Assembly (NCBI RefSeq): GCF_002270355.1
Contig: NZ_NJFZ01000010.1
Coordinates: 62,007-126,006 of the forward strand
Direction of reading: 5' to 3'
DNA from: Flectobacillus sp. BAB-3569
Lineage (GTDB): Bacteria; Bacteroidota; Bacteroidia; Cytophagales; Spirosomataceae
DNA: 64,000 bases
The notes beneath the pieces are model-generated. The model had not been told where the DNA came from, made no database searches, and worked only from the letters and a program-made list of their open reading frames with translations. Below are positions 1-64,000 of this stretch, one piece after another; the stretch's first letter is position 1, and every line of letters begins with the position of its first letter. Both the position numbers and the translations under genes were made by a program.

Positions 1-1
1 T

Positions 2-691
2 CCCGAAACAGAAACCCGTATCATCAATCAGGCGTTGGGAACACAATGGCGACTAACAAAAAGCTCAACACAAGAAGCTATCCAATTATCCAATGATTTG
101 ACAGCCTTACCTTATCAAATACAACCCAATACTTGGCAGAAAAGCTTGAAGGAATATCCCATTGCCGTACAACGCCAAAAGGGGAGAGTAGGACTTAGTT
201 TGCTTAACGAAACTTATCCTTTGATGCTTAGCGGCGATAGTGTTACCTATAACAAAATTTGGGCTTCCACCTTAGAGGCTGTTCTTCCTTCCGAACCAAT
301 ATCGGTACAAGTGAACGCTCCTGTATTTGTCGATATTCCCACACAAATCAGGTTGAATACTCTTAAGAAAAATGTAGATTGGCAAGTCGGAGAAGATACG
401 CTGAAACCATCGGTGTCGTCATTGAACTCGCAGAACGAGTACCAAAATTACCGATTTACGAAAACGGGTTGGCAACCACTTTTTGATAGTTTATCAGTAT
501 ATGTCGAAGACTCAACACAGGATTTAGCGTATTTGCAACGACTAAAAATGTATGTTGGAAATAATTTTTCAGAAAAAAAACAAAAAAATATAGATCTCTC
601 AATTGCCCGACAATCTAGCCTTTCTCCTTGGCTTTGGTGGGGGCTTATTCTATTCATTCTTACGGTTTTATGGGTAGAACCAAAATGGTAA
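2..691 (+). CDS. C-terminal part of a membrane-anchored hypothetical protein (truncated by window edge)
   Basis: The reading frame is open from the first bases of the window, so the true start lies upstream; the TTG at 35 is only an internal codon. About 229 residues are visible. They are polar and beta-rich, and end in one hydrophobic segment (WLWWGLILFILTVLW) directly before the C-terminal sequence VEPKW, so the bulk should be outside the membrane with a C-terminal anchor. I do not recognise the family. A large BatA/VWA-like membrane protein, common in Bacteroidota, is possible but cannot be shown from this fragment. No terminator is obvious before the tRNA promoter. Confidence 0.6.
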   Translation, partial: PETETRIINQALGTQWRLTKSSTQEAIQLSNDLTALPYQIQPNTWQKSLKEYPIAVQRQKGRVGLSLLNETYPLMLSGDSVTYNKIWASTLEAVLPSEPISVQVNAPVFVDIPTQIRLNTLKKNVDWQVGEDTLKPSVSSLNSQNEYQNYRFTKTGWQPLFDSLSVYVEDSTQDLAYLQRLKMYVGNNFSEKKQKNIDLSIARQSSLSPWLWWGLILFILTVLWVEPKW

Positions 692-770
692 AAAAGCCCT
701 TGGAATAGATAAAAAAGCTATTTTTTTACGATACGGAAGAAAATAATTATTGATTTTTCTTGTGGAGAGA

Positions 771-802
771 TTTGGAGGATAAATAAAAACTCTCTACCTT
801 TG
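771..802 (+). promoter_or_regulatory. Bacteroidota-type promoter for tRNA-Leu
   Basis: TTTG at 771-774 and the -7 box TACCTTTG at 795-802 match the Bacteroidota consensus TTTG / TAnnTTTG with a spacing of about 20 bases. Transcription would begin near 809, about 48 bases before the tRNA. Confidence 0.7.
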
Positions 803-856
803 CATCACGAAACGACAGAACAACGATTCGCATTCAAGTTTACTTGAATACCAAAT

Positions 857-940
857 GCCCAGATGGCGGAATTGGTAGACGCGTTGGTCTCAAACACCAA
901 TGCCTTCATTGGCATGCCGGTTCGACTCCGGCTCTGGGTA
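857..940 (+). tRNA. tRNA-Leu (anticodon CAA)
   Basis: A class II tRNA with a long variable arm. The acceptor 5' strand GCCCAGA (857-863) pairs with TCTGGGT (933-939), with a G-U first pair, and A940 is the discriminator. The anticodon stem TTGGT/ACCAA encloses the loop CTCAAAC, giving anticodon CAA, which reads UUG leucine codons. The variable arm TGCC...GGCA and the T arm CCGG-TTCGACT-CCGG are intact. CCA is not encoded. A consensus promoter lies upstream and a strong terminator directly downstream, so the gene is monocistronic. Confidence 0.97.
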
Positions 941-942
941 CT

Positions 943-975
943 AAGAGGAACAAAGAAATTTGTTCCTCTTTTTTT
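943..975 (+). terminator. Intrinsic terminator of tRNA-Leu
   Basis: A 12-bp stem AAGAGGAACAAA / TTTGTTCCTCTT with loop GAAA, followed by a T run (971-975). It starts three bases after the tRNA discriminator base. Confidence 0.9.
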
Positions 976-1011
976 GCTCTTTTTCTACCTGAACTTCTAT
1001 TGGTGATATCT

Positions 1012-1983
1012 TCATCTGATCTGCGTAGTATTGTAATTCAATCGGGTATTATTTCGTAGTGTATTATTTCTTCCCTGCAAACCGCCAGTATGCACTGCCA
1101 CGACTTGACTCCCTTTCTTGAAAAATCCCTTTTCCGCTAAATCGATGATGCCATACAGCATTTTGCCTGTGTAGACTTGTTCGAGTTGGAGGTTTGGATT
1201 GTAGCTTTCAAGTTGTCGGATAAAGTCTAGTAATACAGGAGTATGTTTTGCGTATCCACCAAAATGATAGGCGTCGAGTAGGGCAAAGCGCGTAAAATCA
1301 ATGGTAGAGTTTTCGGAAAGGAGGTCTTGAATATCATTCAAAAGTCCAGAGATTGCTCCTTTAAGTGCCGTTATTCCGATAACTTGAGTCGGTGCTTTAC
1401 TCGAAGCAAGTATGCCTGCAATGGTACCGCCCGTACCGACTGCCGAAACGATATAGTCAGGTTGGGTTTGTTGATAAATTTCTTGACTCAATTCTGCTAA
1501 ACCTTTTAAAGCTAAATGATTGCTACCACCTTCGGGTAAGTAATAGGCTTTTTCTAAAGCTACATTTTCCTGCTTCAATTGTTCTAAAATCTCCTCTTTA
1601 TCTCGATAAGCTGTTCGACTTACAAACCTGAACTGCATTCCATTTTCGGCGGCATATTGCAAGGTTGGACTCGATTGTGGGTTTAGTTCATCACCACGAA
1701 TGATTCCTAGTGTATCAAACCCAAAAACTTTCCCTGCGGAGGCAGTGGCATAGATATGATTTGAATAAGCCCCTCCAAAAGTAATGAGCTGTCTGGCGCC
1801 TTGCTGTTGGGCTTCTACCAAATTATACTTCATTTTTCGCCATTTGTTTCCTGAAATACTTGGATGAATTAAGTCATCGCGTTTCAAAATCAATTGGACA
1901 CCTGCTTTTTCTAAAACAGGATAAAAAATTGTATGTATTGGAGAAACAGGAAGATCAAATGATGAGGAAATTGGCATATTCAA
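1012..1983 (-). CDS. PLP-dependent ACC deaminase / D-cysteine desulfhydrase family protein
   Basis: The 323-residue product is a fold-type II pyridoxal-phosphate enzyme. SGNKWRK (about 44-50) carries the expected PLP lysine at about K47, and the glycine-rich phosphate-binding loop GTGGTIAG lies at about 183-190. Length and motifs fit the 1-aminocyclopropane-1-carboxylate deaminase/D-cysteine desulfhydrase family. Members release ammonia and a keto acid (or H2S) from small amino acids; which substrate is used here cannot be told from sequence. It is a single cytoplasmic gene, convergent with the tRNA and divergent from rluD. Confidence 0.85.
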   Translation of the reverse strand: MNMPISSSFDLPVSPIHTIFYPVLEKAGVQLILKRDDLIHPSISGNKWRKMKYNLVEAQQQGARQLITFGGAYSNHIYATASAGKVFGFDTLGIIRGDELNPQSSPTLQYAAENGMQFRFVSRTAYRDKEEILEQLKQENVALEKAYYLPEGGSNHLALKGLAELSQEIYQQTQPDYIVSAVGTGGTIAGILASSKAPTQVIGITALKGAISGLLNDIQDLLSENSTIDFTRFALLDAYHFGGYAKHTPVLLDFIRQLESYNPNLQLEQVYTGKMLYGIIDLAEKGFFKKGSQVVAVHTGGLQGRNNTLRNNTRLNYNTTQIR

Positions 1984-2216
1984 AATCTAAAATGTTGGGT
2001 TTGGGAGTGAAATTTCGATAAAAATATCTTGATTTTCATCCTGATGAAAGTAGTTTCCTATAGCTCAATTGCCTTTTTAGAATAACTAAAACAAAGAGTA
2101 TATTGCTGATTTTCAGCAATTTGGTTTGTTGTTTTTTCGATATAAGATTTGCTTCGCAACTTATTCAGGTTTTCTTTCTTAAAAATTAATAATTTTGTAT
2201 TTGAAAACACGAAATT

Positions 2217-3236
2217 ATGCAAGAACTGGAAGAAGACGAAGAAGAATTATACGAACATCATCGAATTGTAGTAGAAAAAGGTCAAGACCTTGTGCGTCTT
2301 GATAAATACTTGATGATGCGAATGCAAAATGCCACTCGAAACAAGATTCAAAACGGCATAGATTTAGGTCTCGTAAAAGTCAATGATATTGTAACTAAGG
2401 CAAGTTATAAAGTAAAACCTTTTGATGTTATTACGGTATCGTTGCCTCACCCTCCGCGCGAAGGTGGTATCGAGCCTGAGAATATTCCTTTGGATATCGT
2501 TTATGAGGACGACGATTTGTTGGTGGTTAATAAGCCTGCTGGAATGGTGGTTCACCCTGCTTTTGGACATTGGGAGGGTACACTGGTGAATGCTTTGGTA
2601 TATCATTTTCAAAATTTGCCCACCCATCGTAATGGGGAGGCACGCCCTGGCTTGGTACACCGTATCGATAAGGAAACATCGGGCTTGCTCGTAATTGCCA
2701 AAAACGATTATGCCATGACACATTTGGCTAAACAGTTTTTTGACCATAGCATCGAGCGTACGTATTATGCCTTAGTTTGGGGTGAACTCAAGAATGAAGA
2801 AGGAACCATTACAGGGCATATTGGTCGTAGTATAAAAGACCGAAAAATTCGAGCAGTATTTCCAGATGGTTCGGTTGGTAAACATGCCGTGACACACTAC
2901 AAAGTTTTGAAAAACCTACGTTATGTGTCCTTAGTAAAATGTAATCTCGAAACGGGACGTACTCACCAAATTCGTGTGCACTTCAAGCATATTGGGCATC
3001 CTCTTTTCAATGATAGCACTTATGGAGGTGATAGAATTTTGAGAGGAACTTTGTTCTCTAAATATGAGCAATATGTAGGAAATTGTTTTAAGATTTGCCC
3101 TCGTCATGCTTTGCATGCAAAATCGCTCGGTTTTATTCATCCCACTTCTGGAAAGTTTATGCAATTTGATTCAGAATTACCTGAAGATATGCAAAATCTG
3201 CTTGAAAAATGGGAGAAATACGTGAACAACGAATAG
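2217..3236 (+). CDS. rluD: RluD-type 23S rRNA pseudouridine synthase
   Basis: The 339-residue protein has an acidic N-terminus, an S4 RNA-binding domain (about 20-75) and an RluA/RluD-type catalytic domain. The motif HRIDKETSGLL at about 149-159 includes the catalytic aspartate (about D151). RluD-family enzymes convert uridines of 23S rRNA helix 69 to pseudouridine during large-subunit assembly. The S4 domain favours RluC/RluD over RluA; the exact uridines are inferred. The start ATG at 2217 is the first in frame and the S4 domain begins shortly after it. Confidence 0.9.
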   Translation: MQELEEDEEELYEHHRIVVEKGQDLVRLDKYLMMRMQNATRNKIQNGIDLGLVKVNDIVTKASYKVKPFDVITVSLPHPPREGGIEPENIPLDIVYEDDDLLVVNKPAGMVVHPAFGHWEGTLVNALVYHFQNLPTHRNGEARPGLVHRIDKETSGLLVIAKNDYAMTHLAKQFFDHSIERTYYALVWGELKNEEGTITGHIGRSIKDRKIRAVFPDGSVGKHAVTHYKVLKNLRYVSLVKCNLETGRTHQIRVHFKHIGHPLFNDSTYGGDRILRGTLFSKYEQYVGNCFKICPRHALHAKSLGFIHPTSGKFMQFDSELPEDMQNLLEKWEKYVNNE

Positions 3237-3470
3237 TTTTTTTTTATTATTTTGTAATTCAAAGCGGATACTTTTCATCGTAATAAGGGTTTATTATTCG
3301 AGAAATATCTTATTTAAAATAGAGTATTGACACTTATTCATGAAGCATCGCTAAAATAGTATTGATTATTTTCTGAAAAGTTTTTCTGATTTTTTAGTTA
3401 ATGTGTAAATAGATTTTTACTCATATTTACACGATTTTTTGAGTTCTTAACAATTTGTTCTTGTAAAGCC

Positions 3471-3689
3471 ATGAATACCTTTGTTACCGAAACAGAAGAT
3501 TTAGTCGATTATTTAGCAGGCATCGAACGAGCTAAAAGACCTAAAAAGGCCAAGTCCTTAAAAAACTACATTGCCACGTTTTTCGTGGATATGCAACCTC
3601 CACAAAATCCTCATAACCTCTTGCGCGATTTGGAGCAAAAAGGTTGGATTTTTATCGGATTGAATGGAGATATTATTTACAATTTTTAG
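3471..3689 (+). CDS. Small hypothetical protein (72 aa)
   Basis: A 72-residue protein of unknown function. It has an acidic start, a basic middle (AKRPKKAKSLKNY) and a C-terminus GWIFIGLNGDIIYNF; there is no signal peptide or membrane segment. It is probably real: it stands alone with a 235-base upstream spacer, begins at ATG and is followed 32 bases later by a strong terminator. The segment NLLRDLEQKGWIFIGLNGDI looks like a small alpha/beta fold, but I cannot name a family. Confidence 0.6.
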   Translation: MNTFVTETEDLVDYLAGIERAKRPKKAKSLKNYIATFFVDMQPPQNPHNLLRDLEQKGWIFIGLNGDIIYNF

Positions 3690-3720
3690 AAAAATTTCAT
3701 TTGTCTAAAAATGTTAGCTT

Positions 3721-3760
3721 AGTCAGTTGTTAGGTAAAAGCCTCGCAACTGACTTTTTTA
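3721..3760 (+). terminator. Intrinsic terminator after the 72-aa gene
   Basis: A 9-bp stem AGTCAGTTG / CAACTGACT (3721-3729 and 3746-3754) followed by five T residues. Confidence 0.85.
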
Positions 3761-3845
3761 TTATATTTGAAAAATCATCATAGAAATAAATAGACTTTCA
3801 ACAGAGCATATTCAGTCTTTCTTTATTTCCTAAAACCATTCCTCA

Positions 3846-4295
3846 ATGTCTGTTATTATAAGAAAATTTACTCCTGACGACCTCCCAGTGATGTTTGACT
3901 TGATTATGGAGTTGGCAGTATACGAAAAAGCTCCTGAACAGGTAACTAATACCGTAGAACAAATGTATATCGACGGATTTGGTGAAAACCCTGTTTATGG
4001 GGCAATCCTTGCTGAAGTAGATGGTGAAGTGGTAGGTATGTCGCTGTATTACTACCGTTATTCTACTTGGAAAGGCAAACGTTTGTATTTGGAGGACTTG
4101 GTAGTTCGTGAAAAAATGCGTGGGAAAGGCGTAGGTGAAAAACTCTTGGAAGGAACTTTTGATATTGCTAAGGCAAATAACTGTACGGGTTTGATGTGGC
4201 AAGTCCTAGATTGGAATGAACCTGCGATTAATTTCTATAAAAAATTTGGCGCCCGCTTCGATGCAGGTTGGATTAATGTGCATATTGATTATTAG
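3846..4295 (+). CDS. GNAT family N-acetyltransferase
   Basis: The 149-residue protein is a typical single-domain GNAT fold. LYLEDLVVREKMRGKGVGEKLL at about 80-101 is motif A, with the acetyl-CoA pyrophosphate loop R-x-x-G-K-G. The later NEPAINFYKKFGA is motif B. The layout, with LEDLVV before motif A and a tail ending in a WINVHID-like strand, resembles diamine/spermidine N-acetyltransferases, but the acceptor cannot be fixed. It is a single cytoplasmic gene, followed by intergenic repeats. Confidence 0.85.
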   Translation: MSVIIRKFTPDDLPVMFDLIMELAVYEKAPEQVTNTVEQMYIDGFGENPVYGAILAEVDGEVVGMSLYYYRYSTWKGKRLYLEDLVVREKMRGKGVGEKLLEGTFDIAKANNCTGLMWQVLDWNEPAINFYKKFGARFDAGWINVHIDY

Positions 4296-4334
4296 GGAAT
4301 AGGGAAGAGGGTTTAGGCAAGAGTTTCATAACAA

Positions 4335-4399
4335 TTGCGGATTTTGGATTTCGGAGTTATTACTAGTCTGTAAAATTCCGAAATCCCAAATCCGCAATC
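4335..4399. repeat. Intergenic inverted repeat with heptad units (element A)
   Basis: Two 24-base arms (4335-4358 and 4374-4397) are inverted repeats with only two mismatches around a 15-base loop. The right arm is also a 7-base-period array: CGAAATC, CCAAATC, CGCAATC at 4379-4399. Related sequence occurs at 5302, 51331 and 59412. Confidence 0.75.
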
Positions 4400-4410
4400 C
4401 AAAGGAATCT

Positions 4411-4470
4411 CTACTAGTTCAAGACTTAGTCTTGGACTCATTTTTTCAACAGTTTTCAACTGTTTTTTAA
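4411..4470. repeat. Palindromic intergenic element B, copy 1
   Basis: Bases 4411-4438 are the reverse complement of 9203-9230 at 27 of 28 positions. The core is itself palindromic (AAGACTTAGTCTT), and both copies lie next to a CAGTTTT...AACTG palindrome, seen here at 4450-4465. Confidence 0.7.
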
Positions 4471-4513
4471 AAAATCCAATGAAAAAGTCTAAATACCAAA
4501 AAGTTTTTCCCAG

Positions 4514-4541
4514 AGCCGATAGCCAAAAGCCGATAGCCAAA
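4514..4541. repeat. Heptad repeat AGCCGAT/AGCCAAA x2
   Basis: An exact tandem duplication of a 14-mer made of two heptamers, AGCCGAT and AGCCAAA (4514-4527 and 4528-4541). It ends 26 bases before the rluF-like start codon. Confidence 0.8.
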
Positions 4542-4567
4542 GCATAGAACCCGTCCAATACAAAGCC

Positions 4568-5251
4568 ATGACTTTTAGGAATAGACTTCAATATTTTTTA
4601 GTAAAACGCTTACAGATTTCCAATAAAAAAGCGCTTGAGCTTATTTCAGTTGGTGCGTGTAGGGTGGCGAGTAAACAGGTATTTGAAAATGTAGAAATAC
4701 AGCCCTTTGAGGAGATTATTTGCGAGGGTGAAATATTACGAGAAGAAAAAAAACTGTATTATATCGCTTTTTATAAACCTGTTGGAATAGAAACAACACT
4801 CAACCAAGCTATACCAGATAATTTGCAAGCTATTTTACCTTTCGAAGAAAAACTCTTTCCTGTCGGTCGTCTCGATAAAGCATCAGAAGGACTTTTACTG
4901 CTCACCAACGATGGAAGAGTTTTTGATAAAACACTCCGCAAAGAGCATCAAACCGAAAAGGAATATATCGTAAAGGTTGATAAGCCGATTACAGCCTCTT
5001 TTATTCAGCAAATGTCTAGCGGCATTACGATTATGGGACAAACAACGCTCCCATGTTTGGTAGAGGCCATTGATGAGTACAATTTCAGAATTATTCTAGT
5101 TCAAGGCCTCAATAGGCAAATACGTCGAATGTGTTACAAACTAGATTACGAAGTTTTGTCTCTCAAAAGAATAAGAATAGATCAAGTCCATCTAGGTGAC
5201 TTACAACCTAATGAATACCGAGAAGTTGGAGAGTTGATAGGCGCATTATAG
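4568..5251 (+). CDS. rluF: RsuA/RluF-type rRNA pseudouridine synthase
   Basis: The 227-residue protein has an S4 domain (about 5-55) followed by an RsuA-family catalytic domain. FPVGRLDKASEGLLLL places the catalytic aspartate at about D103, and NRQIRRMCYKLDYEV is the conserved C-terminal RNA-contact motif. The segment GQTTLPC and the overall spacing favour the RluF branch (23S rRNA U2604) over RsuA or RluB, which I state as probable. It is a second pseudouridine synthase within 2.4 kb of rluD but not in an operon with it. Confidence 0.8.
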   Translation: MTFRNRLQYFLVKRLQISNKKALELISVGACRVASKQVFENVEIQPFEEIICEGEILREEKKLYYIAFYKPVGIETTLNQAIPDNLQAILPFEEKLFPVGRLDKASEGLLLLTNDGRVFDKTLRKEHQTEKEYIVKVDKPITASFIQQMSSGITIMGQTTLPCLVEAIDEYNFRIILVQGLNRQIRRMCYKLDYEVLSLKRIRIDQVHLGDLQPNEYREVGELIGAL

Positions 5252-5301
5252 GTGACTTTTTCATCAGACTAATAAATCATCGGATATGAATGAGCTAGAC
5301 T

Positions 5302-5336
5302 CCAAATCCGAAATCAAAAATCCCAAATCCCCAATC
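5302..5336. repeat. Heptad repeat of the CCAAATC family, five units
   Basis: Five consecutive heptamers ending in ATC: CCAAATC, CGAAATC, AAAAATC, CCAAATC, CCCAATC. The array ends five bases before the ATG at 5342, where a ribosome binding site would normally be. Confidence 0.8.
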
Positions 5337-5341
5337 GAAAG

Positions 5342-8074
5342 ATGTCTTTGCATTACAATGTGTCAATAGATACTGGAGGAACATTCACTGATTGCATAGC
5401 AACGGATTCCGAAGGAAAAATATACCGAAAAAAGATTTTATCCAATGGTACTTTGCGTGGGCAAGCCGTAGCCGTAGTATCTGAAAAGTGCCTCAAAATT
5501 AAGGAATCATGGTATTTGTCAAAAGATATTTTGTCAGGTTACCAGTTATATAGCCTCGACCAATCATTTGAGTCGAAGGTTGTATCTTATGATTTTAAGG
5601 AAAAAATATTGACGCTTGAGCTACCAATCCCGACTGATTTGATTGGAAAAAACTTTGCGCTCACTGCCTTCGAAGAAGCGCCAGTATTGGGCGCAAGACT
5701 CATTACTGAAACAGCTTTACATGAGGCTTTTCCTTCCATCGAATTGCGTGTAGGTTCTACCAAAGGGACTAATGCTTTGTTGGAATTGAAGGGTGCAAAG
5801 ACGGCTTTTCTCGTGAGCAAAGGATTTAAGGATTTGTTGGTTATTGGTAACCAAGCTCGACCTGATATTTTTGCGATGAAAATCGAGCGTCCTGAACCCT
5901 TGTATGCCTTGGTCGAAGAGATTTCGGAGATAACAGACGCCAATGGTGAAGTTTTACAAGCAATAGATACTACAACTATCGACGAGCTAGTTCAAAAACT
6001 TAAGGTTGCTGAAATAGAATCTGTAGCAATTTGTTTGAAAAACTCTTATCGAAATCCTGTTCATGAAATTGCGCTCAAAGAGGCTTTAAGTCCACATTTT
6101 GAGTTTATCCATATCTCCACAGAATTAAGTTCACAAATCAAGTTTCAACAACGTGCCGAAACTACGGTGGTCAATGCTTATTTATCACCTGTGATTCATA
6201 GTTATTTGAGCAATATTGCTTCCAAAGTTGGGGAAGGCAATATGAAGGTAATGACTAGCGCAGGGAGTTTAGTTAGATATGATGCTTTTCATCCCAAAGA
6301 TAGTCTTTTTTCAGGTCCTGCGGGTGGTGTAGTAGGGGCTTCTAAAGTGGCTCAGAAAGCTGGTATCCACCAATTTATCGCCTTTGATATGGGCGGTACA
6401 AGTACCGATGTGGCTCGTTATGACCATGAACTTGAATATCAGTTTATCCAAAAAATTGGGAATGCCCAAATTTTTAGCCCAGCCTTGGCCATCGAGACGG
6501 TAGCCGCAGGTGGTGGGTCTATCTGTGCTTATGATGGATATAAATTGAGTGTTGGTCCCGAAAGTGCTGGCTCATGGCCAGGACCCGCTTGTTATGGCGC
6601 TGGTGGACCTTTAGCGATTACAGATGTCAATTTGTTATTAGGACGTCTGGATAGTACACAGTTTGGCATACCTGTGTTTGTGGATGGTGCTAAAAAGCGT
6701 TTGGAAGAAATTCTATCAAGCATCGAAAATAATACAGGAACTCGTCCCCAAGCAGAGGAGATATTGGAGGGTTTTAGAGCTATTGCCAATGAGAAAATGG
6801 CAGAAACTGTTCGGAAGATATCCATAGCCAAAGGATATGCCACTACTGATTATGCGCTTGTGGCTTTTGGTGGAGCAGGTGGCTTGCATGTGTGTGGAAT
6901 AGCTGAATTATTGGGTATTTCAAAAATACTATTACCGCTGGATGCTGGTTTATTGTCGGCTTACGGCATATCGCAGGCGCAAGTAGAGCGTTTTGCAGAG
7001 GCATCGGTTTTGGAGATTTATGATGAAAATCTTGATAAAGAGTTAGATAAAAAATATCAAGATTTGGCAACAAAAGCTATGATCGAACTGAAGAAAGATG
7101 GTATAGAACCTCATCAAAGCTATATTAAACATCGATATATTTATTTACGCCTGAAGGGACAAGATGCAAGTTTGGAAATAGAGTGGGAGGGTTTCGAGAA
7201 AAGTATTCAAACATTTGAAGAAAAGTATCGTCAAATTTATGGTCACTGGACCGAAAATCGTGCCATTGAGGTAGAGAATATCCGTTTGATTGCAGCTCAA
7301 AAGCAAGATACTTTTGAAGAAAAAAGTCGAGTAGTTTTGACGAAAAAGCAAGCTATCCCCTCACATACGATACAAGCTTGGGTGGATGGACAGTGGCAAG
7401 AAATTTCAGTTTTTCTACGTGAACAATTAGAGGAGGGTTCAGTAATTACAGGTTTTGCTTTACTACTCGATCGATTTAGTACAACTGTTGTTGAGAAAGG
7501 CTGGGAGTTACAATTGTCCAATAACGGCGCCGCTATTTTGACTAAGATTGATACTGTTTTACAGGAAAAAGTCATTTCTACAGAACAAGATATAACCCAA
7601 CTCGAGCTTTTTACGAATCGCTTTATGTCTATTGCAGACAATATGGGTGTTTTGTTACAGAGGACTTCGCTTTCGGTCAATGTAAAAGAACGTCTTGATT
7701 TTTCGTGTGCCTTACTAGATCACCACGCCGAACTCATCGCCAATGCGCCACATATCCCTGTGCATTTGGGGAGTTTGGGTGTATGTGTAAGAAAACTTTT
7801 AGCTCAAGTTACCCTTAAAAAGGGGGATATCGTTATTACAAACCATCCCAAATTTGGAGGCTCTCATTTGCCTGATGTAACGCTGATAGCACCCGTTTAT
7901 ACTAAACATGGGGATAAACTGATTGGCTATGTAGTAAACCGCTGTCATCATTCAGAAATAGGAGGGATTCGGCCAGCTTCGATGCCACCCGATGCCAAAA
8001 ATTTAGCAGAAGAAGGCGTTGTGATTTCACCAGTTTTTTATCAAAAAATGGAAAAATTGATTGGACAGAAATAA
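5342..8074 (+). CDS. 5-oxoprolinase/hydantoinase family protein, HyuA part and start of HyuB (frameshifted)
   Basis: This is the first 910 residues of an HyuA-HyuB fusion of the ATP-dependent 5-oxoprolinase type. DTGGTFTDCIA at residues 11-21 and FDMGGTSTDVA near residue 350 are the two nucleotide-binding motifs of the HyuA domain; FSGPAGGVVGA lies between them. HyuB begins near residue 755 (ELFTNRFMSIADNMG) and continues to EEGVVISPVF, where the frame ends in an unrelated tail. The expected continuation resumes in the -1 frame about 8040-8050, next to T6 (8034-8039) and A6 (8043-8048). Intact homologues of about 1250 residues cleave 5-oxoproline or hydantoins using ATP; substrate is inferred. 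Confidence 0.85.
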   Translation: MSLHYNVSIDTGGTFTDCIATDSEGKIYRKKILSNGTLRGQAVAVVSEKCLKIKESWYLSKDILSGYQLYSLDQSFESKVVSYDFKEKILTLELPIPTDLIGKNFALTAFEEAPVLGARLITETALHEAFPSIELRVGSTKGTNALLELKGAKTAFLVSKGFKDLLVIGNQARPDIFAMKIERPEPLYALVEEISEITDANGEVLQAIDTTTIDELVQKLKVAEIESVAICLKNSYRNPVHEIALKEALSPHFEFIHISTELSSQIKFQQRAETTVVNAYLSPVIHSYLSNIASKVGEGNMKVMTSAGSLVRYDAFHPKDSLFSGPAGGVVGASKVAQKAGIHQFIAFDMGGTSTDVARYDHELEYQFIQKIGNAQIFSPALAIETVAAGGGSICAYDGYKLSVGPESAGSWPGPACYGAGGPLAITDVNLLLGRLDSTQFGIPVFVDGAKKRLEEILSSIENNTGTRPQAEEILEGFRAIANEKMAETVRKISIAKGYATTDYALVAFGGAGGLHVCGIAELLGISKILLPLDAGLLSAYGISQAQVERFAEASVLEIYDENLDKELDKKYQDLATKAMIELKKDGIEPHQSYIKHRYIYLRLKGQDASLEIEWEGFEKSIQTFEEKYRQIYGHWTENRAIEVENIRLIAAQKQDTFEEKSRVVLTKKQAIPSHTIQAWVDGQWQEISVFLREQLEEGSVITGFALLLDRFSTTVVEKGWELQLSNNGAAILTKIDTVLQEKVISTEQDITQLELFTNRFMSIADNMGVLLQRTSLSVNVKERLDFSCALLDHHAELIANAPHIPVHLGSLGVCVRKLLAQVTLKKGDIVITNHPKFGGSHLPDVTLIAPVYTKHGDKLIGYVVNRCHHSEIGGIRPASMPPDAKNLAEEGVVISPVFYQKMEKLIGQK

Positions 8075-9132
8075 CAGAATTACTGCAAAATGCGCCATAT
8101 CCTTCGAGAGCAGTTGATGAAAATTTAGCAGATTTGAATGCGGCTTTAGCCTCAATCAAAAACGGAGAGTTGGCACTTCAGCAATTAGTAGAGGAACATA
8201 GCCTTGATCGTGTGCATTATTACATGAACTTACTCAAGATTTATTCTGCTGAGAAAATGCTTGAGCGTTTGCGAAAATTCCCTGATGGAGCATATCATGC
8301 TGTCGAGCTACTCGATGACGATACCCGACTTGAAGTAAATTTGACCTTGAAAGAGGGGCGTTGTTTGATAGATTTTACGGGCACTTCTGGTGTTCACCAA
8401 GGGAACTTGAATGCTAATGAGGCAATTGTTAATTCGGTGGTAATATATGTGCTTAGAGTTTTGTTACAGAGTAATATTCCTCTCAATGATGGATTGTTGA
8501 GAGTTGCCGAATTAGTTATTCCGAATAATACGTTATTGAGTCCTATTTTTTCAGAAAATCCAGAAGAATGCCCTGCGGTAGTTGGCGGTAATGTGGAACT
8601 TAGTCAACGTTTAACAGATACCTTGTTCAAAGCTTTTGGAATTATGGCTTGTTCACAGGGTACGATGAATAATACTCTTTTTGGTAACGATTCGTTTGGG
8701 TATTACGAAACCATTTGTGGTGGAAGTGGAGCTGGCAATGGATTTGATGGTACATCTGGAGTTCATACGCACATGACCAATACCCGAATAACTGACCCTG
8801 AAATATTAGAAAAGCGCTATCCTGTTCGTCTCGAATCTTTTGGCATTCGTGAAGGCTCAGGTGGAAATGGGCAATATCGAGGAGGAAATGGTATCACTCG
8901 TGCCTTTCTCTTTTTAGCACCTGTGAAGCTATCTATTTTGACTCAGCATCGAAAATATGCACCTTATGGAATAAATGGTGGAGAGAATGGACAGTGTGGT
9001 GAACAGTTTATTTTGAAAGCATCTGGCGAAAAAATCTTATTGGCTGGAGTTGATGGTGCCGAATTGGAAATAGGAGATAGGCTGATCATGAAGACGCCAG
9101 GGGGAGGGGGCTACGGGAATTCAATAGCTTGA
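8050..9132 (+). CDS. Hydantoinase B part of the same frameshifted 5-oxoprolinase-like gene
   Basis: This frame continues HyuB from KNGKIDWTEITELL just downstream of the break, through DNA upstream of the TTG at 8134, which is the nearest possible start but is unlikely to be used. Hydantoinase B signatures include GNVELSQR, a glycine-rich ETICGGSGAG and the ending TPGGGGYG. Together with the 5' part it makes one HyuA-HyuB protein of the expected size, so a single missing base is the simplest explanation. If the break is real, HyuB would be inactive. The 3' end is followed by a strong hairpin. Confidence 0.8.
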   Translation, partial: GKIDWTEITELLQNAPYPSRAVDENLADLNAALASIKNGELALQQLVEEHSLDRVHYYMNLLKIYSAEKMLERLRKFPDGAYHAVELLDDDTRLEVNLTLKEGRCLIDFTGTSGVHQGNLNANEAIVNSVVIYVLRVLLQSNIPLNDGLLRVAELVIPNNTLLSPIFSENPEECPAVVGGNVELSQRLTDTLFKAFGIMACSQGTMNNTLFGNDSFGYYETICGGSGAGNGFDGTSGVHTHMTNTRITDPEILEKRYPVRLESFGIREGSGGNGQYRGGNGITRAFLFLAPVKLSILTQHRKYAPYGINGGENGQCGEQFILKASGEKILLAGVDGAELEIGDRLIMKTPGGGGYGNSIA

Positions 9133-9136
9133 TTGA

Positions 9137-9177
9137 CCCACAACTAGTTCGAGACTTTGTCTCGAACTAGTTGTGGG
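9137..9177. terminator. Perfect 19-bp hairpin after the hydantoinase gene (element B relative)
   Basis: Arms 9137-9155 and 9159-9177 are perfectly complementary around a TTT loop. The inside (CTAGTTCGAGAC / GTCTCGAACTAG) resembles the two B-element copies at 4411 and 9203. There is no long T run right after the stem, so it may be a repeat element that also ends transcription. Confidence 0.65.
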
Positions 9178-9230
9178 TTCAGTTTTAAACTGTTCAAAAA
9201 AAAGTCCAAGACTAAGTCTTGAACCAGTAG
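9178..9230. repeat. Palindromic intergenic element B, copy 2
   Basis: Contains CAGTTTTAAACTG followed by an A-run and a 28-base core (9203-9230) that matches the reverse complement of 4411-4438 at 27 of 28 positions. Confidence 0.7.
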
Positions 9231-9250
9231 TGTTAGACAGTATTAAAAGA

Positions 9251-10054
9251 TTATTTCTTACCTAGCCACAACAGCGTATTTGTAATCAACAGACGATAGT
9301 TTTGATTGGCAAATTGATATGATAATGTAGCGTTTGTTCCGCCTTCATAATCCATATCGTTGTGTCCCATATTGATGTATGCCATTTTATATTTTTTGTT
9401 AGTCCACATCACAGGATAATATCCACAATACCAAATTTCATGATTTTTGGGGCCTGTTCCCAATGGGTAACTTTTCTCAGAAATAGCTAATAGAATCTCA
9501 ATATCAGGATTTTGACGTAAATCATGTTCCCAGCTATACCATTCGTTGGGCGCAGTGGTAAACTCTTTTTCTAATTTCTTTAAACTAGGATGCCCCTTTT
9601 TCTCCATTTTCAAAATGGCCGAAGTGGGTCTCCAAGTGTTTCCTTCATATTGTCCTGCTCCCAAAAATTGATTATGATACCAATCCCAGTTTTGAGGATA
9701 GGCAGACTTGTCCAGTGCAAACGCCGCAAAGTGAAATCCTAACCAAGCACCACCATTTTTCATGTAGTTTTCAAATGCTTCCCTTTGCGCAGGTTGCTCA
9801 GGTCGAGTATCCAGAAATAATACAACATCTACTGATTTTAACACTTCAGTATTTAAAGAGTCCCAATTGCTGGTAGCATGGTAACTAAACTTTTTTTCCT
9901 TGGCTAGTTGCCCAAACCAAGTGTTGGCCTCTTTCACAAAACTGATATGCGCCAAATCATTCTTTCCTGTATAAAATGCCAAGACCTTAAACTTTTGAGC
10001 AATAGTGATTTGCACACTAAAGAAAGTGAAGAGTAGGGTGATTAAAAATTTCAT
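9251..10054 (-). CDS. Exported ThuA-domain protein
   Basis: The 267-residue protein starts with a Sec signal peptide (about 1-19, ending TIAQ). The rest is a class I glutamine-amidotransferase-like ThuA fold: KVLAFYTGKND at about 23-33, VVLFLDTRPEQP with AFENYMKNGGAWLGFHFA in the middle, and a C-terminal NYRLLITNTLLWL. ThuA-like proteins are linked to sugar (trehalose or related glycan) use in other bacteria; the reaction is unknown. It is on the same strand and 104 bases downstream of the GntR gene, so the two may be functionally linked. Confidence 0.85.
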   Translation of the reverse strand: MKFLITLLFTFFSVQITIAQKFKVLAFYTGKNDLAHISFVKEANTWFGQLAKEKKFSYHATSNWDSLNTEVLKSVDVVLFLDTRPEQPAQREAFENYMKNGGAWLGFHFAAFALDKSAYPQNWDWYHNQFLGAGQYEGNTWRPTSAILKMEKKGHPSLKKLEKEFTTAPNEWYSWEHDLRQNPDIEILLAISEKSYPLGTGPKNHEIWYCGYYPVMWTNKKYKMAYINMGHNDMDYEGGTNATLSYQFANQNYRLLITNTLLWLGKK

Positions 10055-10158
10055 AGTTTTAGATTAATCAATTGGGTTTGTTGAAATTATACTGATGTAT
10101 AAAAGTACTTATCCTATATTGGATTAAGTGTTTGATATAGAGTTGTTTGCGTGTAAGT

Positions 10159-11175
10159 TTATAAAGATTTACGTTTAATGAAACTACATTGATTAACGAT
10201 TCGACCTTTTTGTTTAGTCAAAATCATTTCGGCAGCACGTTTTCCCATCGCCTGAAAGTCGTTAGAAATAACAGATATACCTTCTGCCAAAATCTCTTTA
10301 ATAGGAGTATCATCATAAGAAATCAGACCTATGTCTTTGCCTAACTTCCAGCCTTTTTTGTTTGACCAGTTGATAAAACGAACTAAATCATTTTCTCGGA
10401 AAACTAAATAGGCATGATCTTTTTGTAAATGTTCCTCTTCTTCTAAATCTGGAATAATTTCAAAAGGTATTTGATTTTCGAGACAATATTTCTTGAACCC
10501 ATTAATAATCCCAACAGGGGTGTATTGAAAACTTTTGCTGCTCAGGACTAATGAAAGAGTTCGATATTTGGCAATCAAATTCTGAGCTTCTGATAAACCT
10601 TGATAAACATTATGCTCAAAATCTTGGTACAGCAAGGCGAAGTCTTCCCCAAAAGAAGGAACATCAATATCCAATAATAACAGCTTTTCTTTGGGAATCT
10701 GTTTCAAAATATCAGAAACATCCTGATTGAAGTGTGGCATTACTACATAGAAATTGTAGTGGCCTAAGTTGTTGAGAATCAAGTTTTCAAAAACTTTGAT
10801 ATTGTGGTGATGGAAAAAAATGTTGACATTGACATCTTCTCCGAGTCCTTCCACAATCGCATCGTATAAAATTTCTTTGTAGGGAGTAAGAGCATCAAAC
10901 AACACAAAAATGTTCATCTGACTCCGAGTATCGGTACTATTCACGTAAAAGCCTTTCCCATGATGTGATGTCACCAAGCCTCTCTCGCGCAATTCGTCGT
11001 AAGCCTTAGTCACAGTCATACGAGCCATGCCAAAATTTTGGGCGACTTCATTGATTGAAGGAAGTTGTTGACCTCTGGCGAGTCTTCCGTTCTCAATCGA
11101 ATCTATGATATATTCTATAAGTTGCTGATATTTAGGTTTACTCGATTGCGAATCGATTAGAGCAAAATCTTTCAT
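10159..11175 (-). CDS. GntR-family regulator with periplasmic-binding-protein-like sensor domain
   Basis: The 338-residue cytoplasmic protein has a GntR winged helix at about 15-80, with SINEVAQNFGMARMTVTKAY as the recognition region. The following 250 residues resemble a LacI/sugar-binding sensor (GIINGFKKYC, IGLISYDDTP, GKRAAEMIL). This domain pairing is common in Bacteroidota regulators of sugar operons. The adjacent ThuA gene is the obvious candidate target. Effector and operator are not visible. Confidence 0.85.
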   Translation of the reverse strand: MKDFALIDSQSSKPKYQQLIEYIIDSIENGRLARGQQLPSINEVAQNFGMARMTVTKAYDELRERGLVTSHHGKGFYVNSTDTRSQMNIFVLFDALTPYKEILYDAIVEGLGEDVNVNIFFHHHNIKVFENLILNNLGHYNFYVVMPHFNQDVSDILKQIPKEKLLLLDIDVPSFGEDFALLYQDFEHNVYQGLSEAQNLIAKYRTLSLVLSSKSFQYTPVGIINGFKKYCLENQIPFEIIPDLEEEEHLQKDHAYLVFRENDLVRFINWSNKKGWKLGKDIGLISYDDTPIKEILAEGISVISNDFQAMGKRAAEMILTKQKGRIVNQCSFIKRKSL

Positions 11176-11326
11176 TAATGAGAATAGAATCTTTATAGTA
11201 TTTATTCATCGTAGTTGAAAAATTTCTTAAAATCAACTACAAAACGTTGTCATACAGTTTGACTAATAAATAAGGAAAATGTTTATTAAACTATACGAAA
11301 TGACCTGAAAGAAGATGGTAGAAAAT

Positions 11327-11362
11327 AGCTAATGATATTTTCTACAGAAAAAATCATTAGCT
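11327..11362. repeat. Inverted repeat upstream of the GntR gene
   Basis: Stem AGCTAATGAT / ATCATTAGCT (11327-11336 and 11353-11362). The loop itself can pair (ATTTTC / GAAAAA), giving a long hairpin about 150 bases upstream of the GntR start. It could be an operator or part of a leader; its role is unknown. Confidence 0.45.
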
Positions 11363-11494
11363 CAAAACTTTATTCTTTCTTCACTCAAATTTGCTTCTTC
11401 GGTAATATAGTAGTTTAAAATAACTAAAAAATAATGCGAACATCAAAAAAATAGAGGAATTCTAACCAATTTGTACAAATTATTATTGAAATTA

Positions 11495-11525
11495 TTTTGA
11501 ATAGCAAAAAATGTCTTTATATTTG
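11495..11525 (+). promoter_or_regulatory. Promoter of candidate ncRNA 1
   Basis: TTTTG at 11495-11499 and TATATTTG at 11518-11525 are separated by 18 bases and match the Bacteroidota promoter pattern. The predicted start is near 11532. No open reading frame begins within the next 400 bases. Confidence 0.6.
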
Positions 11526-11531
11526 CCTTGA

Positions 11532-11810
11532 AATTTTAGCATAGCATAGTGTAGCATAGTTTACTCATTTAAAGTATCTTCTTTTAGATAAAGTACAACT
11601 AGCTTTCAAAATATACGTTCGATATATCAGATGCTTAAGCACTCGATATTTGGTTAGTTTTTGTTTATAAAAATGGTTAATGGTGTACAATGTCTGACGG
11701 AGTCACACAGCGGTGTCTCCGCAGGCAATTGTCTTAAACATTTCAAAAAAGATTTCTCCTACTTTTAATATATAGACAGAATCCATTTGGTTTACAAATG
11801 GATTTTTTTT
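11532..11810 (+). ncRNA. Candidate structured non-coding RNA 1
   Basis: A transcript of about 280 bases is bounded by a consensus promoter and an intrinsic terminator and carries no credible coding frame. It begins with a pentamer tandem (TAGCA, TAGCA, TAGTG, TAGCA at 11537-11556). At 11687-11732 it has a strong hairpin: outer arms ACAATGTCTG / CAGGCAATTGT and an inner CGGAG-T-CAC / GTG-T-CTCCG with a six-base loop. The terminator is at 11780-11810. It does not show conserved cores of tmRNA, RNase P or SRP RNA. A 6S-type or Bacteroidota-specific RNA is possible. Confidence 0.45.
11780..11810 (+). terminator. Intrinsic terminator of candidate ncRNA 1
   Basis: A 9-bp stem AATCCATTT / AAATGGATT with a 7-base loop, followed by eight T residues. 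Confidence 0.85.
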
Positions 11811-11899
11811 GTTAGATTTTTTAAAAATTGTTTTAAATTAATTTTTAGTTGCATTATTTAAGGTAAAATACAAGAGGGGTAAAAAAAATATAAAAATTA

Positions 11900-11931
11900 T
11901 TGTCAAATGATTAAACCATTTTTTTAATTTG
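11900..11931 (+). promoter_or_regulatory. Likely promoter of the 118-aa exported protein
   Basis: TTG at 11900-11902 and TTAATTTG at 11924-11931 (one mismatch to TAnnTTTG) are 21 bases apart. They would give a leader of about 40 bases before the ATG at 11981. Confidence 0.45.
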
Positions 11932-11980
11932 CCATCAGAAGTCACAAAACAGTGATTCCACAGTATTTCAAAATTGATAC

Positions 11981-12337
11981 ATGAGATTATATCTTAAAAT
12001 ATTCTTAATCTTTGTCCTTGCAAGTTTCAAGATTGCCATCTCTATGGCCGCTGATTTGGGACAGACAAATGAGAATATTAAAAGATGTGCTGTATCAGCT
12101 TCGAAAAATACAAATGCTCTTCAGTTTAGTGAAGAAAGTCTTTCAGAAAGTGAAGAAAATGAAGAAGACGCTACTCATCCTTTTGCTTCTGCTGCAATAT
12201 TGTCTTTTTCTCCATTTTACGATTTATTTACCAGTTTCCTGATTGCTGAACAAAATCGCAAGATCAATTATATATTCTTCCAAAAATACTCCTCAGATCA
12301 ACAGCTCTTTATGCTGTTCAAAAACTTTAGAATTTAG
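11981..12337 (+). CDS. Small exported hypothetical protein (118 aa)
   Basis: The N-terminus is a clear signal peptide (KIFLIFVLASFKIAISMAA, about 6-24). An acidic stretch (SEESLSESEENEED, about 50-63) and a hydrophobic region (ASAAILSFSPFYDLFTSFL) follow. There is no recognisable domain. A promoter-like sequence upstream and the well-formed signal peptide argue that it is expressed. It lies alone between two candidate RNAs. The function is unknown. Confidence 0.55.
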   Translation: MRLYLKIFLIFVLASFKIAISMAADLGQTNENIKRCAVSASKNTNALQFSEESLSESEENEEDATHPFASAAILSFSPFYDLFTSFLIAEQNRKINYIFFQKYSSDQQLFMLFKNFRI

Positions 12338-12576
12338 GACTTTATGATTGGCAACATTTCTTTTTAAAGAGATGTGATAAACCACTTGGTGTAGATCAAG
12401 ATTGATCAGCTCCTGAGGTAGGCACATTCTTTTCAAAGAAATGGATTGCTTAGTTTTTTCATAAATTTCTTATGAGCATTTTGTTTCGCCTACCAAAAAA
12501 TATACTTTAGTGTAAAGTTGAGATAGCCAATAATTATTTAATTTTAAAGCATAGCAAATACTTACTTTTGTAAGTA

Positions 12577-12890
12577 AACTAGTTACGTATAACCAATAGT
12601 TTGAACTAGATATTGGTAACAACGAAACTAAATAAAACTACTCGTAGGAGGCAACGTTTTGAGAAAGGGAGTAGTCAAAAATTATACCTGTTAAGGTAAA
12701 CAAAATGATAAATTGGTGTGTAGAAAGTAACTGAGGTGTTGTTCCATTTACATTTTGGACTCGAAAGGGTCGAACACTTTCACCGAAAGTGTCTGGATTT
12801 AGAAAACTGATTATAGCAATAATTTAGTTTGTATGTGGTTTATTATATCTATTGGGTTGACGAGATTCGTCAACCCAATGTTGTTTTTAG
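12577..12890 (+). ncRNA. Candidate structured non-coding RNA 2
   Basis: A -7 box TACTTTTG at 12563-12570 (without a convincing -33 element) and a strong terminator at 12851-12890 bracket about 310 bases with no credible coding frame. Successive hairpins are visible: ACCAATA/TATTGGT (12592-12617), ACTACTC/GAGTAGT (12637-12675), GACTC-GAAA-GGGTC (12758-12771) and ACACTTTC/GAAAGTGT (12774-12792). The density of helices plus terminator suggests a stable RNA. It could instead be a leader attenuator, but the next gene starts 130 bases past the terminator. No known family is recognised. Confidence 0.45.
12851..12890 (+). terminator. Intrinsic terminator of candidate ncRNA 2
   Basis: A perfect 13-bp stem ATTGGGTTGACGA / TCGTCAACCCAAT with a GAT loop, followed by GTTGTTTTTAG. 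Confidence 0.8.
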
Positions 12891-13021
12891 ACGATTACAT
12901 TCTTACAAGCCACGAACTAAATGATAGAAAGTCTATGTTTTTTCTGTAGTTTTGAATAAATATTATTAACCTGATTGGAACACTGTCGGGTTGGCGCATA
13001 CAGAGTTAAAACAGTAACCTT

Positions 13022-13698
13022 ATGAAGTTATTATTGATAGAAGATGAAGCAAAAACTGTTCAGTCCCTCAGCAAAGGATTGAAAGAATCAGGTTTTGAGG
13101 TGGATTATTGTTATGATGGTTTGATTGGCAAACACTTAGCTAAAAAAATACCTATGATGTTATTGTCACCGACATTATTATGCCAGGGCTCAATGGGATC
13201 GAATTATGCAAAGAATTGAGAAAAGAAGGTTTAACCACGCCCATTTTGATGTTGACGGCCTTAGGTGATCTTCAAGATAAAGTTGTAGGGTTTGATGCTG
13301 GAGCTGATGATTATTTGGTAAAGCCATTTGAATTTGTAGAGCTCTTAGCCCGTATCCGTGCGTTGTCTCGCCGTAGTACAGGTGTGAGTATACACAAAAA
13401 TACCCTGACATTTATGGATTTAGAAATGAATCTAGATTCGAAAGTGGTATTGCGTTCGGGTGTAAAAATTCCCCTAACAGCCAAAGAATTTGAATTATTA
13501 GAAATGTTGCTTCGTAATCAAGGAAAAGTGCTTTCAAAAGTAGAAATTGCCGAAAAGGTTTGGGATGTTAGTTTTGATACAGGTACGAATGTTATTGAGG
13601 TGTATATCAATTTGTTACGAAAAAAAGTAGATAAGGATTTTCCTCAAAAGCTTATCCATAATGTGTATGGAATGGGTTATGTGTTGAAATCAGAATAA
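13022..13698 (+). pseudogene. OmpR-type response regulator, frameshifted in the receiver domain
   Basis: The receiver domain begins normally ([18 protein letters not shown]) and the frame breaks at A7 (13142-13148). Adding one A restores [23 protein letters not shown], including the phospho-acceptor aspartate. The rest (13180-13698) has the receiver end MLTALGDLQDKVVGFDAGADDYLVKPFE and a complete OmpR/PhoB winged helix ending VIHNVYGMGYVL-like (HNVYGMGYVLKSE). Full length would be about 225 residues, as expected for CusR/RprY-like regulators. The partner kinase 13 bases downstream is intact, so sequencing error or a very recent mutation is likely. Confidence 0.85.
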
Positions 13699-13711
13699 AT
13701 GCTCAAACGCT

Positions 13712-15094
13712 ATGCGCATTCGCTTTAAACTTACTTTACAATTTACCCTTTTGGTATCCCTAATTGTGCTTTTGTCATTTTTAGGGATTTATTATTTTAC
13801 CCATACTTATATTGAGAATAGATTTTATTCTCGTTTGAGGTCGAAAGCTATTACCACTGCAGAACTTCTCGTAAAAGTTGACCAAATTGACTCAAAGCTA
13901 TTGAAGGTCATCGAAAAAACGAATAAGGACGTTTTGTACAAAGAGAAAATTTCGATTTACAATTATAAAAACGAGGAAATTTATACCAACAATGACACCG
14001 TAAAAGTTGTGGTAACACGGAAGTTTCTTAACGACGTGCGCCTCGAAGGAACTGCCACTACAACTTATCAGGACATTCAGATTTTGGGAATTCCGTATTA
14101 CGATAAATATAACCGTTTGTTGGTATTAGCGGGTGGTGTCGATCAGCAAGGTCTTGAAACTCTGCGAGATTTGCAACGTATCCTTATTTCCTTATATATC
14201 ATTATCGTTTTTACCTCTGCCATATTTGGGTGGATTTTTGCGGGAAGGGCGTTATTGCCAATTGCCGAGGTAATAAATGAGATGAATGATATCTATCCTA
14301 ACAACCTCAAAAAGCGCTTAAAAGTCCGAAATGTGAAAGATGAAATAGGGCAGTTGACATTTACCTTTAATAATCTTTTGACTAGGGTAGAGGAGGCTTT
14401 TCAGCATCAGCAGGTATTCATTTCAAATGTGAGTCATGAGCTTAAAAACCCCTTGACTAAGATTATTTCTCAGCTGACTGTATCGTTGCTCAACCGACGA
14501 ACGGAGGAGGAATATCAAGAAACGATGGAGTCGGTTTTACAAGATGTAAAAGACTTAAACCTTTTAACAAATACTCTACTCGAACTTACTAAACTAAGCG
14601 ACGATAGTCTGCCCAATAGATTTACGAGCATCAGAATTGACGATATTATTTGGGAAGCAAGAAGCTCACTACTGAAAGTGCACAAAAACTACGGCATTTC
14701 GATTGAGTTTTCTGAGAATATCGATTCCGATGAGCAATTGAGTATTTTGGGCAATGGTCAGCTTTTGAAAGTAGCATTTATGAATCTTATTGAAAATGGC
14801 TGTAAATTTTCTAATAATCAGACGATTAATGTGAATATTGGCTTTGATAAAGGGCTATTTTTGGAGTTTATCAACAAAGGTGCGGTGATTGATACCAAAG
14901 ACCAAAAACTAATTTTCCTTCCCTTTTTCCGTTCTAAAAAAACAGCAGATACGCGAGGTTATGGGATTGGATTGCCTCTCGCTGAGAGAATTATCAAACT
15001 TCATAAAGGGAATTTATTTATTAAAGAGTCTACCTTAGATAGAACTGTCTTTAAAGTACAATTCTTTGAAGAAAAAGTTATAGTTGTTAACTAG
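13712..15094 (+). CDS. Sensor histidine kinase (HAMP-HisKA-HATPase)
   Basis: The 460-residue inner-membrane kinase has a first membrane helix at about 9-29, a periplasmic sensor of about 120 residues, and a second helix at about 155-177, followed by HAMP. The H box is NVSHELKNPLTKI. The N box is MNLIENGCKFS and the G box GYGIGLPLAERI. It lies 13 bases after the response regulator, forming a classic CusS/RprX-like pair. The signal sensed is unknown. The regulator of the pair is frameshifted as sequenced. Confidence 0.9.
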   Translation: MRIRFKLTLQFTLLVSLIVLLSFLGIYYFTHTYIENRFYSRLRSKAITTAELLVKVDQIDSKLLKVIEKTNKDVLYKEKISIYNYKNEEIYTNNDTVKVVVTRKFLNDVRLEGTATTTYQDIQILGIPYYDKYNRLLVLAGGVDQQGLETLRDLQRILISLYIIIVFTSAIFGWIFAGRALLPIAEVINEMNDIYPNNLKKRLKVRNVKDEIGQLTFTFNNLLTRVEEAFQHQQVFISNVSHELKNPLTKIISQLTVSLLNRRTEEEYQETMESVLQDVKDLNLLTNTLLELTKLSDDSLPNRFTSIRIDDIIWEARSSLLKVHKNYGISIEFSENIDSDEQLSILGNGQLLKVAFMNLIENGCKFSNNQTINVNIGFDKGLFLEFINKGAVIDTKDQKLIFLPFFRSKKTADTRGYGIGLPLAERIIKLHKGNLFIKESTLDRTVFKVQFFEEKVIVVN

Positions 15095-15596
15095 ATTTTA
15101 ATTTTATCTTCATTTAATCTTAAAGATTTATCCCTTATTTTATGATAAGAAAAGGCTATAGCAGGGTGGAAATGAAATAGTCGAGAAACGCTTTTTCATT
15201 AAAAAAAGATTTTAGTACTATTAATATAGGTGTTTAAGGTGCTTAGTTTCTGCAGTTGTATGGAGCTGCAGAAACTTTTTTTGCTATTTTAACACAACAA
15301 TCCTTCGTTATATCATTTGCTTGTTATTAATAAAATTTTTAATTTAAGGTAAGTGAAAACGAATGTTGGTACTAATGCAAAATACGATTTAATTATAGGG
15401 CTTTCTACACTAAGCTATTGGTATTGGGCAAAATATAATCAAATTGAGTGTAAAGTTTTGATGTTAAAATTTACATCCTGAATTCAGTACTAATACTTAA
15501 GTGATAGTAAGCGACCAGCAAAATGAAAATTATTTTGTTAATCTCACAGTGAAGTAGAATGGCGGAGTAGGAGAAATCGTTTTAGTCAGAGAAATT
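15095..15596. other. Intergenic region with terminator and a repeat copy
   Basis: About 500 bases with no credible gene. It holds the terminator at 15245-15282 and, at 15446-15472, GAGTGTAAAGTTTTGATGTT, which is related to GAGTGTAAAGTATTGATATT at 21133 and 36172. No promoter with both elements was found for the 107-aa gene. Confidence 0.5.
15245..15282 (+). terminator. Strong intrinsic terminator
   Basis: An 11-bp stem AGTTTCTGCAG / CTGCAGAAACT around a 10-base loop, followed by seven T residues. It lies 150 bases after the histidine kinase, so it may end that operon or a small RNA in the gap. Confidence 0.8.
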
Positions 15597-15920
15597 ATGA
15601 TTGTAATCAACCAAAAAAATACAAACGTGACCACCAAAAATGCGACCTTGTCCAAGCTCTATTGGGTGACTGGTCTCGTTACAATTTGTTTTATGGGGTC
15701 AATCGCTGCAAATTGGTACCAATGGCGCGAACGAATTGTTGTCGTTGAAAACCTCAGAGAAGCGCTCATTAAGCAAGACTCAACATTGGCTAGTAAATTA
15801 GAGTCAGATAAAGAAATTGAAAGATTAAAGAAAAAGTTAATACGCCGTTCCAAAGCCTCCCGCAGAGTTGTTGCTCCACAAAATGGGAATGTTATCCTCA
15901 CCCAATCTGACATTAGATAG
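15597..15920 (+). CDS. Small membrane-anchored coiled-coil protein (107 aa)
   Basis: One hydrophobic segment (LYWVTGLVTICFMGSIAANWY, about 21-41) is followed by a charged helix of about 50 residues (ENLREALIKQDSTLASKLESDKE... KKKLIRRS) likely to form a coiled coil, and then a short polar tail. The topology is probably a single-pass protein with the helix on one side of the membrane. No family is recognised. Gene reality is supported by coding-like composition and domain layout, but not by a clear promoter. Confidence 0.5.
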   Translation: MIVINQKNTNVTTKNATLSKLYWVTGLVTICFMGSIAANWYQWRERIVVVENLREALIKQDSTLASKLESDKEIERLKKKLIRRSKASRRVVAPQNGNVILTQSDIR

Positions 15921-16060
15921 AGATTAGAATTTCTTTAATTATTGCTACATTTGGTTGTTTTTTATGGATTATTTCTATTTTATATCGGAATAGTTATGAA
16001 AATGTATGTTCGTTTAGCAAAAAAACTCTAATCGTATTCTAATCTGAATTAAAAAAACTA

Positions 16061-16068
16061 TATGTTTG
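16061..16068 (+). promoter_or_regulatory. -7 promoter box before the SulP gene
   Basis: TATGTTTG matches TAnnTTTG 60 bases before the ATG at 16129. No clear -33 TTG is seen at the right distance. Confidence 0.4.
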
Positions 16069-16128
16069 ATGTAGAATTACAAAGAGCCTTTTCTGCTCTG
16101 ATTCCATTATAAACCAACATCAAACAAA

Positions 16129-17724
16129 ATGCATAATTCAGTTCAATATTATAAAGACGCTTTATTCAAAAGCGACTGGAAATCTGGTTTGTCAGTATTT
16201 CTGGTAGCCTTACCTTTATGTTTAGGTATCGCACTCGCCTCTGGCGCTCCTCTCTTTTCAGGTATTTTGGCAGGTATTGTCGCAGGAACATTTGTAGCTC
16301 TTCTTTCTGGCTCAGAAATTTCGGTAAGTGGACCAGCCGCTGGTCTAACGGTAATCGTGGCAACAGCCATTCACGACATAGGCTCTTTTCAAGGGTTCTT
16401 GGTCGCAGTTGTGCTGGCTGGAGTCATTCAATTGGCACTTGGACTTATCAAAGCAGGTAAGTTTAGCGCTTATTTTCCCGAAAGTGTAATACGAGGAATG
16501 TTAGTTGCCATAGGTATCGTGATTATTTTAAAGCAAATCCCGCACGCACTTGGCGACGACCAAGACTATGAAGGCGAGTTTGAATTTGAGCAAGTAGCTG
16601 ATCATCAAAATACTATCACTGAGTTGATTCGCTCGGTAGTAGATTTTAATTACGGTGCTGTCACGATTGCTATTGTTTGTTTGGCTGTAATATTGCTTTG
16701 GGAGCGTGCTGCCAAAAAGTACAAGGGGATTTTTGCCATGATTCCTGCGGCCTTAGTGACTGTATTAGTAGGTACGCTCATGAACGAAGCTTATCGTATA
16801 TATGAGCCGTTTTATTATTTGGGAAATTCTCCAATTCACATGGTAAATATTCCTAAAATGAGTGGAGTGAGTGATTTTGTATCAGCATTTTCTTTTCCTG
16901 ATTTCTCAGCACTGATGACCACCAAGGTTTATATTGTTGCATTTACGTTAGCAATTGTAGCAAGCCTTGAAACATTACTCAATTTGGAAGCTTCCGACGC
17001 TATAGATCCTCAGAAAAGACAGTCGTCGCCTGATAAAGAATTGGTTGCGCAAGGAATAGGCAATATGATTTCAGGTTTGATCGGTGGATTACCAATTACT
17101 TCCGTTGTTGTAAGAACTTCTGCTAACGTATATTCGGGTGGACGTACACGTATGTCCTCAGTAGTACATGGAATGTTGTTGTTGGGCTCTGTGCTTTTAA
17201 TTCCTAATTTACTAAACAAAATTCCTTTATCATCGCTTGCGGCAATACTTTTGACTGTTGGTTACAAACTGGCACATCCTAAAGTATTTGTGAAGGTATT
17301 TAAAGAAGGGTATGACCAATGGATTCCGTTTTTGGTAACTATCGTGGTGATTGTGTTCAAAGATTTGTTATTTGGTATTTTTATAGGAACAGGAGTGGGG
17401 TTAATTTTTGTATTATCAACTAACTTTCACTCTGCGGTTTCGTTTGTGAGAGAAGGGAAACATGTACTTATTCAATTTAATAAAGATGTATCTTTTTTAA
17501 ACAAGCCCAAAATCAAACAAATATTGCTTAGCCTAGAAGATGGTGACGCCGTTTATGTTGATGCTACCAAAGCACAGTTTATAGACCATGATATTTATAA
17601 TCTATTATATGAATTCAAAGCGGCCGCATATCGTCGAAATATAGAGGTAGATTTCAAAAAAGTATCAAGAAAAATACAAGGAGACATAAATCAGTACTTA
17701 CCAGAGTCGGTTTCCGCGCATTAA
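16129..17724 (+). CDS. SulP family anion transporter (probable bicarbonate or sulfate)
   Basis: The 531-residue protein has the SulP core with many membrane helices, starting GLSVFLVALPLCLGIALASGAP and including SGPAAGLTVIV and the late LPITSVVVRTSANVYSGGRTR region. A C-terminal STAS domain follows (about 440-525, VYVDATKAQFIDHDIYNLL). SulP proteins carry sulfate, bicarbonate or other anions. A carbonic anhydrase gene 187 bases downstream on the same strand favours bicarbonate, as in BicA-type carriers, but this is inference from context. Confidence 0.88.
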   Translation: MHNSVQYYKDALFKSDWKSGLSVFLVALPLCLGIALASGAPLFSGILAGIVAGTFVALLSGSEISVSGPAAGLTVIVATAIHDIGSFQGFLVAVVLAGVIQLALGLIKAGKFSAYFPESVIRGMLVAIGIVIILKQIPHALGDDQDYEGEFEFEQVADHQNTITELIRSVVDFNYGAVTIAIVCLAVILLWERAAKKYKGIFAMIPAALVTVLVGTLMNEAYRIYEPFYYLGNSPIHMVNIPKMSGVSDFVSAFSFPDFSALMTTKVYIVAFTLAIVASLETLLNLEASDAIDPQKRQSSPDKELVAQGIGNMISGLIGGLPITSVVVRTSANVYSGGRTRMSSVVHGMLLLGSVLLIPNLLNKIPLSSLAAILLTVGYKLAHPKVFVKVFKEGYDQWIPFLVTIVVIVFKDLLFGIFIGTGVGLIFVLSTNFHSAVSFVREGKHVLIQFNKDVSFLNKPKIKQILLSLEDGDAVYVDATKAQFIDHDIYNLLYEFKAAAYRRNIEVDFKKVSRKIQGDINQYLPESVSAH

Positions 17725-17911
17725 TTCGTAACTTTGAGCATTCAATAAAATAACTCAAAGTTCATCAGCAATAAAAATGAAATTTTAATGGGTGTTATTC
17801 CATTCTTATCATTTCATTTTCTAGTTATAATCAATGTTCGAATATACTCTGACAGTAAACCTATAGCTTTGACAAAGTATCAGAGTATTTACAAGTTACA
17901 AACAAGTTTCG

Positions 17912-18541
17912 ATGAAAGATTACAAAAAACTATTGCTCAACAACAAGGCTTGGGCAGCTGACCGCTTGTCGATGGACGAGACCTATTTTGAAAGATTGGC
18001 AAAAGACCAAAAGCCTGAATTTCTTTGGATTGGTTGTGCTGATAGCCGTGTACCTGCGGAAGAAATCACTAATACTCAGCCAGGTGATGTGTTTGTTCAT
18101 AGAAATGTGGCTAACATGGTGGTACATACCGATATGAACCTTCTGTCGGTATTACAATATGGCGTTGAAGTTTTGAAAGTAAAGCATATCATTGTATGTG
18201 GTCATTACAACTGTGGTGGTGTAAAAGCTGCAATGGGAAATGATGATTTTGGTTTGATTAACAAGTGGTTACGCAATATCAAGGAAGTGTACGCTAAGCA
18301 CGAAGTAGAGTTAGGTGGTATTGAAAGCGAATCTCAAAGATTCAACCGTTTGGTTGAACTTAATGTACATGAGCAAGTTAAAAACTTGGCTAAAACAACT
18401 ATTATTCAGCATGCTTGGCAAAAAGGTGAGTATCCTCACTTGCACGGATGGGTATTTGACTTACATACTGGATTAATCAAAGAAGTATTAAATATTGATT
18501 CTCCTGATCAGATTGATCCAATCTTCCGTTATAACTTCTAG
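17912..18541 (+). CDS. can: Beta-class carbonic anhydrase
   Basis: The 209-residue protein has all zinc-site residues of a beta-carbonic anhydrase: C42, D44 and R46 in CADSR, and H98 and C101 in HYNC. It catalyses CO2 hydration to bicarbonate in the cytoplasm. It follows the SulP transporter, suggesting a pair that supplies bicarbonate to carboxylases; an acyl-CoA carboxylase beta subunit is encoded elsewhere in this window. Length and C-terminus ([11 protein letters not shown]) are typical of the Bacteroidota enzymes. Confidence 0.93.
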
Positions 18542-18663
18542 GGAAGAAAACGTTATTAGTTAATCGTGTATTTGTTCTTTTAAAGTATTCATAATCGGAA
18601 GACTATAGGCAAATGGCAACTTAGATATACTATTAATTTAACCTAAATTCTAAAGAAGTCATA

Positions 18664-18708
18664 AAAAAAGCCGATAAAAGGAGAGTGTTCCTTCGTATCG
18701 GCTTTTTT
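18664..18708. terminator. Bidirectional terminator between can and the NUDIX gene
   Basis: A 13-bp stem AAAAAAGCCGATA / TATCGGCTTTTTT. The A and T flanks make it work in both directions, serving convergent genes. Confidence 0.85.
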
Positions 18709-18727
18709 GCTACGTTTTTGTCCCTAT

Positions 18728-19204
18728 TTAAACAATTTTTACATTTTCAATTTCTTCTATCATCGAAATCAATTCCACCTCTTCTGTATACACGGCATTA
18801 AAGGCAAATGGTTTCTTTTTGAGTACATATTGATAAATAAAAAAGTCTGTTTCGGGTGTTGGAAATGAGTCTATGTTTGTAAAATCATGCCATTCTAAAA
18901 TTCCTTCATTACAAATAGGAGGTTCGAAATAATCTACTTCTGCCTCATAAATAAAGCTCATCCAGTTGTATTTAGAAGGAGATGTTTCGACCAAAGTACC
19001 ACAAAAACGCATAGAGTCTAATGACAAACCTGCCTCTTCGCTAACCTCTCTTATAGCTGCATCCTTTGGATTTTCGTAAGGGTCAACTTTTCCACCTACA
19101 GGTACATATAGCCCTTTGAGAGGTTCGTTGAATCTTTTTAGTAGTAAAAAGTTGGTCTGGTTTCGGAGAATACAAATCACCGCTACTCTTTTTAGTCCTT
19201 CCAT
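18728..19204 (-). CDS. NUDIX hydrolase (MutT-like)
   Basis: The 158-residue protein has a complete Nudix box at about 37-60, with the pattern GGKVDPYEN...REVSEEAGL. Such enzymes hydrolyse nucleoside-diphosphate derivatives. The sequence layout (RVAVICILRN, GLYVPVGGKVDP) resembles 8-oxo-dGTP diphosphatases, so nucleotide-pool cleaning is plausible but unproven. The gene lies 16 bases downstream of the MFS gene on the same strand, so the two probably share a transcript. Confidence 0.88.
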   Translation of the reverse strand: MEGLKRVAVICILRNQTNFLLLKRFNEPLKGLYVPVGGKVDPYENPKDAAIREVSEEAGLSLDSMRFCGTLVETSPSKYNWMSFIYEAEVDYFEPPICNEGILEWHDFTNIDSFPTPETDFFIYQYVLKKKPFAFNAVYTEEVELISMIEEIENVKIV

Positions 19205-19220
19205 TTGTGTAATTTTCCTC

Positions 19221-20369
19221 CTAATTTTTAATTCTGGTACTCAAGATAGCTCCTAAGCCTCCTAAGATTACTAATGAAGACAGCGCAATTTTCAAAGATG
19301 TAAACTCGGCAATATAACCAATCATGACTGGCCCAATCATAAAACCTGATATTCCAACAGTTGAAATCGCCGCTAATGCTACTCCCGCTGACATAGTTTT
19401 AGAATGTCCCGCTTCGCTGTAAATAAGTGGTACGACGGTTGATAATCCAAGTCCTGTAATTGAGAAACCGAGAATAACAGTCCAAGATATAGGCAATGCA
19501 AGCGCTAAAATCATTCCGATTGTTAGTAGTGAACAGTTGAGAATCAGAGTTTTTTTAAGACCTAATTTTGCTACTGTTTTGTCACCGATTATTCTGCCTA
19601 TAACCATTGTAATAGAGAATGCTGTAAATGCTGCTGTGGCATATTGTGACGCATTGCCCAATATTTGTTTATAATATAATACACTCCAGTCGGCCATTGC
19701 GCCTTCGCAAAGCATTCCACAAAAACAAATAACTCCTAGGAGCATTAGTGCTTTGTCGGGTAAGGCAAATAATGGTTGTGCCTCCGACGATTTGAAGTCT
19801 TTTGCTATTAAATATTGGTAAACAAACAAGGCTACAATGATGTCCAAAATACCAACTGTACTCAAATGCCATACCGTAGAAATGCCTTGTGAAGCCAAAA
19901 TACCACCCAAAGCGGCTCCAATCATAAAGCCTATACTGAAAATGGCATGAAACGACGACATGATGGATTTGCTCATGGTTTTTTCAACATTGACTGCCTG
20001 CACATTCATCGAAATATTGAGAAGGTCACCTCCGAAGCCAAATATGAAAAGCGCTATGGCTAGTTGCCAACCTTGGCTAGCGATTCCCAAAAAAGGCATG
20101 GATAGCAAATAAATAATAGCAGCAATCACCGTAACTTTTCGGCTACCTATGTAGTTGATAATCACACCAGCCAATGGCAAAGCTGATAAGCTCCCAATGG
20201 GCATAGCAAACAAAACGGTGCCTAATGCGGCGTCGCCTAGGCCTAATTTCTCCTTTACATCTGGTATGCGTGAAGCCCAACTTGAAAAACTGAGTCCAGA
20301 AATAAAGAATAGTGCGTTGGTTGCCAAACGAGCGGCTTTAGCATGATTAGACGTTAGTGATAGTTCCAT
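19221..20369 (-). CDS. MFS transporter
   Basis: The 382-residue protein has about 12 hydrophobic segments. FFISGLSFSSWASRIPDVKEKLGL near the N-terminus and the loop GSRKVTV between the second and third helices mark a major facilitator related to the YbjJ/FucP-like group. There is no substrate-determining motif that I can read. It is probably co-transcribed with the NUDIX gene. The ORF begins at ATG with the signature RIPDVK at the usual distance, supporting this start. Confidence 0.85.
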   Translation of the reverse strand: MELSLTSNHAKAARLATNALFFISGLSFSSWASRIPDVKEKLGLGDAALGTVLFAMPIGSLSALPLAGVIINYIGSRKVTVIAAIIYLLSMPFLGIASQGWQLAIALFIFGFGGDLLNISMNVQAVNVEKTMSKSIMSSFHAIFSIGFMIGAALGGILASQGISTVWHLSTVGILDIIVALFVYQYLIAKDFKSSEAQPLFALPDKALMLLGVICFCGMLCEGAMADWSVLYYKQILGNASQYATAAFTAFSITMVIGRIIGDKTVAKLGLKKTLILNCSLLTIGMILALALPISWTVILGFSITGLGLSTVVPLIYSEAGHSKTMSAGVALAAISTVGISGFMIGPVMIGYIAEFTSLKIALSSLVILGGLGAILSTRIKN

Positions 20370-20405
20370 AAATTTTAGTATGAGTGGAAAGAATGTACAA
20401 ATCTA

Positions 20406-20939
20406 CTAAACTTCGGCGGGAAGTAGGAGAGAGCCAATTTCTTTCCAAGAATAAACACGCTGATAACCTTCGATATGGTAATTGTGAGGGGCATCGTATA
20501 ACAAGCCTGTTCCTTCAAATTTTACTAAGTTTTTTTCATGGTCATCTATCAAATAATCAGCTTTAATCATGTATTTGTGTCCACAAAAAACCGTATGTTT
20601 CCAACCAATGTACGGGAAAAACTCCTCAAGCCATTCTAGTTTTTCGCTCAACGAATTGGGAAACTCCGTAGCCGCCGAAACAATGAATATTTCGTAATGG
20701 TCTTGCAATTTTTTTACAGTTTCAATCGCATCATCAAAAACAGGAAGATTACGGAAAAATCCTTTTTCATGCAAAAAGTCACGAATCGGGAAATATTGCT
20801 CATAAAATTCTTTTGCCTTTTCAGGATTACTAATGTCTTCTCTGGTAAAATTTGTTCCAAGACGGAGGTTGGTTTCGGTGAGAATACCTGATGTCGTGTC
20901 AGCCAAAACATCATCCATGTCGATTGCAATACGTTTCAT
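20406..20939 (-). CDS. 5'(3')-deoxyribonucleotidase family HAD phosphatase
   Basis: The 177-residue protein begins with the HAD motif DMDDVLADT (nucleophile D7, acid D9). Later IFIVSAATEF and the C-terminal DYLIDDHEKNLVKF supply the remaining HAD motifs. This pattern is that of the NT5C/YorS-type 5'-nucleotidases that dephosphorylate deoxynucleoside monophosphates. It is a single cytoplasmic gene just upstream of the MFS/NUDIX pair, on the same strand but 37 bases away, so co-transcription is possible. Confidence 0.85.
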   Translation of the reverse strand: MKRIAIDMDDVLADTTSGILTETNLRLGTNFTREDISNPEKAKEFYEQYFPIRDFLHEKGFFRNLPVFDDAIETVKKLQDHYEIFIVSAATEFPNSLSEKLEWLEEFFPYIGWKHTVFCGHKYMIKADYLIDDHEKNLVKFEGTGLLYDAPHNYHIEGYQRVYSWKEIGSLLLPAEV

Positions 20940-20998
20940 AAAATAAAGGGAGATAAAGTAAACAATTATTATTTATTGGGATTGGTAATTCTGAGTGC

Positions 20999-21040
20999 TG
21001 AATTATGAGTTGTGAATTATGAGTTGTCCTTTGTCCTTGC
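20999..21040. repeat. Heptad repeat array (TGAATTA/TGAGTTG/TCCTTTG)
   Basis: Six heptamers in strict 7-base register: TGAATTA, TGAGTTG, TGAATTA, TGAGTTG, TCCTTTG, TCCTTGC. The first four are an exact 14-mer duplication. Confidence 0.85.
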
Positions 21041-21132
21041 TTAAAGCTTATTACCTACAGCATTAAAATTATTCAAAAGTACATTTTAATATTTATTTAA
21101 GTCGTTGTGCAAAATAAGATTTGGTCAACTTT

Positions 21133-21192
21133 GAGTGTAAAGTATTGATATTTAAATATTCACCATTCACAAATCACAATTCATAACTAATG
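21133..21192. repeat. Heptad repeat array (ATTCACA family) with GTGTAAAGTATTGATATT leader
   Basis: GAGTGTAAAGTATTGATATT (from 21133) is followed by the heptamers ATTCACC, ATTCACA, AATCACA, ATTCATA, ACTAATG at 21158-21192. The same leader-plus-array order recurs at 36172-36238. Confidence 0.8.
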
Positions 21193-21210
21193 CTTGTATG
21201 TTCTTTTGAA

Positions 21211-21597
21211 TCAGGCTACTAGCTCGATTCTATTGTTTTCGGGATCTAAAACTACACTTTCGTAATAGCCATCTCCTGTATGTCGGGGTTCGCCGATAAT
21301 CTGAACACCCTCTTTTCGCATCAATTCAGTAAGCTCATCAACTTTCTGTTCACTGCCCAACGTAAACGCAAAATGGGTAATACCCAAGGTTTCGGTTTTT
21401 GGGTTTTCTCTTTCGGGAATTTGCGGTTTTTGCATTAATTCTATTCTTGCTCCCGATTCAAAACTTAAAAAATATGACTGAAATTCCTTTACTGGATTAT
21501 GGTATTTGGTATTACTTTTTGCCCCAAAATAGCGTATATAAAAGGTTTTTATCTTTTCTAAGTCATTTGTCCAGATGGCAATATGTTCAATAAACAT
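21211..21597 (-). CDS. VOC superfamily (glyoxalase-like) protein
   Basis: The 128-residue protein from ATG at 21597 begins MFIEHIAIWTNDLEKIKTFY, the usual start of a glyoxalase/bleomycin-resistance fold, so I reject the upstream in-frame ATG at 21663. Paired metal-site strands are visible: HIAIW near the start, HFAFT in the middle and the glutamate in NRIELVA at the C-terminus. Reaction unknown; many such proteins are lactoylglutathione-lyase-like. It is divergent from the DeoR-type regulator. Confidence 0.82.
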   Translation of the reverse strand: MFIEHIAIWTNDLEKIKTFYIRYFGAKSNTKYHNPVKEFQSYFLSFESGARIELMQKPQIPERENPKTETLGITHFAFTLGSEQKVDELTELMRKEGVQIIGEPRHTGDGYYESVVLDPENNRIELVA

Positions 21598-21698
21598 AGT
21601 CTTAAGATTTAGTTGATGATGCAATTTTCCGAATAAAAACGTAAATATCAAAATGTTTTTCATTAAATTTGGGAATAAAACCGAAATAAAACGAATTT

Positions 21699-22448
21699 AT
21701 GCTAAGAGAAGAACGCCTTCAAATTATCCTCAAAATGTTGGAAACCAATCAAAGGGTTTCGTCGGTAGAGCTATCCGAAATTCTAAATGTTTCGGACGAT
21801 ACCATCCGACGTGATTTGAATGAGCTAGCCGAAAATGGATTACTGAAAAAAGTGCATGGTGGCGCTGTGCCTAGGTCGGCACATCCCTATAAATTGAAGG
21901 AAAGAATCAAAGTGGCTCATGAAGAGAAGATGGTTTTGGCACAAAAAGCCCAAGCTTATTTTCATGACGGACAAGTAATTTTATTGGATAATGGTTCTAC
22001 CAATATGGAGGTGGCTCGCATGATGTCGCCCGATTTGAAAGCAACTGTTTTTACGAATAGTCTCCAGATTGCTCAAATTTTGTGTGAGCATCCGTCGATA
22101 CAACTGTTCTTTTTAGGAGGAAAAGTTTTCAAAGATGCACAAAATACTTACGGTGCAGAGGTGATTGAAATGCTTCAAAAAATTAGAGCAGATATATGTA
22201 TTTTGGGCGTTTGCGGAATTCACCACGACATAGGTGTGACGATTCAGGATTGGGGTGAAAATCAAGTAAAACGAAAAATGGTAGATATTTCTCAAAAAGT
22301 GGTGGCTCTTGTAACGGCTTCAAAGGTAAATACCGCAGAAAGTTACGTCGTATGCACTTTGGATGAACTGGATGTGATGCTAACGGATGATTGTATAGAT
22401 GAAGCACTGTTGAAAGACTATCAGAAACATGATATTGTGATTCAATAG
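21699..22448 (+). CDS. DeoR/GlpR family transcriptional regulator
   Basis: The 249-residue protein has the DeoR helix-turn-helix at about 5-57 (SSVELSEILNVSDDTIRRDLNELAENGLL) and the C-terminal DeoR sensor domain, including LLDNGSTNMEVARMM and ILGVCGIHHDIGVTI. These proteins repress sugar-phosphate or nucleoside operons and respond to phosphorylated intermediates. No neighbouring sugar operon is present, so the target is unclear; the divergent VOC gene shares its upstream region. Confidence 0.9.
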   Translation: MLREERLQIILKMLETNQRVSSVELSEILNVSDDTIRRDLNELAENGLLKKVHGGAVPRSAHPYKLKERIKVAHEEKMVLAQKAQAYFHDGQVILLDNGSTNMEVARMMSPDLKATVFTNSLQIAQILCEHPSIQLFFLGGKVFKDAQNTYGAEVIEMLQKIRADICILGVCGIHHDIGVTIQDWGENQVKRKMVDISQKVVALVTASKVNTAESYVVCTLDELDVMLTDDCIDEALLKDYQKHDIVIQ

Positions 22449-22585
22449 TTGGGGAAAGTGTAGAAATTTTTCTACACAAAATTGTAGAATATAATCTACT
22501 TAGCTAGCCAAAATACACAGAATGGCAATTGGCACGAATATTTCAATAATAGAATTAAATATAATAGTGGTTAGGTATAGTTCAG

Positions 22586-22616
22586 AAAGGTGAGAATGAT
22601 AATTCTCACCTTTTTT
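22586..22616 (+). terminator. Intrinsic terminator after the DeoR gene
   Basis: A 12-bp stem AAAGGTGAGAAT / ATTCTCACCTTT with loop GATA, running into a T tract. Confidence 0.85.
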
Positions 22617-22634
22617 CTTTTTCTGCCGATGTCA

Positions 22635-24086
22635 TCAGGCTACTTGTTGAGGAATGGGAAGACTGATAATAAATTGACTACCTTCCCCAAGCGTAGATTC
22701 TACTTCGATACTTCCTTTATGTGCTTGAATAATATTAAGCGTTGCAGAAAGACCTAAGCCCAAACCAGTTGATTTGGAAGTAAAATAGGGCTCAAACAAA
22801 CGATCTATTTGTTCGGAGGACATTCCCATCCCGTTGTCTTTGATACTAATTAGATACGACGAACCCCTTACTGTAGACTTTACCTCTAGAATACCGTTAC
22901 CTGTCTCCATAGCCTCAACGGCGTTAATAACGATATTCAATAAAGCTATTTTGATTTGTTCTGCATCAATTTGCAAAAGTGTATCAATGGATAAATCTTT
23001 CTTGAGCTGAATGTTTTTGAGGTTCAAACGGTCTATTGCTTGCTGAATACTTTCTTCAATAACCAAAGAGCCAGAATACATATTAAGTGAAACCGCCGCT
23101 GGACGATATGAATTAAGCAATTCCGAAATTAGGTCACCGATTCTTTTGCTATTGCGCTGTATAATTTCTAGGAAAAAATGTAGTTCTTCATCCTCAAGTT
23201 CTGAAGCCAGTTGGTCTAAGGAGAGATTTATATTGGTCAGAGGATTACGGACTTCATGCGCAAGGGTGCGAATAAGACGCCCTGTGGCAGCTACTTTTTC
23301 AGAAATTACATGTTCTTTTTCTGCTTTTCTTACATGCGTAATGTCTCGAACTACTCCTAAAAAATGCTCCAAACCATTGCTGTCGGTTCGTTTGAAGGCA
23401 TTAATCTGACAAAGTTTTTTTTCGCCTGATTTTGTCGTTAGCCATGTTTCGTAATTATCCAACTGCCCATATTGAGCCAATTGAGTCGCAAAGTTTTGTC
23501 GACTAGCGTTGCTACCAAACATACTAATTGTTGTCATATTTCGAAGCTCCTCTGGACTATATCCCGTAAGTACAGATACCTCTGGATTGAAATACAAAAA
23601 GCTACCATCTACGGGGCTTGTAAGTACAATCGCTTGCTGGATATTGTCAAAAATACTTTTGTACTGAGCCTCGCTTTCTCGAAGGGTTTGTAATGTTTGA
23701 GCGCGTTCTAAGGAGTAACGAATACATCTTTCAATTTTTTCGGTATCCAACTCACCTTTGATCAGATAATCCATCGCTCCAAGTTTCATAGCTTCTTCAT
23801 CAATTTCTTTATGACCTTTACCCGTAAGCATAACCATAGGAGTCGATATACGATGTTCTTTTACGATTCTGAGCAAATCAAGACCAGTTTTTGCTCCTAA
23901 TCTAAAATCAAAAAAACAGATATCGAACTTGATTTGGGTAAGTTTGCTAATGGCCATTGAAAATGATTTAGCCCATGTGACCTCAATATTTTGACCGGGT
24001 ATTTGTTTTAAATAATCACAAGTAAGAAAATAATCGTCTTCATCATCATCTACCAGTAGTAGTTTTATATTTGAGCGGGATAACAT
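22635..24086 (-). CDS. Receiver-PAS-histidine kinase (hybrid signalling protein)
   Basis: The 483-residue soluble protein starts with a receiver domain (about 7-120; acidic DDDEDD, phospho-acceptor about D60 in FFDFRLG). A PAS domain follows (about 140-255), then HisKA with H box RTLAHEVRNPL and HATPase_c (NIVINAVEAM, GLGLGLSATL). The kinase core resembles NtrB/AtoS types that partner sigma-54 activators. It lies 8 bases downstream of another PAS kinase, and an NtrC-type regulator is encoded 375 bases upstream of that pair. A phosphorelay feeding the regulator is plausible. Confidence 0.88.
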   Translation of the reverse strand: MLSRSNIKLLLVDDDEDDYFLTCDYLKQIPGQNIEVTWAKSFSMAISKLTQIKFDICFFDFRLGAKTGLDLLRIVKEHRISTPMVMLTGKGHKEIDEEAMKLGAMDYLIKGELDTEKIERCIRYSLERAQTLQTLRESEAQYKSIFDNIQQAIVLTSPVDGSFLYFNPEVSVLTGYSPEELRNMTTISMFGSNASRQNFATQLAQYGQLDNYETWLTTKSGEKKLCQINAFKRTDSNGLEHFLGVVRDITHVRKAEKEHVISEKVAATGRLIRTLAHEVRNPLTNINLSLDQLASELEDEELHFFLEIIQRNSKRIGDLISELLNSYRPAAVSLNMYSGSLVIEESIQQAIDRLNLKNIQLKKDLSIDTLLQIDAEQIKIALLNIVINAVEAMETGNGILEVKSTVRGSSYLISIKDNGMGMSSEQIDRLFEPYFTSKSTGLGLGLSATLNIIQAHKGSIEVESTLGEGSQFIISLPIPQQVA

Positions 24087-24094
24087 AATAGTGT

Positions 24095-25648
24095 TTAAGG
24101 TTTAAAAGGTAAATATAGGGTAAATACGGAACCTTGTTGTAGGGTACTTTGGGCGCTTAGGTGCCCTCGATGATTTTCAACAATTTTGGCACAAATCGCC
24201 AAACCTAAGCCAGTTCCTTCAAATTCGGCATTGCCATGCACACGATGAAACATGGTAAATATTTTTTCTTTATACTCTTCTTCAAAGCCGATACCATTAT
24301 CGCTTATGGTAATTTTCCAGTATTGAGTGTCTGTGAGTTTTAGTTTAAGAATTTCTTCTAGAGAGGCTTCTTTTACCTGTATGTTTACTATTGGTTGCGT
24401 AGATTCGTCTACAAATTTTATGGCGTTTGAAATTAAGTTTAAAAATAACTGGTGCATTTGAGATGGAAAAGCCTGAATAATAGGCAATTCTTCCACTGTA
24501 ATTTGTGCATTTTTGTTAGCGACTGAAATCTCTAAATCACCTATGGCATTTTGAACAATTTGGTTCAAATTTACCTCTGCCAATGGGAGAGGAATATTAT
24601 TACGGGATATTCTTGAATAAGCCAGTAGATTATCAATCAAGCTTTTCATTCTATCACTCGAATACAAAATTCTATCAATAAAGAAACGACCCTCCTCGTT
24701 CAGATTATCTGAACTACGTTCAATCAGCTTGTTGGCAAAAGCAGCGATTTTGCGCAAAGGCTCTTGTAAGTCATGTGAGGCAATATAGGCAAATTGCTCC
24801 AAATCTTGGTTAGAGCGAAACAGCTCTTCAATCTTTTTCTCAAGGGCTTGTTCATAATTTTTAATCTGGGTAATATCAGCAGACGTACCTAGTACTTTTA
24901 TGACATTTCCTTCCGCATCTAAATAGCATTTCCCCTTTACTGCCAAATACTTGAATACCCCTTTGGCATCAATAATCGAGTGTTCAAACTCATAATAGGT
25001 CTTTTTGTCTTGTACAGACTGCATGGAAATGCTTCTGGTATATTCTAGTTCATGCACTGGAATATGCTTCTGATAGAAACCAAAGGTCATCTCCTTTTCT
25101 TCAAAATCTTTGGCATCGTAACCAAAAACTTCATAAAGCCCGTCAGACCAACTAACAGTGTCAGCGCCAACATACCATTCCCAACTACCATATTTAAAAA
25201 TTTTCTCAGCTTCATTGAGTTGATTTCTTTGTTGAAGTATCAGCTCATTATGCTTTTGAAGTTGCGTAATATCTTCTGCAATATGAAGTATTTCAAATTG
25301 GGCTTCGGGGCTTTGGCTTCTCAAAACCATACTTCTATGGCGCAAAATAACCTTCGACCCATTTTTATGTTTTAGTTCAATATTGTGTTCAATGCGTTCG
25401 CCCGTGTTGATGATTTTATTATATTCTTCGAGCCGGAGTTCCCATTTTTTTAATTCACTTTCACTTAGTGCAAAATCTAATGAAAAGTCATTTTGAATCA
25501 AATCTTCTTTCTGATACCCGAGAATATCTGTAAATTTTCGATTGATGAAAGTGATTCTTTTCGATGGAAATTCCTGTATATAAACCAAGTCGGGAATGAG
25601 CTGGATAAACTTCTCTAAAGGTATATTATCTCTTTGATATAAAGGCAT
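24095..25648 (-). CDS. Multi-PAS sensor histidine kinase
   Basis: The 517-residue soluble protein carries two PAS/PAC modules (about 10-135 and 140-265), the second with the PAC ending KVLGTSADITQIK. A coiled linker leads to a phytochrome-type HisKA (H box IASHDLQEPLRKI) and HATPase_c (LFLNLISNAIKF, GTGLGLAICAKI). There is no membrane segment, so it should sense an internal cue or act in a relay. It is the first gene of a two-gene unit with the receiver-PAS kinase. Confidence 0.88.
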   Translation of the reverse strand: MPLYQRDNIPLEKFIQLIPDLVYIQEFPSKRITFINRKFTDILGYQKEDLIQNDFSLDFALSESELKKWELRLEEYNKIINTGERIEHNIELKHKNGSKVILRHRSMVLRSQSPEAQFEILHIAEDITQLQKHNELILQQRNQLNEAEKIFKYGSWEWYVGADTVSWSDGLYEVFGYDAKDFEEKEMTFGFYQKHIPVHELEYTRSISMQSVQDKKTYYEFEHSIIDAKGVFKYLAVKGKCYLDAEGNVIKVLGTSADITQIKNYEQALEKKIEELFRSNQDLEQFAYIASHDLQEPLRKIAAFANKLIERSSDNLNEEGRFFIDRILYSSDRMKSLIDNLLAYSRISRNNIPLPLAEVNLNQIVQNAIGDLEISVANKNAQITVEELPIIQAFPSQMHQLFLNLISNAIKFVDESTQPIVNIQVKEASLEEILKLKLTDTQYWKITISDNGIGFEEEYKEKIFTMFHRVHGNAEFEGTGLGLAICAKIVENHRGHLSAQSTLQQGSVFTLYLPFKP

Positions 25649-26023
25649 TTGTATTCTATGTTAAGTTTTGGAAAGGAGATACTTATCAAACTGAGAACAA
25701 ACAACATAGTGTATTGTTTGTGATAATGTTTTTCTTGAAACTACCCATGGTATTTTTAGAAAAAACTGTTCCTAGTCTTGGTTTGGTAAGTAATGTTGTA
25801 AGTTTCTGACTTACGTTTTATTGGAAATATATGTCGTATTGGAAGAGTATAAGTATCAATGTAGAATTGTGATGCATTGAGCTATTACTGATTTTTGAGA
25901 TGTTAAAATTACATGGTCAACTATCAACAATCGATTGCCTAAAGTGTAATAGTACAAAATGATACTTAGGTGATTTTTAAATGCAAAGTTTTGATAAATA
26001 GTGATTTATATTCAAACTACTAT
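25649..26023. other. Gap between kinase and sigma-54 activator genes
   Basis: About 375 bases with no credible gene. It includes the upstream region of the PAS kinase and the 3' flank of the NtrC-type gene. AAATAGT...ACTATTT near 25998-26028 could form a weak hairpin. Nothing else was recognised. Confidence 0.4.
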
Positions 26024-27430
26024 TTACATATTATAGTTGTTCATTTTGTTGTAAAGTGTTTTTCTATCTATCCCTAAAAGTTTGGCTGCTTTGCTTTTAT
26101 TATAGTTAACTTGTTTTAAAACCTGCAAAATTGTTTCGTATTCGGCGTCAGAAGCTACAGATTTAAGGTTGAGCTGTTGGGCTGAATCTGGGTAATTGTT
26201 TTCTGGAATACGTTGCTCATAGGGGTTTTCAAAGACTAAGAGACGCTCATGATTCATAAGTTCAAAAGGTAGACTTTTAGCTTCTATATAATCCTTTTCT
26301 GAAAGTAGCGTAGCCCTTTTAATCACATTACGCATCTCGCGAAGATTGCCAGGCCAACCATATGTTTTGAAGACTTCTTCTACTTCGGGCGCAAAGGTGG
26401 TGATATTTTTATCCAGTTCTTCGTTGGTCTGAGCCAGAAAGAAACGAGCAAACTCCATAATATCTGATTTTCGCTGACGAAGAGGAGGGACTTCGATACT
26501 AAATTCGTTGAAGCGATGGTACAAATCTTCTCTAAATTTACCTTTTCTGCTAGCCTCTAAAAGCCTTTCGTTGGAGGCAACTATAATTCTTACATCTACC
26601 GAAATTTCTTTTGTACCGCCTATTCTTCTCAAGGTTCTTTCCTGCACCACGCGTAAGAGCGATACCTGAACGTCATAAGGCAAATTTGCTACTTCATCAA
26701 GAAAAAGCGTACCGCCGTTTGCCATTTCAAAATGCCCAATCTTTTGATTGATGGCACCTGTAAATGAGCCTTTTTCATGACCAAAGAGTTCACTAGCGGC
26801 TAATTCTTTGGAAATAGCCCCACAGTCCATTGCTACAAAAGGGCCATTGGCTCGTTTGCTTCTTGCATGAATTTCCTGTGCTATGGATTCCTTGCCTGAG
26901 CCACTTTCGCCATAGATAATCACGCTATAATTGGTAGGAGCTACAAGGTCTAACTGTCTGAACAAGTTTTTAGATTCTTGTCCCGAACCAGCAATATGGT
27001 CTTTTTGTATTAAGCCTTTTTTAGGACTAGCAGTCTTTGATTTGCTTGGTAAAGTACTTGATATTTGAGTTGCTTTTTGTAAAGCATTTTGAATAGTGAC
27101 CAAGATTTCATCAGGAAATAAGGGCTTGGTGATGTAGTCCACAGCACCCATTTTCATGACATTTACCGCTGTTTTTATATCCGAATATCCAGTAATGATT
27201 AATACAGGAAGTTGAGGTTTTTTCTCATGAATTTTCTGTAAAATAGTAGCTCCTGTCATATCCCCTAATCGGAAGTCGGTCATGACTAAATCAGGGTGAA
27301 ACTCATCAAGTAAAACAAGTCCACCGTTACCACTTTTTGAAATTGCTACCTCATAGCCATTTTTTGTAAGAAAGCGGCGCAACAGCATACAGATGTCTGT
27401 GTCGTCGTCTATTACAAGAATTTTTTGCAT
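26024..27430 (-). CDS. Sigma-54-dependent response regulator (NtrC family)
   Basis: The 468-residue protein has a receiver domain (phospho-acceptor about D52 in MTDFRLG) and an AAA+ domain with Walker A GESGSGKES at about 174-182. The sigma-54 contact loop is GSFTGA at about 221-226, where most relatives have GAFTGA. A C-terminal Fis-type HTH follows (NKSKAAKLLGIDRKTLYNKM). It activates transcription with RpoN, whose gene is also in this window. The two PAS kinases encoded downstream are probable partners. Targets are unknown. Confidence 0.92.
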   Translation of the reverse strand: MQKILVIDDDTDICMLLRRFLTKNGYEVAISKSGNGGLVLLDEFHPDLVMTDFRLGDMTGATILQKIHEKKPQLPVLIITGYSDIKTAVNVMKMGAVDYITKPLFPDEILVTIQNALQKATQISSTLPSKSKTASPKKGLIQKDHIAGSGQESKNLFRQLDLVAPTNYSVIIYGESGSGKESIAQEIHARSKRANGPFVAMDCGAISKELAASELFGHEKGSFTGAINQKIGHFEMANGGTLFLDEVANLPYDVQVSLLRVVQERTLRRIGGTKEISVDVRIIVASNERLLEASRKGKFREDLYHRFNEFSIEVPPLRQRKSDIMEFARFFLAQTNEELDKNITTFAPEVEEVFKTYGWPGNLREMRNVIKRATLLSEKDYIEAKSLPFELMNHERLLVFENPYEQRIPENNYPDSAQQLNLKSVASDAEYETILQVLKQVNYNKSKAAKLLGIDRKTLYNKMNNYNM

Positions 27431-27757
27431 TCTTTAGTTTGTTTAAATTATTAATAACGTATAATAGTTGGTTGGGATATAGCGATAATTTAAGCCAAAT
27501 GGATAGGTATTAGCAATTCATAATATTTATGAAGTACAGTAAGTAAAAGTAATTCCCAGTGACGGTAAGGGTAGAATTACTTAGAAATCGAAGTTAGTTG
27601 ATTTTTGATTTTTTCCCTAAAAGAGGTAACAAAATAAATTCCCAGCAAATGAGAAAATATCACTTACTGGGAATAATTCGTATTCTTACAATGGGATTTC
27701 AGAATTTCTTGTGTCATGAAAACAAATTATGAAACCTGAAATTTCCCTGTGAGTTGA
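27431..27757. other. Intergenic region with hairpins downstream of the M42 peptidase gene
   Basis: No gene is seen. Three pairings stand out: GTAATTC / GAATTAC around 27549-27582, TTCCCAG / CTGGGAA around 27638-27677, and GGGATTTCAG / CTGAAATTTCCC around 27691-27745. The last two could end peptidase transcription, though none has a long T run on the minus strand. Confidence 0.4.
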
Positions 27758-28828
27758 CTATTTGATGTAACGCCAATCTTCGTTTCCTTTCAATGCCAAC
27801 AAAGATTCATAAATCAAGCTAATAACAGCCTGAACATCGTCTTTGTGAACCGTTTCAACGGTTGTGTGCATGTATTTTAATGGCAATGAAATCAATGCTG
27901 AAGCAACGCCTTCGGTAGCATAAGCAAACGAATCAGTATCTGTACCTGTAGAACGAGAAACCGCTTGACGTTGGATGGCAATTTCTTTTTCAGAAGCAAC
28001 ATCGATGATAAAATCGCGAAGGTTATTTTGTACTGCTGGTCCGTAGCAAATCACAGGACCTTTACCGCATTTCAAGTCACCTTGTTCTTTTTTGTTGTAC
28101 ATAGGTGATTGAGTATCGTGAGTTACGTCAGTTACGATAGCCACGTCTGGTTTCAAACGGCGAACAATCATTTCGGCACCACGAAGACCAATTTCTTCTT
28201 GCACGGCATTTACCACATACAAAGTGTATGGTAGTTGGATATTGTTTTCTTTTAAAAGACGAGCCACTTCTGCAATCATAAAACCGCCCACACGGTTGTC
28301 GAGTGCACGACCTACATAAAAGCGGTCATTGAGTTCAGTAAGTCCGTCCTCAAAAGTAACTACGGTACCTACATGAACGCCCATTTCTTCCACTTCTTTT
28401 TTGTTTGCTGCACCGAGGTCGATAAAAATGTCGTTAACAGTTGGAGCTTTATCTTTACCTAAGTCACGCACGTGGATGGCAGGATACCCAAATACACCTT
28501 TCACAACACCTTTTTTGGTATGTAAGTTACAACGCATTGACGGAGCAATAACAGCGTCAGAACCACCATTGCGACGAACGAAAATATAACCGTTATCGTC
28601 GATATAGTTTACAAACCAAGAAATCTCATCGGCGTGTGCTTCAATTACAACTTTGTAAGGCTGTCCAGGATTAATCACCCCAACAGCAGTGCCATAGACG
28701 TCAATGATGGTTTCGTCGATATAAGGTTTTAGGTAATCCAACCAAATTTGTTGACCAGACGCTTCAAAGCCAGTTGGCGATGCGTTATTCAAATATTCGT
28801 AGAGGAAGGTTTTTGATTGTTCTGTCAT
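27758..28828 (-). CDS. M42 family metallopeptidase (aminopeptidase)
   Basis: The 356-residue protein fits the M42 glutamyl-aminopeptidase/TET family. The metal ligands lie in VIEAHADE and RALDNRVGG, the catalytic and metal-binding glutamates in AVQEEIGLRGAE, and a further metal aspartate in VTDVTHDT. Such enzymes form large cytoplasmic shells that trim peptides from the proteasome or other proteases. It is a single gene on the same strand as the carboxyltransferase gene but separated from it by a terminator-like hairpin. Confidence 0.9.
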   Translation of the reverse strand: MTEQSKTFLYEYLNNASPTGFEASGQQIWLDYLKPYIDETIIDVYGTAVGVINPGQPYKVVIEAHADEISWFVNYIDDNGYIFVRRNGGSDAVIAPSMRCNLHTKKGVVKGVFGYPAIHVRDLGKDKAPTVNDIFIDLGAANKKEVEEMGVHVGTVVTFEDGLTELNDRFYVGRALDNRVGGFMIAEVARLLKENNIQLPYTLYVVNAVQEEIGLRGAEMIVRRLKPDVAIVTDVTHDTQSPMYNKKEQGDLKCGKGPVICYGPAVQNNLRDFIIDVASEKEIAIQRQAVSRSTGTDTDSFAYATEGVASALISLPLKYMHTTVETVHKDDVQAVISLIYESLLALKGNEDWRYIK

Positions 28829-28936
28829 TGTAATAATGAGTTCTATTGTTGTAATAATATCCTTTTAGTAAATAACACCGAGAATAGGATATTAATTTTT
28901 GAAATAATAAAAAATCTGCTTTTTACAAAAATACAA

Positions 28937-28967
28937 AACCCCAAAGGTTTTAAAAGCCCTTGGGGTT
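28937..28967 (-). terminator. Terminator of the acyl-CoA carboxylase gene
   Basis: On the minus strand, AACCCCAAGG pairs with CCTTTGGGGTT and is followed by a T-rich stretch (TTTTGTATTTTTG). It lies 30 bases after the stop codon. Confidence 0.75.
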
Positions 28968-28997
28968 CTAAATGTAAAATAATACCATCAATGCTGA

Positions 28998-30554
28998 TTA
29001 TAATGGAATATTTCCGTGCTTTTTGCGTGGAAGATTCGCTACTTTATTCTCCAACATTTTGAATGAGCGAATCAATTTTTGACGAGTATCTGATGGTAAA
29101 ATCACTTCGTCGATATAGCCACGGTGCGCAGCACGGTATGGGTTAGCGAATTTCTCAGTGTATTCGTCTACTTTTTCTTGTAGTTTTTCTTCTGGATTTT
29201 CGGCCTCCGCAATTTCTTTTTTAAAGATAATTTCGGCAGCACCTTTAGCGCCCATTACGGCGATTTCGGCAGTTGGCCACGCAAAATTCATATCGGCACC
29301 AATATGCTTTGAGTTCATTACATCATAAGCTCCTCCATACGCTTTGCGGGTAATAACCGTAATACGGGGCACAGTAGCCTCGCAAAAAGCATAAAGTAAT
29401 TTTGCACCATGATTGATTATACCGCCCCATTCTTGATTGGTACCTGGCATAAAACCTGGCACATCTTCGAGTACCAATAAAGGAATATTAAAACAATCAC
29501 AAAAACGTACAAAACGGGCGGCCTTCATACTGGCCTGAATATCTAGTACTCCTGCCATTACAGCGGGTTGATTGGCTACAATCCCGATGCTACGACCGCC
29601 TAGACGAGCAAAACCTACCACGATATTTTCCGCGTAGTTTTTGTGTACCTCAAAGAAAGAGTCGCTATCAACAATATGGTCGATAACTTCCTTCATATCA
29701 TAAGGTTGGTTAGGATTTTCAGGAATAATTTTATCTAATTCTTTTCTGATTTCGTTAGCAGATTCGTATGCTAGGGCAGGAGCAGTTTCTTCACAATTTT
29801 GAGGAATGTAAGAAAGCAATCGCTTGATATCGTTGATACAGCTTACTTCATTAGAGCAAGAAAAATGCGTCACCCCAGATTTTGTTGAATGAGTCGAAGC
29901 GCCTCCTAGTTCTTCTGAAGTAACTACTTCATGTGTAACAGTTTTGACAACGTTTGGCCCAGTTACAAACATATATGAGGTATTTTCAACCATCATGATA
30001 AAGTCTGTGATAGCTGGAGAATATACTGCGCCACCAGCGCATGGTCCCATGATAGCCGATATTTGTGGAATTACGCCCGAAGCAAGGGTATTGCGATAAA
30101 AAATATCAGCATATCCTGCTAATGACATTACCCCTTCTTGGATACGAGCTCCACCAGAGTCGTTTAAGCCAATTACAGGTGCACCACTTTTCATGGCTAA
30201 ATCCATGATTTTGCAGATTTTTTCGGCGAAAGTCTCAGACAAAGCACCTCCAAACACAGTAAAGTCTTGGGCAAAAACATACACCAAACGACCATTTACG
30301 GTACCATAACCCGTTACAACGCCATCGCCTAGATAATATTCGTTTTCTAGACCAAAGTCTTTACAACGGTGCATGACAAATTTGCCAATTTCCTCAAAAG
30401 AACCTTCGTCCATCAACAAAGCGATACGCTCACGAGCTGTCAGTTTGCCTTTTTTATGTTGAGCTTCAATACGTTTTTCGCCACCTCCTAAAAGAGCTTC
30501 GGCGTTTTTACGCTCTAAAATTTCAAATTTCTCTTGGTTTGTCTTTACCTTCAT
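28998..30554 (-). CDS. Acyl-CoA carboxylase beta (carboxyltransferase) subunit, propionyl-CoA type
   Basis: The 518-residue protein is a biotin-dependent carboxyltransferase. [20 protein letters not shown] is the usual N-terminal segment; [11 protein letters not shown] and [12 protein letters not shown] supply the first oxyanion region, and [16 protein letters not shown] with [10 protein letters not shown] the second. It resembles PccB and methylmalonyl-CoA decarboxylase alpha subunits. No biotin carrier or carboxylase gene is adjacent. I choose ATG at 30554 over 30590 because a TATATTTG box at 30588-30595 would place the transcription start inside the longer version. Confidence 0.9.
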
Positions 30555-30587
30555 GGTATTCCTATGGTATTTGTTTTGTATTTGTGT

Positions 30588-30595
30588 CAAATATA
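30588..30595 (-). promoter_or_regulatory. -7 promoter box of the carboxyltransferase gene
   Basis: The minus strand reads TATATTTG, a perfect TAnnTTTG. The predicted start near 30581 gives a leader of about 27 bases before the ATG at 30554. Confidence 0.55.
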
Positions 30596-30995
30596 AAGGG
30601 CAGAAATTAGATAACGTGTAAAATTGATATAGTTTATTTAAAATTGTATATTTTGAAGTTTTAATTTTGAATTATTTTGAGAAAAGCGATGATAAGTTAT
30701 TCGTTAATGGTATATACGTTACTTCGAACAACACTAATAATCAGAAAGATATTCTCAAAGGATGACACATATATATTTTTCTCGAATCTTTTCTGTTACT
30801 CAATTATCAAAGTAGAATAAGATTTTAAAAACTCTATAGAAACTGATAAGTCCTTACTCAAAATTCAAACTCGTACTTACTTAATAATGAGAAATCCTAT
30901 CTTTGTGCTTCGTAAGTATGTGGAGGAGGTTTTTGATGAATGTATTCATCATTTGACATAACAATAAAAATAGCTTTGCCGTGTTAAAAAGGTAT
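30596..30995. other. Divergent intergenic region between the carboxyltransferase gene and porQ
   Basis: About 400 bases without a gene. It contains the TATCTTTG box at 30898-30905 for porQ and, at its left end, the promoter of the minus-strand gene. No repeats or hairpins of note were seen. Confidence 0.45.
30898..30905 (+). promoter_or_regulatory. -7 promoter box of porQ
   Basis: TATCTTTG matches TAnnTTTG. It predicts a start near 30912 and a leader of about 85 bases. A good -33 element is not visible. Confidence 0.4.
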
Positions 30996-32024
30996 ATGTT
31001 AAGAAGAATTACGGAGATAATCTTGAGCGTACTACTCATTGGAATAGGCATAGATGTATTTGCCCAAAGTAATGACACGCAAGCCTATAGTTTTTTGAAA
31101 ATACCAACAGCGCCTTCTGTGGCTGCTTTGGGTGGTCTCCAGAATAACCTGAAAGATGTAAATGGTTTTTTCCAAAATCCTGCACTCGTAGATTCTGCTC
31201 AAAAAGGTAAAATTTCCCTCAATTTTATGCCTTATTTTCAACAGGCAAAATTACTTTCGGCTACGAGTAATTTTGCTGCTTTGGGACGTAGTTGGGGTAT
31301 AGGTGTACAGTATTTGGACTATGGTGATTTTGCCACAACCGACCCACTTGGCAATCAACAGGGGCAGTTCAAAGCCAATGATTTTGCCCTTAGTTTAGGA
31401 ACAGCACAGCAACAAGGAAATATCCGTTTTGGGGCAAGTCTCAAACTGGTTGGTTCAACTATCGAACAATATAACTCTACAGCTTTATTGGCAGATTTTG
31501 GGGGTATTTTTATACATCCCAATCAAGAACTTTCGTATTCTTTGGTAGTCAAAAATTTTGGATTTGTGCTCAAAGATTATTCTCCAACCAGCAATAGTCA
31601 AGTGCCTTTGGATGTGCAAATGGGATTACATTTTAAGCCTATTAATATGCCAGCCAAGTTTTCGTTAATGGCGCATCATCTCTATAAATATGACATAGCC
31701 TACACCAATCCTAATGTGGTGGTTACTGACCTCAATGGAAATGTCATAAGTCAAAAAGCAGGAGTGGTTGACCAACTGGCACGGCATTTGGTTTTTGGTG
31801 TGGAACTATTATTTAGTAAAAATCTCCAAGCGCTGATCGGATATAACCACCTTCGTAACCGAGAATTAAGTCTAACAAAAGGCTCAAACTTTGGTGGCTT
31901 TTCAGTTGGTTTGCGTTTCAAGACAAAATATCTTGAACTGTCCTATAGCTATTCTGGTTATCATGCTAGCGCCTCAGCGAATAGTTTTGGGTTGATTTTG
32001 GACCTGAAAAAAATAGTAAAATGA
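30996..32024 (+). CDS. porQ: Type IX secretion system protein PorQ
   Basis: The product of about 342 residues has a signal peptide (IILSVLLIGIGIDVFAQ) and then a 14-strand-type outer-membrane barrel of the PorP/PorQ/PorV fold. The first segment AYSFLKIPTAPSVAALGG and the repeated glycine-ended strands through to FGLILDLKKIVK fit PorQ, which takes part in the shuttle complex that anchors type IX cargo at the cell surface. The ATG at 30996 gives a better signal peptide than the upstream GTG at 30981 and has AAAAGG about 8 bases before it. Confidence 0.82.
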   Translation: MLRRITEIILSVLLIGIGIDVFAQSNDTQAYSFLKIPTAPSVAALGGLQNNLKDVNGFFQNPALVDSAQKGKISLNFMPYFQQAKLLSATSNFAALGRSWGIGVQYLDYGDFATTDPLGNQQGQFKANDFALSLGTAQQQGNIRFGASLKLVGSTIEQYNSTALLADFGGIFIHPNQELSYSLVVKNFGFVLKDYSPTSNSQVPLDVQMGLHFKPINMPAKFSLMAHHLYKYDIAYTNPNVVVTDLNGNVISQKAGVVDQLARHLVFGVELLFSKNLQALIGYNHLRNRELSLTKGSNFGGFSVGLRFKTKYLELSYSYSGYHASASANSFGLILDLKKIVK

Positions 32025-32171
32025 TATTTCTCTTTGAAAAATCTTATGATTGCGCACTAAGAATTCAATAAATTTACCGAAAAAATACGTTAACTAATTT
32101 CCCTAACGAAAACCTTAGAATTACTTGAGTTTGGCTTATACTTACTGATGTAATTCTCACGCTTGAAAAAT

Positions 32172-33569
32172 ATGAAGATGACAAACTTAGATGTATTAAC
32201 TCCAAAACAGATTGTAGAAGAGCTAGACAAACATATTATAGGTCAGCACGATGCAAAGAAAAACGTTGCGATTGCCTTGCGTAACCGTTGGAGAAGAATG
32301 AATACCCCTGCTGATATTCAAAAAGAAATTACACCTAATAATATTTTAATGATTGGTTCGACGGGTGTTGGTAAAACAGAAATTGCTCGTCGTTTGGCTA
32401 AATTAGCAGATGCCCCATTTACGAAGGTGGAGGCCTCTAAATTTACGGAGGTTGGTTATGTGGGTCGTGATGTCGAATCTATGGTCAGAGACTTGGTAGA
32501 ATCTTCGGTACATTTGGTACAACTTTCCAAAAAAGAAGCCGTGAAAGATAAGGCTACCGAAGCTGTTGAAGAAATTATTTTAGAAGCGCTCGTGCCAGCG
32601 ATGCCAAAGGTTTCGAAAAAAGCAAAGGCTGAGGCAGCAGCCAATCCTGATGCTATGCCTGTTTCGGACGAGGAGTTGAATCATAAAACGAGAGAGTTGT
32701 TTCGTGAAAAGTTACGTCGAGGCGAATTGGAGCATCGTAAAATAGAAATTGATGTGAAAGCCTCAAATTCTCCCAATATCGGTGTAATGGGCGGACCTAT
32801 TGACGAGATGTCCATGATGAACATTCAGGAAATGATTGGGGGAATGATTCCTAAAAAGCAAAAGAAAAGAAAACTTACGATAGCTGAAGCTCGCAAAATT
32901 TTGATGGAAGAAGAATCTTCAAAATTGATTGATATGGACGAGGTAAAAGAGGAGGCGATTCGTAAAGCTGAAAATTTAGGAATTATTTTTATTGATGAAA
33001 TAGATAAAATTGCTTCTAATCGTAGTGGCGGTGGTGGTCCAGATGTGAGCCGTGAAGGGGTACAACGTGACCTTTTGCCAATTGTGGAAGGTTCAACCGT
33101 AAATACTAAATATGGCGTGATCAATACCGACCATGTGTTGTTTATTGCGGCAGGTGCTTTCCATGTGTCGAAGCCAAGTGATTTGATTCCTGAATTACAA
33201 GGTCGTTTTCCTATTCGTGTCGAACTACAAAGTTTGAAAGAAGAAGATTTCTACAGAATCTTAAAAGAACCAAAAGGCGCGTTGACCAAACAATATGAAG
33301 CATTATTAGCTTCTGAAAATGTTGAATTGTCATTCAACGACGATGCCCTTCAGGAAATAGCCAGTATTGCTTACAATGTCAATACAGAAGTTGAAAATAT
33401 TGGTGCTCGTCGATTGCAAACCGTTATGTCTCATTTATTAAATGATTTGATGTTTGATATTCCTGATGTAATTACGCCAAATGCCAAGGTGGTTGTTACA
33501 AAAGAATTGGTAAAAGAACGTTTAGGAGGATTGGTGAAAAATCGTGATTTAAGCCAGTTTATTTTATAA
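32172..33569 (+). CDS. hslU: ATP-dependent protease ATPase subunit HslU
   Basis: The product of about 465 residues is a Clp/Hsp100 AAA+ unfoldase. LTPKQIVEELDKHIIGQ is the typical start, GSTGVGKTE is Walker A, the EVGYVGRDVESMVRDLV pore region follows, and IIFIDEIDKIA is Walker B. A middle insertion domain (about residues 110-235) and the C-terminal ENIGARRLQTVM sensor complete the family pattern. It feeds substrates to the HslV peptidase. hslV is not next to it here; the neighbours are porQ and a hydrolase. The ATG at 32172 is preferred to a TTG three codons upstream. Confidence 0.93.
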   Translation: MKMTNLDVLTPKQIVEELDKHIIGQHDAKKNVAIALRNRWRRMNTPADIQKEITPNNILMIGSTGVGKTEIARRLAKLADAPFTKVEASKFTEVGYVGRDVESMVRDLVESSVHLVQLSKKEAVKDKATEAVEEIILEALVPAMPKVSKKAKAEAAANPDAMPVSDEELNHKTRELFREKLRRGELEHRKIEIDVKASNSPNIGVMGGPIDEMSMMNIQEMIGGMIPKKQKKRKLTIAEARKILMEEESSKLIDMDEVKEEAIRKAENLGIIFIDEIDKIASNRSGGGGPDVSREGVQRDLLPIVEGSTVNTKYGVINTDHVLFIAAGAFHVSKPSDLIPELQGRFPIRVELQSLKEEDFYRILKEPKGALTKQYEALLASENVELSFNDDALQEIASIAYNVNTEVENIGARRLQTVMSHLLNDLMFDIPDVITPNAKVVVTKELVKERLGGLVKNRDLSQFIL

Positions 33570-33586
33570 ATTGTATTAGAATAATG

Positions 33587-33618
33587 AAAAAGCTCTCTAG
33601 CAATAGAGGGCTTTTTTT
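33587..33618 (+). terminator. Intrinsic terminator of hslU
   Basis: The stem AAAAAGCTCTCTA / TAGAGGGCTTTTT with a GCAA loop (including one G-U pair) runs into T residues, 20 bases after the stop codon. Confidence 0.85.
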
Positions 33619-33689
33619 ATGTAAATTGATAAATTTGTTAAAAGCTTCAGGCTTTTTTATTATCCAAACAAACACTAATTATAAATCCT

Positions 33690-34187
33690 ATGTTTAACTA
33701 TTTATTAACCAGAGGCTTAAAGATTTTGACTTTGAGTCTTTTGAGTATTAATTTACTTTTTGCTCAGACCAATCGCTCCTTACCTCGGAGTACTCCCGAA
33801 GCCGAAGGCGTATCCTCCGAAGCCATCAATCAATTTATCGAAGCTGCTAGTAAAAGCAAACATGAATTTCATAGCTTCATGTTGTTGCGCCACGGCAAAG
33901 TGATTTCTGAAGCTTGGTGGGCTCCATATCGCTCGGATTTGAAACATACCATGTATTCGGTTAGTAAAAGTTTTACGGCGACAGCTGTGGGGTTTGCAGT
34001 AAGTGAAAAAAAACTTTCTGTAAATGACCTTGTAATTTCATTTTTCCCAGAAGAAACACCCGCTCAACCTTCTGAATTTTTAAAGAAATTGAAGATTAAA
34101 GATTTGCTTTCGATGAGTGTAGGGCACAAAACTGACCCAACATTTGAGATTGCGAGCAAGAATGAAAATTGGATAAAAGCTTTTTGA
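33690..34187 (+). CDS. Beta-lactamase-like serine hydrolase, N-terminal part (frameshifted)
   Basis: The first 165 residues have a signal peptide ending LLFAQ (about 26) and the class C beta-lactamase/DD-peptidase active-site motif SVSK in MYSVSKSFTATAVG (about 103-106). The reading frame breaks at T5 (34181-34185): with one extra T it would read NWIKAFLNTQIVNEPG and continue into the next entry. The protein should be periplasmic. Family members hydrolyse cell-wall peptides, beta-lactams or esters; the substrate is unknown. Confidence 0.82.
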   Translation: MFNYLLTRGLKILTLSLLSINLLFAQTNRSLPRSTPEAEGVSSEAINQFIEAASKSKHEFHSFMLLRHGKVISEAWWAPYRSDLKHTMYSVSKSFTATAVGFAVSEKKLSVNDLVISFFPEETPAQPSEFLKKLKIKDLLSMSVGHKTDPTFEIASKNENWIKAF

Positions 34188-36064
34188 ATACGCAAATTGT
34201 CAACGAGCCAGGCTCCAAGTTTTTATATAACTCGGCAGCAACTTACATGCTTTCGGCGATTGTTCAGAAAGTTACAGGTCAAAAGATTTTAGACTATTTA
34301 AAGCCACGCCTATTTGAACCGCTAGGCATAGAAGGAATCGATTGGGAAGTGGATCCACAAGGTATTAATGTTGGTGGTTGGGGTTTACGTCTCAAAACGG
34401 AGGATATGGCTAAATTTGGACAATTATTCTTGCAAAAAGGTGTTTGGAATGGCAAACAAATTTTACCAAAAGCATGGGTTGAGGAGGCTTCTACCATGAA
34501 AATTATGCAAGACCCATCAGCTCCGCAGGATAAAAAAGATGCAAGTGATTGGTTACAGGGATATTGCTATCAAATGTGGCGTTGCCGAAACAATGCCTTT
34601 AGAGGTGATGGTGCTAATGGACAATTTATCATTGTTATGCCAGAACAAGATGCCGTTGTAATTATCACAGCGGAAGCGCCAGATATGCAATCTGAAATTA
34701 ATTTGGTTTGGGAATATCTTTTACCAGCACTCAAAACGCAAAAAGTACCTACCAATAAAGCAGCTTATGCAAAGTTGAAAAATACGATTCAGAACCTCAG
34801 TTTGCCAATTCCACAGCAACAGGCCAACTCTACGATTCAGGCGAATATTCAGGGAAAAACCTTTGCAATTACCGCTGGTGATGTAAGTTTTAAGAATATC
34901 AAATTTGATTTTCAAGATGGCGTATGTGCCGTAAAATTAGGAACAGACACGATAACGCACGATTTAAAGTTTGGTTTAGGCAAATGGATTTTTGACCAAA
35001 CTACCAAACGTGGGCCTTATTTGGTGGCAGGTGCAAAAGCTAACCGCACGGGTTTGCCAGCTTTTAAGATTGCAGGAAGCTATACTTGGCAGGATAATAA
35101 TACCTTGATACTTACTTTGCGCTATATCGAAAGCCCACATACCGAAACCATTGTTTGTAAATTTGATGGCGATAAAGTATCTGTAGATTTTCAGAATATT
35201 TTCAATCAGAATACCAAACGAGCACTTTTCAAGGGGATTCAAACAGTTTCTCGCCCAAATGCTCCTAAATTAATTATTCGTGGCGATGATATGGGTTATT
35301 CACATTCTGGAAATGACGCTTTGATTCAATCATATCGTAACGGAATCGAAACCTCGATTGAGGTCATTGTGCCATCACCATGGTTTCCTGAAGCTGTGAA
35401 GCTGTTGAAAGAGAATCCTAATATTGATGTTGGTTTGCACTTTGCTATTACTAGTGAATGGGACAATGTAAAATGGCGTCCGCTCACAGATTGTCCTAGT
35501 CTTAAAAATGCCGATGGTTATTTTTATCCCATGCTTTTTCATAACAAAAACTACCCTAAACAAGCGGTAATGGATCAAGATTGGAAAGTGGAGGATATCG
35601 AAAAAGAGCTTCATGCTCAAATCAAAATGGCTTTGAAGTATATCCCGAGATTGAGTCATGTTTCGGGTCATATGTTTAGTTTGGGCTTTGCTCCAGAGGT
35701 AAAAGAAATGGCTAAAAGAGTTGCTAAACAGTATAATTTACCCATGGTGGACACAGACGGTACTCAGGATTATAAGATAAACTACACGGGTTTTGATGCT
35801 AGAGGCTTGAACACGCAACAAAAAATACAGGCATTTATCGAAATGTTTGACAAACTCGAAGATAGCAAAACCTATGTATTTGTAGAGCATCCAGGATTAG
35901 ATAATCATGAATTACGGGCTATTTCGCATATTGGTTACGAAGATGTTGCCGAAGGTCGTCAGGATGTAACGACTATTTTTACAAGTGAGGAAGTAAGAGC
36001 AGCTGTGGTAAAAAAAGGGATCGAGCTAGTGAGTTATAAAGATGCATTACAAAAGTTGAAATAA
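34169..36064 (+). CDS. Serine hydrolase C-terminal part fused to YdjC/ChbG-type deacetylase
   Basis: After the frameshift the frame carries the rest of the beta-lactamase fold, including the YNS motif in FLYNSAATYML and GDGANGQF. A middle region of about 140 residues follows, with a DUF3471-like look (ITAGDVSFKNIKFDFQDG). The last 270 residues form a YdjC/ChbG-type carbohydrate deacetylase: metal-site DD in IIRGDDMGYS, H in VGLHFAITSEW and H in HVSGHMFSLGF. The combined protein would be about 790 residues and periplasmic. A hydrolase joined to a sugar deacetylase suggests processing of an amino-sugar polymer, which is inference. Confidence 0.85.
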   Translation: MDKSFLNTQIVNEPGSKFLYNSAATYMLSAIVQKVTGQKILDYLKPRLFEPLGIEGIDWEVDPQGINVGGWGLRLKTEDMAKFGQLFLQKGVWNGKQILPKAWVEEASTMKIMQDPSAPQDKKDASDWLQGYCYQMWRCRNNAFRGDGANGQFIIVMPEQDAVVIITAEAPDMQSEINLVWEYLLPALKTQKVPTNKAAYAKLKNTIQNLSLPIPQQQANSTIQANIQGKTFAITAGDVSFKNIKFDFQDGVCAVKLGTDTITHDLKFGLGKWIFDQTTKRGPYLVAGAKANRTGLPAFKIAGSYTWQDNNTLILTLRYIESPHTETIVCKFDGDKVSVDFQNIFNQNTKRALFKGIQTVSRPNAPKLIIRGDDMGYSHSGNDALIQSYRNGIETSIEVIVPSPWFPEAVKLLKENPNIDVGLHFAITSEWDNVKWRPLTDCPSLKNADGYFYPMLFHNKNYPKQAVMDQDWKVEDIEKELHAQIKMALKYIPRLSHVSGHMFSLGFAPEVKEMAKRVAKQYNLPMVDTDGTQDYKINYTGFDARGLNTQQKIQAFIEMFDKLEDSKTYVFVEHPGLDNHELRAISHIGYEDVAEGRQDVTTIFTSEEVRAAVVKKGIELVSYKDALQKLK

Positions 36065-36083
36065 CATTTATCAACTAATCAAT

Positions 36084-36134
36084 AGGCAATAAGCTAGAAG
36101 AATGGTGCATTCTTCTAGCTTATTGCCTTCTTTT
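36084..36134 (+). terminator. Long intrinsic terminator of the hydrolase-deacetylase gene
   Basis: A perfect 20-bp stem (arms 36084-36103 and 36109-36128) with loop GGTGC, followed by TTCTTTTT. Confidence 0.85.
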
Positions 36135-36171
36135 TAGATTGACTTAAAATTAACTATGAGTGCTGAGTTTT

Positions 36172-36238
36172 GAGTGTAAAGTATTGATATTAAAAAATTC
36201 ACAATTCACAACTCATCATTCAGCATTAATTCTCATAA
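36172..36238. repeat. Heptad repeat array (ATTCACA family) at the 3' end of rpoN
   Basis: GAGTGTAAAGTATTGATATT is followed from 36197 by the heptamers ATTCACA, ATTCACA, ACTCATC, ATTCAGC, ATTAATT, CTCATAA. The last heptamer contains the rpoN stop codon (TGA, read on the minus strand at 36235-36233). Confidence 0.8.
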
Positions 36239-37639
36239 AACTTTCCGTAACTGAGCTGGTAATATGCCTAATTGTTCGCGGTATTTGGCGACTGTTCTGC
36301 GAGCGGTTGGAAATCCTTTTTCTTTCAAAACATCCGTTATTTGTGAATCGCTTAGAGGAATTTTAGGGTTTTCGCTCGTGATAATTTCTCTAATTACCTG
36401 CTGAATAGATTTGTTTGAAACCCAATTACCATCTTCTTTCTGTGTAGCTTCTGAAAACAAATCTTTTAAATGTATTAATCCAAAAGGTGTTTGCGCATAT
36501 TTACCACTTGTAACCCTCGAAACTGTTGCAATATCCATATCTATAATTTGCGCAACATCTTTCAAAATCATGGGTTTGAGTAACTGAACATCTCCCGATT
36601 GAAAATATTCTTTTTGTAACCTAAGAATAGTTTTAATGACTTTCTGCATCGTTTTTTCTCGTTGCTCAATCGCCTGAATAAGCCACTCAGCTTGGGCAAC
36701 TTTTTGCTGAATAAAGGAGGAAGCGTTTTTAGAAAATTGCTGTTTTAGATTCTTCGCAACAGGCTCGTTGATTTTGATTTTTGGAAGCGAGCTAGAATTT
36801 AAGCTTGCCTCTAACTGATTCATTCCCTGAATAATAATATAGTCGGGTACGACGTACTCTTGTGAAGAAGTGGTTAGAAGTTTGGCATGAAGTGGGTGAA
36901 CATTGAGTGATAAAATGAGTTTCTGTATTTCTTGTAACTCATCCTCGCTCAGTGCCAGCTCTCGCATGATTTTGTCAAACTGCTTATTAGCAAATTCTTG
37001 AAAATATTGAGCAATGATAACTTTTGACTTTTCGGCAAGCGAAGAAAAATTGTTTTTAAGCTGGAAAAATAAATATGAGGCAGGGTTTTTGCTTGCTAAT
37101 CCTTGTGGCTCTAGTTGCTGAATAAGTAGAATGGCCTCTTTTACCTCAGATTCTTCTACGAAGGTATTGTGTGCAAAAGAGATGTCATCAGCTAAATCGT
37201 CGGATTCGTAAGGTAAAAAGCCATGTTCGTCTAATGAATGTATGATATATCGACAAATTTCTGCTTGTTTGTGAGAAATATTCAAATGGTGAATTTGCTC
37301 TAATACATCATCAAGTAAAGAGGTATCTTGTCGAAGTTGAAGAGTTTCGATTGAACTGCTTGAATTTATTTCTGTAAAGTTATAATTCGAACTACCTTCT
37401 TCATCTATTTCGTCCCAATCCTTAAAATTGGACTTTTCTGACAAAGAAGAAGCATTCAAAACATCATCATCAAATTCGTTGTTGGGACTTTCTTCTAATT
37501 CTAATAGGGGGTTTTCGGTAAGTGCTTCTTCTATTTTTGTATGAAGTTCGAGGGTAGAATGTTGAAGGAAATTAAGCCATTGGATTTGTTTAGACGATAT
37601 TTTAAGTTGTTGTTTGGTATTTTGTGTTAGGTTCAGCAT
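36233..37639 (-). CDS. rpoN: RNA polymerase sigma-54 factor
   Basis: The 468-residue protein has the three regions of sigma-54: an N-terminal activator-contact region with short Gln/Leu-rich helices (LKISSKQIQWLNFLQ, ALTENPLLELEE), an acidic linker, and the core-binding and DNA-binding domains. The RpoN box ARRTVAKYREQLGI lies about 15 residues from the C-terminus and contacts the -24 element. It needs an NtrC-type activator, and one is encoded at 26024-27430. Its stop codon lies within a heptad repeat array. Confidence 0.95.
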   Translation of the reverse strand: MLNLTQNTKQQLKISSKQIQWLNFLQHSTLELHTKIEEALTENPLLELEESPNNEFDDDVLNASSLSEKSNFKDWDEIDEEGSSNYNFTEINSSSSIETLQLRQDTSLLDDVLEQIHHLNISHKQAEICRYIIHSLDEHGFLPYESDDLADDISFAHNTFVEESEVKEAILLIQQLEPQGLASKNPASYLFFQLKNNFSSLAEKSKVIIAQYFQEFANKQFDKIMRELALSEDELQEIQKLILSLNVHPLHAKLLTTSSQEYVVPDYIIIQGMNQLEASLNSSSLPKIKINEPVAKNLKQQFSKNASSFIQQKVAQAEWLIQAIEQREKTMQKVIKTILRLQKEYFQSGDVQLLKPMILKDVAQIIDMDIATVSRVTSGKYAQTPFGLIHLKDLFSEATQKEDGNWVSNKSIQQVIREIITSENPKIPLSDSQITDVLKEKGFPTARRTVAKYREQLGILPAQLRKVL

Positions 37640-37878
37640 ATTTTCAAGTATAATGTATCAGTGTATATATGTTATGTCAAAGAAAGCACCGAATTTTAAA
37701 AAATTATAAAAAAAAAGTGAAATTCCGACGAATATCGGACATATAGGAATAAACCGTAAAAAAAGGCCAAGATATTGTTGAAAAATCTCTGAAAGCCTGT
37801 AAGTTTGTACCACAGCTAATTTGTTATTATAGAGAAATCTCTACATTCTGTAGAAAACTTACCACATTACTTTTATTC

Positions 37879-39279
37879 ATGTATAACTCTCTCCGAAACG
37901 TAGTCATATTATTTGCGGGAAGTATTGTGCTACTAGGTATGCTTTCGTTTTCGGCCTACCAAGAAGTACGTGAATCTCTCGAATACGCTAGGTCGGTAGA
38001 GTATATGCACATAATCCAGCATGAAGCAGAACGATTAGGTGCGACAGTCAAGGAGTTAGAAAATTGTCATAAAGGGTATGTTTATAAGCAAGAGGCTGAA
38101 TACTTAAACTTGATTTTTGCGAGTAAGGAGCAAATCATTCGATTGCTTACCACATTGCAACAAAGGGTAAAAGATAATGATAGCCAATTGGCTCGTTTGG
38201 AAGCATTCAAAAGGGGTTTTCGAAGACATATTGCCATATTGAATAGCAGTATTCGCTATACACGAGCCGAAAATAAAGTTGATGAGTTGGCCGTTTCGAA
38301 AAGCCAAATTCAAGCAAACCAAATGCTACGCGATTTGAGTAGCTTTCAAAATTATCAGAAGCAATTGTTGTCGGTTCGAGGTATGCAAAAAGACCAGACT
38401 GACAATCAGATGAGCCGTAAAATGTTCTTGTTTGCTTTGTTTACGGTACTTTTGCTATTGGTAAGTTTTGGGTTAATCTTTTCAGAACTACGCAAACGTA
38501 TTACTTTTCAGGATGAATTAGAACGTAAAATTGAAGAACTCAAACGTTCCAATTCAGAACTTGAACAGTTTGCTTATGTAGCATCGCATGATATGCAAGA
38601 GCCTTTAAGGAAAATTAGGGCTTTTAGTGATATGTTACTAATCAGACAAAGGGCTGTTTTGAACGAAGATGGTAAATCTACGCTTCAAAAAATTGCTAAA
38701 AGCTCTGAGCGACTACAAAATCTTATAAATGATTTGTTAGCATTTTCGAGATTGGTCAACAAAAATGCACAAAATGTAGAAACCGTATCCTTAGATACGT
38801 TGCTTTCTGAAGTGCTCAAAGATCTCTCAATGTTGACAATTGAGAAAAATGCAATTATTGAATATGATCACTTGCCAACTATCTCAGGAGTAAGTTTTCA
38901 GTTGCATCAGCTTTTTTTAAATCTGATTAGCAATGCTTTAAAGTTCAGTAAAAATGGAATTGCGCCTCACATTACTATTCGTTACAGACTATTGCTAGGA
39001 AGTAAAATATTTAATATTCAAGAAGTTAAACCATTTTTAACCTATCATGAAATAACCATCTCAGATAATGGGATTGGTTTTGAACAGGAGTACGCCGATA
39101 AAATCTTTATGATTTTTCAACGTTTACATGCTAAAAGTCAGTTTGAAGGTACTGGAATTGGCTTAGCGGTTTGTAAGCGAGTTGTGACTAATCATAATGG
39201 TTATATCAAAGCAGAGTCTGTTCCCAATCATGGTGCAACATTTACTATTTATTTGCCAAATAACCGCAACGAAGAATGA
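37879..39279 (+). CDS. CHASE3-type sensor histidine kinase
   Basis: The 466-residue membrane kinase has a first helix at about 7-27, a periplasmic region of about 150 residues with the helical CHASE3-like pattern (SVEYMHIIQHEAERL... KELENCHKGYVY), and a second helix at about 182-202. A coiled linker leads to a phytochrome-type HisKA (H box VASHDMQEPLRKI) and HATPase_c (LFLNLISNALKFS, GTGIGLAVCKRV). The stop codon overlaps the start of the next gene by 4 bases (ATGA), so kinase and receiver are translated together. Confidence 0.9.
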   Translation: MYNSLRNVVILFAGSIVLLGMLSFSAYQEVRESLEYARSVEYMHIIQHEAERLGATVKELENCHKGYVYKQEAEYLNLIFASKEQIIRLLTTLQQRVKDNDSQLARLEAFKRGFRRHIAILNSSIRYTRAENKVDELAVSKSQIQANQMLRDLSSFQNYQKQLLSVRGMQKDQTDNQMSRKMFLFALFTVLLLLVSFGLIFSELRKRITFQDELERKIEELKRSNSELEQFAYVASHDMQEPLRKIRAFSDMLLIRQRAVLNEDGKSTLQKIAKSSERLQNLINDLLAFSRLVNKNAQNVETVSLDTLLSEVLKDLSMLTIEKNAIIEYDHLPTISGVSFQLHQLFLNLISNALKFSKNGIAPHITIRYRLLLGSKIFNIQEVKPFLTYHEITISDNGIGFEQEYADKIFMIFQRLHAKSQFEGTGIGLAVCKRVVTNHNGYIKAESVPNHGATFTIYLPNNRNEE

Positions 39280-39710
39280 AACACTTACCAATCTTAATTG
39301 CCGATGATGACGAAGATGATAGATTTTTAATTAAGGCAGCATTTGAAGAATGCGGCTCTGATATTCCATTATTTTTTGTACAAGATGGACTAGAACTAAT
39401 GCAGTATTTGAATAACGAAAATGCTTATACAGACGCTAGTGTGTACAAGCAACCTTCGTTGATTCTGTTGGATTTGAATATGCCAAAGAAGGATGGAAGG
39501 GAAATTATTCAGGAAATGCGTGCTAATAGCAATTTTAAAGCAATTCCGATTGTAGTCTTGAGTACTTCAAATGCTCCTAGCGATATAAAAACTTGCTACG
39601 AATTAGGTGCCAATAGTTTTATTACAAAGCCATCTTCTTTTGAGGGGCTGCTCGAAATCATTAAAAATCTTCAACAATTTTGGTTTGTTACTGCTTCGTT
39701 GCCGCAATAA
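39276..39710 (+). CDS. Single-domain response regulator (Rcp1-like)
   Basis: The 144-residue protein is one receiver domain: acidic pocket DDDEDD, phospho-acceptor in LILLDLNMPKKDG (about D66), then the switch VLSTSNAPSD and lysine in FITKPSS. The insert before the aspartate resembles the Rcp1-type regulators that pair with phytochrome-like kinases. The 4-base overlap with the preceding kinase makes that its cognate partner. With no output domain it probably acts by protein contact or in a phosphorelay. Confidence 0.92.
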   Translation: MKHLPILIADDDEDDRFLIKAAFEECGSDIPLFFVQDGLELMQYLNNENAYTDASVYKQPSLILLDLNMPKKDGREIIQEMRANSNFKAIPIVVLSTSNAPSDIKTCYELGANSFITKPSSFEGLLEIIKNLQQFWFVTASLPQ

Positions 39711-39750
39711 AAAACAAAGGCCCTCAATACAATTGAGGGCCTTTGTTTTT
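39711..39750. terminator. Bidirectional terminator after the kinase/receiver pair
   Basis: An 18-bp perfect stem (39711-39728 / 39732-39749) with an ACA loop and A/T flanks. It begins right after the receiver stop codon and also faces the convergent YtxH gene. Confidence 0.9.
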
Positions 39751-39794
39751 GAAGGCTTTTGAGTAAGGATAAGACAATTTATCACTCTATAAAG

Positions 39795-39995
39795 TTATGC
39801 TTTGTTTGTTACCTCTTGCAATTTGGCTTTACCAGTCTTTAATGTAGAAAGCAAATCGTCTGTCAGATTGCCAGTGCCATCCTTAATTTTCTTACGTAAG
39901 TCTTTTCCTTTTTCAGGTGCTAAGAGCATACCAACCACTGCTCCAGCTGCTGCAGCTGCGAACAAGCTCAATGCGATTTTCGTGTTTTTTGTCAT
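39795..39995 (-). CDS. YtxH-domain small membrane protein
   Basis: The 66-residue protein has one N-terminal hydrophobic segment rich in alanine and glycine (IALSLFAAAAAGAVVGMLLAPEKG) followed by a basic helix (GKDLRKKIKDG). This is the YtxH (general-stress) pattern, in which APxxGxxxR follows the membrane span. Its role in Bacteroidota is unknown; a link to stress is family knowledge from Bacillus. It has a short run-in from the bidirectional terminator. Confidence 0.85.
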   Translation of the reverse strand: MTKNTKIALSLFAAAAAGAVVGMLLAPEKGKDLRKKIKDGTGNLTDDLLSTLKTGKAKLQEVTNKA

Positions 39996-40244
39996 GGTAC
40001 AAAGGATTTATAAGTTGGAGACGTTTTTGATTATATATTTTTAACGTACACAATATCATAAATGTTACCGAATAGAGCTTAAAATTGACTTAAAATTTGA
40101 GTAAGCGGTTAGATAAAGTGCTTGGCATGATTTTTTTGTATTACCTATATGCATACCAAAGCACTTTAGATTTCAGAAACAACTCTAGATTTTTTGATAT
40201 GTCAAGTTAAAACCTTTTTTATCCCTAATAATTACTGCTTTTGC

Positions 40245-40631
40245 ATGTTGACAACAACTGATGTTTTACAGTCAGAAAACTCAGGTAATTTAAAGCCCTA
40301 TGCCCTGATTGTGGATGATGAGGTAGATACTTGTTTGCTCATCAAACTTTTTTTACATAAAAAAGGAATAGAGGCCTTTCAGGCACATTCCTTAAGTGAA
40401 GGTATTTCTAAAATTATAGACCTTTCACCTAAATGGTTGTTTCTAGATAACAATTTACCTGATGGACACGGAATTGATAAAATACATGACATAAAAAAAA
40501 TTTCTCCTGAAACCCAGATTGTGATGATTACAGCTTTGGGGAAAATTAAGGATATGGCGTTTAGCTTGGGTGTAGACAAGTTTATAGAAAAACCATTATC
40601 ATTTGCTTCAATTGAGTTTGCGATCAATTAG
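40245..40631 (+). CDS. Single-domain response regulator
   Basis: The product of about 128 residues from the ATG at 40245 is a lone receiver: DDEVDT near the start, the phospho-acceptor in WLFLDNNLPDG, the switch VMITALG and lysine in FIEKPLS. I reject the ATG at 40194, whose extra 17 residues (containing FFIPNNYCFCM) have no family match. There is no adjacent kinase and no output domain, so it may belong to a distributed relay with the other kinases in this window. Confidence 0.85.
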   Translation: MLTTTDVLQSENSGNLKPYALIVDDEVDTCLLIKLFLHKKGIEAFQAHSLSEGISKIIDLSPKWLFLDNNLPDGHGIDKIHDIKKISPETQIVMITALGKIKDMAFSLGVDKFIEKPLSFASIEFAIN

Positions 40632-40648
40632 CTGATACATAAAAATTA

Positions 40649-40680
40649 AGGAGAGTCTAATTGTTAGACTCTCCTTTTTT
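40649..40680 (+). terminator. Intrinsic terminator of the lone receiver gene
   Basis: A 12-bp stem AGGAGAGTCTAA / TTAGACTCTCCT with loop TTG, followed by T residues, 18 bases after the stop codon. Confidence 0.9.
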
Positions 40681-40954
40681 ATTAAAGTAAGGATTATAAT
40701 TCAGATATTTATTCGACAAAATGATGCCAAATTGTTGTAGTTAGATTAAGTGTTTGGTTTTCAGTGTTTTGAGAGTGAGTGGAAAGTGTATAGCACACTT
40801 CATGTGAGAAAAATTCTACAAAATAGGGGAGAGAATTCTACACTTGGAATCTTAAAAAAAGTCAATATCTGTTTATACTAAAACTAAATCCTTTTGACAT
40901 AAAAGCTTAGTTGTTGAGCTAAAAATATCAACACTCAGGCAGTGATAGCGGTTT

Positions 40955-40970
40955 TGGGGCTATCTTTGCA
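40955..40970 (+). promoter_or_regulatory. Overlapping promoter signals for candidate ncRNA 3
   Basis: TATCTTTG (40961-40968) is a perfect -7 box. The same DNA, TGGGGCTATCTTTGCA, also fits the sigma-54 layout TGGnnC-N5-TTGCA with GG and GC 12 bases apart. Both readings predict transcription from about 40975-40982. Confidence 0.4.
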
Positions 40971-40974
40971 TCAT

Positions 40975-41263
40975 TGTTTCAAGAATCTTACTTTGCTCCG
41001 CCCTTCTGAAGTAAGAGTATATAGCCAATCTTTTTCCCTAGCATATTTGAGAACGAAATTTTACTAGCACAGAAATACGTTTTTCAAAATATTCATTTTC
41101 AATGTTGTTTCGCATGTATTTTCCGTGCGTATATAGATAACAATGCCTAGGCATTGATGCCCTTCTACCTGTGTCACACATTGTAATCTGAATGGACGGC
41201 TTCGCGATTGTGAAGCCGTTTCCACTAAAAAGCCCTTGAACGTAATGCTCAAGGGCTTTTTAA
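40975..41263 (+). ncRNA. Candidate structured non-coding RNA 3
   Basis: About 290 bases with a promoter at one end and an intrinsic terminator at the other. The helices are CTTACTT/AAGTAAG (40987-41015), the palindrome CAATGCCTAGGCATTG (41141-41156) and ACGGCTTC/GAAGCCGT (41196-41219). The only long frame here, on the minus strand (41064-41270), runs through the terminator and looks spurious. Conserved cores of tmRNA, RNase P or SRP RNA are not present. It may be a Bacteroidota-specific RNA or a 6S-type RNA; I cannot decide. Confidence 0.5.
41229..41263. terminator. Terminator of candidate ncRNA 3 (bidirectional)
   Basis: A 13-bp perfect stem AAAAAGCCCTTGA / TCAAGGGCTTTTT around a 9-base loop. 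It also lies just after the stop codon of the minus-strand Spy-like gene. Confidence 0.85.
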
Positions 41264-41296
41264 TATACAACGATTCAAAAATCGATAGCTTATTTG

Positions 41297-41797
41297 TTAT
41301 CTATTTTTAAAATGTTCACGCTTTCCTCCACGGTCGCCTTGCTCACGAGGATCACCTTCTCCACCTCTCAATCTTTTCATTAACATTTGATTGAAAAGTT
41401 GTTCTGTTTTGTATAACTCAGATACTTGACGAACATTTAGCACCTTTAAAAATTTGCTTTGATATTCTTTCTCTAAGTCAACTTCTTTTTGTCTCAGATT
41501 AAGAATTTCTTTCAAGTTGGCAGCAATCTTATCATCGCTGGTCGTTAAGCTGCGAGATTCAGCAGTAATTTGGCGAACATTTTTACGAATTTCACCTCTC
41601 TTGGTATCATAATCATTAAAAATTGGCCAGAAAGCTTTTGCTTGCTCTTCTGTCAAATTTAATCGGTTTGTAATAAGTCCAAGGCGAGCGGCTTTTATCT
41701 TTTCTTTACCACCGCGTTGTTGTGGATCGTCCTGTGCAGTTGCAGCAAAATTCACAGCAAAACCTAATAGTGTGATTAAAACAAATAACTTTTTCAT
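41297..41797 (-). CDS. Spy/CpxP-like periplasmic protein
   Basis: The 166-residue protein has a signal peptide (about 1-21, ending AATA) and a helical body with the LTxxQ-like motif LNLTEEQAKAFWP at about 46-58. RQKEVDLEKEYQSKFLKVL forms a second long helix, and the tail is rich in Arg, Gly and Glu (GGEGDPREQGDRGG). Spy/CpxP proteins bind unfolded proteins or repress envelope-stress kinases. It is the last gene of a minus-strand group after an ECF sigma gene and its likely anti-sigma factor, so it is probably part of that envelope-stress regulon. Confidence 0.75.
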   Translation of the reverse strand: MKKLFVLITLLGFAVNFAATAQDDPQQRGGKEKIKAARLGLITNRLNLTEEQAKAFWPIFNDYDTKRGEIRKNVRQITAESRSLTTSDDKIAANLKEILNLRQKEVDLEKEYQSKFLKVLNVRQVSELYKTEQLFNQMLMKRLRGGEGDPREQGDRGGKREHFKNR

Positions 41798-41854
41798 GTT
41801 TTTGGTAAGTTTTAAATAATCTATTTGTTGTTTAGATACAGAAAAACCAAAGAC

Positions 41855-42307
41855 TTAGATATCCTCGACAACATCTCGCGTGTCGATGCTTTGAATAATG
41901 TCTTGAGATGATAATTTTAATTCATCTAACACTTCAGAATCTTCGATGTTGTTAGAAGCACTAACTTCTGTTTCGTCGATATGCTCGATGTAATCGGCCT
42001 GATGAATATTTTGATGAACTAAATAGCCTTCGATGTCCTCTGTTTTTACACCAGAAAGAGATTCTTCACCTATTGAGTCTTGACGAGGCATTAAAGTAAA
42101 ATAACCCAATACCGCTACGAGTGTACAAGCAGCTAGGCTTGTCCAAGTGCGTCTTGCCGACCATGTTACCAAAGGAACCGTTTGGTTTTTGGCAGAAGTT
42201 CGTGCTTGAATTCGCATTGGCAAATCCTCAAAGTACCCATCAGGAACTTGAAATATCGTTTCCTTTGGGAGTTTATCAAGATCAAATTTATCGGATGAAT
42301 ATTCCAT
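41855..42307 (-). CDS. Single-pass membrane protein, probable anti-sigma factor
   Basis: From ATG at 42307 the product has 150 residues. The cytoplasmic N-terminus has FQVPDGYFEDLPMRIQ, a segment frequent in Bacteroidota proteins encoded after ECF sigma genes. One membrane helix (about 56-73, SLAACTLVAVLGYFTLM) is followed by an acidic outer region. The longer frame to 42382 starts in poorly conserved sequence. The position between the sigma factor and the Spy-like gene suggests an anti-sigma factor; no zinc-binding motif is present, so this stays an inference. Confidence 0.65.
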   Translation of the reverse strand: MEYSSDKFDLDKLPKETIFQVPDGYFEDLPMRIQARTSAKNQTVPLVTWSARRTWTSLAACTLVAVLGYFTLMPRQDSIGEESLSGVKTEDIEGYLVHQNIHQADYIEHIDETEVSASNNIEDSEVLDELKLSSQDIIQSIDTRDVVEDI

Positions 42308-42492
42308 GGTATAAAATTTAGTAAAGGATAAATATCGAGGCCTCAATATTGTTCTTACTATTTTGGTTCTTTGACAGGCCAAATTTTGTAAGGTTTAATA
42401 CAGGACAAAAAATGTTTGAAAATTAGTTAAAGAAAATATGGGATGGTTTACAACTTCCAATGAACTTCAAAAATTTCAAAGAATACTAGGCT

Positions 42493-43038
42493 CTAGTTGT
42501 CATGCTCCTCAAAATACAGTTCAATCTTCTTCACCGCCAAATGATAGGATGCTTTGAGTGCACCCACAGAAGTACCTGTAACCTCAGCGATGTCTTCATA
42601 TTTCATATCGTCGAAATATTTCATATTGAAAACCAAGCGTTGTTTGTCAGGAAGGGTAAGGAGGGCTTTCTGTAATTTAAGTTGAATTTGCTCTCCCGAT
42701 ATCAAATCGGCAGATTCAATCTTGTTAGAAAGTTCTTCGGTAATATCGTTGATAGGAAGAAAAAAGCGGCGTTTTTTCTTAGCGAGAAAGTTCAGGCATT
42801 CATTGGTGGCAATTCGATATAGCCAAGTGTAGAGTTGTGATTCGCCTTTGAAATTTTCAAGACCACGCCAAGCCTTAATGAAGGTTTCTTGGGTAAGGTC
42901 ATCGGCATCGTCATGGTCAATAACCATTTTTCGGATATGCCAATATACCTTTTGTTGGTATTTACGTACCAACAAATTGAAAGCATAATTTCGAGAATCT
43001 GGGTGGTTAAATTTTTCGATTAACTCGTGATCGTTCAT
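42493..43038 (-). CDS. ECF RNA polymerase sigma factor
   Basis: The 181-residue protein has sigma region 2 (DADDLTQETFIKAWRGLENF, about 42-61; YTWLYRIATNECLNFL) and region 4 (LPDKQRLVFNMKYFDDMKYEDIAEVTGTSVGALKASY, about 130-166), separated by a short linker. There are no regions 1 or 3, as usual for group 4 factors. It heads a unit with the membrane protein and Spy-like gene, a typical envelope-stress arrangement. Region 4 carries the helix-turn-helix for the -35 element. Confidence 0.92.
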   Translation of the reverse strand: MNDHELIEKFNHPDSRNYAFNLLVRKYQQKVYWHIRKMVIDHDDADDLTQETFIKAWRGLENFKGESQLYTWLYRIATNECLNFLAKKKRRFFLPINDITEELSNKIESADLISGEQIQLKLQKALLTLPDKQRLVFNMKYFDDMKYEDIAEVTGTSVGALKASYHLAVKKIELYFEEHDN

Positions 43039-43190
43039 ATAATTCTCTCATTGTTTAGAAAGTCGATAAGAAGAAGTCTATCAACTAACGAAAACGTAGG
43101 CAATTTCTTTCAAAAAGAAACTATCTTCATTGGGCTAACAACTAAGATAGTCTCTTTATGAAAGATAAAAAAGAGAATTATCTCAGAATA

Positions 43191-44150
43191 TTAAGCATTT
43201 TTGCGTTCGATAGCTTTAAGTGCTTTTTCGACGATGCTAGCAGCATTTAAGCCGTATTTTTCCATCAATTGTGCAGGAGTTCCAGACTCACCAAATGAAT
43301 CGTTTACACCTACGTACTCAAGAGGTACATAGTGATGTTGTACTAATACTTGCGCAATTGAATCGCCCAAACCACCATTTACTTGGTGTTCTTCAGCCGA
43401 TACAGCACAGCCCGTCTTTTTAACAGAGGCTAAGACAGCTTCAACATCCAAAGGTTTAATTGTGTGAATATTGATGATTTCAGCATTGATACCTTTTTCA
43501 GCTAAGATTTCACCCGCTTGGATAGCTTCCCAAACCAAGTGTCCTGTAGCAAAGATACTCACATCAGTACCTTCATTTACCATCCATGCCTTACCAATTT
43601 CGAATTTTTGGTCAGCAGGAGTAAATACTGGAACTACTGGACGACCAAAACGCAAGTAAACAGGACCTTCGTATTCAGCAACAGCGATAGTCGCAGCTTT
43701 TGTTTGGTTAAAGTCGCATGGGTTGATTACAGTCATACCTGGAAGCATTTTCATCAAACCGATATCTTCCAAGATTTGGTGAGTAGCACCATCTTCACCC
43801 AACGTCAAACCTGCGTGCGAACAAGCGATTTTAACGTTTTTGTTTGAATAGGCTACCGACTGGCGAATTTGGTCATATACACGACCAGTACCAAAGTTAG
43901 CAAAAGTTGTAGCGAAAGGGATTTTGCCACCGATTGTCAAACCAGCTGCAATACCCACCATGTTTGCCTCAGCGATACCTGTTTGGAAGAAGCGCTCAGG
44001 GTTTTCTTTAATAAAAGCGTCTAGTTTAAGAGAGCCAATTAAGTCAGCACAAAGTGCTACGACATTTGGGTTGGTTTGTCCCAACACCTGCATACCAGCT
44101 CCGAAACCTGAGCGAGTATCTTTTTTCTCTGTGAATGTGTATTTTTTCAT
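43191..44150 (-). CDS. Transketolase, C-terminal (Pyr and C-domain) subunit
   Basis: The 319-residue protein covers the pyrimidine-binding domain and C-terminal domain of a split transketolase: GFGAGMQVLGQTNPNVVALCADLIGSLKL at the start, PERFFQTGIAEANMVGIAAGL with the glutamate that activates TPP, and EEHQVNGGLGDSIAQVL near the end. Split transketolases usually sit next to their N-terminal subunit. Here that subunit is 1.67 kb away, separated by an ATPase and a TOPRIM-like gene on the same strand. Confidence 0.92.
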   Translation of the reverse strand: MKKYTFTEKKDTRSGFGAGMQVLGQTNPNVVALCADLIGSLKLDAFIKENPERFFQTGIAEANMVGIAAGLTIGGKIPFATTFANFGTGRVYDQIRQSVAYSNKNVKIACSHAGLTLGEDGATHQILEDIGLMKMLPGMTVINPCDFNQTKAATIAVAEYEGPVYLRFGRPVVPVFTPADQKFEIGKAWMVNEGTDVSIFATGHLVWEAIQAGEILAEKGINAEIINIHTIKPLDVEAVLASVKKTGCAVSAEEHQVNGGLGDSIAQVLVQHHYVPLEYVGVNDSFGESGTPAQLMEKYGLNAASIVEKALKAIERKNA

Positions 44151-44160
44151 CTTCCTATTT

Positions 44161-44745
44161 TTACTCGATTGCTTTTATCGAGGCACATTGCTTTAGTTTT
44201 GTTAAAAAATAATTTGCACTAGGGCAATTGGGATGGTTAGCTGCATTTTCAATGGAGAAACCTGAGTTAATCATTTTTTGAGCGAGCCTTTTCTTTTCAT
44301 TTCTCCCAACAAGTCCTCTGTTAAACTTTTCCAAATATTTATTTCGAATAGTTTCAAAAGGAATATCTTCGTTTTCAGGATATTCAAATGAATAATCGCC
44401 TTGAAAAATCTGATTCATTGCGGAATTATCTGATAGAAACCAAGACTCAATCTGCTTAACAGCTACGATAATAATTTGATTTTCAGATTCAGTAATCCTC
44501 AATCGAGTTTTAGTAATACATTGGTCTTGGTCAAGGTCTGTTAAAATAAAAATAACTGAGGCACCTTTTTTGAAAAGATTCTCCCTGTGACTTTTAATAT
44601 TGTGGGGTAATAGGTTGCCATTTCCTTGGACATTGATTACGCCAACAGAATGAAGTCCGAGTTGATTCAAAAGAGCCTTAAAATTATTAGATTCTAAAAT
44701 GAAAAGCTCAGTATAACCTTCACAAATAAAACCAATGTTTACCAT
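44161..44745 (-). CDS. TOPRIM-like (DUF4276/RloB-like) protein, second gene of cassette
   Basis: The 194-residue protein starts VNIGFICEGYTELF, with the EGxTE motif of DUF4276/RloB-type TOPRIM-like proteins; the glutamates would be the first metal ligands. The second motif is FILTDLDQDQC (DxD). EKKRLAQKMI follows in a basic C-terminal part. Such domains are nucleases or nucleotide-binding modules in OLD-, AbiL- and PARIS-like systems. It overlaps the ATPase gene by 7 bases, so the two are translated together, and it ends 10 bases before the transketolase C-subunit start. Family assignment is by motif only. Confidence 0.72.
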   Translation of the reverse strand: MVNIGFICEGYTELFILESNNFKALLNQLGLHSVGVINVQGNGNLLPHNIKSHRENLFKKGASVIFILTDLDQDQCITKTRLRITESENQIIIVAVKQIESWFLSDNSAMNQIFQGDYSFEYPENEDIPFETIRNKYLEKFNRGLVGRNEKKRLAQKMINSGFSIENAANHPNCPSANYFLTKLKQCASIKAIE

Positions 44746-45764
44746 GGCAACCCACCTCCTAAGGTGTTAGTCAGCCATGCTTCATCCATACTTAAACCAT
44801 TAAAATCTTCTCCTTTGAACTGCTTTATTTTTGTTTCACCCTTGATTTTATTTACCGTGATTATTTCATCAGGACTGAGTTGAGACACCAATGATTGCGA
44901 ATGGGTGTTGAGCCATATATAATGACCTTTTTCTTCACAAGCATTTCTGAAAAAATTAACCATCTCTTTAATAACATCGGGAGTAAGTCCATTTTCAGGT
45001 TCTTCAATACATAAAAACTGAGGTTCATCTGATTGAAAAACGGCTGTTAAAAGAGCGAGAATATTGTATGTACCGTCTGAGATAAGTTCTTTAGTGAAAT
45101 ATTTTGGTGAAAATCTTTCTTTCACTATTAGAGTATCTGTTCTACTTAAATCAGAAGATTCAATAAAAACATCGTCAAATTCAGGTATAAATAATCTTAA
45201 CCAATCAAGAATTTCTTCTTTTTTAGATTCTTCTTTTAATATCCTTTTTAAGACTTTTTCAAGATTGTTTGCAGAAAAGGATAAAGTTAAATTATCAGAA
45301 TAATTGACTTTCTGTTTATCCTTATTTTTAATGAATAGTCTTGAAAATTGTTTTTTATAGAAATTATTCTTAGAAATAACCTTCTTGATTGGGTGGTCAT
45401 CAGAAAGCTGTTGAAACTCTTCACTTTGAAGTGACAAAGCATTTTTTTCAATATCTTTTTCCGAAAGGTTATTAAGATATTCTAGAAAAGCTTTTTCTTC
45501 AAATGAGTCAATTTTCAAACTCCAGTCATCTGTTTCAAAAGAAAATATACGAGGATGATCTATTTTCGATATATTGTCTTCTCCACCAAATAAACCAATA
45601 CCATTAGTTTCATCACGATACTTAAGATAAAACTCCAACGCCTCAAAAATATTACTTTTCCCTGACCCATTTGGACCAACAAAGACCGTAAATGGATTGG
45701 GTTCAATGATTTCTAAATCTGCAATAGATTTAAAATTTTTGATATGTAATTTTTTGATTTTCAA
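44739..45764 (-). CDS. AAA family ATPase (AAA_21/RloA-like), first gene of cassette
   Basis: The 341-residue protein is a RecF/SMC-type ABC ATPase. KLHIKNFKSIADLEI precedes Walker A GPNGSGKSN (about 30-38). ISDGTYNILALL is in the signature region, FLCIEEPENGL is Walker B and THSQSLVSQL the H-loop. The C-terminus LGGGLPW resembles ATPases paired with DUF4276 proteins. Hand-counted GC of three 60-base rows (45181, 45241, 45361) is 27% overall, against 38% in a row of the neighbouring transketolase gene. Together with the TOPRIM-like gene it looks like a transferred two-gene module. Confidence 0.82.
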   Translation of the reverse strand: MKIKKLHIKNFKSIADLEIIEPNPFTVFVGPNGSGKSNIFEALEFYLKYRDETNGIGLFGGEDNISKIDHPRIFSFETDDWSLKIDSFEEKAFLEYLNNLSEKDIEKNALSLQSEEFQQLSDDHPIKKVISKNNFYKKQFSRLFIKNKDKQKVNYSDNLTLSFSANNLEKVLKRILKEESKKEEILDWLRLFIPEFDDVFIESSDLSRTDTLIVKERFSPKYFTKELISDGTYNILALLTAVFQSDEPQFLCIEEPENGLTPDVIKEMVNFFRNACEEKGHYIWLNTHSQSLVSQLSPDEIITVNKIKGETKIKQFKGEDFNGLSMDEAWLTNTLGGGLPW

Positions 45765-45781
45765 AGTGATAAAAGTTTAAT

Positions 45782-45821
45782 ATTCACTCATTCAGTAAAT
45801 CACTAATTCACTCAATGATTA
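45782..45821. repeat. Octad repeat array at the cassette/transketolase junction
   Basis: Five 8-base units in register: ATTCACTC, ATTCAGTA, AATCACTA, ATTCACTC, AATGATTA. The last unit contains the stop codon of the transketolase N-terminal subunit. The units resemble the ATTCACA heptamers elsewhere in the window. Confidence 0.7.
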
Positions 45822-46676
45822 ATAGTCGCCTAAAGTTTCAGGCAATTGCGCTAATGCTGCTGCCAACTGTTCGTCGTTTGGAGCAACACCGTGCCACTTG
45901 TGCGAGCCCATCATGAAGTCAACACCTGCACCCATTTCTGTGTACATCAATACCATGATTGGTTGACCATTTCCTGAAAGCTCACGAGCTTGATTCAAGA
46001 CGCTTACTACATCAGCCATATCATTACCTTTCATGGTAATAACTTTCCAGCCAAATGCTTCGTACTTAGCACCCAAATCACGGTTGTTCATAACCTTTTC
46101 AGTTGGACCGTCGATTTGCTGACCGTTCAAGTCAATAAATGCTACTAGGTTGTCAACTTTGTGGTGTGGAGCATACATGGCTGCTTCCCAAACTTGACCT
46201 TCATTTTGCTCACCATCACCCATCAAGCAGAAAACCAAAGAATTGTCGTTATTCAATTTCTTTGCTTGTGCTGCACCAATAGATACTGATAAACCTTGAC
46301 CCAATGAACCTGAAGCAATACGAATACCTTCAAGATGTTCGTGCGTTGTTGGGTGACCTTGTAAACGAGAATTTAATTTACGGAATGTTGCGAGTTCTGC
46401 TACTGGAAAATACCCTGCACGCGCCAACACTGAATAAAATACTGGAGAGATGTGACCGTTTGACAAGAAGAACAAGTCTTCGCCAGTGCCGTTCATATCA
46501 AATACTCTTTTACCAGATTCGTCAGATTTTAGCGTCATTTGGTCAAAATAAAGCCCTACAAGCAAATCTGTACAGCCTAATGAACCACCTGGGTGACCAG
46601 ATTGGCATGCATGAACTTGTCTCACAATGTCACGTCTTACTTGTGAAGCAACTTTCTGTAATTCTGAAATTTCCAT
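45819..46676 (-). CDS. Transketolase, N-terminal (TPP-binding) subunit
   Basis: The 285-residue protein is the pyrophosphate-binding domain of a split transketolase: GHPGGSLGCTDLLVGLYF with the early histidine, and the TPP/metal motif GDGEQNEGQVWEAAMY at about 153-168, ending in HKWHGVAPNDEQ. Together with the C-terminal subunit it transfers two-carbon units in the pentose phosphate pathway. It is the promoter-proximal gene of the interrupted unit. Confidence 0.92.
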   Translation of the reverse strand: MEISELQKVASQVRRDIVRQVHACQSGHPGGSLGCTDLLVGLYFDQMTLKSDESGKRVFDMNGTGEDLFFLSNGHISPVFYSVLARAGYFPVAELATFRKLNSRLQGHPTTHEHLEGIRIASGSLGQGLSVSIGAAQAKKLNNDNSLVFCLMGDGEQNEGQVWEAAMYAPHHKVDNLVAFIDLNGQQIDGPTEKVMNNRDLGAKYEAFGWKVITMKGNDMADVVSVLNQARELSGNGQPIMVLMYTEMGAGVDFMMGSHKWHGVAPNDEQLAAALAQLPETLGDY

Positions 46677-46718
46677 TATTGATTAGTTATAAGTTATAAT
46701 GCTTTTTGAGACATACGA

Positions 46719-47171
46719 TTACTCGGTTATTACCTGACTCGTATGGTTTTTGGTATCGACTTTGCTAATGATGTCCTGAATCACGCCATTTTCGTCAATA
46801 ATAAAAGTAGTACGTGCAGTACCCATGTAGCTTCTTCCATACATAGACTTTTCGACCCATACGCCATAGGCCTCCACAACACTGTGATCTTCATCAGAGA
46901 TAAGTGTGAAACCTAAACCGTATTTTTCAATAAACTTCTTATGAGATTTTGGACTGTCTACGCTTACCCCTAATACAACGTACCCTTTTGCTTTTAGCCC
47001 ATCCAAATTGTCATTGAGGTTACAAGCCTGTGCAGTACATCCAGGAGTACTATCCTTAGGGTAAAAGTATAGGACTACTTTTTGTCCTCTAAAATCCGAA
47101 AGCTTTACTAATTCTCCATCTTGATTCTTCTGTTCAAAATCTGGAGCTACTGAGCCTACTGTTAGTGACAT
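46719..47171 (-). CDS. bcp: Thioredoxin-dependent peroxiredoxin (Bcp/PrxQ type)
   Basis: The 150-residue protein has VGSVAPDFEQKNQDGE at the start and the active site PKDSTPGCTAQACNL, in which the peroxidatic cysteine of PGCT and a second cysteine five residues later give the PrxQ two-cysteine pattern. It reduces peroxides using thioredoxin. It lies 42 bases upstream of the transketolase N-subunit on the same strand and may share its transcript. Confidence 0.93.
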   Translation of the reverse strand: MSLTVGSVAPDFEQKNQDGELVKLSDFRGQKVVLYFYPKDSTPGCTAQACNLNDNLDGLKAKGYVVLGVSVDSPKSHKKFIEKYGLGFTLISDEDHSVVEAYGVWVEKSMYGRSYMGTARTTFIIDENGVIQDIISKVDTKNHTSQVITE

Positions 47172-47238
47172 ATCTTCATGGTTTTATTCTACTACAAATA
47201 TCGGGAAATATTGGGACATAATCCGAGAAAAAAATCCC

Positions 47239-47250
47239 CCTACTAGTAGG
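47239..47250 (-). terminator. Possible small terminator after the M23 gene
   Basis: The palindrome CCTACTAGTAGG is followed on the minus strand by GGGATTTTTTT. The stem is only 5-6 bp, so this is weak. Confidence 0.4.
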
Positions 47251-47351
47251 TTTTTGATTTCTAGAGGCTTAAATATATGGTGTCAAAAAGACACGATTTG
47301 AATATTCCACAAATATATGAGAAAAATTTTATTTAGAACAGTATAGAACAC

Positions 47352-49313
47352 TTATTTTTTTCTATTTTTTTCGTGGCCTTTATCGAGGCTTTTTTTAATA
47401 GCTTGTGGTGCTTTTAAGCTGTCGATAACTGCTGTATATGTTTTACTATTCCCTTGATTATCTACTAACTCCAAGGCCAAGTCTCCGATAAAATTCTGAG
47501 TAGAATCACTTTTTACGGACCATATTAACGACTTCTTATATTCGTAATCACACAAAACAAACTTCCCATTAATGGTGGCTTTGAAAGACTTAATTCCAGA
47601 TAGATTATCAGAAACATGAAATGAAAAACCGTCTTGGGTTTTATTGACTAAGGTTGCTTTTGGTGGGATGGTGTCTGACAATACCTGAAAATCGCCAAGA
47701 ATATCGGTTTTGAAAGTTACCTCACCATTTCTCCAAGTTCCCCCAAGGAATTTACGATCATGATTGTAAACCGCTGTTTTATCAGGAGAAATAATAGATA
47801 TTAAAGGCTTGAATGTGACCGTTATTGGCTTCTTCAATGGTGTGAGCGCATCTGCAATTTGAATTTTATTTTTCTCGATTTTAGTGTTTAGATACAAGGT
47901 ATCATATAGCGATTCGGCTGGGAAAAATATACTTGTGCCAAGAGTCTTAAATGTTTGGTCGACACCTGAATAAATCGCTTTTTGGATGCCAAGAGGAAAC
48001 TCTGTGGAGTCGATACGTATGCTCGAAGGGATACCTTTTCTCAAATCCCAGAGATAAATAGCAGTATTATTTTTTACAAATTTGATAGGTAGACTCTCCA
48101 CAGTACTCTGTGTTATTACTTTACAAACTTGGTTTGAGTTTTTAAGATTTTTGGCGCTGATAATCAATGTGTTGTCTTTTGTTGAAGTCGCTACCTGAGT
48201 TGGGGCATTGCTTGGAGTTAGAGTTGGAGTATTAGTGCTGATGGCTTGACCTTTTACCGTAAAATGCATTACACTCATATTTTCATTAGTGTCCCATATT
48301 TTTATGGTTACTTGGCGGGTTTCTCCTTCCTTTACAAATATTTTACCTTTATTGACTAAAGGTTTATAAACAGGCAGATTTATATTTCCATCATCAATAA
48401 AAAGCTTTTGCATTTTCTTACCCGAACTTTTATAGGTAGGGTAATCAAGATGTATGTTTATATCGTTTGAATATGCATCAGGGAATTTCTCCAAATGAAA
48501 AAAGTAGGCTTCTTGATTGTCTACAAGCATTTCTACACAATTCAAACCGTTTGTGTGATGTGTATAATTCATGCGATCAACAGCCATTAATTCAATTCCT
48601 ACCCAGCCATTAGCCAAAATTTCACCTCCAGCAATGGAATAAGACCCGTCATTGGACTTAGTAGGGGAATATCTGTGAGTTTCAAAGTCACTCATCACTC
48701 GACTATCAATTTCCAAGGGTTTTATGGCAATCTCCTGAAAAACGGGTGGAGTATTATCCACAATTTCAGTAAAGCCAAAAAGTAAAGGATTCAGAAGGTT
48801 GTTACGCCCATCACGAATCTCGAAATGTAAATGTGGCCCAGCCGAACCTCCTGTATTTCCTGAATAGGCAATAAGTTGTCCTTTTTGTACAGGGAATTCG
48901 TTTGGCGCTGGTTTTACAGAAATTTCAAAGGTTTGTTTTTTCAAACGTTCTTGTTTAACGTAAGAAGCCATTGGCTCAGCGAACGCCTTTAAATGACCAT
49001 ATACAGTGACTAAGCCAGTTTTGGGATGGGTTACGTACATTACATGTCCATACCCACGTGTTTGGATACGCATTTCTGAAATATACCCCTCATCGGAGGC
49101 ATACACAGGCAAGCCCTCTCGTCCTTGAGTTTTTATATCTAAACCAGCATGAAAATGATTATGCCTTAAATCGCCCATTCCACCAGCCAAATGGTTTAAT
49201 TTATTGGGGTTGATAGGAAAAAGCATGCTGCCTTTTGGATAAGGCAAAGTAAGTTTTTGAGAAAAAACTATGTGAGATAAACTACAGAATAAAAGGAATA
49301 AGACTTTCTTCAA
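47352..49313 (-). CDS. Exported M23 family metallopeptidase
   Basis: The 653-residue protein has a signal peptide (about 1-18, ending VFSQ) and an N-terminal LytM/M23 domain: NHFHAGLDIKT gives the HxxxD zinc motif at about 54-58 and GPHLHFEIRDG gives HxH at about 160-162. The remaining 480 residues are beta-rich (Ig-like look) and end in a Lys-rich tail. Such enzymes cut peptidoglycan cross-links or activate other hydrolases in the periplasm. All zinc ligands are present, so it should be active. Confidence 0.88.
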   Translation of the reverse strand: MKKVLFLLFCSLSHIVFSQKLTLPYPKGSMLFPINPNKLNHLAGGMGDLRHNHFHAGLDIKTQGREGLPVYASDEGYISEMRIQTRGYGHVMYVTHPKTGLVTVYGHLKAFAEPMASYVKQERLKKQTFEISVKPAPNEFPVQKGQLIAYSGNTGGSAGPHLHFEIRDGRNNLLNPLLFGFTEIVDNTPPVFQEIAIKPLEIDSRVMSDFETHRYSPTKSNDGSYSIAGGEILANGWVGIELMAVDRMNYTHHTNGLNCVEMLVDNQEAYFFHLEKFPDAYSNDINIHLDYPTYKSSGKKMQKLFIDDGNINLPVYKPLVNKGKIFVKEGETRQVTIKIWDTNENMSVMHFTVKGQAISTNTPTLTPSNAPTQVATSTKDNTLIISAKNLKNSNQVCKVITQSTVESLPIKFVKNNTAIYLWDLRKGIPSSIRIDSTEFPLGIQKAIYSGVDQTFKTLGTSIFFPAESLYDTLYLNTKIEKNKIQIADALTPLKKPITVTFKPLISIISPDKTAVYNHDRKFLGGTWRNGEVTFKTDILGDFQVLSDTIPPKATLVNKTQDGFSFHVSDNLSGIKSFKATINGKFVLCDYEYKKSLIWSVKSDSTQNFIGDLALELVDNQGNSKTYTAVIDSLKAPQAIKKSLDKGHEKNRKK

Positions 49314-49400
49314 AACACTCTATTATTAAAAGGTGAATCTACAATTAATTCTATAATAGGGTAGAGGATTTTAACTTTGAAGCGTTGATGAAATGAGGAA

Positions 49401-49424
49401 GTCAGCAGGAATGAACCTGCTGAC
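49401..49424. repeat. Inverted repeat after the FAH-family gene
   Basis: GTCAGCAGG / CCTGCTGAC (49401-49409 and 49416-49424), a perfect 9-bp stem with a 6-base loop but no T run on either strand. It may still act as a weak terminator for the minus-strand gene ending at 49441. Confidence 0.5.
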
Positions 49425-49440
49425 GAGTATACAAACTAAA

Positions 49441-50052
49441 TTACTTGATTTCGAAATCAAGCATTTTTCTATCTTCAATATAAGCGGTAAGGCGGTCACC
49501 AATTTTTACGGCGCCTACACCAGCAGGTGTTCCTGTAAAAATTAGGTCGCCTGTTTTGAGGGTAAAATATTTAGTAATTTCGGCGATGATTTCGTCAAAA
49601 TTCCAAAGCATCATCGACGTATTTCCATTTTGGCGAATTTCATTATTTATTTCTAGACGAAAATTTAGATTATTCATATCTGCTATTTCTGATTTTGGAA
49701 AGAATCCAGAAATAGGAGCGGAGCCATTAAAACCTTTTGCTTTTTCCCAAGGAAGACCTTTTTCTTTCAATTTGGCTTGTACATCGCGAGCTGTAAAATC
49801 GATCCCAATACCGATTTCTTCATAGTATTTATTGGCAAATTTTGCTTCGATGTTTTTACCCATTTTATTGATTTTCAACACGATTTCTACCTCGTAATGT
49901 AAATCATTCGAAAATTCAGGAATATAAAAAGGCTCATTGTCACGAAGGAGCGCGGTATCTGGTTTGATAAAAATAACTGGCTCTGAGGGACGTTCGTTTT
50001 GAAGTTCAGCGATATGTTCGGCGTAATTACGACCTATACACAAAATTTTCAT
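49441..50052 (-). CDS. Fumarylacetoacetate hydrolase family protein
   Basis: The 203-residue protein is a single FAH domain: IGRNYAEHIAELQNERPSEPVIF at the start, metal ligands in LHYEVEIVLKI and GIDFTARDVQ, and the end TGDLIFTGTPAGVG. Size and motifs fit the YcgM/FAHD1-like acylpyruvases and oxaloacetate decarboxylases. It acts in the cytoplasm on a small 2-oxo acid; the exact substrate is not set by sequence. It is a single gene with a hairpin downstream. Confidence 0.88.
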   Translation of the reverse strand: MKILCIGRNYAEHIAELQNERPSEPVIFIKPDTALLRDNEPFYIPEFSNDLHYEVEIVLKINKMGKNIEAKFANKYYEEIGIGIDFTARDVQAKLKEKGLPWEKAKGFNGSAPISGFFPKSEIADMNNLNFRLEINNEIRQNGNTSMMLWNFDEIIAEITKYFTLKTGDLIFTGTPAGVGAVKIGDRLTAYIEDRKMLDFEIK

Positions 50053-50367
50053 AAAAAATCGTTAATAGTGAAATTGAAGGAGTTCTCTAAGTAATTTTCA
50101 TCGAGTATACCCAAAAACGATGATTTTCAGCGTCATAGCATTGAGCTAATGCTATGATATCATCAAACAATGTATTCTTATCTGATTAGCAAGGTTGACG
50201 AATGTTATACTTTATTACAAAACTACGTCGAAATACTAGAAAATTTAGTACCTTTTTACAACTTTTGCGTCTGAATACAAAATATGTATAGTCATAAAGG
50301 CATTTTCAATTATTTAAGCCTCGAAATGCCAACCGTCATTTTTTTATTTATCAATTTATATATCATT
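50053..50367. other. Divergent intergenic region before the M48 gene
   Basis: About 315 bases without a gene. It contains the hairpin TCATAGCATT / AATGCTATGA (50133-50142, 50148-50157) with loop GAGCT and no T run, possibly an operator or a leader structure. The in-frame ATG at 50284 lies in this stretch but is not the preferred start. Confidence 0.45.
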
Positions 50368-51219
50368 ATGAAACGTATCTTATTATACATTCCGCTTGTA
50401 GTAGCAGGATTAGTTTGGGCTTGTAGTAGTGTACCTATTACTGGACGTAAGCAATTTTTGTTGGTATCAGACGACGAAATGAACTCTATGGCCTTGACGA
50501 GTTACAAACAATTTTTGGATACTAATAAAGTAATATCTCCAACTACCCAACAAGCTGCAATGGTAAAAAAGGTAGGAGATAAAATTGCCAAGGCTGCCCA
50601 ACAATACTTTGAGCAAACTGGTAATCCTAATTATTTGCAAGGATATCAATGGCAAACAGAGCTAGTACAAAGTAGCGAAGTAAATGCTTGGTGTATGCCA
50701 GGAGGTAAGATGGTTGTTTATACAGGTATTTTGCCTGTAACACAAAATGAAACGGGTCTTGCTGTAGTAATGGGTCATGAAGTATCGCATGCCATTGCCA
50801 AACATGGTGCTGAGCGCATGAGTCAAGGTATGTTTGCTCAAGGTCTTTTAGCAGTTGGTCAGGCTGGACTTAGTGTTGCGATGAAAGATAAGCCACAAGC
50901 AACTCAGAGTTTGTGGAATAACGTTTTTGGTGTAGCAGCACCAATTGGTGCTCAAGTGACCTTATTAGCATATGGTCGTGGACAAGAGTCCGAAGCAGAT
51001 CACTTGGGATTGATTTTTATGTCAATGGCAGGATACGATCCTAACGAAGCGATTGGTTTTTGGGGTAGAATGGCAAAATTAGGTTCGGGCTCAAAACCTC
51101 CAAAAATATTATCGACACACCCAACGGATGAGCAGCGTATTGCTGATATCAAAAGACTCCTTCCCGAGGCATTAAAATATTACAGACCAGCAGGTTCGGG
51201 AGGAATGCAGAGAAACTAG
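50368..51219 (+). CDS. M48 family metallopeptidase, lipoprotein (LoiP/YcaL-like)
   Basis: From ATG at 50368 the product has about 283 residues with a lipoprotein signal (LVVAGLVWACSS). The catalytic zinc motif HEVSHAIAKHG is HExxH, with the third ligand in ESEADHLGLIFM. ACSSVPITGRKQFLLVSDDE is a typical start for this family. The longer frame from 50284 would place 28 residues ahead of a perfect lipoprotein signal, so I reject it. It probably acts in periplasmic protein quality control. Confidence 0.88.
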   Translation: MKRILLYIPLVVAGLVWACSSVPITGRKQFLLVSDDEMNSMALTSYKQFLDTNKVISPTTQQAAMVKKVGDKIAKAAQQYFEQTGNPNYLQGYQWQTELVQSSEVNAWCMPGGKMVVYTGILPVTQNETGLAVVMGHEVSHAIAKHGAERMSQGMFAQGLLAVGQAGLSVAMKDKPQATQSLWNNVFGVAAPIGAQVTLLAYGRGQESEADHLGLIFMSMAGYDPNEAIGFWGRMAKLGSGSKPPKILSTHPTDEQRIADIKRLLPEALKYYRPAGSGGMQRN

Positions 51220-51226
51220 GAGAAGT

Positions 51227-51262
51227 GGTGATTTTTGAATTGTGAATGTGATTTTTAATTTT
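51227..51262. repeat. Heptad repeat copy (reverse-strand ATTCACA family)
   Basis: Plus-strand heptamers GGTGATT, TTTGAAT, TGTGAAT, GTGATTT at 51227-51254. On the other strand they read as ATTCACA/ATTCAAA/AATCACC units, seven bases after the M48 stop codon. Confidence 0.6.
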
Positions 51263-51330
51263 CAGTATTTTACATTTACAATTATCTACTAGGACTGTAC
51301 GAAAAATTTCAAACTATTGCAGATTTAGAA

Positions 51331-51415
51331 TTTCGGAAATAAAGTAAAATACCTTTGTTTATCACAAAATACAGAAGCTTATACTTCCGAAATCCAACAT
51401 CCCAAATCAGCAATA
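51331..51415. repeat. Element A copy with heptad array
   Basis: Bases 51331-51390 match 59412-59471 at 52 of 60 positions. The 3' side continues as the heptamers CGAAATC, CAACATC, CCAAATC, AGCAATA (51388-51415). The 5' flank TGCAGATTTAGAATTTCGG can pair imperfectly with the 3' side. Confidence 0.75.
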
Positions 51416-51433
51416 TCTGGAATTGCGTTAAAC

Positions 51434-51464
51434 AAAAAAAGCTATCCCGAAGGATAGCTTTTTT
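51434..51464. terminator. Bidirectional terminator before sucC
   Basis: The stem AAAAAAGCTATCC / GGATAGCTTTTTT with loop CGAA is placed between convergent genes, 20 bases from the sucC stop codon. Confidence 0.88.
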
Positions 51465-51483
51465 GTTTTGGGTATATCTTAAA

Positions 51484-52683
51484 TTAGATAGTTCCAGCTA
51501 AAACTTTCTCTACTTTCTCAGCAGCTTCTTTCAAAACTACAGCAGAGTAAACTTTAAGACCTGATTCATCGATGATTTTAGCACCTTCAGCAGCGTTTGT
51601 TCCTTGCAAACGAACGATGATAGGTACAGGAATATCACCAATAGCTTTGTAAGCTTCAACAACACCAGTAGCAACACGGTCGCAACGAACGATACCACCG
51701 AAGATGTTGATAAGAATAGCCTTAACGTTTGGATCTTTCAAGATAATACGGAAACCAGCTTCTACTGTTTTAGCGTTTGCACCACCCCCAACGTCAAGGA
51801 AGTTAGCAGGCTCGCCACCAGAAAGTTTGATGATGTCCATTGTAGCCATTGCCAAACCAGCGCCATTAACCATGCAACCAACGTTACCGTCAAGTTTTAC
51901 ATAGTTAAGGTCGTTTGCCGAAGCTTCAACTTCCAAAGGATCCTCTTCGCTAGTGTCACGCAAAGCGATGAAATCTGGGTGACGGAACAAAGCGTTGTCA
52001 TCAAGATTCACTTTAGCATCAACAGCTAGGATTTTATTATCTGAAGTCTTCAACACAGGGTTGATTTCGAACATTGAAGAGTCAGTATTCAAATATGCTT
52101 TGTAAAGCGCATTGATGAATTTCACCATTTCTTTGAAAGCCTCACCAGACAAACCAAGTGCGAAAGCAACTTTACGAGCTTGGAATTGTTGAAGACCAAC
52201 ACGAGGGTCAATCCATTCTTTGATAATTTTTTCTGGAGAATGTTCAGCCACCTCCTCGATGTCCATACCACCTTCAGTAGAAGCCATAATTACATTACAG
52301 CCTTTAGCGCGGTCTAACAAAATAGAAAGGTAGAATTCTTTAATTTCAGAAGGACCTGGATAGTAAACATCTTCCGAGATCAAAACTTTGTGAACTTTTT
52401 TACCTTCTGGACCAGTTTGGTGAGTAATCAACTGCATTCCTAGGATTTGTTCTGCTTTTTCACGAACTTCTTCTAGGTTTTTAGCAAGTTTAACACCACC
52501 TCCTTTACCGCGTCCACCTGCGTGGATTTGAGCCTTCACTACGTGCCATCCGGTACCAGTTTTGGCCGTTAATTCACGGGCAGCTTCTACTGCCAGTGCT
52601 GGTGTATCAACAACGATGCCTTCTTGGATGCGAACACCGTAGCTTTTCAAAATGTCTTTAGCTTGATACTCGTGAATGTTCAT
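51484..52683 (-). CDS. sucC: Succinyl-CoA synthetase (ADP-forming) beta subunit
   Basis: The 399-residue protein begins MNIHEYQAKDILKSYGV and has the ATP-grasp lysine/glycine motif HAGGRGKGGGVKLAK (about 53-67). The CoA-ligase part holds FLDVGGGANAKTV and NIFGGIVRCDRVA, with the conserved FGGI. It catalyses succinyl-CoA to succinate with ATP formation, with a SucD partner. sucD is not adjacent here, which is common in Bacteroidota. A single-gene unit. Confidence 0.95.
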   Translation of the reverse strand: MNIHEYQAKDILKSYGVRIQEGIVVDTPALAVEAARELTAKTGTGWHVVKAQIHAGGRGKGGGVKLAKNLEEVREKAEQILGMQLITHQTGPEGKKVHKVLISEDVYYPGPSEIKEFYLSILLDRAKGCNVIMASTEGGMDIEEVAEHSPEKIIKEWIDPRVGLQQFQARKVAFALGLSGEAFKEMVKFINALYKAYLNTDSSMFEINPVLKTSDNKILAVDAKVNLDDNALFRHPDFIALRDTSEEDPLEVEASANDLNYVKLDGNVGCMVNGAGLAMATMDIIKLSGGEPANFLDVGGGANAKTVEAGFRIILKDPNVKAILINIFGGIVRCDRVATGVVEAYKAIGDIPVPIIVRLQGTNAAEGAKIIDESGLKVYSAVVLKEAAEKVEKVLAGTI

Positions 52684-53223
52684 TTGATATACAATTGTTT
52701 ATGAAACTTTAATGTACAATGCAGGAAAAAGCTTCCTTTTGGGACAATGACCCAATAATGCTGGTGAATTTGCGACAAACAATAGTACGCATTTCACTGT
52801 TATTGGAGAAATCGCTCGCTAAATTACTGACAAAGTTCTAAACATAGTGTTTTTCTTTGCTAAATATTTATAGTCTGTTGATTATTTATCCTTAAAATGA
52901 ACCGTAACAGGTACAGAGACAGGCTTGAAAATAAAAATTATTTTTATCCTTCGGAATGAAAAAATTGACTTGTTAATGATTTTTTTACAACTTGGCCTCA
53001 CTAATATAATATTACCAATAATTATATAATTTCTCTTCTCATAATTATAACTAAACTAAGCTGAGGTTTGTTGCTATTAGTAGTTTATACTCATTTTATG
53101 GCTATTAATTAGTGAATTTACTTTCATTTTGATTTTTACGGGTGTAAACTTGTGAGGTGCGTTGTGCTCAACGTAACCTGATTTTTCTATTTTTTTCATT
53201 TTTTAACTAAACACATACACTTC
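52684..53223. other. Divergent upstream region of sucC and the SusC-like gene
   Basis: About 540 AT-rich bases with no gene. A perfect palindrome CGTTG-TGCT-CAACG (53160-53173) lies 50 bases before the SusC start and may be an operator or leader hairpin. No promoter matching TAnnTTTG at all positions was found near either gene; TCATTTTG at 53126-53133 comes close. Confidence 0.45.
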
Positions 53224-56200
53224 ATGAAGAAGCTTTTACTAATGAGTTTCCTGCTTGTGGTTGGTATTTTCTTTCAATCGAATGCCCAAGAACGCAAGAT
53301 TACAGGAAAGGTTACATCTTCGGCTGATGGCTCAGCTCTTCCAAGCGTGACGGTGCAAGTAGTGGGTACTACAAAAGGTACACAATCAGATGCGTCTGGT
53401 AATTTTACTATTACAGTTCCAAGTTCAAAATCTGTATTATCGTTTCGTTTTGTTGGTTTTTTGTCACAAGAAATTACTGTGGGTGGACAATCTACCATCA
53501 ATGTTGTTTTGAAAGAAGATTCCAAGGCGCTTGAAGAGGTTTTGGTAGTTGGTTATGGTACGCAAGCCAAAAGAGATTTGACTGGTAACGTTGCCCAAAT
53601 CAGCTCTAAAGCCATTGAAGGTTTGCCGGTAGTTTCTACCGAACAAGCTATCCAAGGTCGTGCAGCGGGTGTATTTATCGAGTCTGGTAACGGTAAAGTA
53701 GGACAAGGCGTAAAGATTCGTATTCGTGGCTCTTCTTCAGTTTCGGCTGGAAACAACCCTCTATATGTAGTTGATGGTATTCCTATTACATCAACAGACC
53801 AATCATCAACGGGGGGGCCTACCAACCCAATTGCTGATATTAACTTCAATGATATTGAGTCGATTGAAATTTTGAAAGATGCAGCAGCATCTGCTATTTA
53901 TGGTTCGCGTGCCTCGAATGGTGTGGTTCTTATCACAACCAAAAGAGGTAAGTCTGGTAAAACAAATGTAAACATCAACTACTTCTCAGGGTCGAGTGAG
54001 GCTACTGGCCATAGAGAGTTTTTGAATACAGCACAATACGTAGAGTTATTTACCGAAGCTCGTGTAAATAATGGCTATTCTGCTTCAGGAGGTTATACCA
54101 GATTTGATAGATACGCATTGGGCGAAAGAGCTCGTTGGCAAGATCCAACTTCTGCTAATTACACAAGTACAAACTGGGAGAAGCAAGTATTAAGAACTGG
54201 AAAAATCAATCAGTTTGATTTGAGCATCACAGGTGGTAATGACAAAACTAAATTTTATGCTTCAGGTTCTTACAGCAAGCAAGATGGTATTATCGTTAAA
54301 AACAGTTTCGAGCGTATTTCAAGCCGTTTAAATGTTGACCACAAAGCTTCTGATAAGGTATCATTGGGTATCAACTTTAGCATGGCCAGAACATTCAATA
54401 CTCGTTTGTCAAACGATAACGCGTTCTCAACTCCAATGCAAATTGTGGCTTTGTCACCTATTTCACCAGTAATTGACCCACGTACAGGAGAGTATACAGA
54501 TAGCTATAACGGCGCTGTGGTTACTCAATATTACAACCCATTGTTGTCGATAAAATATACTGATAACAATACAGAAGTATATCGTAGTATTGGCAATGTA
54601 TATGGACAGTGGAATATTCTTCCGTCTCTATCTTTCCGCTCGGAGTATGGTTATGATATGTTATTCCAAAACGAAGAGCAATATTACGGTAAAGAAACTG
54701 CAAGAAATAATACTACCGCAGTAAACGGAGAAGCATACAAAACGAATACGTTGATGTTCAACTACTCGACTAACAACTTCTTTAGTTTCAATAAAAATAT
54801 CAACGACTTGCACGATATTCAAGCAGTAGGGGGTATGTCTTACCAACAATCAAAAAGAAATTATATGGATGCAACAGCAAGAAGCTTCCCAAGTAACTCT
54901 TATAAAATGTTGGTTTCAGGTGCTACAAAAGCGGATGCTAACTCTACTGAAACATTCTTTTCATTCTTGTCATATTTCGGTCGTTTGAACTATAAATTTA
55001 GCAATAAGTATTTGTTCGGATTTACAGGTCGTGTAGATGCTTCTTCTCGTTTTGGTGCAAACAATAGATACGGTTTCTTCCCGTCTGCCTCGGTAGGTTG
55101 GATTGTGTCGGAAGAAGAGTTTATCAAAGATATTCCTCAGATAAGCTATTTGAAATTGCGCGCAAGCTATGGTTTGACTGGTAATGCCGAAATTAATAAT
55201 AATGCTGCCAATGGTTTATACTCAGCTGCTTTTGGTTATGTAGGTACACCAGGACAAAGACCTGTTCAATTGGCGAACCCTGACTTGAGATGGGAAAAAA
55301 CTGCGCAAACAGATATTGGTGTAGAATTTGGTTTCTTCAACAACCGTGTTTCTGCTGAGGTAGATTATTATTTCAAGAAAACATCAGATTTATTACTTAA
55401 CGTAAACGTTCCTGGTACAAGTGGTTATTCTTCATTGTTGAAAAACGTTGGTGAATTAGAAAATAAAGGTTGGGAGTTTGTATTAAGAACTGATAACTCT
55501 TTTGGTGATTTGAAATGGAAGGCTGCTATCAACGCTGCAACAAACGTAAATAAAATCTTGAACTTGCAAGGTCAGGTAATTACGGGAGGTTTCTTAAACA
55601 GAGCGGTAGAAGGACAACCTTTAGGTGTTTTTGTTGGGCCTGAATACGCTGGTGTTGATCCTGCAAATGGTGATGCTCTTTATTACAAGAATACAAAAAA
55701 TACTGATGGATCATTAGATAGAGCTACAACTAATGATGTAAACCAAGCTGAGTATGTGGTAATTGGTAATCCTAACCCAAAATGGATTGGTGGTCTTACA
55801 AACGAATTCTCATATAAAGGTGTTGATTTCTCTTTCACATTCCAAGGAGTTTATGGTAACTCAGTATATAATGGTGCTGGTAAGTTTATGTCTGCAAATG
55901 GAGATTTCTATGATAATCAGACTGTAGATCAAATGAACCGTTGGCAAAAGCCTGGGGATATAACAAACGTTCCTCAAGCCAGATATTTGGGTGGAAATGG
56001 TACTGCAGAATCTTCACGTTATTTGCAAGATGCAAGTTATACACGTTTGAAAACAATCACATTGGGTTATACTTTCCCTAGCTCTGTAGTAAATAAGTTG
56101 AAATTGAGCAAATTGAGAGTTTATGCAACTGCTAACAACTTGTTGACATTTACCAAATATACAGGATGGGATCCTGAAGTTAACACGGACTATTTGGGTG

Positions 56201-56277
56201 GTGTAGCTGCTGGTAACGACTTCTATTCGGCACCTCAACCTAAGACTATCACGGTAGGTTTGAATTTAGGTTTTTAA
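53224..56277 (+). CDS. SusC/RagA family TonB-dependent outer-membrane transporter
   Basis: The 1017-residue protein has a signal peptide (ending SNAQE, about 22), a carboxypeptidase-regulatory-like domain (about 24-100, ITGKVTSSADGSALPSVTVQVVGT), the SusC TonB-box/plug region (ALEEVLVVGYGTQAKRDLTG, RIRGSSSVSAGNNPLYVVDG) and a C-terminal barrel. It forms an energised importer with the SusD-like protein encoded 40 bases downstream. The substrate is unknown: no glycoside hydrolase or peptidase is adjacent. There is no sensor N-domain for an anti-sigma factor. Confidence 0.95.
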   Translation: MKKLLLMSFLLVVGIFFQSNAQERKITGKVTSSADGSALPSVTVQVVGTTKGTQSDASGNFTITVPSSKSVLSFRFVGFLSQEITVGGQSTINVVLKEDSKALEEVLVVGYGTQAKRDLTGNVAQISSKAIEGLPVVSTEQAIQGRAAGVFIESGNGKVGQGVKIRIRGSSSVSAGNNPLYVVDGIPITSTDQSSTGGPTNPIADINFNDIESIEILKDAAASAIYGSRASNGVVLITTKRGKSGKTNVNINYFSGSSEATGHREFLNTAQYVELFTEARVNNGYSASGGYTRFDRYALGERARWQDPTSANYTSTNWEKQVLRTGKINQFDLSITGGNDKTKFYASGSYSKQDGIIVKNSFERISSRLNVDHKASDKVSLGINFSMARTFNTRLSNDNAFSTPMQIVALSPISPVIDPRTGEYTDSYNGAVVTQYYNPLLSIKYTDNNTEVYRSIGNVYGQWNILPSLSFRSEYGYDMLFQNEEQYYGKETARNNTTAVNGEAYKTNTLMFNYSTNNFFSFNKNINDLHDIQAVGGMSYQQSKRNYMDATARSFPSNSYKMLVSGATKADANSTETFFSFLSYFGRLNYKFSNKYLFGFTGRVDASSRFGANNRYGFFPSASVGWIVSEEEFIKDIPQISYLKLRASYGLTGNAEINNNAANGLYSAAFGYVGTPGQRPVQLANPDLRWEKTAQTDIGVEFGFFNNRVSAEVDYYFKKTSDLLLNVNVPGTSGYSSLLKNVGELENKGWEFVLRTDNSFGDLKWKAAINAATNVNKILNLQGQVITGGFLNRAVEGQPLGVFVGPEYAGVDPANGDALYYKNTKNTDGSLDRATTNDVNQAEYVVIGNPNPKWIGGLTNEFSYKGVDFSFTFQGVYGNSVYNGAGKFMSANGDFYDNQTVDQMNRWQKPGDITNVPQARYLGGNGTAESSRYLQDASYTRLKTITLGYTFPSSVVNKLKLSKLRVYATANNLLTFTKYTGWDPEVNTDYLGGVAAGNDFYSAPQPKTITVGLNLGF

Positions 56278-56317
56278 TTAGAGAGAAGTTGAAAGGTTAA
56301 CTTAAAATCGAAAAACA

Positions 56318-57679
56318 ATGAAATTGAAACATAAATTAATATATACTATCGCTCTTGGCTTGTTCTTGTCAAGTTGCGACAACAAACTAGACGTAAAGCC
56401 TGTAACTAATATTGATGCCTCAACAGCGGTACAGACGTCGGCAGATGTGGAGGCAATCTTGATTGGTGCATACGACTCAATGGGTGATGCAGATGTTTTG
56501 GGTGGTAACCCACAGCGTGATGCTGAGCTAATTGGTGATAATGGCGATATCGAGTGGCAAGGTACTTTTGTGGCTCCTGCTCAGATATTCAATAAGAATA
56601 TGTTGAGAGATAATGGTCAGGCTGCTACTACTTGGTTAGATACCTATCGTACTATTAACGTTGCCAATACGGTATTGGCAAACCTTGGTGTAGTAACAAC
56701 TGCTAAGAAAAGTAAGGTTGAAGGCGAAGCTAAGGCAATTCGTGCTTGGATGCTATTTAACTTGGTAAGAGCTTATGCCAAAGCTTATGTAGATGGTGAT
56801 CCAAAAACCAATTTGGGTGTACCTGTTGTAACTACGCCAACTGCAGCCATTACTGAAGCAAACTTTGTTTCAAGAAATACAGTTGAGCAGGTTTATCAGC
56901 AAGTAATTACAGATCTTACTAGTGCGGAGTCGTTGTTGCCAGCAACCAACGGGATTTTTATCAGTAAATCTACTGCAGCTGCACTATTGGCACGTGTATA
57001 TTTGTCTCAAGGCAACTACGAATTGGCTCGTCAAGCTGCCAACCGTGTAATCACTTCAGGTGCGTATTCTCTTGTTGCTTCTTTTGATTTGGCGTTTAAC
57101 AACCGTTCAAATTCATCAGAAGATATTTTTGCTGTACAACAAACAGAGCAAGACAACGATAATGGTTATAATACTTTCTTTGCTTCGCCAGATTATGGTG
57201 GTAGAGGAGATATCAAAATCAATGATAAACACTTAGCTTCTTACGAATCTGGTGATGAACGCGGGTTGTTCTTCTATGAGTCTGGAGATATTTTTACAGC
57301 TAAATGGGCAGACCAGTTTGCCAACATTCCACAGATTCGTTTGTCTGAAATGTATTTGATTCGTGCTGAAGCTAATTTCCGTTTGGGTGGTGCTCCAGTG
57401 GGTGCTACAGCTTTGTCTGATATCAACCGTGTAAGAGCTCGTGCTAATGCATCGTTATATACTTCATTGACTTTAGATGCTATTTTGAAAGAACGTCGTT
57501 TTGAATTAGCTTTTGAAGGTCATTTGATTCACGATATTAAACGTAATAAGGAAACAATCGTAAAAACTATTGGTAATGATGTAAGAGTGTATCCTTTCAA
57601 CTCACCCAAATTGATATTCCCAATTCCGATGAGAGAAACTGACGCAAACACTCAGTTGGTTCAGAATGAAGGATATTAA
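56318..57679 (+). CDS. SusD/RagB family surface lipoprotein
   Basis: The 453-residue lipoprotein has the lipobox LSSC with its cysteine at about position 20. The SusD fold is marked by ILIGAYDSMGDAD at the start, KVEGEAKAIRAWMLFNLVRAY in the helical core and the C-terminal RRFELAFEGHLIHDIKR and NPKLIFPIPMRE-like (SPKLIFPIPMRE). It caps the SusC barrel and binds the imported ligand. The ligand cannot be read from sequence. Confidence 0.95.
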   Translation: MKLKHKLIYTIALGLFLSSCDNKLDVKPVTNIDASTAVQTSADVEAILIGAYDSMGDADVLGGNPQRDAELIGDNGDIEWQGTFVAPAQIFNKNMLRDNGQAATTWLDTYRTINVANTVLANLGVVTTAKKSKVEGEAKAIRAWMLFNLVRAYAKAYVDGDPKTNLGVPVVTTPTAAITEANFVSRNTVEQVYQQVITDLTSAESLLPATNGIFISKSTAAALLARVYLSQGNYELARQAANRVITSGAYSLVASFDLAFNNRSNSSEDIFAVQQTEQDNDNGYNTFFASPDYGGRGDIKINDKHLASYESGDERGLFFYESGDIFTAKWADQFANIPQIRLSEMYLIRAEANFRLGGAPVGATALSDINRVRARANASLYTSLTLDAILKERRFELAFEGHLIHDIKRNKETIVKTIGNDVRVYPFNSPKLIFPIPMRETDANTQLVQNEGY

Positions 57680-57697
57680 TACTAGAATTATCTAAAA

Positions 57698-57738
57698 CAA
57701 AAGGCATCAGCTCTTAAGAGTTGGTGCTTTTTGTTTTT
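57698..57738 (+). terminator. Terminator of the SusC/SusD operon
   Basis: Arms 57698-57715 and 57716-57733 pair along their length with three G-U wobbles (the central bases form the loop), followed by TTTTT. Confidence 0.8.
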
Positions 57739-57872
57739 AGGGATATTTCCTTTTTCAGAAATATTATCGTTTTTTTGCTATCTCAAAATGAAGCAATCGG
57801 TTTTACCGTTTTAATCAAGATGCAGAGAAAGGTCGTATAAAATATGAAGGGCATCTAAAACAGCAGTTAAGA

Positions 57873-58526
57873 ATGTTAATAGCAAAAAATATCATCAAAC
57901 GCTACGCTTCCTTGCAGGTACTTAAAGGAATAGACCTGAATATCAATAAAGGGGAGATTGTCTCAATTGTTGGTGCTTCTGGGGCAGGTAAAAGTACCTT
58001 ATTGCACATATTGGGCACATTGGATCAACCAGACTCAGGAAGTTTAATTATCGATGGGCAAGATGTAACTCAGCTAGGAGAGAAGGCTTTGGCTACTTTT
58101 AGAAATGAAAAAATTGGATTTATTTTTCAATTTCATAACCTACTAGGCGAGTTCTCAGCACTTGAAAATGTTTGTATGCCTTCATTTATTAGTGGAAAAG
58201 GAGATAAAGCCGTAAGGGATAGAGCCGAGGAATTATTAGTAATGCTAGGACTAAAAGATAGAATCAATAATCTACCTTCACAAATGTCGGGTGGTGAGCA
58301 ACAACGTACTGCCGTGGCTAGAGCGCTGATGAATGCACCTGCGATTATCTTTGCCGACGAGCCATCGGGTAATTTAGATTCAAAAAATGCACAGGAGCTC
58401 CATGAACTGTTTTTTACCTTAAGAGATCAATTTCAGCAAACTTTTGTTATCGTAACACACAACGAGGAGTTGGCCAATATGGCCGACCGTAAACTCATTA
58501 TGCAAGATGGCTTGATTGTAAATTAA
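57873..58526 (+). CDS. ABC transporter ATP-binding protein (LolD/MacB-like)
   Basis: The 217-residue ATPase has Walker A GASGAGKST at about 34-42, the Q-loop in FIFQFHNLL, signature MSGGEQQR at about 137-144 and Walker B AIIFADEPSGNLD. The order LGTLDQPDSG and FRNEKIGFIFQFHNLLGEFSALENV is typical of LolD/FtsE/MacB-type ATPases. No permease is adjacent. The membrane partner must be encoded elsewhere. Lipoprotein sorting is likely but unproven. Confidence 0.9.
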   Translation: MLIAKNIIKRYASLQVLKGIDLNINKGEIVSIVGASGAGKSTLLHILGTLDQPDSGSLIIDGQDVTQLGEKALATFRNEKIGFIFQFHNLLGEFSALENVCMPSFISGKGDKAVRDRAEELLVMLGLKDRINNLPSQMSGGEQQRTAVARALMNAPAIIFADEPSGNLDSKNAQELHELFFTLRDQFQQTFVIVTHNEELANMADRKLIMQDGLIVN

Positions 58527-58583
58527 TTATAGTTGTCTTACCCTAGGTTTCAAAACTCAGCAGTCTAGGGTAAGACAATTTTA

Positions 58584-58991
58584 TTAGCTTGTTCTGCTAT
58601 TTACGATTTTATCATATTCGGTGTCATAAGGCTCCCAAAGCTCAATTTTATTGCCTTCAAGGTCTAAAATATGAACAAATTTTCCAAACTCTAGTTCTTC
58701 TATTTCATCCAAAATAGTGACACCTTCAAGGCGAAGTATTTCTACTAATTCTCTCAAATTATCGACACGATAATTAATCATGAACTCCTTATTGGATGGC
58801 GCGAAGTATTGAGTGCTATCAGGAAAAGGACTCCATTGAGTGAAGCCTTTTTGTTCGTCCATTTGACGCCACTCAAAATTTGTTCCGTATTCATCGGTGT
58901 TAAAGCCTAGATGCTCTTCATACCAATTTTTTAATTGTTGTGGGTCTTTACATTTAAAAAAGACACCACCGATTCCTGTCACTCTCTTCAT
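58584..58991 (-). CDS. VOC superfamily (glyoxalase-like) protein
   Basis: The 135-residue protein starts MKRVTGIGGVFFKCKDPQQLKNWYEEHLG, the common start of small VOC proteins, and ends DLEGNKIELWEP with the metal-site glutamate. The first strand has phenylalanine/lysine where many glyoxalases have histidine, so metal binding may be altered. The reaction is unknown. It is convergent with the ABC gene. Confidence 0.85.
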   Translation of the reverse strand: MKRVTGIGGVFFKCKDPQQLKNWYEEHLGFNTDEYGTNFEWRQMDEQKGFTQWSPFPDSTQYFAPSNKEFMINYRVDNLRELVEILRLEGVTILDEIEELEFGKFVHILDLEGNKIELWEPYDTEYDKIVNSRTS

Positions 58992-59732
58992 TTATTATAT
59001 GTTGTTAACTTGGATTTTAGACTAAGCAAGGGGGATGATTCCAAATTTACCATTTAGGACTCAAAATATGATACAATTTCTATGAAAAAAACAGAGATAA
59101 ACTAATAGTAATTGATTGAAATTCAATTGTCTGTAGAAAAGCTATAACAGAGATGGGAATGTAGCAAGTAAGTGGGTCACATTAAATAAATTGTACATGT
59201 AATAGGTACTAGACTTTAGGCTACAGGCAAAAAGAATCAAAGTATTTCTAACGACCTTATTCATATATTTTTGCTGATAGCCTATAGCTTAAAACTGAAT
59301 GCAATGTAAAAACTAACTGATTGCGAACATAAAGTGTTGATAATAGTAATATTACATTTAAACCTAAAGCTTTACGAAGGATTTTAACGATTACGGATTT
59401 GAGATTTCTAATTTCGGAAATAAAGTACAATACCTGTATTTTTTACAAAATATAGAAGGTTATTCTTCCGATATCCGATATCCGAAATAGATAGTCAGTT
59501 TTAGAATCCTTCTTGCACTATTAGCTCAACATCTAGCATTTATGCTTAGGAATCCATGTCAATACTGATAATGAAAAGGCAAGGGGAGAAATAGAATTAA
59601 GTAGATTGACTTAGAAGTTTGAACAAATCAAATACGAAGTTCATGATGAGATTGTTTACTTTACTAACAGATTCGTATTAAATTGCGTGTTGTTTGGTAA
59701 GATAGTGTGGTCGATTCGTTATTTTTGCAAAG
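58992..59732. other. 740-base intergenic region with several repeats
   Basis: No gene is seen. It holds heptamer runs TACTAGA, CTTTAGG, CTACAGG near 59206-59226 and AGCCTAT, AGCTTAA, AACTGAA at 59279-59299, an element A copy at 59390-59510, and a motif (ATAAAGTGTTGATAATAG near 59329) like the GTGTAAAGTATTGAT leader. It separates the polysaccharide cluster from the preceding genes. Confidence 0.55.
59390..59510. repeat. Element A copy with terminal inverted repeat
   Basis: Bases 59412-59471 match 51331-51390 at 52 of 60 positions. The right part has heptamers CGATATC, CGATATC, CGAAATA (59469-59489). GAAGGATT near the left end and AATCCTTC near the right end form outer inverted repeats, which a mobile-element remnant would show. 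Confidence 0.75.
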
Positions 59733-61070
59733 ATGAAACTTTTTGATTTTAAATATACACGCCAATCCATTGGTATTTTCCTCGTATTTATGGGGTCTCC
59801 TTTGATATTCTTTTTCAAAGAGACATTAGGATTTGGTGGTTCTTCAGCTTTTACTCTAGCAGGTTTTTGCTCTGGATTTGTTTTTATGGTATCTACGGAT
59901 ACTTTTAGGAAATTCTACAAATTAAATACGCCTATTTTTCGATTAGGAGTGATTTTTACGCTTGTTTCTCTGATTTATTTTTATGCGTATAATGATGTTT
60001 ATACGGATACCTATATTGTGGGAAGAGATATTGCCAACTATATCTTGATAGGAGTTTTTTTCTTTATGCTGGTGTCTGTTTCGAACGAAGTAAAGGATTA
60101 TTTCTTACCAGTAACAGTAGCTTTGACGTTTTTGGGGAGTATATGTTTGATCTACTCAATGGCGACTAATCCCTTGTTTGTTCTTGGACAAAGAGCAACG
60201 GTTGTGTTTGGTGACGGTACATCTGCTTCTAATGGTAACCCTCACGTATATGCAAGGAATGCGTTTGCTGGTATTTTTGCTTCCTACTTCATGTTTCAAA
60301 CTCGAAACTCTCTTTGGAAGCTTTTTTGTATTACCAATTTCTTCATTTCACTGGCCGTATTAGTCATGGCTCAGGTTCGTACTATTCTCTTGGCATTCTT
60401 TATGGCGGTTGCGCTGTATGTCTATTTTAACTCATCTCCATCAAGTATCAAAAATGCAATAAAAGGATTTTTTAGTCCTCGAAATATATTGATTATGCTC
60501 TTGTTGATTGCTGGAGTTATTTATTACTTTATAACACATCAGCAATTGTTAGATATTTTAATAAGCTATTATGAGAACTCAAGTACAGCTCTTACAAAGG
60601 CTGTTTTGACTGCCGCAGGAATGGCTGATGAAAAAAACATTGACTATTCTGCCATGGGACGTGTGGGAAACTTAGAGTTTTTTAAATCAATACTCTATGG
60701 TGAGCCACATTCTTTGATTTTGGGTAAAGGGTATCGATTTTGGTACATGGATATGCCAATAGTGGAAGCTTTGTTGGATTATGGTATCATCGGATTGTGG
60801 AGTTTTGGCTTAATGAATTTATTGATTTTAAAGGAATCATTAAAAGCAATGAAAGCTAGAAATAATCCATTCACGATGTTTCTTGCCTATTTTTATTTGA
60901 CTTACTTCTTAGGACTTTTTACGGGTGGACGACCAAACGATACGCCATATTGGTTTGTATTTGCGGTAATGATTCGTTTTATGGGAGTGACCTATCTTGA
61001 CTTATTACCAAAAGGAACAACGTCTTCTGTAGAAAACAGCAATCCAACAAGTCCTGCGACACAAGTTTAA
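59733..61070 (+). CDS. O-antigen polymerase/ligase-like membrane protein (Wzy/WaaL-like)
   Basis: The 445-residue protein has about 11 hydrophobic segments and the large loop before the last helices typical of Wzy_C proteins, with AMGRVGNLEFFKSIL and the glycine-rich LILGKGYRFWYMD. It begins a cluster of polysaccharide genes, 2 bases before a glycosyltransferase. Polymerase or ligase cannot be separated by sequence. A 740-base repeat-rich gap lies upstream, so this could be the first gene of the operon. Confidence 0.78.
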   Translation: MKLFDFKYTRQSIGIFLVFMGSPLIFFFKETLGFGGSSAFTLAGFCSGFVFMVSTDTFRKFYKLNTPIFRLGVIFTLVSLIYFYAYNDVYTDTYIVGRDIANYILIGVFFFMLVSVSNEVKDYFLPVTVALTFLGSICLIYSMATNPLFVLGQRATVVFGDGTSASNGNPHVYARNAFAGIFASYFMFQTRNSLWKLFCITNFFISLAVLVMAQVRTILLAFFMAVALYVYFNSSPSSIKNAIKGFFSPRNILIMLLLIAGVIYYFITHQQLLDILISYYENSSTALTKAVLTAAGMADEKNIDYSAMGRVGNLEFFKSILYGEPHSLILGKGYRFWYMDMPIVEALLDYGIIGLWSFGLMNLLILKESLKAMKARNNPFTMFLAYFYLTYFLGLFTGGRPNDTPYWFVFAVMIRFMGVTYLDLLPKGTTSSVENSNPTSPATQV

Positions 61071-61071
61071 A

Positions 61072-62220
61072 ATGAAAGTTTTGATTATTCATAATGTGCT
61101 ATGGGCACATTACAAGTCTCTGATTTTTGATGAATTGCAAGAGATTAGTCATCAAAACAAAGATTTAAGTTTACTTGTCGTTCAGATTGCCACTACAGAG
61201 CGTAGTCGTCTTTCGATGGGTAGTTTAGACCGTTCTGGTATTAAGTACCCGTATGAGTTGATAGAGGATGGCGTTTTAGAGGATGTACCTCTCAAGAAAA
61301 GAGTTACAGGTATGCTTGCTGCTATCAGACGTTTTAAACCTGATGTAGTAAATATCACAGGATATTATGATCTGGCTTTTTGGGTTGTACTTTTTTACTG
61401 TAAAATAGTTGGAATCAAAACCATTCTCTCTAATGAGTCAACTGCTGGTGACCATCAGCGCAAAGGTGTAAAAGAGCAAATCAAAGCTTTTTTTGTGCGA
61501 CAATTTGATGGATATTTTAATTTTGGCTCACTTTCGGCTCAATATATGCTTGACCTAGGAGCTAAACCAGAGCAATTACTTGTCAATAAAAACTGTGTCG
61601 ATAACAAAAGTATTCGAGCGATTTATGATAAAGCCAAGCTAAGCAGAGCCGAAAAACAACTTCAATTAGGATTGGCTAAAAAGAATTTTATTTTTGTAGG
61701 CAGGCTTATTCCTTTTAAAAACCTTCCCTTGTTGCTTGAGGCATTTAATGAAGCTTTAGGCAAATCTAAGGGCGATTGGGGGTTAATACTCTTGGGAGAG
61801 GGAGAGCAAAAGGCTGAGCTAGAAAAAATCATTTCAGACAACAACTTTCAAGGAGTTACTTTTCTGCCAAGCGTAGGTTGGAGAGAAGTACCAAAATATT
61901 TGGCCTTATCGGATGTATTGGTTTTACCAAGTTATTCAGAACCTTGGGGCTTGGTCGTCAACGAAGCTATGGCTTGTGGAATGCCAGTAATTGTTTCAGA
62001 AAAATGTGGTTGTGCGCCAGATTTAGTGCAAAATGGTAAAAATGGCATTTCGATTAATCCTTATGATGGTAAAAGTTTAACAGATGCGTTGAATTTTTTT
62101 ATCGAAAATCCTACTAAAATCGAAGTGATGGGACGTGTTTCCAAAGAAATTATTGAGGAATATACTCCACAAAAAGTTGCGCAAGAGATGTATTTGGGAT
62201 TCAAACGGTGTTTGAAATAA
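61072..62220 (+). CDS. Family 4 glycosyltransferase
   Basis: The 382-residue protein is a GT-B enzyme. The N-terminal domain starts MKVLIIHNVLWAHYKS. The C-terminal domain has FVGRLIPFKNLPLLLEAF and SYSEPWGLVVNEAMACGMPVI, which holds the E-x7-E donor-binding motif. It transfers a sugar from a nucleotide-sugar donor during surface-polysaccharide assembly. It follows the polymerase gene by one base, so the two are probably translationally coupled. Confidence 0.9.
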   Translation: MKVLIIHNVLWAHYKSLIFDELQEISHQNKDLSLLVVQIATTERSRLSMGSLDRSGIKYPYELIEDGVLEDVPLKKRVTGMLAAIRRFKPDVVNITGYYDLAFWVVLFYCKIVGIKTILSNESTAGDHQRKGVKEQIKAFFVRQFDGYFNFGSLSAQYMLDLGAKPEQLLVNKNCVDNKSIRAIYDKAKLSRAEKQLQLGLAKKNFIFVGRLIPFKNLPLLLEAFNEALGKSKGDWGLILLGEGEQKAELEKIISDNNFQGVTFLPSVGWREVPKYLALSDVLVLPSYSEPWGLVVNEAMACGMPVIVSEKCGCAPDLVQNGKNGISINPYDGKSLTDALNFFIENPTKIEVMGRVSKEIIEEYTPQKVAQEMYLGFKRCLK

Positions 62221-62304
62221 TCTCATATTTTACCATTAGTATTTCTAATTCAACTATTCTTGCATAAATATTGAACCCAAAGGCAGAGAAAAAATATCTC
62301 ATAT

Positions 62305-63393
62305 ATGCCTTCTCTTTCTGTCTTTCTCAGCAAATATGTCTCAAAAAAATTAATAAATTCCATTCAAATACTTCGAGGTGTCGCAGCGGTTGTGGTATTG
62401 GTTTATCATGTATCGGGTTACATGAGAGTGCATTATTCCCAAACTATTTTTGGCGATATTTTTCGAATAGGATTTGCAGGAGTTGATTTGTTTTTTGTAA
62501 TAAGTGGGTTTATCATTTATTTTACGGCAAAGGATTATTTGAATAAGCCCAGTAAATTTAAGGATTATTGGAAAAAAAGAATCATTCGAATTTTTCCAAT
62601 ATATTGGATTGTTGTGCTAGGAATTCAATTGTTACAATGGATTTTGTCCAAACAATTAAAAGTGGCAAGCTTTGCAACAGAATATGCGGGTGGTTTTCTA
62701 CAACATTTAGGTACTTATACCTTATTCCCGCATCACGTAGCTGTAGATCCTGTTACGTGGACATTGAGTTATGAATTATATTTTTATGCGCTATTTTCGT
62801 TATTAATCCTATCTCGAAAACTACTGGTAATTCTTGTGTTGGTGCTGTTGTTGTCTATTCATAATTCTATTTTTCATCCTGTTCTAGACCCATCAAAAGG
62901 CTTATCTTACTACAATTATCTGTTTAGCAATTATAATTATGAGTTTTTGCTTGGTGTTATAATCTGTCATTTTTTCGATAAAATACGCTTTACACCGATT
63001 ATATCTTATATAATGCTGGGGTGTGCTTTGGTTATTATTGCTGTTGGAGGGTATGATGTAGGAGACTATGATAACTTTAAAAGAATTATGATATTTGGTT
63101 CGTCTGCCTCTTTGATTTTGGTAGGAACACTAAACTTAGAACAGGCAGATAAGTTAAAAACACCTTCGTTTTTAATGTTATTAGGTAGCGCATCCTACGT
63201 TCTGTATCTAATACATTTTCCATTTTTATTGATTTTAAATAGAATTCCCAATATGTTTGGCGTGACTTTAGATGCCTTACAGATGTCGATATATAATTAT
63301 GTGGTGGTGGTCATCAATATTTTGGTGGCAGTGTTTTTGCACAAAAAATTAGAATTACTACTAACCTCTTATTTAAGCAAAATTTTCAAGTGA
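62305..63393 (+). CDS. Acyltransferase 3 family membrane protein
   Basis: The 362-residue protein has about 10 membrane segments. SIQILRGVAAVVVLVYHVSGY near the start contains the catalytic histidine of the acyltransferase-3 family, and AGVDLFFVISGFIIY with FWKKRIIRIFPIYW-like sequence (DYWKKRIIRIFPIYW) follows. Such proteins transfer acetyl or succinyl groups onto surface polysaccharides. It lies 85 bases after the glycosyltransferase, and its stop codon overlaps the start of the next gene. Confidence 0.88.
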   Translation: MPSLSVFLSKYVSKKLINSIQILRGVAAVVVLVYHVSGYMRVHYSQTIFGDIFRIGFAGVDLFFVISGFIIYFTAKDYLNKPSKFKDYWKKRIIRIFPIYWIVVLGIQLLQWILSKQLKVASFATEYAGGFLQHLGTYTLFPHHVAVDPVTWTLSYELYFYALFSLLILSRKLLVILVLVLLLSIHNSIFHPVLDPSKGLSYYNYLFSNYNYEFLLGVIICHFFDKIRFTPIISYIMLGCALVIIAVGGYDVGDYDNFKRIMIFGSSASLILVGTLNLEQADKLKTPSFLMLLGSASYVLYLIHFPFLLILNRIPNMFGVTLDALQMSIYNYVVVVINILVAVFLHKKLELLLTSYLSKIFK

Positions 63394-64000
63394 GTCAATC
63401 TTTAAGAATTTTACATATTTGTGCCTATACTTGGGATATTGGTGGCCCCCCAAAAGTGATTTACGACAATGCGGTTGTACAATTAGCTAATGGTGCAGAG
63501 GTTACAATATTGACTCCTATTTCTGAAGGTCAAAAACTATATCCCGTACCTGATGGTGCACAGATTGTATGCTGTAAGCGACACGGTTTAGCTCGTATTT
63601 GGGCCGAGTTTTCTCCTGAGTTATACCAATGGTTGAAAAAGCACGGAGAAAAATTCGATGTGATACATATTCATGGTATTTGGCATTTTGGTAGTGTAGC
63701 GCCGTTTTTATTGAATTTGAAAGTGGTAAAATGTATTACCGTACATGGCTTATTAGACCCTTGGGCGTATCGAAATGGCTATTGGAAAAAGAGAATATTT
63801 AGATGGCTTTTTCAGAAAAATGCATTACAAAAAGCTGAAATGATCCATGTTTTCAATGCAGACGAGTATCGAGATGTTACGAATTTTATAGGGGAGAGTC
63901 ACCCCAATATTGTCATGATTCCGAATGGTATTGATTTAAAACCTTTCGAGAATTTACCAGACAAGGGATATTTTGCACAAGAACTGGGTTTTTCAGGAGA
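63390..64000 (+). CDS. Glycosyltransferase, N-terminal part (truncated by window edge)
   Basis: The frame opens with GTG at 63390, overlapping the acyltransferase stop (GTGA), and is open to the end of the window (about 203 residues). It reads SLRILHICAYTWDIGGPPKVIYDNA, a typical GT4 N-terminus with a glycine-rich donor-site loop. FDVIHIHGIWHFGS and ITVHGLLDPWA follow, then VMIPNGIDLKPF at the junction with the second domain, so the C-terminal donor-binding half lies beyond the window. Confidence 0.85.
   Translation, partial: MSQSLRILHICAYTWDIGGPPKVIYDNAVVQLANGAEVTILTPISEGQKLYPVPDGAQIVCCKRHGLARIWAEFSPELYQWLKKHGEKFDVIHIHGIWHFGSVAPFLLNLKVVKCITVHGLLDPWAYRNGYWKKRIFRWLFQKNALQKAEMIHVFNADEYRDVTNFIGESHPNIVMIPNGIDLKPFENLPDKGYFAQELGFSG

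Follow-up and report, generated by a model that had tools for sequence, protein, structure and literature searches.

Several described prokaryotic immune systems bear comparison with the locus analyzed here. According to the title of a reference given in PMC12988326, the HEC candidates were found embedded in immune systems, a circumstance of their discovery rather than a molecular trait, and several of them, including HEC-06, are said to show antiviral activity in a 2024 preprint cited in the same source, where the account of antiviral HECs, in the portion accessible to us, does not name HEC-01. In PARIS, AriA and AriB follow a sensor/effector logic, as outlined in an excerpt of PMC12409363, and for the OLD family nucleases we follow the class definitions given in the accessible part of PMC10568477. 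For the defense hotspots of Pseudomonas aeruginosa, transduction and recombination have been suggested as one route, again according to an excerpt (PMC10250203). Our searches of the open-licence literature revealed no description of a fixed family-wide address, conserved ends or a hypervariable segment for HEC-01, and nothing on a defense locus at transketolase; the name HEC-01 retrieved only papers that are apparently unrelated by title, and DUF4276 retrieved none.

Here we examine a pair of genes located between the two transketolase genes of Flectobacillus sp. BAB-3569, within a window (the whole stretch of DNA analyzed) of 64,000 nucleotides. We consider this pair to be, probably, a HEC-01-type two-gene immune module that, in Spirosomataceae-type bacteria, resides at a single chromosomal address between the split transketolase genes and the core of which is exchanged by recombination.

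The two-gene cassette and its protein products

All four genes of interest are on the minus strand of the window, in the order tktN, ATPase gene, TOPRIM-like gene, tktC. The N-terminal and C-terminal transketolase subunits (45819-46676 and 43191-44150, respectively) are both recognized by Pfam (Transketolase_N, E 3.7e-45; Transket_pyr, E 1.9e-39, and Transketolase_C, E 4.5e-28). Between them are encoded an ABC/SMC-head ATPase of the HEC-01A type (44739-45764; 341 amino acids, with a TTG start) and a TOPRIM-fold protein of the HEC-01B / DUF4276-like type (44161-44745; 194 amino acids). The ATPase gene is separated from tktN by a 54-base spacer (45765-45818, delimited by junction comparison), the two cassette genes overlap by 7 bases (44739-44745), and a gap of 10 bases (44151-44160) precedes tktC. 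The initial annotation, made from the sequence alone, described this arrangement correctly, including the coordinates, the overlap and the gap, as well as the lower GC content of the pair, which is 0.27-0.29 at 45000-45749 compared to 0.39-0.44 mainly within the transketolase genes (500-base windows). The GC dip coincides partly with a hypervariable segment of the ATPase (codons 46-150; 45315-45629, defined by entropy and DNA identity), which we propose to be the recognition region. Given that the same arrangement recurs across the family, it is not due to chance.

The ATPase contains the previously noted Walker A (GPNGSGKSN) and Walker B (FLCIEEPENGL) motifs, along with an LISDG motif and an H-loop. 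Among the best 25 of its 111 PADLOC matches, the top one is HEC-01A (PDLC04176; E 9.3e-92, residues 2-341), and there are weaker matches to AriA (E 5e-27) and AbiLi (E 7.6e-25). Its AlphaFold model (pLDDT 85.9, lowest at residues 71-120) matched retron, PtuA, SMC and Rad50 heads in a fold search, and the best profile match is to OLD (6p74). The ATPase is of the SMC/OLD type.

In the second protein, the EGxTE and DxD motifs noted earlier are present as EGYTE (E9, E13) and DLD (D70, D72); we take EG..E and D.D to be the acidic motif of the TOPRIM fold. The top PADLOC match is HEC-01B (PDLC04191; E 7.2e-58, residues 1-187), all 14 PADLOC models listed for this protein belong to HEC-01, and HEC-01 models match each of the 61 aligned TOPRIM sequences. 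The match to DUF4276 (PF14103; E 1.6e-5, 25.6 bits) falls under the Pfam gathering cut-off of 30.2, and this family is matched by 50 of the 61 sequences at E <=1e-3. E9, D70 and E100 are among the residues that are invariant in the 61-sequence alignment and E13 is retained in at least 90% of the sequences; D72 is invariant in an alignment of 24 sequences and absent from both the invariant and the >=90% lists of the larger set. The AlphaFold model (pLDDT 93.7) has the OLD TOPRIM domain 6nk8 as its sole PDB match below E 1e-3 (E 1.2e-4, TM 0.49), and the alignment profile compared with solved structures yielded nothing below E 0.08. Judging from the predicted structure, this protein has the TOPRIM nuclease fold together with the acidic residues.

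The affiliation with PARIS, AbiL or RloA/RloB that the initial annotation had proposed is not supported, given that the two HEC-01 models are the best matches of the two proteins. Membership in PARIS was rejected because neither DUF4435, presumably the AriB partner of PARIS, nor AriB itself was listed among the Pfam and PADLOC matches of the TOPRIM-like protein; membership in AbiL or RloA/RloB was rejected because AbiLii and RloB are likewise absent from these matches. Among the 61 TOPRIM relatives, one matches RloB and six match AbiLii weakly. Assignment to Gabija was rejected as well since the transketolase genes enclose two separate genes rather than a single ATPase-TOPRIM GajA accompanied by GajB. 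Among the Pfam families named at the outset, AAA_21 was recovered for the ATPase (E 1.7e-22), DUF4276 was found below the cut-off, and DUF4435 and RloB were absent from the matches listed.

Occupancy of the transketolase site and copies elsewhere

Of 150 sampled genomes of the family, one per species, 54 encode a homolog of the TOPRIM-like protein at E <=1e-5. The search listed 57 places, of which 55 were used, the two dropped being second fragments of broken copies in G001 and G118. All 55 share a contig with a transketolase subunit located within about 1.4 kb; both subunits flank 45 of these homologs, and the other ten have one subunit on the contig among the matches listed. A profile built from 61 sequences, about 24 of them from addresses other than transketolase, matched 58 of the 150 genomes at E <=1e-6, with strong matches only at the transketolase-linked places already found and five weak matches (E 6e-8 to 6e-7) off the transketolase contig, in G006, G025, G144, G052 and G137 (for the last of these, the transketolase contig is not among the matches listed). 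In a phylum-wide sample, 8 of the 395 genomes gave a match to profile A1 at E <=1e-5, including three that belong to this family.

The 138 tktN-tktC intervals that were resolvable among the matches listed (150 for each subunit, out of a larger total) include 91 called empty, 35 with the ATPase and TOPRIM genes, 10 with a Uma2 gene in addition to these two, one with Uma2 only and one with a 57-residue remnant of the ATPase. The 45 intervals counted as occupied include the broken copies of G001 and G118, and in most intervals little of the 1.5-2.5 kb is left outside the named genes. At least 23 changes of occupancy are required on a quick transketolase tree, 17 of these being forced by the starred branches, compared to an average of 38 for shuffled occupancy labels, none of which gave as few as 23 in 500 shuffles. 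Occupancy is clustered on the transketolase tree but labile. G093 is occupied and G117 is empty although their transketolase rows are identical. In the sister genome of the window, G053, in which the transketolase proteins are 99% and 100% identical to those of the window (95.8% and 94.7% DNA identity for tktN and tktC, respectively), the site is empty and consists of 114 bases that are unlike the spacers of the window. By contrast, the 54-base spacer travels with the cassette: it is identical in Flectobacillus longus G037, nearly identical in G001 and unrelated to the sequence at the empty site of G053.

Relics of the cassette were sought in the 43 of the 93 unoccupied intervals that were long enough. 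Three cases are clear, namely the ATPase start in G004 and G003 and the TOPRIM end in G078, which shows that the cassette was lost in these genomes; five more were barely above 60 shuffles and were not counted.

Several features of individual intervals were observed in the course of this survey. A gene for a Uma2-family putative nuclease lies between tktN and the ATPase gene in 10 of the 138 intervals, and in G144 a Uma2 gene is the only one in the transketolase interval (L158-L167 and L203 for these two situations together; e.g. L095:3367-3957). In G001, which belongs to the genus of the window, an ATPase match free of stop codons adjoins a broken TOPRIM gene (L012, L044, L191). In G118 (L168), a short open frame, absent from the other junctions compared, is present at the start of the interval preceding the ATPase gene. 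G036 possesses two closely related transketolase loci, one occupied and one empty (L158, L222), which might reflect a duplication or a mixed assembly. The record of Flavobacterium sp. SUN052 (L096) has an occupied site and transketolase genes that cluster with those of a Cytophagales record, which may be due to transfer or to misnaming. Transposition was considered and finds little support, no target duplication being visible by eye in 11 junction groups.

The distribution of the pair bears on the possibility that it is a toxin-antitoxin-like or selfish addiction module, in which the ATPase would restrain a toxic TOPRIM nuclease, with persistence rather than defense being selected. The organization as an overlapping two-gene unit with a nuclease-like partner, the labelling of Pfam AAA_21 as putative AbiEii/Type IV TA and the retention of the ATPase beside a broken TOPRIM gene in G001 are all compatible with this explanation. 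However, the cassette is frequently absent or present as a relic, a situation that addiction should hinder, and the hypervariable segment of the ATPase suggests diversifying recognition. We therefore regard addiction as an unlikely explanation and favor a resident immune module.

Copies at other addresses were assessed among the best 80 of 126 named relatives, a selection that favors near kin and hence copies located at transketolase: 43 are at transketolase, 7 adjoin ftcD, 2 are near ffh and 28 are elsewhere. The seven, in other Bacteroidota-type records, place the pair directly upstream of ftcD (L131, L141, L099, L107, L117, L121, L125). At two ftcD loci, an amidohydrolase gene is located upstream, which we take for hutI, the Pfam match being to amidohydrolase only. 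The idea that another family, probably Saprospiraceae given a 71% ftcD match, has ftcD as its fixed address finds little support: the gene is present in 4 of 199 genomes there, and ftcD was seen at one of these four loci, with flanks of about 1.5 kb. The notion of one address per lineage, drawn from 7 of the 37 named loci outside transketolase, is accordingly a lead only.

The possibility that the pair is tied to transketolase, either guarding or regulating the enzyme or reading the pentose-phosphate status, and is kept in the operon for this reason, would account for the location of all 55 family copies at transketolase and for the order ATPase, TOPRIM, tktC in the displayed loci that contain these genes. 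This is nevertheless improbable in the light of the relatives at other addresses (37 of the best 80, including those at ftcD) and of the 91 empty intervals. Furthermore, six genomes (G090, G097, G115, G135, G139 and G142) carry, beside the occupied transketolase pair, a second pair of another clade that is empty, with a spacer of 12-18 bases (L268, L272, L281, L283, L284, L289).

A scan of neighbors covered 20 proteins from 16 loci that were picked by eye, so that the following defense-related neighbors come without a background rate: L156 is located between DNA methylase and ResIII protein genes (Type III restriction-modification), L154 between HsdR-like and N6_Mtase protein genes (Type I) with Fic nearby, L118 adjoins AccI-type restriction-modification genes and L138 adjoins Wadjet JetD. 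The remaining scanned neighbors are metabolic or housekeeping genes (ftcD, ffh, tex, phosphoglucomutase, polysaccharide). A relative with 36-37% identity was found in 11 E. coli plasmid records, nine of which are predicted to be conjugative, and an AAA family ATPase is among the features under the match in these plasmids. Carriage by phages finds little support, the matches being one phage record in which 37% of the protein is aligned and a partial match in one viral contig.

Allelic diversity and conserved ends

The nearest named relative of the window by transketolase is F. longus. In comparison with F. longus G037 in 75-base steps, identity is 82-100%, and mostly above 92%, outside approximately 45626-45030, compared to 24-84% within this stretch of the ATPase gene (45030-45626, limits approximate). 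In the same stretch, G037 is 78-94% identical to the more distant G001, and given this similarity, the window and G037 hold different alleles.

The codon comparison included 42 of the 45 occupied intervals (L168, L169 and L191 were left out), which gives 861 pairs. These pairs share genomes and so are not independent, and with one genome per species all comparisons are between species. In all 12 closest pairs (sum of tktN and tktC identity of at least 1.76), ATPase codons 46-150 show 39-53% DNA identity, and the TOPRIM body (codons 1-160) shows 46-58% in nine of these pairs and 89-97% in the other three. The ATPase segment is held in common, at >=0.60, in 5 of the 861 pairs; the best match, between G031 and G133, reaches 0.82, yet the TOPRIM bodies of these two are at 0.47. 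The cassette is thus mosaic. Three Runella genomes in which the transketolase genes are near-identical and the Uma2 gene is 99-100% identical carry three ATPase/TOPRIM alleles. In the inter-genus pair G036/G066, the cassette parts (0.88, 0.94) are more alike than the transketolase genes (0.83, 0.88). The trees are also discordant, with Robinson-Foulds (RF) distances, out of 78, of 72 between transketolase and TOPRIM, 64 between transketolase and the ATPase C-part and 56 between TOPRIM and the ATPase C-part; none of the foreign trees passes the AU test (5000 resamplings, for a program that asks for 10000).

The two ends of the cassette behave differently from its core at silent sites, as measured by fourfold-site identity in 108 same-genus pairs. 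At the left end, which comprises ATPase codons 1-45 and includes Walker A (45630-45764), the values for codons 1-15, 16-30 and 31-45 are 0.73, 0.78 and 0.70, and the overall value is 0.739 compared to 0.48-0.52 for transketolase and 0.363 for the ATPase C-part; past codon 45, identity is 0.26-0.47 up to the end of the gene, even where about 90% of the residues are alike. At the right end, the last 14 TOPRIM codons (44161-44205, with the stop codon) are at 0.87 and the remainder of the TOPRIM gene is at 0.27-0.48. The corresponding values for tktN and tktC are 0.45-0.54, with 0.64 for the last 19 tktC codons.

By genus, the left end, transketolase, ATPase C-part and right end (here codons 161 onward) are at 0.744, 0.44-0.46, 0.334 and 0.602 in g4 and at 0.878, 0.48-0.72, 0.416 and 0.800 in g16. 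In g31, the left end is at 0.666, transketolase at 0.53-0.55 and the ATPase C-part at 0.392, and the right end, at 0.421, is not raised over transketolase. Between genera, the left end is at 0.452 compared to 0.33-0.36 for transketolase. When copies located at transketolase were compared with 24 of the 37 named copies from other addresses, the left end fell to 0.20-0.28 and the right end to 0.00-0.32 (few sites); the pooled Proteobacteria copies gave 0.71 for the right end, on 21 sites. These low values indicate that codon usage or protein constraint alone is insufficient to explain the left end, with the proviso that the copies from other addresses come from other families, so that address and ancestry are confounded in this control. 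From these patterns, we infer a pool of recombining alleles at the transketolase address, with homologous recombination as the probable route of exchange.

An ancestral pair that was inherited vertically in the transketolase operon, with fast divergence and many losses, fits the wide spread in the family, the relics in G004, G003 and G078 and the TOPRIM tree, which is compatible with one origin at transketolase. Such a history has little probability given that the cassette and transketolase trees disagree, that the ends exceed transketolase in silent-site identity, that three alleles accompany near-identical transketolase genes in Runella and that the cassette parts of G036 and G066 are more alike than the transketolase genes. 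A single recent insertion of a defense cassette into this genome, as the initial annotation had it, agrees with the empty site of the close relative G053 but is refuted as a full account, given that in F. longus G037 and G001 the pair occupies this site too, with an almost identical left junction, and that the occupied intervals, 45 of 138, reveal a recurrent resident whose history includes numerous gains or losses as well as swaps of alleles. What holds of that proposal is that a candidate-family ATPase/TOPRIM-like pair, absent from the sister genome, is placed in a metabolic operon, and that the comparison of related transketolase loci reveals presence or absence even where the transketolase proteins are identical; the pair is neither unique to this genome nor universal.

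Proposed mode of action and comparison with known systems

The reading we favor, a resident immune module with an exchangeable core, assigns a defense role to the pair on the strength of the candidate family and of some distant relatives located near restriction or Wadjet genes. A reported role of an archaeal OLD-family ATPase in the cell cycle counts against the defense role (an excerpt of PMC12796447). By analogy with PARIS and the OLD systems, the ATPase would be the sensor and the TOPRIM protein the effector. In the resting state, the ATPase would restrain the TOPRIM nuclease; upon infection, the ATPase might sense a product of the invader via the hypervariable segment that follows Walker A, whereupon the released nuclease would cut DNA or RNA and stop the phage or the cell, as reported for AriA/AriB. 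Homologous recombination in the flanking transketolase genes could remove the module and bring it back, and resident alleles could swap the core, either from ATPase codon 46 to the 3' end of the TOPRIM gene or the ATPase segment alone. Such swaps would occur between the two conserved ends, so that many alleles could be kept in one place without an integrase.

A bolder version, which we put forward tentatively as possible rather than probable, is that this is a dedicated allelic-exchange immune locus that functions without a mobile element and keeps a sensor/nuclease pair at a single address in a metabolic operon throughout a bacterial family, with the two short in-frame ends serving as recombination handles that shuffle recognition segments and effector bodies between species; other lineages may each have a separate address, e.g. 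beside ftcD. The swapping of polymorphic toxins or of hsdS follows a comparable logic.

Searches for defense genes mostly target islands and mobile elements; the candidate module described here appears to exist family-wide as a polymorphic allele in a core metabolic operon, with states that are empty, occupied or swapped at a single definable site. These states provide a natural allelic series for mapping what the ATPase senses and a test case for immune diversity that possibly spreads without integrases. They also suggest a search rule, namely to look for variable pairs inside split housekeeping operons, given that island searches may miss such modules.

Among the known systems, HEC-01 (Hma-embedded candidate, PADLOC-DB) is similar in that both genes match over nearly the full length, the ATPase gene precedes the TOPRIM gene and the pair is embedded in another operon; the host operon here, however, is that of transketolase rather than Hma or another immune system. 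PARIS also consists of separate ABC ATPase and TOPRIM genes, and the AriA model matches the ATPase, but the partner in our case is HEC-01B/DUF4276-like, with no AriB among the 14 listed models. The OLD family nucleases (Class 1, Gabija GajA and the retron-linked Class 3) share the matches to 6nk8 for the TOPRIM domain and 6p74 for the ATPase, whereas at this locus the two domains are encoded by two genes that have the transketolase genes as direct neighbors. Finally, as at the transketolase site, conserved flanks enclose variable immune genes in the cDHS1 and cDHS2 hotspots of P. aeruginosa; the number of distinct systems there exceeds 30 and 24, respectively (median sizes of 26 and 6 kb), whereas the transketolase site harbors one type of system, in the form of alleles, within a metabolic operon.
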